A stretch of DNA of 40,070 bases, taken from positions 1-40,070 of the forward strand of contig VYCT01000368.1 of the NCBI GenBank assembly GCA_009843785.1. The letters are read 5' to 3'. Position numbers and translations under genes: made by a program. The notes beneath the pieces were generated by a model that ran no database searches, was not told the origin of the DNA, and saw only the letters and a program-made list of their open reading frames with translations. Positions 1-40,070 of this stretch are shown piece after piece; position 1 is the stretch's first letter, and every line of letters starts with the position of its first letter. The stretch comes from Candidatus Poribacteria bacterium (GTDB lineage Bacteria; Poribacteria; WGA-4E; WGA-3G).

Positions 1-195
1 GGCATGATTCAAAAATGGTGGCATTTTAAGATGGATCATCAATTAGATTTGGTATCAGTTATCAGTTTGCCTCGCAGTGAGAGTTAAGAGGTTTTCTGGG
101 ATTTCATATTTTTTGGTAAAGGTTGGTGTATCAATTGGGTAACGACGGTTACAGAGAGATGATCAAACATCAGAAACCAGACTTATAACTCATAA
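1..195. repeat. Window-edge intergenic region with dispersed repeat
   Basis: No gene is visible here. Positions 54-100 carry a short dispersed repeat, built around a TCAGTTTGCCTCGCAGTGAG-like block followed by TTAAGAGG. It recurs in the opposite orientation at about 29335-29390, where the block reads GAGGCGAACTGACAA. A small hairpin, GTAAC-gacg-GTTAC, lies near 138-151. I infer an intergenic repeat family typical of a repeat-rich genome. Confidence 0.4.
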
Positions 196-2076
196 CTACT
201 CACGGTAGGTTTTCACGATTTCTGAGATGACTCGTGCCCTGTTTTTCCAATTCATACGCGCAGGCGGGATGAGATAGATGCCATCAATCTCACACTCGTC
301 TTGATTGCGGATGTCGCGAACCAATTCTAAGCATAACCGCATACCGAGTTCCTGTCCAGCGGTATCTCCGAGGTCCCGGAATTTGTCAACGATAAACTGC
401 GGAATGTAAAGTCCCAAATTGTCCCGGAGGTAGGAAGCACTGCGGAAACTTGTGAGCGGTAATATGCCGTAAAGCATTTTTAGACCAAGATGTTCCGTCG
501 CCTGCTGAGCGTGCGCAATGTCCTCGTAAGTCCAGACTGGCTGTGTATAGGCAAAATTAGCCCCTTGCGCCACCTTATTTGCGAGATGTTTGACATGCGG
601 TTGGAGGTTCTCGGCGATTGTGAAACCCCCGCCGTAGTAGAATCCACAGGGTTCACCGATAGATGAACCGTCAGCGAGTTCGCCTTGATTTAAGCGGGCG
701 ATGAGTTTCATCAATTGAACCGCGCCTCGGACATCTGGCACAAGGCTTGCTGTTTCATAGGGACCGGCTTTCGGATGGTCGCCCGATAGAGCGACGATGC
801 CTCGGATGCCCAACGCCTCCGCCTCTAAGAGATGTGATTGCATACTGATGAGGTTCCGCGATCGGGTTGTCCAATGGATGAGCGTCGGAATCTGTGTTGC
901 CTGCTGAAGTCGATACGCTGTCCCCACCGCCCCGATGTTCACCGCCGCGCCGGAATTGTCGGTCACATCAAACAGGTCTACGCCGATTGCGGCGAGCCCT
1001 TTTGCTTCCTTCAACATCGCCCGCAATTGTGGAAATGTATTGGCGCGCATCTCTACACTGACAATGCGTTTGCGCGTTTCAAACACTTGCTGCACGGGGT
1101 TATCGTACGGACGAGATGACCTCGCCCCGACTGACCTGATTTTGGGGAGAACGAAGATGCGCGACTCGCGTTGGACGGGTTCACGGCCTGCGATCGCCTG
1201 CCGGATTTTCGCTGTATATGCCGGTGTCGTTCCACAACAGCCGCCAATCATGTTCGCGCCAAGCTCAACGAGTTTTCCGACATAGTCGCTGAAAACCTCA
1301 GCCTCAACCGTATAGGAGACCGCCACTTCGCCTTGCTCGACTCTTGGATTGCCAGCGTTCGGTTGAACTGCAATCGGTACTTTGATAACAGGGGCAAGGA
1401 GTTCCATAGCTTCAACGAGATCGTGGGGGCCCCGGCAATTGATACCGACCGCGTTTGCGCCGAGTTGTTCGAGTGCCTGCGCAAAGACACGCACGTCTAA
1501 TCCGGCACCGACAGTTCCACCCGAAACGCCGCTAATTTCAACAACGACCGGGACACCGTAAGTGAGTGCCTGTTTTGTAGCGACTTCTGCCTGTTTCGGG
1601 GAAAGGAACGTTTCGAGTACGAGGAGATCGACACCCGCATCAACAAGCGCATCCATCTGTTCCTTAAAAGTCTGTCGGATTGTCTTGGTAGACGGAACTG
1701 TGGTATCTAAACTGTGGAACGAGATTTGTCCGACCGACCCGGCTATGTAACTTGTCTCGGAGACCGCTTCGCGTGCCAGTAGCACACCTGTTGTGTTAAT
1801 TTCTTTAACCTGTTCAGCTAAACCGTGGACAGCCAACGCCTCTCTGTTTGCCTGATAGGTATTCGTCTGGATAACATCGGCACCCGCGTTGATGTAAGCG
1901 GTGTGGAGTGCCGTAACTTTCTCGGCATGTTCGGTAGAAATATTGCAGGCATCAACACACTGCAGGTACGCCGGTATCCGTTTGCGGAGTTCGGTTCCGA
2001 TAGCACCGTCACACACCAGGATTCGGTGTGCTAAGGCATCCATGAAGTTGTCTTTTTTTCTTAAAGTCGTAGCCAT
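196..2076 (-). CDS. Bifunctional homocysteine S-methyltransferase / 5,10-methylenetetrahydrofolate reductase
   Basis: This 626-residue protein fuses two one-carbon enzymes. Residues ~15-300 form a homocysteine S-methyltransferase (BHMT/MetH-N) barrel, opening with CDGAIGTEL and carrying the zinc ligands in VGINC and GGCCGTTP. Residues ~325-626 form a MetF-like methylenetetrahydrofolate reductase barrel, including GGGFTIAENLQPH and YTQPVW. The arrangement and length match the YitJ-type fusion of Bacillus. Such proteins transfer a methyl group to homocysteine and reduce methylene-THF, in the cytoplasm. Both zinc-site segments are present, so the methyltransferase half looks active. The gene is last in a probable four-gene unit, 54 bp after the dockerin protein gene. 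No clear Shine-Dalgarno supports either the ATG at 2076 or the alternative ATG at 2043, which would still keep the whole domain. No SAM riboswitch was seen upstream. Confidence 0.92.
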   Translation of the reverse strand: MATTLRKKDNFMDALAHRILVCDGAIGTELRKRIPAYLQCVDACNISTEHAEKVTALHTAYINAGADVIQTNTYQANREALAVHGLAEQVKEINTTGVLLAREAVSETSYIAGSVGQISFHSLDTTVPSTKTIRQTFKEQMDALVDAGVDLLVLETFLSPKQAEVATKQALTYGVPVVVEISGVSGGTVGAGLDVRVFAQALEQLGANAVGINCRGPHDLVEAMELLAPVIKVPIAVQPNAGNPRVEQGEVAVSYTVEAEVFSDYVGKLVELGANMIGGCCGTTPAYTAKIRQAIAGREPVQRESRIFVLPKIRSVGARSSRPYDNPVQQVFETRKRIVSVEMRANTFPQLRAMLKEAKGLAAIGVDLFDVTDNSGAAVNIGAVGTAYRLQQATQIPTLIHWTTRSRNLISMQSHLLEAEALGIRGIVALSGDHPKAGPYETASLVPDVRGAVQLMKLIARLNQGELADGSSIGEPCGFYYGGGFTIAENLQPHVKHLANKVAQGANFAYTQPVWTYEDIAHAQQATEHLGLKMLYGILPLTSFRSASYLRDNLGLYIPQFIVDKFRDLGDTAGQELGMRLCLELVRDIRNQDECEIDGIYLIPPARMNWKNRARVISEIVKTYRE

Positions 2077-2130
2077 ATAAACGAAAAGCGCGCCGATGAA
2101 GCGCGCCTTGCAATGTTTTCGAGATAGACG

Positions 2131-3750
2131 CTATCTGATGATAGAGCCTGCCTTTTCAGTTGGAATATAATAATAGCCGAAGATAATACACATCTCATCC
2201 TCAGACGTGAGTCCGAATTCGAGGAGTTTATTCGTATCGTAGTTGTTATGGGTACACTGGAATGTGACCGTATCGTCTGCATCTACGCGCATAACCGGAT
2301 CAAACAGCGTAATGGGGGCATCATCGTAAGCGATACTCCGGTGCAGCAAATCGCCTGTTGATCCGTGAAAGATTTCGAACAATTCGCCGTGGCGATGCAT
2401 GTGAGATGAGAGAAAGAAGATACTCAGCACTGCATCGGGGTCGTGCCCACGCTTAGCGAGTTCACCATCTGTACCGCCAATATACCACGTCCCTTTGGTA
2501 ACGCGCGTTAATCCAGGCGGAACTCTAATATCTCGGTTGCTGACGAAAATTTCGATCGCCTCGTACTGGACTTCTTCCTCCGGGATCGTGTAGATGTTCA
2601 CATACGTTTCGCCGATCAGTGTTTCATCACCGAGTAGGTTGATGTAATGGGAATTGAGGTCGTAAACTGTGTTGCCGGGCATCCGTAGCCCTACGCCTTC
2701 TGGGAACTCATATAGGACATCATCTGTTTGTGTGCCGACGACGAAAAGCCTATCAATACTGACATGACCGAGTAGGTCTGGTTTATCAGTATCAAGTACC
2801 CGGAAAACGTGGTCCGGATTAACGCCGATTCCGGGGGTCGCTCCTTCCTCCATGAGCCCTTTTTCGAGGCCAGCCTCCGTGAGTCTGTATATGATAAAGT
2901 GATGGCTGCCAGCGGGATAAAAGATCTCTACTCTATTAATAAAGATGTCTTCCTCTACCAGATTGCCGTTTTCATCTTTGATTTGCGTGGTGTAGAAGAC
3001 TTCGCGTTCAGTGCCGGGTTCAATCTTGAAGGGTGGTAAATGGATTTGGTAGCCCTGCCCGGGCGGTGGTGGTGCGGGGGGCACAAAGACTTCATCCGGG
3101 TCGCGTAAGACGCCAAGATCCCCAATACCTGCAACTTTCCCTGTCTCAGGCGCGCCTGCCTCAATCCATGTCCGAATCGCATCTATTTTACCTTGATGGA
3201 TTATACCGCCCCCGAACGGCATACGTTGACCTTGGTCGGGTTCCGGACCTATGAGTTTCGTCAAAAGGAAACTGTTATCTGGGTTCTCCGGATCCACGAG
3301 TTTCATACCGGCAGCGGCAGCCGCGGGATTCTGTGGCACAACACCCACTAAAGCATCATAAGAGAGCCCGTACTCCAGGCTCAAACCGAAAGAGTTTGAG
3401 GGGGCTGCGTGGCAAGCACTGCTTGCACAACTCTTATCAAAGACATATTCTTGGATATCATGATACGCGGAATTTTCATCCGGGACTGTTTGCCCGAGAC
3501 TGTTGCTCACACGCACCAGGTCCAACACATTGATGCTCCCATCGCGATTCACGTCAGGGTTCTGCTCAGCAGTGCGATCCACGGGCTGCCCGAGTGCATT
3601 AGCGACAATCACCAAGTCTTGAATGTTCACTACGCCGTCGTTGTTGACATCCTCTATAAGGGTCGGATTCTCACCGTGTCCAAACGCAGAAAAGGAGACA
3701 CCAGCCACCAGTAAGAGGATAAGCGTGGAATAGGTTAGTTGTTTAAACAT
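2131..3750 (-). CDS. Exported dockerin / heme-motif / copper type II monooxygenase-like protein
   Basis: I place the start at the ATG at 3750. The GGAGG at 3765-3769 overlaps the upstream TTG at 3771, so it must be the ribosome-binding site rather than coding. The 539-residue product opens with a signal peptide (MFKQLTYSTLILLLVAG). Two dockerin type I repeats follow (DVNNDGVVNIQDLV and DVNRDGSINVLDLV). Next is a possible c-type heme segment with CASSACH (CX4CH), then a C-terminal copper type II ascorbate-dependent monooxygenase-like fold. Likely copper ligands are in HHFIIY, SSHMHRHG and the Met of EMCIIF. It probably acts outside the inner membrane. The substrate is unknown. The heme spacing is non-canonical but recurs in planctomycete-type cytochrome domains (recalled, not searched). 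The gene follows the GT2 gene by 30 bp. Confidence 0.8.
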   Translation of the reverse strand: MFKQLTYSTLILLLVAGVSFSAFGHGENPTLIEDVNNDGVVNIQDLVIVANALGQPVDRTAEQNPDVNRDGSINVLDLVRVSNSLGQTVPDENSAYHDIQEYVFDKSCASSACHAAPSNSFGLSLEYGLSYDALVGVVPQNPAAAAAGMKLVDPENPDNSFLLTKLIGPEPDQGQRMPFGGGIIHQGKIDAIRTWIEAGAPETGKVAGIGDLGVLRDPDEVFVPPAPPPPGQGYQIHLPPFKIEPGTEREVFYTTQIKDENGNLVEEDIFINRVEIFYPAGSHHFIIYRLTEAGLEKGLMEEGATPGIGVNPDHVFRVLDTDKPDLLGHVSIDRLFVVGTQTDDVLYEFPEGVGLRMPGNTVYDLNSHYINLLGDETLIGETYVNIYTIPEEEVQYEAIEIFVSNRDIRVPPGLTRVTKGTWYIGGTDGELAKRGHDPDAVLSIFFLSSHMHRHGELFEIFHGSTGDLLHRSIAYDDAPITLFDPVMRVDADDTVTFQCTHNNYDTNKLLEFGLTSEDEMCIIFGYYYIPTEKAGSIIR

Positions 3751-3780
3751 GATTAACAATTCAACCTCCAAATGTTAGTG

Positions 3781-4506
3781 TTAACGCAATTCATCTTGCG
3801 CCGTGTTTTTGAAAAGTTCTGTTTTAGAAATAAATCGATATTTTAAGAGCGTCCATGCGGCAAACAACCCGTCCGACCAGAACCGAAGTTTCTTGCCTTC
3901 CTTCTTGGTGCGCGGAAAATAGGAAACCGGTACCTCATAAATGCGATAACCCGCACGTAAGATTTTAGCTGTAACCTCCGGACAGAATTCAAAGCCTTCA
4001 CAGGTCAAATTCAGTCGCATTATCAGTTCTGTAGAAAAGGCTTTATAACCCGTAGACTCATCTGTAATTCGGCACCCGTAAAGCAGATTCGTGTAGGTGG
4101 CGAGGAGCCGATTTGCTATGAAATTATGAACACTCGCATTGCCACGTCCATTTAGAAACCTCGATCCGTAAACGACTTGAACATGCTCCTTTTCAAGCGG
4201 TTTTAAGAGTTCAGACAAGTCTGCCGGGACCAACTCCATATCGGCATCCTGAATAACGACTGCCTCTCCCTTTACGTATGGAAGTCCACTGCGAATCGCA
4301 AAACCTTTGCCACTATTTTCTTGGCAATGCACAACGGTTAACTCATGAACCGTTCTTAACGCCTCAAGTATCTTGTCCGTTCCATCGGTAGAACCGTCGT
4401 TGACAACAATAATCTGTTTTTCGATCGGCACTGACCGCACAGCCTCAACGACCTGTCTGATCGTTTGCTCTTCGTTAAACGCAGGAATGATTACAGATAC
4501 CAACAT
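3781..4506 (-). CDS. GT2 family glycosyltransferase (polyprenyl-phosphate mannosyltransferase-like)
   Basis: This 241-residue protein is a compact GT-A fold transferase. It has the N-terminal strand VSVIIPAFNEE, the nucleotide-binding VVNDGSTDGT and the metal-binding acidic motif in VIQDADME. The length and the lack of a C-terminal membrane domain resemble DPM1-type dolichyl/undecaprenyl-phosphate sugar synthases, which load a sugar onto a lipid carrier at the cytoplasmic membrane face. The ARTFE-like region (ITDESTGYKAFS) is also typical of that group. A GGAGG lies 11 nt before the ATG. The gene is 27 bp downstream of the SDR gene. A role in supplying lipid-linked sugars to the STT3-like enzyme encoded at 6025-8430 is possible but inferred. 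Confidence 0.88.
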   Translation of the reverse strand: MLVSVIIPAFNEEQTIRQVVEAVRSVPIEKQIIVVNDGSTDGTDKILEALRTVHELTVVHCQENSGKGFAIRSGLPYVKGEAVVIQDADMELVPADLSELLKPLEKEHVQVVYGSRFLNGRGNASVHNFIANRLLATYTNLLYGCRITDESTGYKAFSTELIMRLNLTCEGFEFCPEVTAKILRAGYRIYEVPVSYFPRTKKEGKKLRFWSDGLFAAWTLLKYRFISKTELFKNTAQDELR

Positions 4507-4533
4507 CGTTCATCACGCCTCCGTCTTAAATAA

Positions 4534-5325
4534 TTAGAGCAATGATCTGACCATACCGCCGTCTACTTGAATCGTTGTCCCTGTTATGTAGCTTGCACAT
4601 TCCGATGCCAGAAACACAACCAGGGTCGCGAATTCATCGGGATCCCCGATTCTACCGAGCGGGATATCCGCTGTCATCTTTTCGAGTGCCTCATCAAACG
4701 TGATGCCTGCCTCTTCAGCGCGTACCGTCGCCAGCTGCTGGATGCGATCCGTGAAGATGATCCCCGGGCAGACGTTGTTCACCAAGATTTTGTCCGGTGC
4801 CAACTCCGTTGCGAGCGTTTTCGCAAAACCGATCACACCTGTTCGCGCCATATTCGATAACATCAGGTTATCTACGGGTTGTTTAACGGAGACCGAGGTG
4901 AGGTTGATAATCCGTCCACCGCCGCGGGCACGCATCGACGGAACGACAGCACGGCAGAGGTTGATGGTACTCATCAAGTTCAAGTGTACTGCGTCTTGAT
5001 AATCTTGAGCATCCAAGTCATCAAACCGCCCGGCTCTGGGACCGCCTGCGTTGTTGACTAAAATATCAATACCGCCAAAATGATCAATCGCTGTGTGAAT
5101 AAGGTGCTCAACCTGCGCTGGCTGGCTAACATCTGTCGGTACCGCTAACACATCAGTGCCAGTCTGGTTCTGAATATCGTCTGCTGTAGCTTCGAGTGCG
5201 TCACTGTTTCTGGCACAGATGGTGACTTTCGCGCCTTCTTGTGCTAAACCGAGTGCGATTGCGCGTCCGAGTCCTTTGCTTGAGGCACCTACAACTGCAA
5301 CTTTGTCCGTGAGTCCAAGGTTCAT
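4534..5325 (-). CDS. SDR family oxidoreductase, FabG-like with altered active site
   Basis: This is a Rossmann-fold short-chain dehydrogenase/reductase of 263 residues. The cofactor motif is GASSKGLGRAIA, NNAG is present, and the C-terminus has the usual ITGTTIQVDGG. The catalytic Ser is present in INLTSVSV, but the expected YxxxK is replaced by a stretch reading SNMART. This matches a recognised BKR-like SDR subgroup that lacks a perfect catalytic tetrad, so its chemistry is uncertain. I prefer the ATG at 5325 over the TTG at 5334. No strong Shine-Dalgarno is seen. It is first in the operon, behind the promoter at 5393-5421, and its leader contains a GGGCGT/ACGCCC hairpin at 5338-5355. Confidence 0.88.
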   Translation of the reverse strand: MNLGLTDKVAVVGASSKGLGRAIALGLAQEGAKVTICARNSDALEATADDIQNQTGTDVLAVPTDVSQPAQVEHLIHTAIDHFGGIDILVNNAGGPRAGRFDDLDAQDYQDAVHLNLMSTINLCRAVVPSMRARGGGRIINLTSVSVKQPVDNLMLSNMARTGVIGFAKTLATELAPDKILVNNVCPGIIFTDRIQQLATVRAEEAGITFDEALEKMTADIPLGRIGDPDEFATLVVFLASECASYITGTTIQVDGGMVRSLL

Positions 5326-5337
5326 ACGTTTCAATAT

Positions 5338-5355
5338 GGGCGTGTAATTACGCCC
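5338..5355 (-). promoter_or_regulatory. Hairpin in SDR leader
   Basis: A perfect 6-bp inverted repeat, GGGCGT and ACGCCC with a 6-nt loop, sits 13-30 nt before the start codon of the SDR gene and downstream of its predicted transcription start. It could limit ribosome access. No known regulator is recognised. Confidence 0.35.
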
Positions 5356-5392
5356 GACATCCTTTCAAAAACAGAATCAACTTTACAGGTTA

Positions 5393-5421
5393 AGTATAAC
5401 ACTATGGCGGCGTAATGTCAA
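5393..5421 (-). promoter_or_regulatory. Sigma70-type promoter for the SDR operon
   Basis: On the minus strand the -35 box TTGACA (5416-5421) and -10 box TATACT (5393-5398) are separated by exactly 17 nt. The predicted start near 5386 gives a leader of about 60 nt. The other genes in the downstream series follow at short gaps, so this probably drives all four. Confidence 0.65.
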
Positions 5422-5536
5422 ACGTAATTTCCGTGCGGCGGTGTATAATTGTTTGAGGGTGGTTCATTGATGAGAAAATCTGCCGATGGGCTTTGTAAAA
5501 AATGCCAAATTTTGCAGAAAAAATGCTTGTGCTGTT

Positions 5537-6001
5537 TCAAAACGCGGATAAGAGACGCAATGTCCGATGATGGCCGTTGATAGAAATCGTAACAGACTTG
5601 TTCTTTATCGAAATAACTTTCGTGTCTGCGTCAAGATTATCGTTGATGGAAACAATGTGGGTTGTGTGTTCTATAGTGGTTTCAACTATCGCGGTCGGAG
5701 GTGTTCTGTCATCTTTCGGCAGAATTGTACCCAGTAAACGATAGTGGTCTTGAGGACGCGGCGGTGTCCAACCGAGCGGACGAAATAAATTATTGTCTAT
5801 GACGGTGCGGTAGAAATCGGTCTTCTGAAACTGCTTTAAGGTGTCCGTGTCTTCATTCAGCGGTAGCGTGCGGGCCTTTCGGTGCGTTTGTGTTTTGACG
5901 GTTCGCGCGGTGCTTTCCGGGGGTGTCCGCGTGGCAGTGTAGAGAACACTGAAGAAGAGCGCGATGGCGAGACTGGCAGCGATGTATTTTCGGTATTTCA
6001 T
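5537..6001 (-). CDS. Membrane-anchored GspC/PilP-like protein
   Basis: The 154-residue product has a short cytoplasmic N-terminus, one membrane segment (residues ~7-24, IAASLAIALFFSVLYTA) and a basic/Pro linker. It then has a periplasmic domain starting NNLFRPLGW and continuing YRLLGTILP. The phrase 'NLFRPL...YRLLGTI' followed by alternating beta strands resembles the homology-region domain of type II secretion GspC and pilus PilP proteins (inferred). No other secretion genes are nearby, so it may be an adaptor used elsewhere. The start lies 23 bp after the STT3-like stop, suggesting co-transcription. The Shine-Dalgarno is weak. Confidence 0.55.
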   Translation of the reverse strand: MKYRKYIAASLAIALFFSVLYTATRTPPESTARTVKTQTHRKARTLPLNEDTDTLKQFQKTDFYRTVIDNNLFRPLGWTPPRPQDHYRLLGTILPKDDRTPPTAIVETTIEHTTHIVSINDNLDADTKVISIKNKSVTISINGHHRTLRLLSAF

Positions 6002-6024
6002 GCGGTAAAAAAGAGACGAAGGTT

Positions 6025-8430
6025 TTATTGGATTTGTAAATGATCGTCTATTTCGGGGAACCCTGTTTTGAGATATTTCACATCGGGGTGGATGTTAGGG
6101 GGATAGTGGATCTCCCAGATTTTGATTTTCGGGGGTGCGTCGCTCTCAACGGGGTAGACTGGGACAAAAGCGTCGCTGTGTTCTCCCCGAAAGTAAAGTT
6201 TGACCGCGAGGCTATTCCAACCGGGGGCAGGAACACTGTAGGCTTTCTGAAGTCGGACGAGATGATCGGAGTCGTTCTGATCGAAATAGAGAATCGCACC
6301 GAATGTCCCAAAATCCAGTGCGGTTTGTATATCCTTATGGTAGGGTATGTATATCTCTGTAGAAACCACCGAATTGTTGCCCAAGACAGCGGTTACCTCC
6401 AGATGTCTGGGTTCGGTATTAACAATATCAAGCAAGTAAAAGGTCTCTGCTGCGATCTTGTGTGGTGATACCCATCGGTGTGGTGAACCGATGGGGGAGA
6501 CTTCATATTGAAGTTTGTGTGTTTCAAACAATCTATCCGATTCTGCGTCACTACCAATGAATGAATAGCTCCCAGCATTAGAGAGTATGCCGTGTTCGCT
6601 GAGCATCAGGTGTGTTGCGCCGTGGGTTTTCAGGAATTCCAGTGCCTCTCGCTCGGATTGTGCACAGAAGACGTGTCGGTAATAGAGATGTATCCAGTCC
6701 GGGAGATAATGGTCAGGGTCAATGATGGTTTTGACACCCCCGAGGACGTGAATTCTGTTGCCAGAACCCCAGTTTGCGGCGACAACCGCATTTTCCGGGA
6801 GTGCGTCTTTCATCCAGTGGATTGCTTTTGCTTCGCTGCCTTCGCCGGGTGTCGGGTTCTTCATACGTGCTGCGTAGTAGATGGATCGGGTTGCATGTCC
6901 GCCAATAGGTGTCCAAAAGAGAACCGGTATTAACAGGAGCACAGCAAAGATCGTTTTTGCGCGCGTTTCGGAAACCTGCGGATACACGATGTTTATATCC
7001 TTGAGCCATTGTATGAGGTGTGTCGGTGATAAGTAGAGGAGCCATGCGGTGCCGTAAGCGAGCGGGATGCCGATAAAGAGGTCGCTCCGTTTCGCCCCCC
7101 GGGAGAGACTCACCCAGATGAGGAACCATGCAAGCATCGCGAGGGTCACAAACACATGTTTCGGTGTCCCGACAGAGCGGAGGACGATGAAGCCGAGTGT
7201 GAGGACGGTGAGCACGAAGGACGCGATAAACAGGGTATCGCAGAGATTTTCTCCGATGCCATCGCTCAAAGGATCACGGAAGAAGGTTGTCGCGGTGAAG
7301 AGCGTCAGCGCGAATGCGAGGGGTAGCCCGTTCCACTTCCACACATGAAGGGGTGCGACGATTAAGCCGAGACTCCCTAAAACAAAGATCGCACCATATC
7401 GGAGCTGCCAATATCTAAAGTGTGGGTCCGCGCGTTCGGTGACATCTTTGAGGAGTCGGCTCTCATCAAACGGATATGCTGTTTCTGCGAAGGTCCCCGC
7501 TTGAACGAGTATATACACAACGCCTGTGAGCAGACCGAGGCAGGTTAATCCCCATGCTAGTTGTTTGCCATGATGTCGCAGCGGCGGGGCATAATGCAGC
7601 AGTAGGGTTCTGATGCCACGCAAGGCACCGACCGTCAGCGGTGGAAAGAGCATCAGGGCGGCGACGTGTGTAGCGTTCCCGTACCCGCTGCGATAGGCAG
7701 GACTGATAAGGTATAACCACGGCACGAACATGAGTATATAGAGGAGATATTCTTTGAGGCGTTCCTCGGTGTCTGTGGTGCAGAATTTATAGAGTTCTAT
7801 CGCAGCTATCATCAGGACGAAAACGCCGAAACCTTCCCAACTCATGCCGCCCAAGAAACAGGTTAAACCCGCGAGTGCGGTGGCAATCCATCTACGTCTT
7901 CCGGGTGCCATCTGTTCTTTCCATAAGTAGCTGGTAACGACGAGGACACCTATCAGATAGTACCATGCGTCCCTGTCTCCGAAACCCACAGCACTGCGAC
8001 TGATACTACCGGGGAGCGTTGCTAAGAGCACGCCCACAATCGAGGCAAACATCACACCATAGCACCGGGTGAGAAAAAGAAACAGCACACCTATTGCCAG
8101 GGTAAAACAGAGCACAGGGAGATACAGTTGTATCTGATATGAAGACCACCACGGGAACACTTTGTGCAGCGCAGCGATGGCGTAGGGATAGAGCGAGAGC
8201 AGCTGCTGGTTATCTCTACCGAGGGGCAGCCACCGATCCATATCGCGGGCAGGTAAAGACCCCTGTTCCGCGATGATATTTGCTTGCCTGTGAAAGAGAT
8301 AGGCATCGTTTTCGGTGAACTGTCTGTCAGGGATCCGTTCCACACCTTGAATCCGAAGGGTGAAGGTGAGGCATAGGAGACCTAAAAGGATCAGACCCGT
8401 GCCGATGCGTTTGAAAGGTAGGTGTTTCAT
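6025..8430 (-). CDS. STT3/PglB-like GT-C membrane glycosyltransferase
   Basis: This 801-residue protein has about a dozen hydrophobic segments followed by a soluble C-terminal domain, the architecture of single-subunit oligosaccharyltransferases. Acidic motifs sit where STT3 enzymes coordinate metal: FTEND (E40, D42) in the first external loop and GFGDRDAW (D152, D154) in the next. MSWEGFG follows. The WWDYG-type acceptor-binding motif is reduced to ANWGSGN in the soluble domain. I infer transfer of a lipid-linked glycan to exported proteins, but another GT-C activity is possible because WWDYG is degenerate. I choose the ATG at 8430, because an upstream in-frame ATG at 8505 would overlap the preceding gene by 56 bp; from 8430 the gap is 19 bp. 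Confidence 0.72.
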   Translation of the reverse strand: MKHLPFKRIGTGLILLGLLCLTFTLRIQGVERIPDRQFTENDAYLFHRQANIIAEQGSLPARDMDRWLPLGRDNQQLLSLYPYAIAALHKVFPWWSSYQIQLYLPVLCFTLAIGVLFLFLTRCYGVMFASIVGVLLATLPGSISRSAVGFGDRDAWYYLIGVLVVTSYLWKEQMAPGRRRWIATALAGLTCFLGGMSWEGFGVFVLMIAAIELYKFCTTDTEERLKEYLLYILMFVPWLYLISPAYRSGYGNATHVAALMLFPPLTVGALRGIRTLLLHYAPPLRHHGKQLAWGLTCLGLLTGVVYILVQAGTFAETAYPFDESRLLKDVTERADPHFRYWQLRYGAIFVLGSLGLIVAPLHVWKWNGLPLAFALTLFTATTFFRDPLSDGIGENLCDTLFIASFVLTVLTLGFIVLRSVGTPKHVFVTLAMLAWFLIWVSLSRGAKRSDLFIGIPLAYGTAWLLYLSPTHLIQWLKDINIVYPQVSETRAKTIFAVLLLIPVLFWTPIGGHATRSIYYAARMKNPTPGEGSEAKAIHWMKDALPENAVVAANWGSGNRIHVLGGVKTIIDPDHYLPDWIHLYYRHVFCAQSEREALEFLKTHGATHLMLSEHGILSNAGSYSFIGSDAESDRLFETHKLQYEVSPIGSPHRWVSPHKIAAETFYLLDIVNTEPRHLEVTAVLGNNSVVSTEIYIPYHKDIQTALDFGTFGAILYFDQNDSDHLVRLQKAYSVPAPGWNSLAVKLYFRGEHSDAFVPVYPVESDAPPKIKIWEIHYPPNIHPDVKYLKTGFPEIDDHLQIQ

Positions 8431-8449
8431 CTGTCCAAACACGGCGTGG

Positions 8450-8947
8450 TTACGCGTTTTCCTTATCGTTTTCCTCGGAGGCTTCAGAAGGTGCATCTGA
8501 AACAACCATCTTGAATTCCTTTAAGAGTTTTTCGCGGATTGCACGAGGAAAACGCCGCAGCATCTTTTCCATCAGATTAACACTCTTTGCGCGTTCTTCG
8601 GGGCTTTTTTCTTGGAAATCCTTGTGCATTTTTGCTTCAATAACTTTCTTTAGGGGCGATCTCTTCTCAGCGTATTCTGATTCCTCTTCCTCCGAAACTG
8701 GCTTCCCTGCGTACTTTTTTAAGCCGACTCTCATGGCAGTCGCGTGATCCGCTATGACACTATAGTCTACCCCTATTTCTTCGCCAGCCGCTTTTACCTT
8801 TTCGGGGTCCTTCTCGGCTGCGCGGAGTAAACTCTCGGCATGCTCATAATGCTCTTGCAGTTCTTTTTCTTCGGCGGCTTCGGCGGCTTTCTTTTCATCT
8901 GCCTCCGCCGTCTTTTCGGGTCTGATAAGCATTTTTTTAGGATCCAT
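8450..8947 (-). CDS. Charged alpha-helical protein of unknown function
   Basis: The 165-residue protein is very rich in Glu, Lys and Ala. It has heptad-like stretches (residues ~10-60) that suggest a coiled coil, and a more ordered basic/hydrophobic segment near 120-150 (EKMLRRFPRAIREKLLKEF). No signal peptide or membrane segment is seen, and I do not recognise a family. The start is well supported: AAGGAG lies 7 nt before the ATG. It sits between the exported Pro/Asp-rich protein and the STT3-like enzyme, close to both, so it may be co-expressed with them. Confidence 0.65.
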   Translation of the reverse strand: MDPKKMLIRPEKTAEADEKKAAEAAEEKELQEHYEHAESLLRAAEKDPEKVKAAGEEIGVDYSVIADHATAMRVGLKKYAGKPVSEEEESEYAEKRSPLKKVIEAKMHKDFQEKSPEERAKSVNLMEKMLRRFPRAIREKLLKEFKMVVSDAPSEASEENDKENA

Positions 8948-9036
8948 TGCTGTACTCCTTCACACGTATGTGGGGATAGGGTTGCATCCCAGACATCTCC
9001 GTATGAGATGCAACCGCACGAAAATATCAATAGGAC

Positions 9037-9525
9037 TTAGTCGTCGTTATTGTTGCCGCCATCGTTGCCGCCATCGTTGCCGCCATCACCCGGAGGCGGA
9101 GGCGGAGGGGTTTCTTCTTTCTCCTCTTCTTCATCAGGCGGTGGCGGCGGAGGGCATACTTCTACGGTACACTCTTTTGTTGCTGTAACGACTTGTTCAT
9201 CTGCTTGTCTTATCGCCTCGACGGCTTGTTTCGCCGCCCCGTCTCCAGTGAGCGCTTGGAAGATCCAAACCGCATATACGGTATACTCAGTTATCTCTGA
9301 GGCACAATGTTTACACTTTTTCCAAAATGATCTTAATGGGTGCCTATGTTTCTCGCCATCAGAAGGGTTATCTGGGTGAGCATAAGCCGATATTTCAAAG
9401 GAAGTCGTTTCGTCAAAGGACTCATTTTGGAAGAGTGTCAAGACACCATCCATCATAGGTGCGGCAAAAAGCAACAACACCATCACAGACAATACTTTCA
9501 ACAGGCTCATTTGTCTCGTTTTCAT
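9037..9525 (-). CDS. Small exported protein with Pro-rich and Gly/Asn/Asp tail
   Basis: The 162-residue product starts with a clear signal peptide (LLKVLSVMVLLLFAAP). A CKHC pair lies near residue 71 and a predicted helix contains YAVWIFQAL. The C-terminal third is low complexity: a six-proline run, an acidic stretch, a second six-proline run and GGNDGGNDGG repeats encoded by a 12-bp DNA repeat near 9049-9085. The Shine-Dalgarno AGGAG is 7 nt before the ATG. The leader is about 290 nt, starts at the promoter 9824-9852, and holds a structured element and two 19-bp repeats, so expression is probably regulated in the RNA. No family is recognised. The tail may vary in length by repeat slippage. 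Confidence 0.7.
   Translation of the reverse strand: MKTRQMSLLKVLSVMVLLLFAAPMMDGVLTLFQNESFDETTSFEISAYAHPDNPSDGEKHRHPLRSFWKKCKHCASEITEYTVYAVWIFQALTGDGAAKQAVEAIRQADEQVVTATKECTVEVCPPPPPPDEEEEKEETPPPPPPGDGGNDGGNDGGNNNDD
9046..9090. repeat. 12-bp tandem repeat in coding sequence
   Basis: About three copies of a 12-bp unit close to GCCGCCATCGTT encode the Gly-Gly-Asn-Asp tail of the exported small protein. Copy number could vary by slippage without breaking the frame. Confidence 0.6.
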
Positions 9526-9650
9526 GAAAATTCTCCTATGGTTGAATTCAACGAATGGGAGTATTGCCGTGACGTAAAAAAGAAAAGGAAGGTGTCAGGC
9601 AATCCTCTATATTTGTGTATAAGGTGCTAACCTGAAAGTTTCGCAAAATG

Positions 9651-9688
9651 CATCCATTATGTGTTACAACATCCATTATGTGTTACAA
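9651..9688. repeat. Two perfect tandem 19-bp repeats
   Basis: CATCCATTATGTGTTACAA occurs twice with no spacer, at 9651-9669 and 9670-9688. The pair lies in the predicted leader of the small exported protein gene, between the structured element and the start codon. It could be a regulator-binding or RNA-processing site; nothing identifies which. Confidence 0.75.
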
Positions 9689-9715
9689 TTAGGTTAGTAC
9701 TGTCATACTCGGTCT

Positions 9716-9782
9716 ATGGCAGTGCCGCGTCGTGGGTGCTGGTAACACCCTCGGCGCACCTCAAAATAGAAGAGGCTGCCAT
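9716..9782 (-). ncRNA. Structured leader element A (three-stem junction)
   Basis: Three stems are visible. P1 is ATGGCAG (9716-9722) with CTGCCAT (9776-9782). The second arm is capped by GGGTG/CACCC (9734-9738 with 9746-9750) around a 7-nt loop. P4 is CCTC/GAGG (9759-9762 with 9772-9775). A 13-nt block, TGGCAGTGCCGCG on the plus strand (9717-9729), is identical in element B at 39803-39872, which has the same stem order with changed but still paired bases. On the minus strand it lies ~35 nt after a predicted transcription start and upstream of the exported protein gene. It matches no riboswitch I know. Confidence 0.5.
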
Positions 9783-9823
9783 GTGAAAAATATTCATGAC
9801 AACAACAATAGGAGACAGGCATA

Positions 9824-9852
9824 AGTATAGCACGTCCCGGCGTTGTTGTCAA
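9824..9852 (-). promoter_or_regulatory. Sigma70-type promoter for the exported protein/STT3 unit
   Basis: Minus-strand TTGACA (9847-9852) and TATACT (9824-9829) are separated by 17 nt, with a start near 9817. A 9-bp inverted repeat, GACAACAAC (9798-9806) and GTTGTTGTC (9842-9850), brackets the -10 region and overlaps the -35 box, so it may be an operator. Confidence 0.65.
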
Positions 9853-9909
9853 ACAAAAAAGTTGCAACGCCACGGAACGCACTTAGCGAATCCACTGCGA
9901 TGCAACACA

Positions 9910-9958
9910 AAAAACCCGCTATGCAGGACTTTGTCCGTGACAAAATCAGCATGCGGGA
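9910..9958 (-). terminator. Rho-independent terminator of the small 49-aa unit
   Basis: On the minus strand a long hairpin pairs CCCGCATGC with GC-rich sequence at 9916-9924. An inner arm pairs TTTGTC with GACAAA. The hairpin is followed at once by six T residues (9910-9915). It lies 45 nt after the stop codon of the small ORF and before the next promoter. Confidence 0.7.
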
Positions 9959-10002
9959 ACATAAGGTCTCCGGAACCGGAGCAACCCCGTGAAATACAAT
10001 AC

Positions 10003-10152
10003 TTAACGGTTGTAAAGTGGGGGGGGGGCCAGGGGTGGCAACACAGTAGCATCAAACAGGCTTCCGCACAGCGCGGATACCCAAACATCTACTGTCATTT
10101 TCAAGCGATCATCTTTCAATACGGTATTCAGAAATCGATCTCTGCTTTTCAT
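10003..10152 (-). CDS. Possible 49-residue small protein
   Basis: An ATG at 10152 opens a 49-codon frame ending at TAA (10003-10005). The peptide starts MKSRDRFLNTVLKDDRLK, has a hydrophobic middle (VWVSALCGSLFDATVL) and ends in a Pro-rich tail. It lies inside a compact transcription unit with a promoter at 10227-10255, a CCGC/GCGG leader hairpin and a terminator at 9910-9958, which is the main support for it. AGGAG is only 2 nt from the ATG, and GAGAGG is 11 nt away, so the ribosome site is not ideal. A C10 run (10019-10028) near the 3' end could slip or hide a sequencing error; with one base fewer, the frame continues into the terminator. An untranslated small RNA is the main alternative. 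Confidence 0.4.
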   Translation of the reverse strand: MKSRDRFLNTVLKDDRLKMTVDVWVSALCGSLFDATVLPPLAPPPLYNR

Positions 10153-10226
10153 CGCTCCTATTTCCTCTCCCCGCCGCTAAGCGGAAAACACATAAAATTA
10201 ACATATCTAAACGCTTACTGCCGTTA

Positions 10227-10255
10227 ATTATACCCTACCAAAAGGATTAAGTCAA
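10227..10255 (-). promoter_or_regulatory. Sigma70-type promoter for the small 49-aa unit
   Basis: Minus-strand TTGACT (10250-10255) and a perfect TATAAT (10227-10232) are separated by 17 nt. The predicted start near 10220 gives a ~65 nt leader and a transcript of ~310 nt up to the terminator. Confidence 0.65.
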
Positions 10256-10390
10256 ATTAAATTTTCAAAAAAATGCGTTTTTTCGGAATGCAGAAAATTT
10301 TCTGCATATTTTCACGCCACAAGCCCCTATTTTGTCAATCAAATGTTATCTGTAGAATCAGTTTATGTTCGCGTTTTCGTCAGATACTTT

Positions 10391-12904
10391 CTACTTCCGT
10401 ATCAACATCTTTTGCGTTGCTATGAAATCGCCTGCTGTTAATGTGTAGACATAGACACCGCTCGCCACAGCCTCACCCAGTTCATTTCGGCCATCCCAAT
10501 ACGCTGCACGGCTTTTGTTATGATATATTCCCGCGGGTTGATACCCTAACGCTAACCTCCGCACCAATGCTCCATTCACAGAATAGATATGCAATGTCAC
10601 ATCCGCAGGCTTCGCTAATTGATAGGGTATCCACGTCTCTGGGTTAAATGGATTCGGATAGTTGGGCAAGAGTGCCGTTTCTTTCGGCAATAAGCGTGCA
10701 AGCAAATGCTCCAACACGAAAATGCCACGCAGATACACAGGATCTGTGAGTGCCATTTGGCGTGCTTGCGTTAGGAGTTGTTGAATCTCCGCTGCGGTGA
10801 GCCCTTCAAGATCCAATGGGTGTAAAGTTGGCGCGGTAGCCGTACCTTCTCCTAATGCGCCGGCCACCAAGACAAGGTCTGAAATGTTAACAATCCCATC
10901 GCCGTTGACATCCGCGCGATTTTGTCCCGTCTGTCCGAAATCTGATGCGACTAATACCAAGTCTTGGATATTGACGGCACCATCACCGTTGACATCCGCC
11001 GGGTTTCCAATGTTTTCGACAATCAGTGTATCATCGGCTGTGAGCGTATAGTCCCACCGTGTGATATTTCCATGCACATCAATCACTTGGAGTGCTATGT
11101 CGTTGACTTGGCGCGTTGTCAATGCCGGTGCGTTAAATTCAATGGTGCTACTTTGTGAATGTCCGTCCTGACAACTATGCAACTTGATACCAGATGCCGG
11201 GTCTTCTGCTGTCGTTGGCACCAGTAACTGGATTTGGTGGACACCATCTATATCGGTTACCTCAAATTGCAGTGTGAGGTTTTCTGCGTTTGGTGGATAA
11301 GCCGACGGCGTGAGCATCCGTAGCGTTGTCGGTTCATTGAAGGCGGTTTGGTCGGTGTTAAAGAAGCGATTCGCAGCCAACCAACCTGCGGCACACTTCG
11401 ACAACCGATCAGGAGTTTCGCCGTAGGACATGATATAAGTATCGTCGCGGAAGTCGTGTTCCAAGCCGAAAGCGTGTCCAAGTTCGTGTGCTGTTACACT
11501 TGTACCGACCTGACCGTCAAAACATCTACCTGATGCAGGAATGACAGCATAGCCGCCACGTGTTCTTGTTACCGTTTCACCTTCAAGCCAATGGCCGCCT
11601 CCGACCCCACATGTATCTTCTTGATTTATAAATTCGCTGCTGATATCTACGACAATAAGATAAGCGTGTTTCTCCATATCAAACTGAGATGCAATTTCGG
11701 TATAGACCTTGTCATGTGTTTCTGTATGATAGTGCCAGTCCGTGTGCTGCCCATCAACCCGATAGATGAGCGTTTCTCTATTTTCATCAGTTTCAAAGGT
11801 GAAGGTCTTTCTACCGAATCCGTTGCGCGCCATCTGGTCTGCGTAAAAGCGTTGAACATCTCTTATGAGGGTGTTCAGTTTATTCCAAATATCGGGTTGC
11901 ATGCTACGGTCGCGCGGGAGAAAGTAGACAATTCGTACCATATCCTCCTCAGGTATAGCACGATAGGGCGTAACGTCCCAGATTCGGAGCGTTGCATCAT
12001 CGCCGCCACTAATGAGAGCACTCCCGTCTGGAGAAAAGGCGACAGCGTTCACCCACCCTGTGTGTCCCGTGAGCGTAGTTATTTTTTCGCCACTGTCAAC
12101 TTTCCATAAGTTTATAGATTCATAACCCGTGCTGGCAAGGATTTTGCTATCCGGTGAAAAGCTGATTGTATGGGCTGTTGCGTGAGAACTCAGCTCGCCG
12201 AGGCGTTCCCAACTCTGGATTTTCCACAATTTGATATTTCCGGCGTACCCTGCCCCCGCAAGGATTCGGTTGTCTGGGGAGAACTTAACAGTCGCGATAT
12301 ATTCTGGATCCCCTTGGAGTTGAATAACAGGCTGTTGCTTTTGAACATCCCAGACGTGAATCTGTCCAGCATCGTCCCCTGTGGCAAGAAATCGTCCATC
12401 GGGTGAGAAGGCAAGGGCAAACACCCATCTGCCGTGTTGAAGTGTGGTTATCTCTTGGCGCGTCTGGACATCCCATAACTTTACATCCACACCCGCGGTC
12501 GCGAGTTGTTTGTCATCAGGAGAAAAGGCAATTGCTTTAACTTGCGATCGGCTTCTATCAACAATGTGTTCAAGCGTCACAATATGCTGTTTAAGTGGAA
12601 TATCCCATAATTTGAAGACGTAGTCATCACCCGCACTCGCGAGGCGTTGACCATCTGAAGAAAAGGCGACAGCATTGATGGTATCGGCGTGGTGTCCGAG
12701 CGTTGTTAGGGTATCGTTCTCGAAGTGCCATAAATTGACTGCACGACTACCACCGCCACTCGCAACAACGGAAGCATCTACTGGAGAATATACCACCGTT
12801 TTAAGGCTACCGCTATCTCTAAAGTAGGTGTGTTCTTGGGCAAAGACGGTGGGCGGAAGCGTTAGTAAAAAAGCTGTTGTAAGGAAGAGGTGCTTGAAGG
12901 ACAT
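10391..12904 (-). CDS. Exported WD40 - zinc metalloprotease - dockerin - FlgD-tail protein
   Basis: The start is the ATG at 12904 (AGGAAG 7 nt upstream). The longer frame to 12985 merely reads through an intergenic repeat. The 837-residue product has a signal peptide (FLTTAFLLTLPPTVFA). Seven WD40 blades cover residues ~30-315, ending in KLWDI/KLWDV/RIWDV-type motifs. A metallopeptidase-like domain has HELGHAFGLEHD at ~473-484, i.e. HExxHxxGxxH with the zinc ligands and catalytic Glu intact. Two dockerin repeats follow (DVNGDGAVNIQDL and DVNGDGIVNISDL). The C-terminus is FlgD/sorting-like, with PNPFNPETWIPY and WDGRNELGEAVASGVYVY. I infer a secreted, surface-tethered protease whose propeller recruits partners. 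Such tails recall type IX-type sorting domains, though no secretion genes are nearby. Confidence 0.85.
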   Translation of the reverse strand: MSFKHLFLTTAFLLTLPPTVFAQEHTYFRDSGSLKTVVYSPVDASVVASGGGSRAVNLWHFENDTLTTLGHHADTINAVAFSSDGQRLASAGDDYVFKLWDIPLKQHIVTLEHIVDRSRSQVKAIAFSPDDKQLATAGVDVKLWDVQTRQEITTLQHGRWVFALAFSPDGRFLATGDDAGQIHVWDVQKQQPVIQLQGDPEYIATVKFSPDNRILAGAGYAGNIKLWKIQSWERLGELSSHATAHTISFSPDSKILASTGYESINLWKVDSGEKITTLTGHTGWVNAVAFSPDGSALISGGDDATLRIWDVTPYRAIPEEDMVRIVYFLPRDRSMQPDIWNKLNTLIRDVQRFYADQMARNGFGRKTFTFETDENRETLIYRVDGQHTDWHYHTETHDKVYTEIASQFDMEKHAYLIVVDISSEFINQEDTCGVGGGHWLEGETVTRTRGGYAVIPASGRCFDGQVGTSVTAHELGHAFGLEHDFRDDTYIMSYGETPDRLSKCAAGWLAANRFFNTDQTAFNEPTTLRMLTPSAYPPNAENLTLQFEVTDIDGVHQIQLLVPTTAEDPASGIKLHSCQDGHSQSSTIEFNAPALTTRQVNDIALQVIDVHGNITRWDYTLTADDTLIVENIGNPADVNGDGAVNIQDLVLVASDFGQTGQNRADVNGDGIVNISDLVLVAGALGEGTATAPTLHPLDLEGLTAAEIQQLLTQARQMALTDPVYLRGIFVLEHLLARLLPKETALLPNYPNPFNPETWIPYQLAKPADVTLHIYSVNGALVRRLALGYQPAGIYHNKSRAAYWDGRNELGEAVASGVYVYTLTAGDFIATQKMLIRK

Positions 12905-12930
12905 AGGTTGGCTTCCTAAATCAGACGTGG

Positions 12931-13000
12931 GATGGAAAGATGGAAGGGTGGAAGGATATGGATCGCCACGCTTCCAACCTTCCATTCTTCCAATCTTGCA
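12931..13000. repeat. Purine-rich inverted repeat between genes
   Basis: A TGGAAGG-type run (12932-12955) and its complement, CTTCCAACCTTCC-like (12971-12990), form an inverted repeat in the leader of the WD40 protease gene. A related purine-rich run occurs at 14108-14160 between the two dehydrogenase genes. Both create false N-terminal extensions of the neighbouring genes. Confidence 0.55.
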
Positions 13001-13043
13001 AGTAAACGGACGGGTTTGTACCTGTTCTATATGTTTTTATATT

Positions 13044-14081
13044 TCAGTGTGCTTTTGCCATAGGGACATCCCACTTTTCTGCACACTCGCGAAGTTGCTG
13101 GTAGATGGTATCCGGTATATCAATGCCATTTGCAAGACGGTGTGCTCGCGAATTGGCTTCAAAATCGCCAGGGACCAACACCGCATCAAATCCTTGGGCA
13201 GGCGGTGTTGCCTTGATCACATCCAAAAACGCGCGTACACCTTTCTGGTATTCCGCAAGCGGTGTGAAGGCGTTAACATCTATTACTTGGATATGGAGAC
13301 CACTGATCTGCCCAGCCTCAATATTAAACGTCCCCGCCAATCCACCGATGAGTGCTACAAACAAGGAGAGCGCGTAACCTTTGTGTCTGCCGAACGCGAG
13401 GAGGTTACCGCCGTCGTTGTATTCAGCGGTTTTAACGGTCGGATTTCCGTGTTTGTCAACGACGCAGCCTTCCGGCAGATCCCGATTTTCACTGGCGGCG
13501 ACGTAGGTTTTGCCGTTTGCGATCATACTTGTTGCGAAATCAATCAGAAAAGGTCTGTCATCCCCTGTCGGGACACCGATCGCAATGGGGTTCGTCCCAA
13601 GGGCACCCAGCGCACCGCCAAAGGGGAGAATCCTGCCACCGCCTTTTGAACCGCCACCTACCGTGATAATGCCAATACATCCGGCTTCAGCAGCTTCCTG
13701 ACCATATTCACCGAGCCTACCGATGTGTCCCGTCCGGATGAGTGTTGCGAAGCAGGTGCGATCGCTTTTCGCCTTCTCGATTGCGCGCCGGATCGCATAG
13801 CGAGCGGTATAGTGTCCGAAACCGTTATCGCCGTCAATATGAAGCGTGTTGTCCGTTTCTCGAAGGACGTTCGGCTCAGCAGCCGGACGGAGACCACCAT
13901 TTTCGATTCCCTCCAAATAGGAGGGGATCCGAAGCACACCGTGCGAATCGTGTCCAGCGAGATTGGCTTTTATCAATATCTCGGCAACATTGTCAGCGAT
14001 GTGCTGTGGGGTGCCTGCCGCAACAAAGAGGCTGTTTGTAAATTTCTGGAGAGTTGCGGCTTCAAATATATACCTTTCCAT
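13044..14081 (-). CDS. Ldh family (malate/L-lactate type) oxidoreductase, copy 2
   Basis: This 345-residue protein belongs to the Ldh/MDH2 family of NAD(P)-dependent 2-hydroxyacid or ureidoglycolate-type dehydrogenases, not to the classical Rossmann LDH family. Characteristic segments are AGHDSHGVLRIPSYL, GHYTARYAIRRAIEKA, GHIGRLGEYGQEAAEAG, TNPIAIGVPTGD and FATSMIANGK. The ATG at 14081 has AAGGA ~9 nt upstream; the longer frame to 14231 reads an intergenic repeat. It is 159 bp downstream of a close paralog, so the pair is a tandem duplication, possibly with diverged substrates. The substrate cannot be told from sequence alone. Confidence 0.88.
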   Translation of the reverse strand: MERYIFEAATLQKFTNSLFVAAGTPQHIADNVAEILIKANLAGHDSHGVLRIPSYLEGIENGGLRPAAEPNVLRETDNTLHIDGDNGFGHYTARYAIRRAIEKAKSDRTCFATLIRTGHIGRLGEYGQEAAEAGCIGIITVGGGSKGGGRILPFGGALGALGTNPIAIGVPTGDDRPFLIDFATSMIANGKTYVAASENRDLPEGCVVDKHGNPTVKTAEYNDGGNLLAFGRHKGYALSLFVALIGGLAGTFNIEAGQISGLHIQVIDVNAFTPLAEYQKGVRAFLDVIKATPPAQGFDAVLVPGDFEANSRAHRLANGIDIPDTIYQQLRECAEKWDVPMAKAH

Positions 14082-14240
14082 GTTTTTAATTTTCCTTGCG
14101 GCGTTTGGTTGGAAGGTAGGAAGGCAGGAAGGTTGGGTGCCCGTCTTCCATGCTTCTATGCTCTCTGCTGATTGCTGACTGCCATTCCAATTTCCTTGCG
14201 GTTTATTTTTTCGGCGGGGTTCCAACCCCACTAAGCAACT

Positions 14241-15320
14241 TTACGAAATCGGACCGTAGTGCGCTCTGTCATCATTTTCAACGGTGTCTTCGCCGATAGA
14301 AATGCCGAGTTTATCTGCGCACTCTTGGAGTTGATTGTAAATCGTATCGGGTATCTCAATCCCGTCTTTTAACCGCTTTTCACGGGAACGGGCTTCAAAA
14401 TCACCAGGGACCAATACCTCATCGAAGCCTTCTGCGGGGGGTGTCGATTTTATGCCGTCTAAGAAGGCACGTACGCCTTTCTGGTACGCTTCAACCGGCG
14501 TAAAGGCGTTGACATCAATCGCTTGCATGAAGGTGCCGTTCATCCTGCCGCTTTCAATGTCAAACGTTCCTGCCAATCCACCGAGCAGGCATGTGAACAT
14601 AGCGAGGGCGTAACCTTTATGCTTTCCGAATGCGAGGAGCGCGCCGCCATCGTAGAAATCGGCAGGCTTGACACTCGGCATCCCATTTTTGTCAACGATG
14701 CAACCTTCAGGCAAGTCTATCCCTTTGCTCCGTGCGACCTGGATCTTCCCTTCCGCGATCATACTCGTGGCATAGTCAACGATGAAGGGGCTATCATCGC
14801 CAGTCGGGACACCGATAGCGATCGGATTGGTACTGAAAGTGCCTTGCGAACCACCATAAGGCACCGTTGGTCCTGCGCCTTTACCGCCCATCCCGACACT
14901 AATAAGTGCTATACATCCGGCTCTCGCTGCGGCTTCCGCATATTCGCCTAACCGTCCGATATGTCCAATGTTATTGATACTGACACTACAGGAGACAGCG
15001 GATTTCGCTTTCTCGATGGCTCTATGGATTGACCAACGTGAGACGTAGTGTCCAAAGCCGTGTTGTGCATCAATGCGCAAGGTATTCGGTGTCTCTGTGA
15101 GGACTACGGGTTCTGCAGCGGGCTTCAAATGTCCGGCATCAATACCGCGCAGATACGCCGGAACGCGCAGGAGACCGTGCGAATCATGTCCAGCGAGGTG
15201 GGCGTTGACAAGGATTTCGGCGACATCCTCCGCGATGTGTCGTGCCGCACCTGCGGCGACAAATATGTTTCGTGCAATTGCATGGAGATGCGGCGCCTGA
15301 AGTAGATGCGTCTTTTCCAT
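14241..15320 (-). CDS. Ldh family (malate/L-lactate type) oxidoreductase, copy 1
   Basis: This is the 359-residue paralog of the next gene downstream. It shares the same family segments (AGHDSHGLLRVPAYL, GHYVSRWSIHRAIEKA, GHIGRLGEYAEAAARAG, TNPIAIGVPTGD, YATSMIAEGK) and has a C-terminal extension of about 14 residues (GEDTVENDDRAHYGP). The start is supported by AAAGGA 9 nt before the ATG. A likely promoter lies at 15390-15417. The active-site segments are intact. The reaction is inferred as NAD(P)-linked oxidation of a 2-hydroxy acid such as malate, lactate or a sugar-derived acid. Confidence 0.88.
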   Translation of the reverse strand: MEKTHLLQAPHLHAIARNIFVAAGAARHIAEDVAEILVNAHLAGHDSHGLLRVPAYLRGIDAGHLKPAAEPVVLTETPNTLRIDAQHGFGHYVSRWSIHRAIEKAKSAVSCSVSINNIGHIGRLGEYAEAAARAGCIALISVGMGGKGAGPTVPYGGSQGTFSTNPIAIGVPTGDDSPFIVDYATSMIAEGKIQVARSKGIDLPEGCIVDKNGMPSVKPADFYDGGALLAFGKHKGYALAMFTCLLGGLAGTFDIESGRMNGTFMQAIDVNAFTPVEAYQKGVRAFLDGIKSTPPAEGFDEVLVPGDFEARSREKRLKDGIEIPDTIYNQLQECADKLGISIGEDTVENDDRAHYGPIS

Positions 15321-15389
15321 ATTTTTTTATCCTTTGATACAATAGGATTTCAGTTAGCAGTGTAATAGATACCTGAGATTGTGTATCTT

Positions 15390-15417
15390 ATTTTATGGGA
15401 TTCGCTTTTTTTGTCAA
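15390..15417 (-). promoter_or_regulatory. Likely promoter of the dehydrogenase pair
   Basis: Minus-strand TTGACA (15412-15417) is followed after 16 nt by TAAAAT (15390-15395). The predicted start near 15383 gives a leader of about 60 nt before the first Ldh-family gene. Confidence 0.5.
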
Positions 15418-15509
15418 TAGGAAAAGGATTTTCAGGCAGGACGATTCAGTTTTCGGTTTTGATTTCGATTTTCGTGGACAGATGTTAACATTTTTTTCCG
15501 TAAGATCGC

Positions 15510-15555
15510 GAGCGACAAGAAACACCCCAGCAAAAACACTCGCTCCTACAGAGGA
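15510..15555. repeat. Inverted repeat in the 15.3-15.9 kb intergenic region
   Basis: GAGCGA and TCGCTC near 15513 and 15539 pair across a loop rich in A and C. The rest of the 630-bp gap shows no convincing gene apart from the promoter/operator at 15696-15746. A 73-codon frame at 15749-15970 is not supported (see rejected items). Confidence 0.3.
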
Positions 15556-15695
15556 AAGTATATCCATATATGAAGTAAATTTTTAAAACTGAATCGCTCT
15601 GGGGTTAGAATAGGACAATTTAGTTCTCCGTTTTGTAGCGTAAACTTTTAGGTTGCGTCCCATACACACGCACAAATCAAAAATTGCGGTTTTTC

Positions 15696-15725
15696 TTGAC
15701 AAAAATTGCAATTTCATCGTATAAT
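15696..15725 (+). promoter_or_regulatory. Consensus sigma70 promoter for the protease-patatin operon
   Basis: TTGACA (15696-15701) and a perfect TATAAT (15720-15725) are separated by 18 nt on the plus strand. This is the only clear plus-strand promoter in the window. The -10 box lies inside the palindrome at 15719-15746, and the leader to the GTG start is about 220 nt. Confidence 0.75.
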
Positions 15726-15746
15726 TATACAATTGTATAATTATAC
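15719..15746. promoter_or_regulatory. 28-bp perfect palindrome, likely operator
   Basis: Positions 15719-15746 form a perfect palindrome of two 14-bp arms centred on AATT. It contains TATAAT twice on the plus strand (15720-15725 and 15736-15741). It covers the -10 box and probable start of the protease-patatin promoter, the position expected for a dimeric repressor site. No regulator gene is next to it, so the binder is unknown. Confidence 0.65.
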
Positions 15747-15953
15747 TAATGGACAGCATGCTGGGAAAAGATCTATCCTACGCGTTTTTCCAACGTCTAA
15801 CGAAGATGCGGAAAAAATTTGTTGCCAACTATTTTTATTTCATTGGCTGTTGCCGAATGTTTTCTATCCGCGCTAATTGTGTAGGTGAGTTGTTGTTCTC
15901 GCTTTGCACTTATGAGTTAGGCGATTTATCATTACCGCGAAAGGAAAAACGAA

Positions 15954-16529
15954 GTGCCTTTAGGCGTTAAAACAGGGAAGCCTATCAATTTCATTGAACC
16001 GATCCCGACTGCAAAAGTTATAGATGTTCCTCAGATTACACAAGAACAGACCAATTGGTGTTGGGCCGCTTGCGTCGAAATGGTTCTTCGCTACTACGGC
16101 ACGTCTGCTGCCCGACAATGTGAACTGGCAAATGAACTTTTTGGCAGATCTGACTGTTGTTCAGAACCATCGAGCCCAGATTGTAACAAACCATGCAAGA
16201 TAGAGGATATTTCAAATTTCTACGCGCGTAGGAATATTCAGAGTCAATTTGTAGATGAAAATGTGCCTTTTTCCACGTTGCAGTCCGAAATTGATGCTGA
16301 TCGTCCTGTTGAAATTCTTTTCCAGTACAAGAAAAAACAAAAAAGAGGGCATCTCGTTATCGTTCGTGGGTGGTATACGACCAAGGCGGAAGAATATGTG
16401 CGTGTAAATGATCCGAAGGACGACAACGATGATCTTCCAAGGATGGTCGCTTATTCTGAGTTGTTGAATGCTTATGGAGAAGGTAAATGGACATCTACTT
16501 GGATCAAAATTCAGAGGAAAAAAAAATGA
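15954..16529 (+). CDS. Papain-like cysteine protease (C39/C70-like)
   Basis: The 191-residue protein has no signal peptide and a papain-like catalytic set. The N-terminal helix motif QTNWCWAAC carries Q32 (oxyanion) and C36 (nucleophile). The later RGHLVIVRGW carries H133, and VNDP carries N152/D153. A Cys-rich insert (C56, C68, C69, C77, C81) is typical of the AvrRpt2/Peptidase C70-like branch (family assignment by recall). The start is a GTG with AAAGGA 8 nt upstream. Its stop overlaps the patatin start as ATGA (16526-16529), so the two are translationally coupled. It probably acts in the cytoplasm, perhaps processing or activating the patatin partner. The local DNA looks AT-richer than the flanks, consistent with recent transfer. 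Confidence 0.78.
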   Translation: MPLGVKTGKPINFIEPIPTAKVIDVPQITQEQTNWCWAACVEMVLRYYGTSAARQCELANELFGRSDCCSEPSSPDCNKPCKIEDISNFYARRNIQSQFVDENVPFSTLQSEIDADRPVEILFQYKKKQKRGHLVIVRGWYTTKAEEYVRVNDPKDDNDDLPRMVAYSELLNAYGEGKWTSTWIKIQRKKK

Positions 16530-18016
16530 CTTACGTTGGAAAGTTACCCGATCACGCATTGGAGGCTATTGCCGAACAGGTCGGTAGATTGTACCCAGTA
16601 CTTGATAATAGTGTGACACAAATCCAACCTCCAGCAGAGTTAACAGAAACATTTCCTGTATGGTCCCTGTCTACTGATGCAATTGATATTGGAAACGGTA
16701 ATTTGTCAGAACTCGCGCAAGATACACACCGCTGGCACTCTCAAATATTGATTGATGGTAAACCAGAAGGGGTGGTGCGCTCTGCAGTTTCCCTTGATGG
16801 AGATGTTTCACGTTGGGCGATTAAGCAGTTACTCAAAGGCAATCTTGCACAAACAGTTGATGATGCTATTCGCTGGATTGATGCAGAAGTGGAAACTGAC
16901 TCTTTAGTACGCATTCTCGAAGTACCCGCATTTTCTATCACGGCACTTTGGTTGATTGATGGTCAAGAATCCAGTATCGTTATCGCGAAATGTCCAGAGA
17001 GTTTACAGAGTCTAAACCCTTTGGTCCAGTATTCATCTCAGGAATTCTTGGAAATACTACGACGCGAATCACCAGCTATTGGTGTCCGTGATGAACGTTC
17101 GCCCCAGCGGAGAGCACCTCGGCGAAACACATTCAATGTTTTGTCAATTAATACAGGTATTGATGGCATCACTCCTGCCATGGTCCTGGCAGCAATTGAA
17201 CACAAAACAGGTCTATCTACAATAGATAACTTCGACCTTATCTCCGGAACCTCAGCAGGTGGAATACTCGCTCTAGGTTTGAGTGCAAGAAGTAGTAATG
17301 GTAGGCCTCAGTACACAGCAAGCGATCTTGTTGATACTTATAAAAATTGGTGGAATGATTTTTTCAAATCTTCTTTCTGTTTTTCTCAAACTGCCTTGGA
17401 AAGTTTAATTTTGTCTATAGAGGAAGTTCTCGCTAGAGCAGAAGAATTTCCAAATGGTCCTGAGAATGTATTGGGTACCTTTTTTCATAATGCAACACTT
17501 GGGGATGTCCTTAATAAGACGAGAACCATGGTTACCTATTACGACTCTGCAGCAGACACCCCATTTTTCCTGAAAAGTTGGGATCCAGAACATGCTACTG
17601 TGGAAATGAGGTACGCTGCATGGGCAACTTCTGCCGCGTTCACTTGTTTTAAACCATTTCGCCTTCCTATTGGCTCCGAAACCCGAATATTGGTCGATGG
17701 TACAGTATTTGTCAACTCTCCTATACTTGCTTATGAAGAGGCGAAAAAAATAATAGCCGAGGAAGAAAACTTCAAAAATTATCAAGAATCTGATGTTTTT
17801 ATTTTTTCACTCCAAAGTGAAAGGGAACTTGATGCCTCTCAAAAATGTAATTCTTTAGGCGATAAGCACATTTGCTTACGTATTCCTCCAAACCAAACAG
17901 ATGATAACATGGATAATACCTCTGAAAATAACATTACACAACGAGAAGGTCCGGTCGATAAATTAATTGAAAGTGTTGAATTTGACAGAGTCTGCGATCA
18001 ATTAATGGCGGTATAG
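16526..18016 (+). CDS. Patatin-like phospholipase with novel N-terminal domain
   Basis: The ATG at 16526 overlaps the protease stop, and AGAGG lies just upstream; a longer frame to 16487 would run into the protease gene. The 496-residue product has an N-terminal domain of ~180 residues (features include HRWHSQILIDGK, DDAIRWIDAEV and ITALWLIDG) followed by a patatin domain. The nucleophile elbow is SGTSAGG (Ser243) and the catalytic Asp is in LVDGTVF (Asp391). The usual glycine-rich oxyanion loop, DGGGxRG in patatins, is altered to NTGIDG, so activity may be weak, conditional or changed. There is no signal peptide. I infer a membrane-phospholipid-attacking effector coupled to the protease. Patatins are known effectors in CBASS, but no cyclase is present here. 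Confidence 0.78.
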   Translation: MTYVGKLPDHALEAIAEQVGRLYPVLDNSVTQIQPPAELTETFPVWSLSTDAIDIGNGNLSELAQDTHRWHSQILIDGKPEGVVRSAVSLDGDVSRWAIKQLLKGNLAQTVDDAIRWIDAEVETDSLVRILEVPAFSITALWLIDGQESSIVIAKCPESLQSLNPLVQYSSQEFLEILRRESPAIGVRDERSPQRRAPRRNTFNVLSINTGIDGITPAMVLAAIEHKTGLSTIDNFDLISGTSAGGILALGLSARSSNGRPQYTASDLVDTYKNWWNDFFKSSFCFSQTALESLILSIEEVLARAEEFPNGPENVLGTFFHNATLGDVLNKTRTMVTYYDSAADTPFFLKSWDPEHATVEMRYAAWATSAAFTCFKPFRLPIGSETRILVDGTVFVNSPILAYEEAKKIIAEEENFKNYQESDVFIFSLQSERELDASQKCNSLGDKHICLRIPPNQTDDNMDNTSENNITQREGPVDKLIESVEFDRVCDQLMAV

Positions 18017-18229
18017 CAAGAAAGTTGGCTGTAATCTTCCGGGAATAATCAATGCAGAAAGCGTAAGTGTCACCTTTCATTTGTTTGTGAACACCTCAAT
18101 AAGCCAACGAAAATTGAAATCCCTCCGTAGATGAGGCTCAGTGTCCCGATAGCCAGTTCTGCCTTGCATCAGAGATGGTAATTCCCGTAGTATCTCTGCC
18201 ATTCTTTCCGAAATACATAACCAGGTTAC

Positions 18230-18254
18230 GGAGAACCCACGGAGTGGGTTCTCC
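18230..18254. terminator. Hairpin between convergent genes
   Basis: A perfect 10-bp stem, GGAGAACCCA (18230-18239) with TGGGTTCTCC (18245-18254) and a 5-nt loop, lies between the converging patatin and restriction-modification genes, 3 bp from the latter's stop. There is no T-run, so it may be a bidirectional terminator or a palindromic repeat. The rest of the 240-bp gap (18017-18229) shows no gene. Confidence 0.5.
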
Positions 18255-18256
18255 TA

Positions 18257-21200
18257 CTACTTTAATGTAGGCAAGGCCCCAACAATAGCTACCGTTTCTA
18301 AACTCACCGTGATGACCTGGCCAATCAAACGGAGGATATACTCGGGATCTTCCTCGCGATTCGGATCGTTCTTGATACCGCTCCGTTTGTCTACCTTTAC
18401 ACGATACTGATCTACGACCCACTCTAACGCAGAACGATTCCCCAGCCGATATTCAAACACTTCAGGTGGAATACCCTCTAACATCAGAAAATCATTGTAT
18501 TTCAACTGCGTTTTGTCTTTGAAGAATTTCATGCGTTCTACACGCAGATTGACTTGCATACCCGGTGTTTCAATCGGATTGAGTTTATTGTATTCAGGTT
18601 GGGATTCGTAATTGACGTGAAGGTTTGCCAACCGCGCGCCTGCCTTCGTAAATGCCCAGAAGTCTTCGGCGAAGGGGATATGGGGTAAGTCTCGTTTGAG
18701 GTTTTCCTGATACCGCTCTCGATAATCCGGATGGTGCAGCAATCCGTAAGTATAATGGAAAATGTCCCACTTGGTAATGGTGTCATCTGCGTAGTGTTTT
18801 TGAAACTGCGTTAACACCCAATCAGTAATGTTCTCTCGACGATTTGTGCCATCTTCGTCGTAGATATAAAAGGGGAAGCATTGAGAGCCACCTTGTGGTA
18901 AATTGTCAGGAATTTGGTCCACCATTAGTGCAAACATTGGCCACTCTTGTCCAACCTTAAGCCATATCACGCGATTATCCAATTCAGTCTCAGATGTCGG
19001 AAAAATAGATGGAAACACGTAAGTTCTTTGGTTCATTAATTTGTCAAAATAGAGATTTGATTTTGTAAACGGTCGATAGAGGGAATTTCTTATCTTTTCC
19101 GAATCAAATTCAACCAATCTTCCCTTTGTTAGTTCTGCCTTTAGTCGATCTGTCCATTTTATTTTCGTGCCATCAGTCGAAACAAACACATCAACATTTT
19201 GTGTCCGCTCAACACGTCGTTCCCACTTAGATGCTTCTGAGTTATAGAATTCTATCATTGCTTGCATATTGTCGGCGAGCGCGTCTCGGTTGAAGTTGTA
19301 AGCCCAAGCATCGCGGGCGGTTAGTACACCAACACTATAAGTTTTAAAAATTGTATCTTTTACATCGCCTCGCGTTGACTTGGCTATTTTGCTCCCTATG
19401 GGAATGAAAGCGTCAAAATCGTTATGGAGGTCCGTTGTGAGCCATGTATGCCGTTTATCGGGGGCTAACTCCTGCCACCTCACATTGCCGACGTGCTGTT
19501 TTTCGTCCAGAAAGGCGAAGGTGCGTGTTTTGCTTACATCTGTCGTTTCGTCGTTATAGCAGATGTGAAATGCAAGGTCGGGGTTAGAAACCTCTCCTAC
19601 TTTACGTTTCGATTTGACAAAGATATTGATACTCACCCCTACTTGAATACCAAACACGTTAGAATCCCCCGGTTGTCCCTTGCGGACGTTCCCGCCTAAA
19701 TCCAAAATATAAAGCGTATCAAATTCGTCGGAGAGGTGCCTTCGCATGCCGTCAAACATTTGCGCGTCAATAAAACTGTTGTTCGTCACAAACGCGACGA
19801 TCCCCTCATCGCTAAGTTTGTCCATTGCCCATCGGAATGCCTTGACGTACGGATCATAGAGTTTGTTTTTCAGTTGCGCGCTGGAGTCGGCTGCAAACGT
19901 GTTCCGCACCCGCGTGTCAACCGCTACATGCCGCCGGTTTTTGTTGTTATCGTTCTCGTTGTTTTGACTTGCATTGTAGGGCGGATTGCCGATAACGACG
20001 AACATTGGTGTCTCTCTCTGCTCCTCAACCCGAAGCGTATTCTCCGGTGTAAAAAAGGAAAACTGTCCTGTTTGATGCGGTGCGTCCATTAAATCCACCG
20101 TATCAAACGTATCCACGAAACAGATATGTGGGAAGGGTTCATAATCGCCGGTTCTCTCAAAATAGGCGTGTTCAATGTTGAGACTGGCGATGTAATAGGG
20201 AAGCAGCATTACCTCATTACAGTGCAGTTCCTCTCGGTATTTCTGTGGCAGCCGCCGCCCCTGAATTTCTTGCATGAGGCGGACGATAAAGTTACCGGTG
20301 CCGACAAACGGATCGACGATATGAACGCCCATATCTGAGAGTGACCGTCCGAACTCAGTTTTGAGAACGTGCTCAACGCTTTTCACCATGAAATCTACGA
20401 TAGGTTGTGGCGTGTAAACGATGCCGTGCGTGTCGGCAACTTTCACCGAAAAACCTTGAAAGAACTGCTCGTAGACGGTATTCAAGAACGACTGTTTTTG
20501 TGAGAAATCAGTAATAGTCGCAGCGGTTTTCTCGATCGCAGTGTAGAACGGATTTAAGGGACGCAGGAACTCGGAACGGCTTGGAGAACGCTGCGTAAGG
20601 ATTTGGATCACTTTCTCAATTTCTTGGGCGATGATATTTCTGTTGGTAAAATCGGGATTGTCAAAAACGGTGCGGAAAATCCGTTCGGTGAGGAGGTGCT
20701 GGATGAGCATCTCTTCAACTTGTGCCTCGGTGAGGTTTGGGTCAATAGCAGCTCGGCACTGATCATGAAAATTCGTAAAGGCTTGCCGAAATAGCTGGTT
20801 GTCCTGCATCTCAGTCTCAACGCGCTGCGCAACACCACGTCCCAACACCGGCACTTTCTCCCGAAACTCCTCTACTGCAGCATACCAATCGACGATGTTT
20901 TCCTCTTGATACGCGAAGAAGGTGTTCAATAACTCAATAAGATTCTTTGGATCCGTCAGGTCTACATCAAGGCGGAGGTGCCCGTTCTGATAGAGAAGGG
21001 CGCGCGTCGGGGATTGAATGATGATATTTTTGAACGGATACCCGGCTTCCGATTTCCGCCGCGCTTCAGTCAGGAGATCGTCTTGTGTATCTTTTGCCTC
21101 ATAGTGTCCATGGGGTAAGTCAAAAGCATCAACGACCTCGCCATCTAACTGAATGCGTCTATTTTCTTGTGTGTAGCGTGTCTTTTCGCAGACGAGGATG

Positions 21201-21352
21201 AGACCCCCTTGTCGGCAATAGTGTTGGAGGAGCGTTTGGAATGCGGTTCGGACTGCGCCTTCGTGTTCTACACCGATTTTCGCGTAGGCTTCAAGTTCTG
21301 TGTAGTAGTTTTTGATGGGTTTATGTGTCGGTTTGATATTAAGTGGCGGCAT
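18257..21352 (-). CDS. Type ISP-like restriction-modification enzyme (nuclease-methyltransferase fusion)
   Basis: This single polypeptide of 1031 residues carries restriction and methylation parts. A PD-(D/E)xK-type nuclease site is seen near residues 75-87 (D in VVDAFD, then YEAK). The N6-adenine methyltransferase core has the SAM motif DPFVGTGNF (~347-355) and catalytic GNPPYN (~456-459). The large C-terminal half resembles the target-recognition domain of Type ISP enzymes (inferred). No SF2 helicase motifs were noticed between nuclease and methylase, so a Type IIG/L-like architecture is an alternative. The ATG at 21352 has GGAG 8 nt upstream; the frame extends to 21469 without support. It converges on the protease-patatin operon, so a defence role by methylating self DNA and cutting foreign DNA is likely. 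Confidence 0.82.
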   Translation of the reverse strand: MPPLNIKPTHKPIKNYYTELEAYAKIGVEHEGAVRTAFQTLLQHYCRQGGLILVCEKTRYTQENRRIQLDGEVVDAFDLPHGHYEAKDTQDDLLTEARRKSEAGYPFKNIIIQSPTRALLYQNGHLRLDVDLTDPKNLIELLNTFFAYQEENIVDWYAAVEEFREKVPVLGRGVAQRVETEMQDNQLFRQAFTNFHDQCRAAIDPNLTEAQVEEMLIQHLLTERIFRTVFDNPDFTNRNIIAQEIEKVIQILTQRSPSRSEFLRPLNPFYTAIEKTAATITDFSQKQSFLNTVYEQFFQGFSVKVADTHGIVYTPQPIVDFMVKSVEHVLKTEFGRSLSDMGVHIVDPFVGTGNFIVRLMQEIQGRRLPQKYREELHCNEVMLLPYYIASLNIEHAYFERTGDYEPFPHICFVDTFDTVDLMDAPHQTGQFSFFTPENTLRVEEQRETPMFVVIGNPPYNASQNNENDNNKNRRHVAVDTRVRNTFAADSSAQLKNKLYDPYVKAFRWAMDKLSDEGIVAFVTNNSFIDAQMFDGMRRHLSDEFDTLYILDLGGNVRKGQPGDSNVFGIQVGVSINIFVKSKRKVGEVSNPDLAFHICYNDETTDVSKTRTFAFLDEKQHVGNVRWQELAPDKRHTWLTTDLHNDFDAFIPIGSKIAKSTRGDVKDTIFKTYSVGVLTARDAWAYNFNRDALADNMQAMIEFYNSEASKWERRVERTQNVDVFVSTDGTKIKWTDRLKAELTKGRLVEFDSEKIRNSLYRPFTKSNLYFDKLMNQRTYVFPSIFPTSETELDNRVIWLKVGQEWPMFALMVDQIPDNLPQGGSQCFPFYIYDEDGTNRRENITDWVLTQFQKHYADDTITKWDIFHYTYGLLHHPDYRERYQENLKRDLPHIPFAEDFWAFTKAGARLANLHVNYESQPEYNKLNPIETPGMQVNLRVERMKFFKDKTQLKYNDFLMLEGIPPEVFEYRLGNRSALEWVVDQYRVKVDKRSGIKNDPNREEDPEYILRLIGQVITVSLETVAIVGALPTLK

Positions 21353-21526
21353 GACGTTTCTCCGTGTAGGGTTGGCAATCGGATTTAAGATAACGCCAAT
21401 TATACACGCATTTGGAGGGTGAATGCAAGAGAAATTTGACGGGCGAGATTTCCAAGGGAGAATATGCAAAACACCCCAAGCAAAACAACTTGCCTGTTAC
21501 GATATATCATTAATTTTAAACTTCAC

Positions 21527-21675
21527 AGGACTTAGGCAAAATCAGAGAATTAGGTTTGTCATGATGCAATTCGTGCGGTTAGGAATGCAGATCGCAACCC
21601 CCTTTATCCCCCTTATCAGGGGGACAGGTGAGTACACCGCAAAACCGCACCTACCGGGGAAGTGCGTAAGTCCTA
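21527..21675. mobile_element. MITE-like palindromic repeat (copy R1)
   Basis: A ~149-bp element with near-perfect terminal inverted repeats, AGGACTTAGGC (21527-21537) and GCGTAAGTCCT (21664-21674, one mismatch). Inside it is an inner pair, GTGCGGTT (21573-21580) and AACCGCAC (21643-21650), and a CCCCCT/AGGGGG hairpin. The interior matches a second copy at 37156-37340. There is no transposase, so it is non-autonomous. It ends 3 bp from the stop codon of the DUF4159 gene. Target-site duplication is not convincing. Confidence 0.55.
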
Positions 21676-21677
21676 CC

Positions 21678-23159
21678 TTATTCAAAATCACTGACGCGCG
21701 CGGCTTGGGGTGGGCGCGTCGGCAGTTCTCTCTCGGCTAACCTGTCTTCAGGGATATAATCAGAATAATCGGAAATCTGACCGTGCGTTAAGGCGTACAT
21801 CACGACGTTGGTCATGAAACGATAGGCGCCCGGTGAATAGTGCAGGCTGCGTGTTGGGATACTCACTGTCTCCATCGCGCACATATAGTCACGACGGTTA
21901 ACAATAACCGCCAACCTATTACCGACGGAAACACCTTCAAGGTAGTTCCGCTTCGGCGGACGTGTGCCCCACCAGAAGATATCAAAACCGATAGGCGGTC
22001 CCCCCATTCGATAGAAGTTATTATAGATTTCGTGGTTGTTGGAGATCCGTTCAACTTGATACTCAGGCATGACGTAACGCATCTGTGCAAGAAAGAGGCG
22101 AACCATTGCTTGTGCAGGCGCGTTCACACCGCAGTCGTCAAAGAAGAGGAATCCGCCTTTTTCGACGAGATAGCGACGCAGACCAGTGGCCTCAGGCGCA
22201 GTAAGGCTGCCAGCCATTTTACCGGTACCGTACCGCCATCCAAAGAGTTTCCGAGAGCGGACGAGTGAGGGATCATGTCCTGTCATAAAGGCGAGCGGCG
22301 TTTTGAGGAGATTGGCATCGTTGAGCTTTACCGCGCCGCCTTCAACGTTCATATCAGCTCTGATTTTGGTGCGTTCGTTGAGCCATTGCGTCAATGCGTT
22401 GAGCGCGGAAGCATCCGCCCACCAGTCCGAAAGGTCGTGCCGTACCCGTGCAAAGCGGAGAACACCGCGAATATCCGTTCCTTTACCGACGACGCGTCCA
22501 CCCGGTTCCCCTTTTGGCAGTGGCAGCACTTCATTGTTACCGAGTACGATCTTCTCAACGACATCACTGAGTGCTTCACGGGCTGCGCCAACGTTTTCAA
22601 CCATTGCGAGCCCAGGTGGATGGTGAAAAGCGACTTTTACCTGTACGGGGCTGCCTGCAACGCCACGACTGATGTTCGCGAGCCTAACGGAAGGTGCAGT
22701 TACCACGGGTGCCGAGAATGCCAACGCATCAAGAGCATCCAATACTGAAAGGTTTGCATGTGTTACGCCTGTTGGTACGGGTGCGTTCGGTGTAACGACG
22801 CTTGGCACATTCGGGTCAATCGGTGGCTTGACTTGGATCGTCTGTTTTGAAATTTCAAGCACCGTTCGCGGTTGGAAAACGAACTTTTCGACAAACGCAG
22901 TTGTTACACGGGGTTGTAACTCAACCTGTTCGACAACAACACTCTTTCGCTCTGGAACAGTCGGCTTAAGAGTTACAGATATGACGATCGGCTTCCGTAC
23001 CTTAGGGCCCGGCGGCACTTTGAGTTGAATCACGTCAGCCCCTATGATTTCTTGGAATCGTGGCGTTTGTATGATTAGATAGATACCCGTAACAAATGCG
23101 ATGACAAGGTGGAGTACCACGGAAATCATGAGCGCACTTGCAGTCCTTTTCTTAGGCAT
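21678..23159 (-). CDS. DUF4159 protein with TonB-like N-terminal anchor, copy 2
   Basis: The 493-residue product begins with a short cytoplasmic end and one membrane segment (ALMISVVLHLVIAFVTGIYLI). A Pro/Val-rich periplasmic stretch (~35-170) resembles TonB-type linkers. The C-terminal DUF4159 domain (~200-480) contains FMTGHDPSLVRSRKLFGWRY, FFDDCGVNAPAQAMVRLF and the terminal MTNVVMYALTHGQISDY. DUF4159 proteins are often linked to membrane-bound, von Willebrand or AAA-type complexes, but the function is unknown. GGAGG lies 9 nt before the ATG. It is 123 bp downstream of a close paralog, evidently a duplication. Confidence 0.8.
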   Translation of the reverse strand: MPKKRTASALMISVVLHLVIAFVTGIYLIIQTPRFQEIIGADVIQLKVPPGPKVRKPIVISVTLKPTVPERKSVVVEQVELQPRVTTAFVEKFVFQPRTVLEISKQTIQVKPPIDPNVPSVVTPNAPVPTGVTHANLSVLDALDALAFSAPVVTAPSVRLANISRGVAGSPVQVKVAFHHPPGLAMVENVGAAREALSDVVEKIVLGNNEVLPLPKGEPGGRVVGKGTDIRGVLRFARVRHDLSDWWADASALNALTQWLNERTKIRADMNVEGGAVKLNDANLLKTPLAFMTGHDPSLVRSRKLFGWRYGTGKMAGSLTAPEATGLRRYLVEKGGFLFFDDCGVNAPAQAMVRLFLAQMRYVMPEYQVERISNNHEIYNNFYRMGGPPIGFDIFWWGTRPPKRNYLEGVSVGNRLAVIVNRRDYMCAMETVSIPTRSLHYSPGAYRFMTNVVMYALTHGQISDYSDYIPEDRLAERELPTRPPQAARVSDFE

Positions 23160-23282
23160 TTGTCATCACCTCCAGAAGAGAATAGCTGCTGAGATAAGGC
23201 TATCCAGTTGCCCTTAGTAGATAACTAACTGGACAGCCGTAAATAAAGTGAGCGGATTTTAACTGTGCGCACGCGCAAAGTA

Positions 23283-24758
23283 CTATTCAAAACTACCGAC
23301 CCGCGCCGCTTGGGGTGCGCGCGTCGGGAGTTCCCTCTTAGCCAATGCGTCTTCAGGCACATAACCGGAGTAGTCAGAAATCTGACCGTGCGTCAACGCA
23401 TACACGACGACGTTCGTCATGAAACGATAGACACCGGGTGAATAGTGAACATTACGCGTTGGTAGACTCACCGATTCCATCGCGCACATATAGTCCCGAC
23501 GGACGACGATAACGGACAACTTGTCACCGATGGAAATACCTTCAAGGTAATTCCGTTTCGGCGGACGTGTCCCCCACCAGAAGATGTCGAAGCCGACTGG
23601 CGGGCCGCCCATTTCATAGAAGTTGTTGTAAATTTCGTGATCGTTAGGGATCCGTTGAACATGGTATTCCGGCATGACGTAACGCATCTGCCCGAGGAAA
23701 AGGCGAACCATTGCCTGGGCGGGTGCGTTGACACCGCAATCGTCAAAGACGAGGAGTCCGCCTTTCTCAACAAGGTAGCGACGTAGACCGGCCGCTTCTG
23801 CCTCACTGAGCTGACCATCTAATTTACCACCACCGTATTGGCGTCCGAGCAGGTTACGTGAGCGGACGAGTGATGGATCGTGTCCCGTCATGAAGACGAG
23901 TGGCGACTTGTGCAAATTGGCATCGGTGAGTTTCAATGCGCCGCCTTCAACGTTCATATCTGTCTTGATTTTCGTCCGTTCGTTGAGCCAGTGCGTCAGG
24001 GCATTGAGCGCAGAGGCATCCGCCCACCAATCAGAGAGACTGTGCCGGATCCGTGTGAAACGGAACACGCCGCGAATGTCTTTTCCTCTACCAATAACGT
24101 GTCCGTGTGGTTCACCTCTGGGCGCAGGTGGCACTTCGACAGAACCGAGGTTGATCTTTCTATTAACATCGTCAATGCTGCTGTTGACTGCACCGACATT
24201 TTGAACCATTGCGAGTCCCGGTGAACGTTCAAAAGTGACCTTCACTTGGACTCCGCTGCCCGCGACACCTCGACCGATATTCGCGGGGCCAGCGGAGGGT
24301 GCAGTTGCCACGGGGGCAGAGACGGACAAGGCATCAGGGGCATCTGATACTGGCGGCTCCACGTGCGTTAGGGCTGTCGGTACTGGTGCATTCGGTGTGA
24401 CAATTTGCGGCACATTCGGATTGATCGGTGCCTCAACTTTGACAGTCTGATGTGAAAATTCGAGCACTGTCTTTGGTTGAAAAATATCTTTGTCACTAAA
24501 TACGGTGGTTACACGAGGTTTTACCGGCACTTGTTCGACGACGGTATCTCGCGTCGGGACAGTCGGTTTAATAGGTTGTTTGATAACGGGTTTCCGTACG
24601 ATAGGCTTCGGTGGTTTTGTCGGTTGGATGACTTCGGCACCTATGAACCCTCGGAAATGTGGCGTTTGCGTGATGAGGTAGATACCCGCAACAAACGCTA
24701 ATGTGAGATGGAGGACCAAGGAGGTCATCAAGGCGCCTGAGGTTCTTTTCGAACTCAT
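23283..24758 (-). CDS. DUF4159 protein with TonB-like N-terminal anchor, copy 1
   Basis: This 491-residue paralog of the following gene has the same plan: one membrane segment (ALMTSLVLHLTLAFVAGIYLI), a proline-rich linker and a C-terminal DUF4159 domain with GHDPSLVRSRNLLGRQYGGG, VFDDCGVNAPAQAMVRLFL and MTNVVVYALTHGQISDY. I choose the ATG at 24758 because GGAGG is 8 nt upstream, exactly as in the paralog. The ATG at 24764 would be only 2 nt from it, and the frame to 24890 is unsupported. The linkers differ more than the DUF4159 domains, suggesting conserved domain function with variable reach. Confidence 0.8.
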   Translation of the reverse strand: MSSKRTSGALMTSLVLHLTLAFVAGIYLITQTPHFRGFIGAEVIQPTKPPKPIVRKPVIKQPIKPTVPTRDTVVEQVPVKPRVTTVFSDKDIFQPKTVLEFSHQTVKVEAPINPNVPQIVTPNAPVPTALTHVEPPVSDAPDALSVSAPVATAPSAGPANIGRGVAGSGVQVKVTFERSPGLAMVQNVGAVNSSIDDVNRKINLGSVEVPPAPRGEPHGHVIGRGKDIRGVFRFTRIRHSLSDWWADASALNALTHWLNERTKIKTDMNVEGGALKLTDANLHKSPLVFMTGHDPSLVRSRNLLGRQYGGGKLDGQLSEAEAAGLRRYLVEKGGLLVFDDCGVNAPAQAMVRLFLGQMRYVMPEYHVQRIPNDHEIYNNFYEMGGPPVGFDIFWWGTRPPKRNYLEGISIGDKLSVIVVRRDYMCAMESVSLPTRNVHYSPGVYRFMTNVVVYALTHGQISDYSGYVPEDALAKRELPTRAPQAARVGSFE

Positions 24759-24931
24759 TTTCATTACCTCCAAACAAATAGTAGTTGTGAAGGTAAACGC
24801 AATTTCTGTGCCAATGCGAAAAATGCTGAATTTGGGCATAATTTCGGCATTAACTGCACGAAAAGGGACAGATGCCGCTTGAAACTGCACAAAAACGGGC
24901 TATTTTCGGTGTTTCTACAAATATGCTGCTA

Positions 24932-25300
24932 TTAAGTACCGGTAACGGAATCTCTTCGTAGGTTGCCAGTAGAAGTTGAGATATGGGGTTTTGTAGGTAG
25001 GGTATCAGCAGGTCTTTGGTGGACAACAACTTCAATCTCGTGATTTAACTTTTCAAGCATTGAAAACAGGTCAGTTATCGAAAAGGCACGAAACAGACCT
25101 TTTGAAAGGTCGGAAAGTTCAGATTTACGGATGCCCAAAATCTTGGCAGCCTTACTGCGTCTCAGTCGACGTTTGGTTATAATGTCATCAATGATAAAGA
25201 CAAGACGGCATTTTGCGAGGTGTTCCTCTGGGGCGGGAATCTCCAAATCTCTGAAGATGTTACCGCTGCTTTTTTCAACTTCAATTTTTTCTTCATTCAT
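24932..25300 (-). CDS. HTH antitoxin (XRE/HigA-like), downstream copy
   Basis: This 122-residue protein has a central helix-turn-helix of the XRE/HTH_37 type (VFIIDDIITKRRLRRSKAAKI then GIRKSELSDLSKG) and a downstream helix with LFSMLEKLNHEIEVVV. This is the usual form of antitoxins paired with RelE/HigB toxins, which bind and autoregulate their promoter. The ATG at 25300 has AGGAGG 6 nt upstream and overlaps the toxin stop (25293-25295) by 8 bp, a toxin-first arrangement. The C-terminal ~25 residues are Thr/Ser-rich and may be disordered. Confidence 0.75.
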   Translation of the reverse strand: MNEEKIEVEKSSGNIFRDLEIPAPEEHLAKCRLVFIIDDIITKRRLRRSKAAKILGIRKSELSDLSKGLFRAFSITDLFSMLEKLNHEIEVVVHQRPADTLPTKPHISTSTGNLRRDSVTGT

Positions 25301-25664
25301 TCTTATCCTCCTGTAGAGCATGTTCTTCAGCACGATTTAAACGCCTACGAATCAAATCAATTTCCTTCTTTGGTGTTTTTATGCCAAATTTCGATTTCTT
25401 CTGAAAACAGTGGAGAATATAAATTAGGTCTCCAAGATTCATTGCGTAAATGGCACGATAGGTCCCACGATTATGATTACTTATAATTTCATAAACACCG
25501 GAAAATCCCCGCAAGGGCTTGGTTTTACGAGGTGTTTCGGCCCACTGTACTCTTTGCAGAATGGAGCCGATTTCGTTTTGTACCTCCGCGGGAAATTCCG
25601 AAAGACGTTTTTTAGCGTCACCGACCCAGAAAACAGGGCTCATCTGCTGCAATTGCATAAGCAT
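25293..25664 (-). CDS. RelE/HigB-type toxin (phage Gp49-like family)
   Basis: The 123-residue protein matches the Gp49-like toxin family: KPLRGFSGVYEI, then TYRAIYAMNLGDLIYILHCFQKKSKFG and TPKKEIDLIRRRL. Members are ribosome-dependent or free mRNA interferases encoded just before an XRE antitoxin, as here. Ribosome-binding signals are weak, so the start could be the ATG at 25664, 25658 or 25643. It is preceded by another HTH gene ending 53 bp upstream, so the toxin lies between two antitoxin-like genes. Confidence 0.82.
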   Translation of the reverse strand: MLMQLQQMSPVFWVGDAKKRLSEFPAEVQNEIGSILQRVQWAETPRKTKPLRGFSGVYEIISNHNRGTYRAIYAMNLGDLIYILHCFQKKSKFGIKTPKKEIDLIRRRLNRAEEHALQEDKNE

Positions 25665-25717
25665 ATTTTACCAAATAGATGACGACTTTACAAGATTTTT
25701 TTATTTCTTCAAATCTA

Positions 25718-26050
25718 TTAGAACGAAGTTGAAATGCGAAACCCTTTAGGTGTTGCACCAGCGGGTATTTCGTGCGGAACAAACTCAATGTAAAGCCCCA
25801 ACTTTTCCAATAGTAAAAGCAGGCAATCAAGCGAAAAATCGGCACATCTGCCTTCTTGCAGTACGGCAAGCTCAGATTCACTAATCTCCAGAGTCTCTAC
25901 TGCTTCGTCCGGTCCAAGCCCACGTTCCACTAAAACGTCACGGATTATTGAGACAAATCGAACTTTCATGAATTCTTCTGGATTGGGAAGTCCCGAATCC
26001 TTGAAAAAGTCGGCACTGCCTTTTTTACCTGCAACTCTTTCTTTGTTCAT
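25718..26050 (-). CDS. HTH antitoxin-like protein, upstream copy
   Basis: This 110-residue protein has an HTH segment, KVRFVSIIRDVLVERGLGPDEAVETLEISESELAVL, followed by a helix reading LLLLLEKLGLYIEFV, very like the antitoxin downstream of the toxin (24932-25300). It has a strong AGGAGG 6 nt before the ATG. It starts 26 bp after the cysteine desulfurase stop, so it may be co-transcribed with it. It has no toxin of its own in the window; it could be a second antitoxin for the same toxin or a solitary regulator. Confidence 0.7.
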   Translation of the reverse strand: MNKERVAGKKGSADFFKDSGLPNPEEFMKVRFVSIIRDVLVERGLGPDEAVETLEISESELAVLQEGRCADFSLDCLLLLLEKLGLYIEFVPHEIPAGATPKGFRISTSF

Positions 26051-26076
26051 CTTCTTCCTCCTTTTGCACAGGAAAT

Positions 26077-27237
26077 CTACCCTCTATACAGGGTGCGCAT
26101 CTGTTGGATAACTTTGGGTAATTTGGCGATGACTGCATCGATCTCCGCTTCGGTGGTGTTTCTACCGAGGGAGAAGCGGACAGTGCCTTGCGCTAAACGT
26201 GGCGGTAAACCGAGGGCGGCAAGGACATGCGACGGCTCCATAGAGCCAGAGGTACACGCCGACCCCGTTGAGACGCAGATACCCTCCATATCTAACCGTA
26301 GGATGAGGCTTTCACCCTCCACATTTTCAAAGGAGATGTTAAGCGTACCGGGCGCGCAGTGATCGGGATGTCCGTTGTAGTGCAGCCGATCAATGTGTGC
26401 ATCTAAACCTTCACGCAGTCGATGTGTTAAGGCGGCGAGATGCTGCGCGTAGGAGTCCTGCTCCTGTTTCGCAAGTTCGGAAGCAACGCCAAGTCCGACA
26501 ATAGCAGGCACATTTTCGGATCCAGCGCGGCGGTTGCGTTCGTGTGCGCCACCGTGGACGAGGTTTGCCAGTCGGGTGCCGCGGCGGATATAAAGGACAC
26601 CAATGCCTTTGGGCGCGTAAATCTTGTGTCCCGAAAACGCGAGGAGATTCACGCCGAGTGCTTGAACGTCCATCTCCAATTTACCGACCGATTGAACGGC
26701 ATCGGTGTGGATAGGAATGTCGTGTTCTTGTGCGGTTTCACAGATCTCCGCAAGCGGTTGGATCGTGCCGTTTTCATTGTTGACGTGCATGATAGAAATC
26801 AGCACTGTGGTGTCGCGGATTGCGTTACGGAGTTGTTCAACGTTAATCCGTCCGTGTCTATCGACCGGCAGATAAGTTACCTCGAAACCGCGTTGCTCGA
26901 GATAGTGACAGGTATGCAAAACGGCGTGATGCTCTACAGAGGAGGTGATAATATGGTTACCTTTACCTCGGCTCTTTTGCAATTCGGTGAGCCCTTTGAT
27001 AGCGTGGTTATCTGCTTCGGTGCCGCTTCCTGTAAAGACGATTTCACTCGGGCTTTTGGCACCGATGAGTTCGGCGACCTGTTCGCGTGCGGTGTCAATC
27101 GCAGTGCGGGCTTCGCGTCCGTAGGCGTGAATGCTGGAACCGTTGCCGAATGCCTCCATAAGATAGGGCATCATAGCGTCCCGGACTTCGGGACGGAGCG
27201 GTGTCGTAGCGTTGTAGTCTAAATAGATACGTTCCAT
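26077..27237 (-). CDS. nifS: Cysteine desulfurase, IscS/NifS type
   Basis: The 386-residue PLP enzyme releases sulfur from cysteine for iron-sulfur and thio-cofactor synthesis. It has YLDYNATTP at the start, the PLP-stacking His in SVEHHAVL (H104), the Schiff-base lysine in SGHKIYAPKG (K205), and the catalytic sulfur-carrying cysteine in GSACTSGS (C328). The short SACTSGS loop fits group I. Length is typical. No IscU or other Fe-S genes are adjacent. The gap to the lipoprotein gene upstream is 31 bp, so read-through is likely. No Shine-Dalgarno is evident. Confidence 0.93.
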   Translation of the reverse strand: MERIYLDYNATTPLRPEVRDAMMPYLMEAFGNGSSIHAYGREARTAIDTAREQVAELIGAKSPSEIVFTGSGTEADNHAIKGLTELQKSRGKGNHIITSSVEHHAVLHTCHYLEQRGFEVTYLPVDRHGRINVEQLRNAIRDTTVLISIMHVNNENGTIQPLAEICETAQEHDIPIHTDAVQSVGKLEMDVQALGVNLLAFSGHKIYAPKGIGVLYIRRGTRLANLVHGGAHERNRRAGSENVPAIVGLGVASELAKQEQDSYAQHLAALTHRLREGLDAHIDRLHYNGHPDHCAPGTLNISFENVEGESLILRLDMEGICVSTGSACTSGSMEPSHVLAALGLPPRLAQGTVRFSLGRNTTEAEIDAVIAKLPKVIQQMRTLYRG

Positions 27238-27268
27238 GTTTTTCGTCTGTGTCGCGATCTGGAGAAGT

Positions 27269-28603
27269 TTATTCGTACGTTCGGTGGTTCCAAAAAGTTA
27301 TCCGATTCGGATTAATTTTAATATCCGGCACTGACTGACTCCCGCCGACCTGTCCGTTCGCGTCCAAAAAGGAGAGATTGAGCGTATGCGTGCCTACAGG
27401 GAGCGGCATCCGCACCATAAAAATCTGGTTCGGCAGCGTTCGCCAAGAACGTTTATCCGCCTGCTCTGTTAAAACGCCAACGAGGTTCGTAAGCAAACCT
27501 AAGGTCTCATTTTTCTTGCCCGCCTGTCGGGTGAGTAAGTATTTTCCTACAGCCCGTACTAATGTTCGTAAAAGGATCATAGGGCGCTGGGCGTTGAAGG
27601 TTTCAATCGCGATGGTTTCTATGTCCTCGACAAGGACACCTCTTCCCTGATTTTCTCCTACTGCGACTCTAATTCCACTGAAGCGTGGGCGATGTGAGTC
27701 GATTGTTGGGATTGCCACGCGCAGGAGATACTCCAATTTCACCTCTTCATAGGTTGCGCCTTCGCGTGTCATAAGTTTGCTTGGGAATTTTTCATCCTTC
27801 ACGTCGTCTGTTTTGAGGATCGGAAATATCAAGTTCTCCTCAGCTTTGGACGGAACGTAGCCGCTTTCATAGAAAAGGATCAGCTCGCCAGTATTTTCGG
27901 GACGTGATGTAGACTTGCCGTACTGCTCTTGATAACGCTCAAACTCATCAGTGAAACCAAGTTTACGCGTCAATCGAACCAGTGCTTTACCGATGTCGGG
28001 TGGCATTCCTACACCGGTTTTTTCCGCGGCGTTTTTATAGTACTCGGCTGCCTGCTTATAAGAAATCAATGCATCGTTCCACTCACCCGCAGCTTCAAAA
28101 AACATGCCAGAAAGGTATGCCAGAAACCCGGTTCCAAAGAAATCGTACTTCTCATCTTCACCTTTGAAGTAGTTGATGAGTGCCGTAGCACGGCGGCATT
28201 CTACCAAGGCACCGTCCAATTGATTTAAGTAAGCGTAGTTGAGCGCGCGATAGTAGTGGCTCAAAAGCCGCTCATACTCGGTAGCGGAATATGGGCGCAA
28301 CTTGTCGGAAGTGACCAGTGAACCTAATTCTTTTGAAACACTTTTGGTATAGCGGTCCTCTGCAATATCTCCAGCGATGTCAAGTGCTGCACTGCTCTCC
28401 GCAAAGTGGTTGGCATAATGCGCAACCAGTCCGAATTCAAATTGGTACGGGATGTCCGGTTCTTTCGGGGCGTGTTTCTGAAGGTAGGTGTAGGCATTTT
28501 CTGGGTTACCTGTCTCCAACGGTTCTATGACTTCTTGGAACTTATAGCCAGCGCACCCTATCATCAAAAAAATAATAAGCAGAAAAGGAAGTGTTTTGAT
28601 CAT
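27269..28603 (-). CDS. COG3014-type lipoprotein
   Basis: The 444-residue protein has a lipobox (FLMIGC, Cys17). The following ~200 residues are helical and TPR-like (YRALNYAYLNQLDGALVECRRA, then SGMFFEAAGEWNDALISYKQAAEYY). The C-terminal half is beta-rich, with VAIPTIDSHRPRFSGIRVAV and TIAIETFNAQRPMILLRTLVRA. This matches the COG3014 family of outer-membrane-associated lipoproteins that often neighbour an LpoB-like gene, as here. A role in peptidoglycan synthase activation is inferred from that pairing. GGAGG is only 3 nt before the ATG, which is tight but the only candidate. Confidence 0.78.
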   Translation of the reverse strand: MIKTLPFLLIIFLMIGCAGYKFQEVIEPLETGNPENAYTYLQKHAPKEPDIPYQFEFGLVAHYANHFAESSAALDIAGDIAEDRYTKSVSKELGSLVTSDKLRPYSATEYERLLSHYYRALNYAYLNQLDGALVECRRATALINYFKGEDEKYDFFGTGFLAYLSGMFFEAAGEWNDALISYKQAAEYYKNAAEKTGVGMPPDIGKALVRLTRKLGFTDEFERYQEQYGKSTSRPENTGELILFYESGYVPSKAEENLIFPILKTDDVKDEKFPSKLMTREGATYEEVKLEYLLRVAIPTIDSHRPRFSGIRVAVGENQGRGVLVEDIETIAIETFNAQRPMILLRTLVRAVGKYLLTRQAGKKNETLGLLTNLVGVLTEQADKRSWRTLPNQIFMVRMPLPVGTHTLNLSFLDANGQVGGSQSVPDIKINPNRITFWNHRTYE

Positions 28604-28666
28604 TTGCCTCCGTAATATGAAGCGAATAGTAGCGGGCGGGCATGGGGACCCGCCCGAACAAATCTA

Positions 28667-29293
28667 TCATGGTTTAAACTTGCCGCGTCCGATAAACTTT
28701 TTAATTTCTTTCTGGCCGATCCAGACCTTCTCGTTGGTTTCGATGTTTGTCAACGTGAGATCTGTCTGATAGAAGACGACCTGCTTACCTTCCACACGGT
28801 CTTCGATGGTGTTGATTTCACCGGTCATCATATAATCGGCACCGAGTTCTTGTCCCATCCGTTTAACGGTTTCGAGTGAAGCGAATTCGCCTTGGTCGGC
28901 ACGTTCTTCGCGAATTTCGCTGCGCTCGCCTGAGCTGGAAACCGGGCGGACTTTGCCTGTGTTGATAAAGGCACGCTCAATATCTGTTATAAATGTAGCG
29001 ACGGGGATATGTTCCATGCTTTTATTACGGATACCCCCGACAATAACGGTGGGCTTGCCACCGGTACTCATTCCGTGGTTGTTAATCCACGGGTGGTTCA
29101 AACATTCGTCAATCATCTGATCTGCTACCATACGGGAATCGGTATCATTCCAACGTCCAGACAGATCGATTGTGGTGTCGGTGTCAATGCGGGTAACCTG
29201 TTTAGAACTGCAACCGCTGAAAGCGATAATCCCGATTAGTACAGCATAGATTGTGTATTTGACGGCAGTCTCGGCTGCCAATATTTTATACAT
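28667..29293 (-). CDS. LpoB-like lipoprotein (penicillin-binding protein activator)
   Basis: The 208-residue product has a lipobox FSGC (Cys28) and a domain with the LpoB signature: DLSGRWNDTDSRMVADQMIDECL, then VIVGGIRNKSMEHIPVATFITDIERAFINTGKV, AADYMMTGEI-like GADYMMTGEI, and EKVWIGQKEIKKFIGRGK near the end. In Enterobacteria LpoB reaches from the outer membrane to activate PBP1b. GGAG lies 8 nt before the ATG. It is followed 63 bp later by the COG3014-type lipoprotein, a pairing seen in other bacteria (recalled). Confidence 0.82.
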   Translation of the reverse strand: MYKILAAETAVKYTIYAVLIGIIAFSGCSSKQVTRIDTDTTIDLSGRWNDTDSRMVADQMIDECLNHPWINNHGMSTGGKPTVIVGGIRNKSMEHIPVATFITDIERAFINTGKVRPVSSSGERSEIREERADQGEFASLETVKRMGQELGADYMMTGEINTIEDRVEGKQVVFYQTDLTLTNIETNEKVWIGQKEIKKFIGRGKFKP

Positions 29294-29454
29294 TAGAAGT
29301 ACTCCTTTTTTAATAGTTTCAGTTATCGGTTATCAGTTAAGAGGTCTCTTGTAACTGACAACTCTCATTGCGAGGCGAACTGACAATTGACAACTATTTC
29401 TCTGATAACTGAAAGGTTTTTCGCAGAAAAACCGAACTGACAACCGACAACCCT
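29294..29454. repeat. Intergenic repeat block between thrS and lpoB-like gene
   Basis: This 161-bp gap is full of degenerate ACTGACAACT-type direct repeats. It also has a perfect hairpin, GGTTTTTC-gca-GAAAAACC (29415-29433). The GAGGCGAACTGACAA block near 29370 is the inverse of the block at 54-100. It has no ORF; the hairpin may end thrS transcription. Confidence 0.5.
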
Positions 29455-31242
29455 TTAAAAATCTAAGTCGGCTTCTTGAACAATTTTGTCGACGAACGTA
29501 TCCAGTGCCATCGCGCCGATGTCGCCTTCATCTCGACTCCGGACACTGACAGTGCGACTCTCCGCCTCACGTCCACCAATAATTAACATATACGGCACAC
29601 GTTGCAAGCGGGCTTGACGAATCTTCGCGCCGATCTTGTCATCGCTATTATCCAACGCAACGCGGCACCCCTTTTGCAACAGCAGTTGCTCGACCTCTCT
29701 ACCGTAATCAACGAAGCGTTGGCTAATCGTCATCACAACACACTGGACAGGAGAGAGCCATGTCGGAAAGGCCCCCGCATAATGCTCAATGAGCATGGCG
29801 ATGAACCGCTCAAAGCTCCCACAAATCGCGCGATGGATCACCACAGGCCGCTTTTCGGAGCCGTCGGGTGCGACATAGATCAAATCAAACCGTTCGGGCA
29901 ACTGGAAATCGAGTTGCACGGTGGCGCACTGTACATCTCGGTTGAGCGAATCTCGGACTTGAAAATCGAGTTTAGGCCCGTAGAATGCCGCCTCGCCGGG
30001 ATCAATAGTGTGCTCAACCTGATTGTTTTTGAGTACATCCTCAAGAATTGTTTCAGCGCGATTCCAGACCTCCACATCCCCCATAAACTTCTCCGGGTTT
30101 CGCGTACTCAAATCGCATCGGAAGGGTAAATCGAAAGTGCCGTAAATCCGCTGGAAGAGCCCAAGGATACGCTCGTATTCATCTGCGATTTGATCTTCCG
30201 TGACGAAGTTGTGCGCGTCATCTTGGCACATCTGGCGGACGCGCGATAAGCCAGTCAGTGTGCCTGTGGCTTCGTTGCGATGCAACACGCCTTGGTCGTG
30301 CAGGCGGTAGGGCAGGTCTCGGTAACTATGGCGCGCGCTTTTATAAATGAGCATGTGCGCCGGGCAGTTCATCGGTTTGAGTGCGCTGACCGAATCGCCA
30401 TCTTCGCTTTCAACGACAAACATATCGTCTTTATAGTGTTCCCAATGCCCAGATGTTTTCCAGAGGCTGCTATCGTAGAGCAGGGGTGTCCGTACCTCCT
30501 GATAGCCTTCGCTGAGATAGAGTTTCCGGACCTTTTCAGACAAGAGGTTATAGATAAACGCGCCTTTGGGGAGCCAAAATGCGCTGCCGGGCGATTCCGG
30601 GTGCATCTGAAAGAGTTCCAACTCGCGTCCGAGTTTCCGATGGTCGCGTTTGGCGGCTTCTTCGCGTTGTGTCAAGTATCCCTGAAGGTCGGCTTTGGTC
30701 TCCCATGCGGTGCCGTAAATGCGTTGCAACTGCTCGCGATTGCTATCACCGCGCCAATAGGCTCCAGAAACGCGGAGCAGTTTGAAATACCGGCATTCGC
30801 TCGTTTTTTCGACGTGCGGTCCCTTGCAAAGGTCCGTAAAATCGCCGTTGTGATAGATAGATACGCCTTCGTCGGCGACACCTTCATCGCTTGCGCTGAC
30901 TTCTCGGTCAGAGATTCCATCTATTAATTCGAGTTTGAATTTTTGATCTCGTTCACCGAACCATTCACGCGCATCGTCGTAGGTCCAGGTCTCCTGTTCA
31001 AAAGGCACATTCGCTTTAATCATCGCCTTCATGTGCTTTTCGATTGCGGGGAAATCGTCGGGTGTCAGCGGACGTGGTACCTCCATATCATAATAGAACT
31101 CGTTCTCAATCGGTGGTCCGATCGCGAGTTTAACGGTACGTTCGCCATCTGGAAATAGTTGTTGTACGGCATACGCCATGATATGCGCGGTCGAATGGCG
31201 TAAGCGTTGTAAGTAATCTTCGGGCTGATTGGGTTCACGCAT
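29455..31242 (-). CDS. thrS: Threonyl-tRNA synthetase lacking the TGS domain
   Basis: The 595-residue enzyme charges tRNA-Thr. The N-terminal editing (N2) domain begins almost at once, with RHSTAHIMAYAVQ (H16 and H20), so the ~57-residue TGS domain of typical ThrS is absent. The class II catalytic core includes MNCPAHMLIYK (zinc Cys), the RLHDQGVLHRNEATGTLTGL region, CQDDAHNF, and PVVIHRAICGSFERFI as motif 3. The anticodon-binding domain follows (VVMTISQRFVDYGREVEQLL, then KIGAKIRQARLQRVPYMLIIG). A short-form ThrS of this kind is known in some lineages. GAGAG lies upstream of the ATG. Confidence 0.93.
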   Translation of the reverse strand: MREPNQPEDYLQRLRHSTAHIMAYAVQQLFPDGERTVKLAIGPPIENEFYYDMEVPRPLTPDDFPAIEKHMKAMIKANVPFEQETWTYDDAREWFGERDQKFKLELIDGISDREVSASDEGVADEGVSIYHNGDFTDLCKGPHVEKTSECRYFKLLRVSGAYWRGDSNREQLQRIYGTAWETKADLQGYLTQREEAAKRDHRKLGRELELFQMHPESPGSAFWLPKGAFIYNLLSEKVRKLYLSEGYQEVRTPLLYDSSLWKTSGHWEHYKDDMFVVESEDGDSVSALKPMNCPAHMLIYKSARHSYRDLPYRLHDQGVLHRNEATGTLTGLSRVRQMCQDDAHNFVTEDQIADEYERILGLFQRIYGTFDLPFRCDLSTRNPEKFMGDVEVWNRAETILEDVLKNNQVEHTIDPGEAAFYGPKLDFQVRDSLNRDVQCATVQLDFQLPERFDLIYVAPDGSEKRPVVIHRAICGSFERFIAMLIEHYAGAFPTWLSPVQCVVMTISQRFVDYGREVEQLLLQKGCRVALDNSDDKIGAKIRQARLQRVPYMLIIGGREAESRTVSVRSRDEGDIGAMALDTFVDKIVQEADLDF

Positions 31243-31455
31243 TGCGGTTTACTCTCTATATATCCATTCGTATAGGGTTCAAAATTGGTCTTGATAGACT
31301 TAACGTCTTTTTTCGTACACCGTTTACGTATTTATTTTACCGCATCCGGAAACGAAATACCAATTGAAATATCGAAGCGTATTTTTCTGTACCGCAATCA
31401 GTCGGTTTGGACTTGAGATTTTTGTAAGAAGGCTGAAAATATTAGCGTATGCCTC

Positions 31456-34400
31456 CTATTTTGTTTCTACTACCTTCACACAACGGAAACCGAGGACAGT
31501 GTTCGTGAGTGTTGGAGAAACTTCGTTGCGATAGGCGATACGAAGATGCTCCTCATCATGGATCCATGAACCGCCCCGGACGACGCGGGAAGCTGTGTCG
31601 TTCACAAAGTCGGATATGACTAAATCTACGTTTTCTACGGTATTCATACCTGCAAGCGGATTGCGATCCGGCGAGGAACGATAGAAATTGCTGTAATACG
31701 CGTCCAGACACCACTCTAAGACGTTACCTGCCATGTCGTATAGCCCATATTCATTGGGTGAATAATTACCGACCTCCGTTGTTCCGCCGACATGACTACC
31801 GTAGTTCGCGTTTCTACTTGAGATTGTATTCCCCCAAGGATATCGCGTGCCGGACTTTCCACCTCGTGCGGCTTTCTCCCATTCTGCCTCTGTCGGTAAA
31901 CGTTTCCCTACCCAATTTGCATAAGCCATCGCCCCATACCAACTCACGTAAGTCACCGGGTGATCACCTTTTCCACTGGGATAGTTGTCTCCATTCCAAT
32001 GCTTTAAGTAGTTTCCATTGTGAAATGCTGTAGGTATTCGCGTTTTCCGCCACTGTGGATTCGCATCAGCAAACATTTTGTATTGTGCGTTGGTCACCTC
32101 GTATGTGTCCATATAGAACGCATCTATATAGACAGTATGGATCGGTTTTTCGTCGGTTTTATCGTTGCTACCCATCTGAAATTCGCCTGCTGGGATTAAC
32201 ACCATATCTGATAGGACTGCGGGAGTTATGGGATTGGGGTCTGGAGTCGACAGGGTCGGTATCTCCTGCTTCGGGGTAACAATTGGCGGTTCGCTGGGTG
32301 GGGTTGGCGGCAGTGGTACAGGCTCCTCCTGTGTGTTAACAGGAACAGGTTCCGGAGGTGGAATAGTTTTTTCCTCAGGTTCAGTCTCGGCTTGCCTTAT
32401 GGGCTCAGGTTCCAACGGTGCTACAGGGGGTGCGGGTTTGGGTTCCGGAGGTGGTCTTGCCGTTGTTTCCTGATTTGGGATGACAGCGGGTAGTTCGGTG
32501 GGTGGGGTTGGTGGCAGCGGTGCAGGCTCCTCCTGTCCAGCAGTAGGGACCGGTGCCGCGGATACCATAGAATCGCCATCCGCTTCCGTTGTGCTCTGTT
32601 TAGTGGCAACAGGTTCGGGTGCCTCGCGTGTGATGGTTTCCGTTTCTAATCCGGCTGTGCTTTGTGCAGCTACAGATGTCGTTTTGTCAATGCTCGGAGG
32701 ATTTAATGCACTGACATATCTAATTGTGCCGGTAACACATAATAAAAGGATAGGCACCGCGGCTACCCAGAGCTTCATCCGTTTTCGATCGTAAATTTCC
32801 AGGGCTCGGTAACCTTGAATTGCCAAACCGATCACAAGTCCCCAGAACGTCCAACTGATAACAATGGGTATGTTAAATCCAAGATGAAACAGTTTATCCA
32901 GTCCAGTAAGAATAGATGCTAAAGCAAGAAATGGAGCAAGCACCACCGGCAGGATCCACTCAGCCACTATATGCGTTACCATAGAACCAAAGAGCATAGG
33001 CAGTACAATAGGGAGGACAATTCCGACGAAAACCACCACACCGAATGCAACAAAAATAAGCAAAAAGGGTGATCGGCTAAAGCGGATGGTATGGACTACC
33101 CACCTAAAGCAGAATTTAGTAACCTTGACAAAGAAGGCAATTTGCAACTTGGCGATATATATCCAATAGTGGACCAAAGCTTTTATTAGTTTGCGGTAGT
33201 CTTGTGCCTGAAGGAAATTTTTAATTGGCAGAATTATTGGCAGAATTGGCATCAAAAATCGTTGCCAACTGAACGACTTCCGAACAACGAGAAGCCAATG
33301 CGCGTATATACCGATTCCAAAGATCAAGGGGGCTGCCCATGCGACATTTAGGGGTGCTGTCGCTACGATGAGACGGGTAAAGAGCGCGAGTGCCGCCATT
33401 GAGACACCGCTGATACCGACCCAGCGGAGTAGTGGCTGAATCCCATGATTAATATAGATCGGAACCTCTACATTCTGACCGTTGGTGTCAATGACAAGGG
33501 CTGTCCGATGTGCTGTTTTAGATGTTAAGACGTTTTCATCGAGATGAATACTGACGATGCCCTCACCATGGATATTCGTATCAGAAAGCTGCAACCCCGG
33601 TATATCGCTTTTCAGATGGACATCGCCGTGGAGGAAACCGCGCCCCGCGTTCTTAATTTCGGAACGGATCGTTTTTGCGCTGCCCGTCGCCACGGTGTTC
33701 GCGATATTGTTCGTTTCGGAAGGGGGCGTTTCGGTGCTGCGCGTCGCCACGGCGTTGAAATGTATTTCAGGGTGGCTTATATCAGGTATCGGGTTTCCGA
33801 TTCCCGGGTCAAGTGCCTGAACGAAAGTTTCTAAAGCGAGGTCCTGCTGGTCACTATAATGATTTGTGACTTCATTCGCGGTATCAGCGAGTTGGTGTTG
33901 CTCGATGTAGGCAAGCCAAAACGCAAAGAAACCGTTGGACAGCAGCGTTTTTGACTGATCCCAATTCTTATCTATCAAGCGAGCGAGTTGTTTCGGCGTG
34001 TTCGCGCCTTTCCCCTTCTCCATCCTCACTTTACCGTGAAGGACTGCGACCATCGCTATAAGTCCTGTGTCGCGATCATCGGAAAATCGGTCTACAATTG
34101 TTTTGGCAGCATCCGCGAACTGATTCTGGTCAGCACTGCGAAGATTTTGCTCTAAGGTGCCCGCGTAAAGGGCATCGGCGGCAATAGTGGGGTGCTTCTC
34201 GAGTAAGGCTGCCAAATCTGCGATAGTACGTGCTTCTTCGCCGCCAGGGAACGTCAAGACAGGCTGCTCCAGTTCCTCTGGTGCCTCAGTGAGGGTTGCG
34301 ATGTGTTTCCTACGTTTTCGTGGGTCCAGCAGCGTATCCTTGGCATCATTGAGAACTTTTTGCCACTGTGCTTGTGTTAATCCATCCGAACGCGGCATAT

Positions 34401-34533
34401 TCGCATACGCCCCAATTGTGAGGGCATATCGTTTTGTGTGTGCTTCGTTGACGAGGGCTTTTATTGTCGCCTCATCTTTGTCTTGGATATCGTCAATTGA
34501 GAGTTCAAGCACTTCAAAATAGTTATAATCCAT
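31456..34533 (-). CDS. Membrane J-like protein with Pro-rich linker and FGE-fold domain
   Basis: The ATG at 34533 is preferred because AAGGA is 10 nt upstream; the ATG at 34542 is only 1 nt from it. The 1025-residue protein starts with a divergent J-like helix bundle (NYFEVLELS, then LLDPRKRRKHI), but the HPD motif needed to stimulate Hsp70 ATPase is missing. Residues ~300-365 look like a beta-sandwich. About six membrane segments lie in ~370-610. A Pro/Glu-rich linker (~640-775) contains a duplicated EEPxPLPPTPP unit. The C-terminal FGE/SUMF1-fold domain (~776-1025) has VLIPAGEFQMGS, GKRLPTEAEWEKAARGG, YPWGN, AGNVLEWC and RVVRGGSW, but no catalytic cysteines after RGGSW. It is the last gene of the Hsp70 cassette. 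Confidence 0.8.
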   Translation of the reverse strand: MDYNYFEVLELSIDDIQDKDEATIKALVNEAHTKRYALTIGAYANMPRSDGLTQAQWQKVLNDAKDTLLDPRKRRKHIATLTEAPEELEQPVLTFPGGEEARTIADLAALLEKHPTIAADALYAGTLEQNLRSADQNQFADAAKTIVDRFSDDRDTGLIAMVAVLHGKVRMEKGKGANTPKQLARLIDKNWDQSKTLLSNGFFAFWLAYIEQHQLADTANEVTNHYSDQQDLALETFVQALDPGIGNPIPDISHPEIHFNAVATRSTETPPSETNNIANTVATGSAKTIRSEIKNAGRGFLHGDVHLKSDIPGLQLSDTNIHGEGIVSIHLDENVLTSKTAHRTALVIDTNGQNVEVPIYINHGIQPLLRWVGISGVSMAALALFTRLIVATAPLNVAWAAPLIFGIGIYAHWLLVVRKSFSWQRFLMPILPIILPIKNFLQAQDYRKLIKALVHYWIYIAKLQIAFFVKVTKFCFRWVVHTIRFSRSPFLLIFVAFGVVVFVGIVLPIVLPMLFGSMVTHIVAEWILPVVLAPFLALASILTGLDKLFHLGFNIPIVISWTFWGLVIGLAIQGYRALEIYDRKRMKLWVAAVPILLLCVTGTIRYVSALNPPSIDKTTSVAAQSTAGLETETITREAPEPVATKQSTTEADGDSMVSAAPVPTAGQEEPAPLPPTPPTELPAVIPNQETTARPPPEPKPAPPVAPLEPEPIRQAETEPEEKTIPPPEPVPVNTQEEPVPLPPTPPSEPPIVTPKQEIPTLSTPDPNPITPAVLSDMVLIPAGEFQMGSNDKTDEKPIHTVYIDAFYMDTYEVTNAQYKMFADANPQWRKTRIPTAFHNGNYLKHWNGDNYPSGKGDHPVTYVSWYGAMAYANWVGKRLPTEAEWEKAARGGKSGTRYPWGNTISSRNANYGSHVGGTTEVGNYSPNEYGLYDMAGNVLEWCLDAYYSNFYRSSPDRNPLAGMNTVENVDLVISDFVNDTASRVVRGGSWIHDEEHLRIAYRNEVSPTLTNTVLGFRCVKVVETK
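32260..32560. repeat. Internal repeat in Pro-rich linker coding sequence
   Basis: Two related ~80-bp units (about 32275-32350 and 32480-32560) both contain GGTGGGGTTGG followed by a CTCCTCCTGT-ending stretch, and encode the two EEPxPLPPTPP linker repeats of the J-like protein. This suggests linker growth by duplication. Confidence 0.55.
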
Positions 34534-34663
34534 GATATTCATTTCCTTTTTGATGGTTCAACGTACCTTCCGGAGGTTGGTAAGGTGATCCGTTGTGGAT
34601 GTGTTGCGAGAAGGTGTGAAAACAGCCGCTCACAACGCACCGGCCGGAGATGAAAGGAGATGT

Positions 34664-36265
34664 CTATTCAATTTCCAAGTTTTCCATGTGGTCGGCGGCT
34701 TCTTCGACTTCCGCCGCGTCCAGTGTTGATCGGTCAATCTTCGCGTTTGCGGTTTTTCCGCCGGGACCTTTTGCTGTCACCTCAAGCGTCTGGTCCAGGT
34801 TGTATTTATAAGTAACATCAAACGGGGTATTCGCAGGCATTCCTGAAGGTAACTCAAGTTCACATTCGCCCAGTTTATATATTTCTTCAAATTGGGGAAT
34901 TTCATCTATAAGTTGGTCTTCCTCAAGCCCTTGTACGACTTCAATTTGTACGCCGGGCTGGTAGTCGGACACTGTGTAGAAGGTATCCTGTACTTCGCAA
35001 GGGACGGGTGTCATCTTGGGAATCATCAGATGGACGTAGCGCGTAACGGTGTCTGATTTGACAAGAACAATCCCAAGATGATGCGTTGCCCCGTCGACGA
35101 CTTTTATTGCCAGTTCACCCTTGGGACCGATGAACCGATCCTTGACAGCTTCTGGCATCTCTGCTAAGGCGTTCGTATCAGAAGTGCCGCTCGCTTGTTC
35201 TTCAATTTGGCGAAGGGTGCCCTGGATGGCTGCGCCGAGGGCGACGGCATCATCCGGATTAACTTCTTGCGGGTTAATCTCTTTGCCGCTAATTTCGGTG
35301 ATCATCTCTTGAATCATCGGCATCCGGGTAGACCCGCCGACCAACAACACGAGGTCAATATTTTCCCAGGTCATCCCTGCTTCTGAGAGTACAACACCAC
35401 ATAAGGCACTGCACCTTTGGACCAAATCATTTGTAATTTCCTGAAATTTTTCGCGTGTGAGTTCAATGCGGCTGCTCTTGCCGTTATAGTTGCAGACGAT
35501 TCGCGCTTTCTGTCGTTGAGACAAAGATTCCTTCGCGCTAATGGCGTTGAGTTGGATATCTTGATAGGCGTGAAGGTCTTGCAGTGGGTTCTCGCTGTGT
35601 TCCTCCTCAAACATCTGAGCGACGTGTACAATGATCTGATCGTCCCAATCCTTTCCGCCGAGTCTATGGTCTCCGTTCGTGGCAATCATTTCTAACTTAG
35701 ATCCGGAAACCTTCATGACAGTTACATCAAAGGTCCCGCCGCCGAGGTCAAAGACGAACACGTTTTGATCGCTGCCGTGGACATCGACACCATAAGCCAG
35801 GGCCGCGGCTGTGGGTTCGTTCATGACTTGGAGGACGTTCAACCCTGCGATTTTACCGGCGTTGCGTGTCGCTTCTCGCTCAGCATCCTTGAAATAAGCG
35901 GGGACCGTAATGACTGCATCGGTGACCTCAGCGTTGAGATAGGCCTCCGCATCCTGTTTGAGTTTCTGTAAAATCAGTGCTGAGAGCTCTTCAGCCGAGT
36001 ACTGCTTTCCAGCAAACTCTCGACCGAACTCCGCTTTGGATTTCCCGATCTCACGTTTGATGAACTCCACAATATCCTCCGGTACGGCGCTGGCGTTCTG
36101 TTTAGCGACCTTTCCGACGGTGATGAGGTCCTCTTCAAACATAATCACCGATGGTGTAATTCTATCGCTTTCGGCATTCGGAATAATCTCCTCCTGACCA
36201 TGTTCGTTGACATGTGCGATCGCGGAGAATGTTGTGCCTAAATCTATCCCAACAACTTTACTCAT
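34664..36265 (-). CDS. dnaK: Hsp70/DnaK-family chaperone, lid-less short form
   Basis: This 533-residue Hsp70 has a complete nucleotide-binding domain: GIDLGTTFSAIA, ITVPAYFKDAEREAT, NEPTAAALAYG, FDLGGGTFDVTV and LVGGSTRMPM. It has the beta substrate-binding domain (LGIVLVKSDTVTRY, then NTPFDVTYKYNLDQTLEVTAKG), but stops about 100 residues short, so the helical lid is missing. It is therefore a specialised Hsp70, probably not the housekeeping DnaK. AGGAG lies 9 nt before the ATG, and the start is 4 bp after the GrpE-like stop. Client capture would be open and fast-exchanging (inferred). Confidence 0.9.
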   Translation of the reverse strand: MSKVVGIDLGTTFSAIAHVNEHGQEEIIPNAESDRITPSVIMFEEDLITVGKVAKQNASAVPEDIVEFIKREIGKSKAEFGREFAGKQYSAEELSALILQKLKQDAEAYLNAEVTDAVITVPAYFKDAEREATRNAGKIAGLNVLQVMNEPTAAALAYGVDVHGSDQNVFVFDLGGGTFDVTVMKVSGSKLEMIATNGDHRLGGKDWDDQIIVHVAQMFEEEHSENPLQDLHAYQDIQLNAISAKESLSQRQKARIVCNYNGKSSRIELTREKFQEITNDLVQRCSALCGVVLSEAGMTWENIDLVLLVGGSTRMPMIQEMITEISGKEINPQEVNPDDAVALGAAIQGTLRQIEEQASGTSDTNALAEMPEAVKDRFIGPKGELAIKVVDGATHHLGIVLVKSDTVTRYVHLMIPKMTPVPCEVQDTFYTVSDYQPGVQIEVVQGLEEDQLIDEIPQFEEIYKLGECELELPSGMPANTPFDVTYKYNLDQTLEVTAKGPGGKTANAKIDRSTLDAAEVEEAADHMENLEIE

Positions 36266-36269
36266 CTTT

Positions 36270-37127
36270 TTAATCTCCTATTTTTTCTGTAGCGTTTGCG
36301 TTCGCTGTTTCTGAGGATTCATCAGTCGGTGGTGTGTATCGGAGGATTGTTACTTCTTCTGGGCGAAACACTGCGTCACGCCAATAGAAGCCGGTTTTGT
36401 GGACTGCTGCCACGTTTTCATCCTGGTCCGGGTCATCTGTCGGTATCGTTTTGAGGGTCTTGTGCAATTTCCGATCAAGTTTCTCTGGGTGTTCCTCATA
36501 AGGTTCTACATCCATACGATATAACACCTCTTCCAATTCAATTCGGACATTTTCCATATTATTGCGAAAATCCGAGAGTTTCCGTATGAGTCTGTCCGAA
36601 ATTTTTGGCGCGTCTTCCGCCCGTTGTTTCGGGCGAATCGCCCGCAGCTGCTTAGCTGAGACTTCATCAGTCAGCAAGTCACCCAATGCGTTAAGCGTTT
36701 CACTCATATCAACCAGTTGGGATTCGACCAATACAAAATTATCGTAGAATTGAATGAGATTATGGATAATCGGTTTTTGAAAGGCTTCAAGCAGGACATT
36801 CTCCTTGTAGTCTTTCATTTCACCGTAGATTGCATCAAACATTTCTCTTTGGTTCTGGTTACGTGTGATCTGGCTCGTAAACAGTTCCTCCAATTTGGAG
36901 AGGTGCCGGTCTATAGATGTGAGCATACTTGTATATCCGGCATCCGTTGTTGAAGTTTCATCCTGTTCTGACTCGCTTTGTGATTCCTCTCCGTTTTCAT
37001 CTGATACGGAGTCACCATCAGACTGTTCTGTTGATGCTTCCTGACCTTCTTGTAGCGATGGATCGTCAGTGTTATCTATATCGTCAACTTCAGTTGTTTC
37101 GTCAAGTATCCATTTTTCTTTTTTCAC
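36270..37127 (-). CDS. GrpE-like nucleotide exchange factor
   Basis: The 285-residue protein starts at GTG with GAGGAG upstream (~9 nt). The first ~75 residues are acidic and low complexity. A long helical region follows (~85-215), with ENVLLEAFQKPIIHNLIQFYDNF, then a small beta end, AAVHKTGFYWRDAVFRPEEVTILRY. That ending resembles the GrpE C-terminus (GY..GDRVIRPA.V.V), and position directly before an Hsp70 gene supports it. It is larger and more acidic than usual GrpE. GrpE dimers release ADP from Hsp70. Confidence is moderate because overall similarity is weak. Confidence 0.65.
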   Translation of the reverse strand: MKKEKWILDETTEVDDIDNTDDPSLQEGQEASTEQSDGDSVSDENGEESQSESEQDETSTTDAGYTSMLTSIDRHLSKLEELFTSQITRNQNQREMFDAIYGEMKDYKENVLLEAFQKPIIHNLIQFYDNFVLVESQLVDMSETLNALGDLLTDEVSAKQLRAIRPKQRAEDAPKISDRLIRKLSDFRNNMENVRIELEEVLYRMDVEPYEEHPEKLDRKLHKTLKTIPTDDPDQDENVAAVHKTGFYWRDAVFRPEEVTILRYTPPTDESSETANANATEKIGD

Positions 37128-37155
37128 GATGGCGATCTCCTCTTTTAAATATCTC

Positions 37156-37340
37156 AGGACTTAGGGGCATTCAATTTTAAGAGATTATAGAGTTTCTCGC
37201 TCTTTCTCAGGATCCGGTTCGGTTAGGAATGCAGATCGCAAGAAACACTTTCTTCGCATTGGATTTTAGCGTTTGCAAAAACACCCCTTTATCCGCCCTT
37301 ATCGAGGGGCAGGTGAGTACACCGCAAAACCGCATCTACC
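37156..37340. repeat. Diverged copy of the MITE-like repeat (copy R2)
   Basis: Left end AGGACTTAGG (37156-37165) and a core beginning CGGTTAGGAATGCAGATCGC (from 37220) match copy R1 at 21527-21675. Copy R2 has an extra ~40 bp after the core block, then matches again through CAGGTGAGTACACCGC and AACCGCA to about 37340. The right terminal repeat is missing, so it is truncated. It lies in the 351-bp gap between the caspase gene and the GrpE-like gene, which otherwise holds no gene; TTAGG-caa-CCTAA (near 37410) is a short hairpin. Confidence 0.55.
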
Positions 37341-37478
37341 AGTTTGAGATATTCAACGTATAACTCTTAAATTGGCATCTATAGGCAGAGGTCTCCTTGA
37401 CCGTACGGATTAGGCAACCTAACCGCTACGAAAATGTCCGTTTAGGTTTAGAATTTGCTATATATCAAACTCACGTCG

Positions 37479-39341
37479 TTAACGTTTTTCTTCCTCAATT
37501 GTCGGTGTTCTTTCGGTCTGTACTTTATCTACATCTACGACACATCGGAACCCGGCGGCACCGCCTCCGAGATGCTGTTGAGGATAAGGGATGAGATAGC
37601 GTTCTGTGAGCAATGCGATGCGGGGCGTTTCACGCCAAGAATTGCCGCGCAAGACGCGATGCTGCGGATCGGTGGTATCGGCACACCATTCCCAGACGTT
37701 TCCGAGCATATCGTATAAGCCGAATGCGTTTGGGAGATAAGTTCCGACGGGCGCGCTGCGGTGATGGTTATCTGCGAACCCTCCTAAATTAGCGTGTGTA
37801 CCATCTGGTAGTGTGTTACCCCATGGGTACTTTTGACCGATAAAACCGCCGCGTGCGGCTTTTTCCCATTCCGCTTCTGTCGGGAGCCGTTTGCCTGCCC
37901 ACGCCGCATACGCCACTGCATCGTCCCACGTCACATTTACGACGGGGTAATTCGGTGCCGGCGCGTCGGCATAAGTTTCCTCTGGTAACGGACGGTGCCC
38001 GGTCTGCTTAAGGAATACTTCGTATTGGGCGAGCGTGACTTCGTGTATGTCCATATAAAATCTATCCGTATGGACGGGATACGCTGGTAACTGTTCATCT
38101 TTTCGGGCAGGTGTGCCCATCCGAAACGCGCCTTCTGAAATCAGCACCATCTCAGCACCGTCTTTTTCCCACGTAATCGCTTCAGACGGGCCCTCGATTT
38201 CCAATTCAGCATTCCAGGCGAGGGTTTCGCCGCGCTTCAAGACCAGTTGGGTTTTACTGACTTTGTAACCCGTATGTGCTACCTGGACTGTTACGTGTTC
38301 ACCCTGCGTATCGGTGTCAATCTCATAAAGCAGCGGGGTTTCGCCGACCATTTTTTCACCAATATGAACGGTTGCACCGCTCGGTTCGCTTGTGATGGCT
38401 AAGGTAGTGCTTGTCGCGTTTTCTAAGGCATCCTCGACGCTTGTTGGTAATGAATGGACGAGCGGTGTCTGTACGGTTTGTGCATCTGAGAAGTTCACGT
38501 CATTAAAAAGGGTTGATGTCTTTAATGTGCAGTGTGCCAGCACTTCCTCCCAGGAAAGGAATCCATCCGTTTCCTTTTTATCTGATAAAACACCATCGGT
38601 GTCAGCAGTGAAACTCTCAACAAGGGCGGCGGTAAAGTAGCCACCGACATCGTTGTTCCCGAACACAAATTGCCCGGGGGCAGCGGCGGTAACATCAAGA
38701 ATGCCGGTGTGTTGGAGAAAGATATCCTCGGTATGAAGGCGGTTTTCCGGGAGTTCCTCCGAGAAAGTGACACTCACGTTTGGGCCGGAAGTCTTCACAT
38801 AATTACTGCAGGTATTGGTAATCAACATTTTCAAATTCGCTGGCTTTTGTTCCAGCCATTGACGGAGTTTTGCGCGCGGGACTACGTCCTTGCTCTGATC
38901 AAAGTTAAGCACATGCTCGCTGTCAAAACTCTGTATACTGCCGTGTCCATTGTAGTAGACGAGAACTGTATCTGTTTGATTGGAATCTAATTGGTGAAGC
39001 CACTCTTTGACATCCTTACCTCTGATAATCCCCTGTTTGTTGTCTATAATGCCGTGGGGTTCCCCCTGGACGAGTGTCATTTTCATGATGCTACCGAGCA
39101 GCTCATCCTCAGATTTCATGAGGGTCAGATGGACATCACAGTGGTGTGAGACGAGCTGCATGACTTCCTTCATGCGCCCCTCACTTTTTTCGACACTTGT
39201 TCGGATGTTCACGTCATTTCCGAGTATAATGAAAAGCGCGTGAACTTCTTTAGCAGTAGCGACAGATACCGGTCCCACGAAGAGAACCATTATCAGTAGT
39301 AGCAGAAACCCTGCAGTGGGCAAAGTGTATGTGCGGTTCAT
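37479..39341 (-). CDS. Exported caspase-like protease with PEGA and FGE-fold domains
   Basis: The 620-residue protein has a signal peptide (AGFLLLLIMVLFVGPVSVATA) and then a C14 caspase/metacaspase-like domain (~32-290). The catalytic His is in VYYNGHGS (H133) and the nucleophile is in LITNTCSNY (C178). A PEGA domain follows (~311-380; SEPSGATVHIGEKMVGETPL), with an FGE/SUMF1-fold domain at the end (~396-606; VLISEGAFRMGT, GKRLPTEAEWEKAARGG, YPWGN, LGNVWEWC, RVLRGNSW). The region after RGNSW has no active-site Cys pair, so it is probably a binding module. AGGAGG is 5 nt before the ATG. PEGA and signal peptide place it outside the inner membrane. It lies just upstream of the Hsp70 cassette; its leader starts at the promoter 39878-39906. 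Confidence 0.88.
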   Translation of the reverse strand: MNRTYTLPTAGFLLLLIMVLFVGPVSVATAKEVHALFIILGNDVNIRTSVEKSEGRMKEVMQLVSHHCDVHLTLMKSEDELLGSIMKMTLVQGEPHGIIDNKQGIIRGKDVKEWLHQLDSNQTDTVLVYYNGHGSIQSFDSEHVLNFDQSKDVVPRAKLRQWLEQKPANLKMLITNTCSNYVKTSGPNVSVTFSEELPENRLHTEDIFLQHTGILDVTAAAPGQFVFGNNDVGGYFTAALVESFTADTDGVLSDKKETDGFLSWEEVLAHCTLKTSTLFNDVNFSDAQTVQTPLVHSLPTSVEDALENATSTTLAITSEPSGATVHIGEKMVGETPLLYEIDTDTQGEHVTVQVAHTGYKVSKTQLVLKRGETLAWNAELEIEGPSEAITWEKDGAEMVLISEGAFRMGTPARKDEQLPAYPVHTDRFYMDIHEVTLAQYEVFLKQTGHRPLPEETYADAPAPNYPVVNVTWDDAVAYAAWAGKRLPTEAEWEKAARGGFIGQKYPWGNTLPDGTHANLGGFADNHHRSAPVGTYLPNAFGLYDMLGNVWEWCADTTDPQHRVLRGNSWRETPRIALLTERYLIPYPQQHLGGGAAGFRCVVDVDKVQTERTPTIEEEKR

Positions 39342-39363
39342 AATTTCCTCCTAAAAAAATTGA

Positions 39364-39534
39364 TCATCTGAGAATCTGGTAAATCGTTAGAATCTCATCG
39401 TTCTTCGCTTCTTTGTTTTGCAGGTCGGGTTGAACGGTGTCTTTGACCGTACGAACACAAACCTCTTGTCCCATAAGCATTTCTGCGAAGAGTAGCGGTT
39501 TGTAGTTGCACAATTCTGCGGCGTACTCGCCCAA
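39364..39534 (-). CDS. Possible 56-residue ORF or gene remnant
   Basis: A frame opening at TTG (39534) and ending at TGA (39364-39366) encodes 56 residues, including GEYAAELCNYKPLLFAEML, GQEVCVRTVKDTVQPDLQ and DEILTIYQILR. It ends 22 bp before the caspase start. Its amphipathic composition looks more protein-like than the overlapping 63-codon frame at 39387-39578. There is no ATG near the N-terminus and only AGG as a ribosome site, so it could be the 3' end of a decayed gene. No family is recognised. Confidence 0.3.
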   Translation of the reverse strand: MGEYAAELCNYKPLLFAEMLMGQEVCVRTVKDTVQPDLQNKEAKNDEILTIYQILR

Positions 39535-39636
39535 ATGCGACCTGCATTATTGCGCCTTGCGTAAGACTTATCAATCAAAAAAGCGTGGTATTTGGCATTA
39601 GATTTTCAGACGTATACCCAACAATTGCCAGCTGGA

Positions 39637-39679
39637 TGGAGACGGGAGGTAGGGGGTCTACCTCGGTAATCCGTCTCCA
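39637..39679. other. Strong hairpin in the caspase leader
   Basis: TGGAGACGG (39637-39645) pairs with CCGTCTCCA (39671-39679), and GAGGTA (39646-39651) with TACCTC (39659-39664), giving 15 bp with one 6-nt bulge. It lies in the predicted 5' leader between the promoter at 39878-39906 and the small ORF. It could attenuate transcription, although no clear T-run follows on the minus strand. Confidence 0.5.
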
Positions 39680-39802
39680 ACGCCCATTCGTAGGGATACA
39701 AGATTTTACGAAAAAATCAAGTAAAATTACGACGCTGCTTAAAATATCAGAGACATCAATAGCGATGTATGATATACTTAAACACGCACTAGCAATCTAC
39801 GC

Positions 39803-39872
39803 TTGGCAGTGCCGCGGTTCGGGAGTCTACTACACTCGCCGAACCACCTGTAAAGGATTTTACGGATGCCAA
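39803..39872 (-). ncRNA. Structured leader element B (three-stem junction)
   Basis: P1 is TTGGCA (39803-39808) with TGCCAA (39867-39872). The second arm is GGTTCGG/CCGAACC (39816-39822 with 39839-39845), capped by GAGT/ACTC (39823-39826 with 39834-39837) and a 7-nt loop. P4 is GTAAA/TTTAC (39850-39854 with 39859-39863). The block TGGCAGTGCCGCG (39804-39816) is identical to element A at 9717-9729. In the minus sense the loops end in AG in both copies. The -10 box at 39878-39883 puts the transcript start almost exactly at the first base of the element. Confidence 0.5.
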
Positions 39873-39877
39873 AACAT

Positions 39878-39906
39878 ATTATAGCAAAAAAGAAAATAAA
39901 ATACAA
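39878..39906 (-). promoter_or_regulatory. Sigma70-type promoter for the caspase leader
   Basis: Minus-strand TTGTAT (39901-39906) and perfect TATAAT (39878-39883) are separated by 17 nt, with a start near 39872. It would drive a ~530-nt leader ahead of the caspase gene. The remaining sequence to 40070 is AT-rich with no gene seen. Confidence 0.55.
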
Positions 39907-40070
39907 CATTTTTTTCACCTCAATTTTTTTGCAAACCTAAGTCACTATCGAATAAATTAATGCCTTATGTACATTCGGCATTAATTTCGTAAACCTATTT
40001 GCATTTTTATTATTGAACTCACGCGTATAGTAGCAAAATTTATGCCAAGAATTTTACCAAGTATTAGGGG

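What the first reader, a model, noticed from the sequence alone, without database searches (positions are those of the whole stretch)
9716..9782. Candidate structured RNA family, copy A
A three-stem junction with a 13-nt block is shared with 39803-39872, in the same sense orientation and in the leader of another exported protein gene. The paired bases differ between copies while pairing holds. This is good evidence for RNA structure and suggests a riboswitch-like or protein-binding leader.
Basis: partly seen in the sequence, partly recalled or inferred. Interest (0 to 1): 0.62.

Follow-up and report, generated by a model that had tools for sequence, protein, structure and literature searches.

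The report
Antisense-RNA cassettes in Poribacteria gene leaders
The two matching RNA hairpin sets look like members of a new family of small antisense RNAs, found in about ten copies per genome in sponge-dwelling Poribacteria, each transcribed backwards from inside the leader of a different gene and probably used to hold that gene down, as plasmids do with their copy-number control RNAs.

Summary
The repeat is real and the RNA structure is real, but it is not a riboswitch leader. Covariance models found the element 1-17 times per genome in 56 of 59 genomes of one Poribacteria family and in 0 of 26 genomes outside that family. Fixed G-U wobbles show that the + strand is the folded RNA. Each copy has an extended -10 promoter for this RNA. 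Just beyond its 3' end lies a sigma70-type promoter on the - strand, pointing back into it; this held on 37 hold-out copies (p below 1e-6). The nearest left gene is on the - strand in 93 of 101 cases. So each copy is best read as a cis-encoded antisense RNA within the long 5' leader of the '-' gene (exported protein, caspase/FGE protein, DNA methylase, sigma factor), laid out like RNAI/RNAII, CopA/CopT or FinP/traJ. The loops are near-neutral in sequence and differ between copies in one genome; H2 loops are enriched for the U-turn motif of kissing antisense loops. Transcription, direction of regulation and its step are inferred, not shown.

The parts
9681..9689 (+). Copy A: extended -10 (TGTTACAAT) of the antisense RNA promoter; predicted start about 9696
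   Evidence: TGnTA(C/T)AAT conserved at this place in nearly all copies
9696..9780 (+). Copy A: antisense RNA core (R): hairpins H1, H2, H3, then CTGCC
   Evidence: R2 hit at 9695-9782; MFE fold from the start gives H1-H2-H3, z -3.5
9697..9725 (+). H1 hairpin; 7-nt loop CTCGGTC at 9708-9714
   Evidence: Covariation in 5 of 10 pairs, 98.5% paired; G-U:A-C 100:0
9727..9757 (+). H2 hairpin; 7-nt loop CTGGTAA at 9739-9745 (U-turn type YUNR)
   Evidence: Covariation in 4 of 11 pairs; U-turn enrichment in H2 loops
9759..9780 (+). H3 (CCTC..GAGG, 9759-9775) and conserved CTGCC (9776-9780), which could alternatively pair with GGCAG 9718-9722
   Evidence: alternative pairing has no covariation
9625..9699 (.). 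Palindrome (TGCTAACCT .. AGGTTAGTA) around the R promoter; would be an RNA hairpin in the - strand mRNA leader
   Evidence: Palindrome kept with different sequence in each subtype; - strand folds better in 64 of 80 copies
9824..9852 (-). Copy A: - strand promoter TTGACA-N17-TATACT with TG; predicted mRNA start about 9817
   Evidence: 11 of 12 matches and the only promoter hit in 9450-10050; conserved across copies
9905..9927 (-). - strand terminator-like site just before that promoter, separating it from the upstream WD40 gene 10391-12985
9526..9817 (-). Predicted 5' leader of the target mRNA; its first ~120 nt are complementary to R
   Evidence: inferred
9562..9605 (-). Second leader hairpin ATTGCC..GGCAAT around a pyrimidine-rich loop
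   Evidence: recurrent GGATTGCC motif in leaders
9037..9525 (-). Predicted target of copy A: exported protein, 162 aa, no Pfam family
39770..39778 (+). Copy B: extended -10 (TGATATACT) of the antisense RNA promoter; predicted start about 39785
39785..39870 (+). Copy B: antisense RNA core: H1 39786-39812 (loop TCTACGC), H2 39816-39845 (loop CTACTAC), H3 39848-39865, TGCC 39867-39870
   Evidence: R1 hit 39782-39878, E 3.1e-18; fold
39878..39906 (-). Copy B: - strand promoter TTGTAT-N17-TATAAT with TGC; predicted mRNA start about 39871
   Evidence: same element in the other B-type copies
39638..39678 (-). Copy B: second structured leader element GGAGACGG..CCGTCTCC with GATTACC (GGATTGCC in relatives)
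   Evidence: conserved in B-type alignment
37479..39341 (-). Predicted target of copy B: caspase-PEGA-FGE-sulfatase protein, 620 aa; leader about 530 nt
   Evidence: Pfam

Best explanation
Each copy is a cis-encoded antisense RNA cassette in the 5' leader of a protein gene. Shown by sequence: a + strand RNA of about 85-160 nt, with its own extended -10 promoter, folds into tandem hairpins with 7-nt loops. A sigma70-type promoter on the - strand lies at its 3' end and points through it towards a gene that is almost always on the - strand. Inferred: the - strand promoter makes the gene's mRNA, whose first ~100-150 nt are fully complementary to the antisense RNA. The antisense RNA meets its own mRNA by loop-loop (kissing) contact at H1 and H2, the pairing spreads, and expression falls. 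Because the two loops come from the same DNA they can drift without losing the match, so each cassette is likely to act only on its own gene. The step affected is not settled. The antisense region ends 75-300 nt before the ribosome site, so direct blocking of that site (as in FinP) is unlikely. Premature termination at the palindrome hairpin, or cleavage of the duplex, is more likely.
For: H1/H2 covariation. Strand polarity by G-U:A-C, H1 100:0 and H2 43:6. Conserved extended -10 for the + RNA. - strand promoter at +96..+160: mean score 8.16 against 6.65 in three controls (n=79), and on 37 hold-out copies 8.19 against 6.61-6.82, p 4e-7 to 8e-7. In the window it is the only promoter found in the region, 11 of 12 matches, directly after a terminator on the same strand. 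Left gene on - strand 65:6 and, hold-out, 28:2, while the right gene in the hold-out is 15:14. The shared core of divergent copies spans only palindrome + R + promoter. Loops always about 7 nt, nearly neutral in sequence, mostly different within a genome. U-turn YUNR in H2 loops 0.53 against 0.34 shuffled, upper bound 0.45. The palindrome folds better on the mRNA strand in 64 of 80.
Against: No transcript data: both promoters are consensus matches. No consistent change of ribosome-site accessibility when the R-complementary region is blocked. Terminator-like sites in the leaders are only weakly in excess, 21 against 13.6, and R has no clear terminator (10 against 7.6). The U-turn excess is not significant for H1 alone. 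Loops are no more different within a genome than between genomes. Window copy B has two mismatches in H1. The window's B-type leader (530 nt) is long enough for another promoter to drive the gene.
Confidence: 0.72

Rival explanations
1. A family of trans-acting small RNAs, each with its own promoter, that regulates other mRNAs through conserved single-stranded parts (GGCAG, CTGCC) rather than its own leader.
For: Own promoter, many copies, conserved CTGCC without structural need; GGCAGU is complementary to the AUUGCC motif that recurs in the leaders.
Against: Predicted pairing to the gene-proximal leader is no better for cognate than non-cognate pairs (mean rank 0.48). This rival does not explain the conserved - strand promoter or the fixed gene orientation.
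Confidence: 0.12
2. A cis-acting riboswitch or protein-binding leader read in the sense of the gene.
For: Lies in leaders of exported proteins; the - strand also folds well.
Against: G-U polarity puts the fold on the other strand; loops not conserved; no Rfam match.
Confidence: 0.06
3. Type I toxin-antitoxin loci: the small exported proteins are toxins and R is the antitoxin RNA (hok/sok, yonT/SR6 type).
For: Antisense RNA over a leader; several A-type targets are short exported proteins without a known family.
Against: Targets are diverse and often large: DNA methylase, sigma factor, caspase-FGE protein. A special case of the best explanation at most.
Confidence: 0.07
4. A mobile palindromic repeat (MITE/REP-like) or single-strand DNA recombination site (conserved arms around a variable 7-bp centre).
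For: Multi-copy; copies often near contig ends; conserved inverted arms with variable 7-nt centre.
Against: Fixed orientation to the left gene, two conserved promoters, G-U polarity, no sharp element ends; no hits in 2.9 million viral contigs.
Confidence: 0.03

Closest known systems
FinP/traJ antisense RNA of F-like plasmids (and its mimic RepX/repA)
   Same: Two-hairpin antisense RNA lying inside the leader it controls; initial kissing-loop contact (PMC9977716, PMC8136791). That plasmid alleles keep the stems and differ in the loops is general knowledge (Finlay et al. 1986, cited in PMC9977716; not read here).
   Different: Chromosomal, ~10 paralogous copies per genome before unrelated genes; antisense region does not reach the ribosome site; no FinO/ProQ protein in 24 genomes searched; no Rfam match.
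ColE1 RNAI/RNAII and IncFII CopA/CopT
   Same: Antisense RNA of hairpins with ~7-nt loops opposite the 5' end of the target transcript (general knowledge); U-turn loops enhance binding in such systems (PMC4485353).
   Different: Not a replication control; no replicon nearby; different sequence.
pT181 / pIP501 antisense attenuation (RNAIII-repR)
   Same: Long leader, antisense RNA binds the early leader, structured hairpins before the coding region; would fit termination at the palindrome.
   Different: No conserved strong intrinsic terminator shown in most leaders.
hok/sok and other type I toxin-antitoxin RNAs
   Same: Antisense RNA over an mRNA leader, several chromosomal copies in one genome.
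   Different: Targets here are diverse, often large proteins; toxicity unknown.

Membership tests
Cis-encoded antisense RNA of a gene leader | Two opposed promoters such that one transcript is complementary to the leader of the other | tested here: met
   (consensus and conservation, not transcript ends)
Cis-encoded antisense RNA of a gene leader | A gene on the strand opposite to the small RNA, directly downstream of the leader | tested here: met
   93 of 101 copies
Cis-encoded antisense RNA of a gene leader | The RNA changes expression of that gene | not testable with these tools
   no expression data
FinP/FinO | Two stem-loops recognised by a FinO/ProQ-domain protein | tested here: not met
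   Hairpins yes but PF04352 absent from 24 genomes, control rings in E. coli
FinP/FinO | Antisense RNA covers the target's ribosome-binding site | tested here: not met
   start codon lies about 75-300 nt beyond the R-complementary region
RNAI / CopA / other Rfam antisense families | Match to the family's covariance model | tested here: not met
   no Rfam match in window or 18 loci
Kissing-loop antisense RNAs | U-turn YUNR motif in a recognition loop | tested here: inconclusive
   H2 enriched 0.53 against 0.34, H1 not significant
Antisense-induced transcription attenuation (pT181, pIP501) | Intrinsic terminator in the leader, formed when antisense RNA binds | tested here: inconclusive
   21 leaders against 13.6 expected; several A-type palindromes end in a U tract
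Riboswitch | Conserved sense-strand aptamer core in the leader | tested here: not met
   fold is on the antisense strand; loops vary
Mobile palindromic repeat | Copies placed without regard to genes | tested here: not met
   left gene orientation 93:8

The most novel reading that the evidence does not exclude
A portable chromosomal antisense cassette (palindrome + antisense RNA + mRNA promoter) has spread within one bacterial family to become a set of about ten parallel RNA switches per genome, kept apart from each other by freely drifting 7-nt loops. It controls exported proteins, caspase-like proteins, restriction-modification methylases and sigma factors in sponge symbionts.
Probability: 0.5. 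Interest if true: 0.75.

Novelty: new variant of a known kind. Interest (0 to 1): 0.6.

Why it matters
Kissing-loop antisense control is best known from plasmids. A multi-copy chromosomal family in an uncultured phylum, in front of unrelated genes, would give a natural collection of over a hundred variant antisense pairs in which loop specificity and cross-talk can be read from evolution. It would also point to which genes sponge-associated Poribacteria keep under tight control. The family is absent from Rfam.

Tried and rejected
(1) Three-way junction closed by GGCAG/CTGCC: no covariation, and less stable than tandem hairpins from the real start. (2) H1 and H2 loops pairing with a site nearby: no excess over shuffles. 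(3) Loops as conserved seeds or as strongly diversifying: identity 0.47 (H1) and 0.64 (H2) against 0.685 at four-fold sites in the neighbouring methylase, so near-neutral. (4) Pairing of R with the gene-proximal leader: cognate no better than non-cognate. (5) A divergent gene promoter inside the palindrome: at first I read the palindrome as a bidirectional promoter, but its left -10 is poor in several subtypes and the strong promoter lies right of R. (6) Bridge RNA / TnpB-type mobile-element RNA: no transposase recognised among the recurrent neighbours listed. (7) Hits in Verrucomicrobia and Clostridia to the H1 pattern are chance matches without H2. (8) Ribosome-site opening or closing on R binding: no consistent effect. 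(9) FinO/ProQ partner: absent.

Full report
Observation. The 13-nt block and the surrounding hairpins at 9716-9782 and 39803-39872 are present as described. A shared 13-mer alone would not be remarkable in 40 kb, so I looked for more copies. The exact block GGCAGTGCCGC occurs 10 times in the own genome, 7 of them with the same surroundings. A covariance model of 6 copies (R1) found 9 matches at E<0.1 in the own genome and 2-17 in each of 14 other genomes of the genus, none in 9 genomes of other genera in the order. A second model from 53 copies (R2, H1+H2) over 85 genomes of the phylum found it in 56 of 59 genomes of one family and 0 of 26 outside. A DNA pattern over 84,980 species returned Candidatus Poribacteria records almost only, and the few others are chance hits without H2. 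Viral contigs gave none.

Structure. On a MAFFT alignment of 53 A/C/D-type copies found with R1, which contains no H1 pairs, H1+H2 are 98.5% paired, with 9 pairs and 51 cells changed on both sides; shuffles gave 2.6 pairs and 17.3 cells, slid controls at most 8 cells. The outer junction stem has no double change. From the predicted start the window copies fold as three tandem hairpins. H1 and H2 carry G-U pairs on the + strand and almost no A-C (100:0 and 43:6; a looser count), so the + strand RNA is the folded molecule.

Promoters. Upstream of every subtype is an extended -10 (TGnTAnAAT) inside an imperfect palindrome whose sequence differs between subtypes but stays palindromic. Downstream, at +96 to +160 in most copies, is a sigma70-type promoter on the opposite strand, pointing back through the RNA. 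It was scored in 79 copies at 8.16 on average against 6.65 for the same region on the + strand, for a region 500 nt further, and for shuffles. I then tested it on 37 copies not used to form the idea: 8.19 against 6.82, 6.61 and 6.78, p below 1e-6 for each. In the window, an independent scan of 9450-10050 finds one promoter only, TTGACA-17-TATACT with TG at 9852-9824 on the - strand, and a - strand terminator just before it at 9927. Copy B has TTGTAT-17-TATAAT at 39906-39878 (below the cut-off of the scan).

Genes. If the - strand promoter drives a gene, the gene on the left should lie on the - strand and the gene on the right should not matter. The nearest left ORF is on the - strand in 65 of 71 copies, and in 28 of 30 hold-out copies; the right ORF is 50:25 and, in the hold-out, 15:14. 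The left genes are unrelated to each other: short exported proteins without a Pfam family (window 9037-9525), caspase-PEGA-FGE-sulfatase proteins (window 37479-39341), WD40 proteins, DNA methylases of restriction-modification type, sigma factors. Divergent copies share only the stretch from about -75 to +140, that is palindrome, RNA and - strand promoter. So the unit looks like a portable cassette.

Reading. An RNA with its own promoter lying wholly opposite the first part of another transcript's leader, with hairpins and 7-nt loops, is the layout of antisense RNA control. The loops behave accordingly. Their length is fixed, their sequence is nearly free (0.47 and 0.64 identity against 0.685 at four-fold sites), they mostly differ between copies of one genome, and H2 loops are enriched for the U-turn motif YUNR (0.53 against 0.34) that is found in recognition loops of kissing antisense RNAs (PMC4485353). 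In such a pair the target loop is encoded by the same bases, so drift does not break recognition; that would also keep the cassettes apart. I found no pairing partner elsewhere. This reading is inferred from anatomy and no transcript has been seen.

Step controlled. The complementary region ends about 75-300 nt before the start codon, so R cannot cover the ribosome site directly. Blocking the complementary part of the leader does not consistently open or close that site. The palindrome becomes a hairpin in the mRNA and folds better on that strand in 64 of 80 copies. In several A-type copies its inner hairpin is followed by a U tract and looks like a terminator, but the overall excess is small. 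Attenuation at the palindrome and duplex cleavage remain the likeliest steps. A second leader element with the motif GGAUUGCC recurs across subtypes, function unknown.

Known relatives. By working principle the nearest are FinP/traJ, RNAI/RNAII, CopA/CopT and pIP501-type attenuation (PMC9977716, PMC8136791, PMC4485353). It is not a member of any: no Rfam match, no FinO/ProQ protein in 24 genomes, and no overlap with the ribosome site. Two literature searches combining Poribacteria with RNA terms returned no report of such an element among the papers listed. I rate it a new variant of a known kind.

Noticed in passing
window 9650-9689: Copy A's palindrome carries a tandem duplication (CATCCATTATGTGTTACAA twice) not seen in its relatives, so the spacer between the palindrome arms is longer here.
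   Followed up: no
L121-L145 (D-type loci), left of the antisense RNA: In about 12 copies the same cassette stands before an N6/N4 DNA methylase of restriction-modification type, with a second structured element (CTATAGGG..CCCTATAG) in between.
   Followed up: partly
B-type loci, e.g. L088, L096, L098: An NtrC-type sigma54 activator gene lies about 0.4-1 kb to the right of many B-type copies.
   Followed up: no
G000:C111:331-459 and L259, L260: Hfq-like domains inside longer reading frames (158-1244 aa) in 8 of 9 searched genomes of the genus that has the RNA, and rare in the four genomes searched outside it.
   Followed up: no
L082 and L093: Two copies of the RNA about 1.0 and 1.8 kb apart in one genome, of different subtype.
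   Followed up: no
window 10019-10036: A run of G bases (GTGGGGGGGGGGCCAGGGG) between copy A and the WD40 gene; related A-type loci keep a similar G/C-rich stretch.
   Followed up: no
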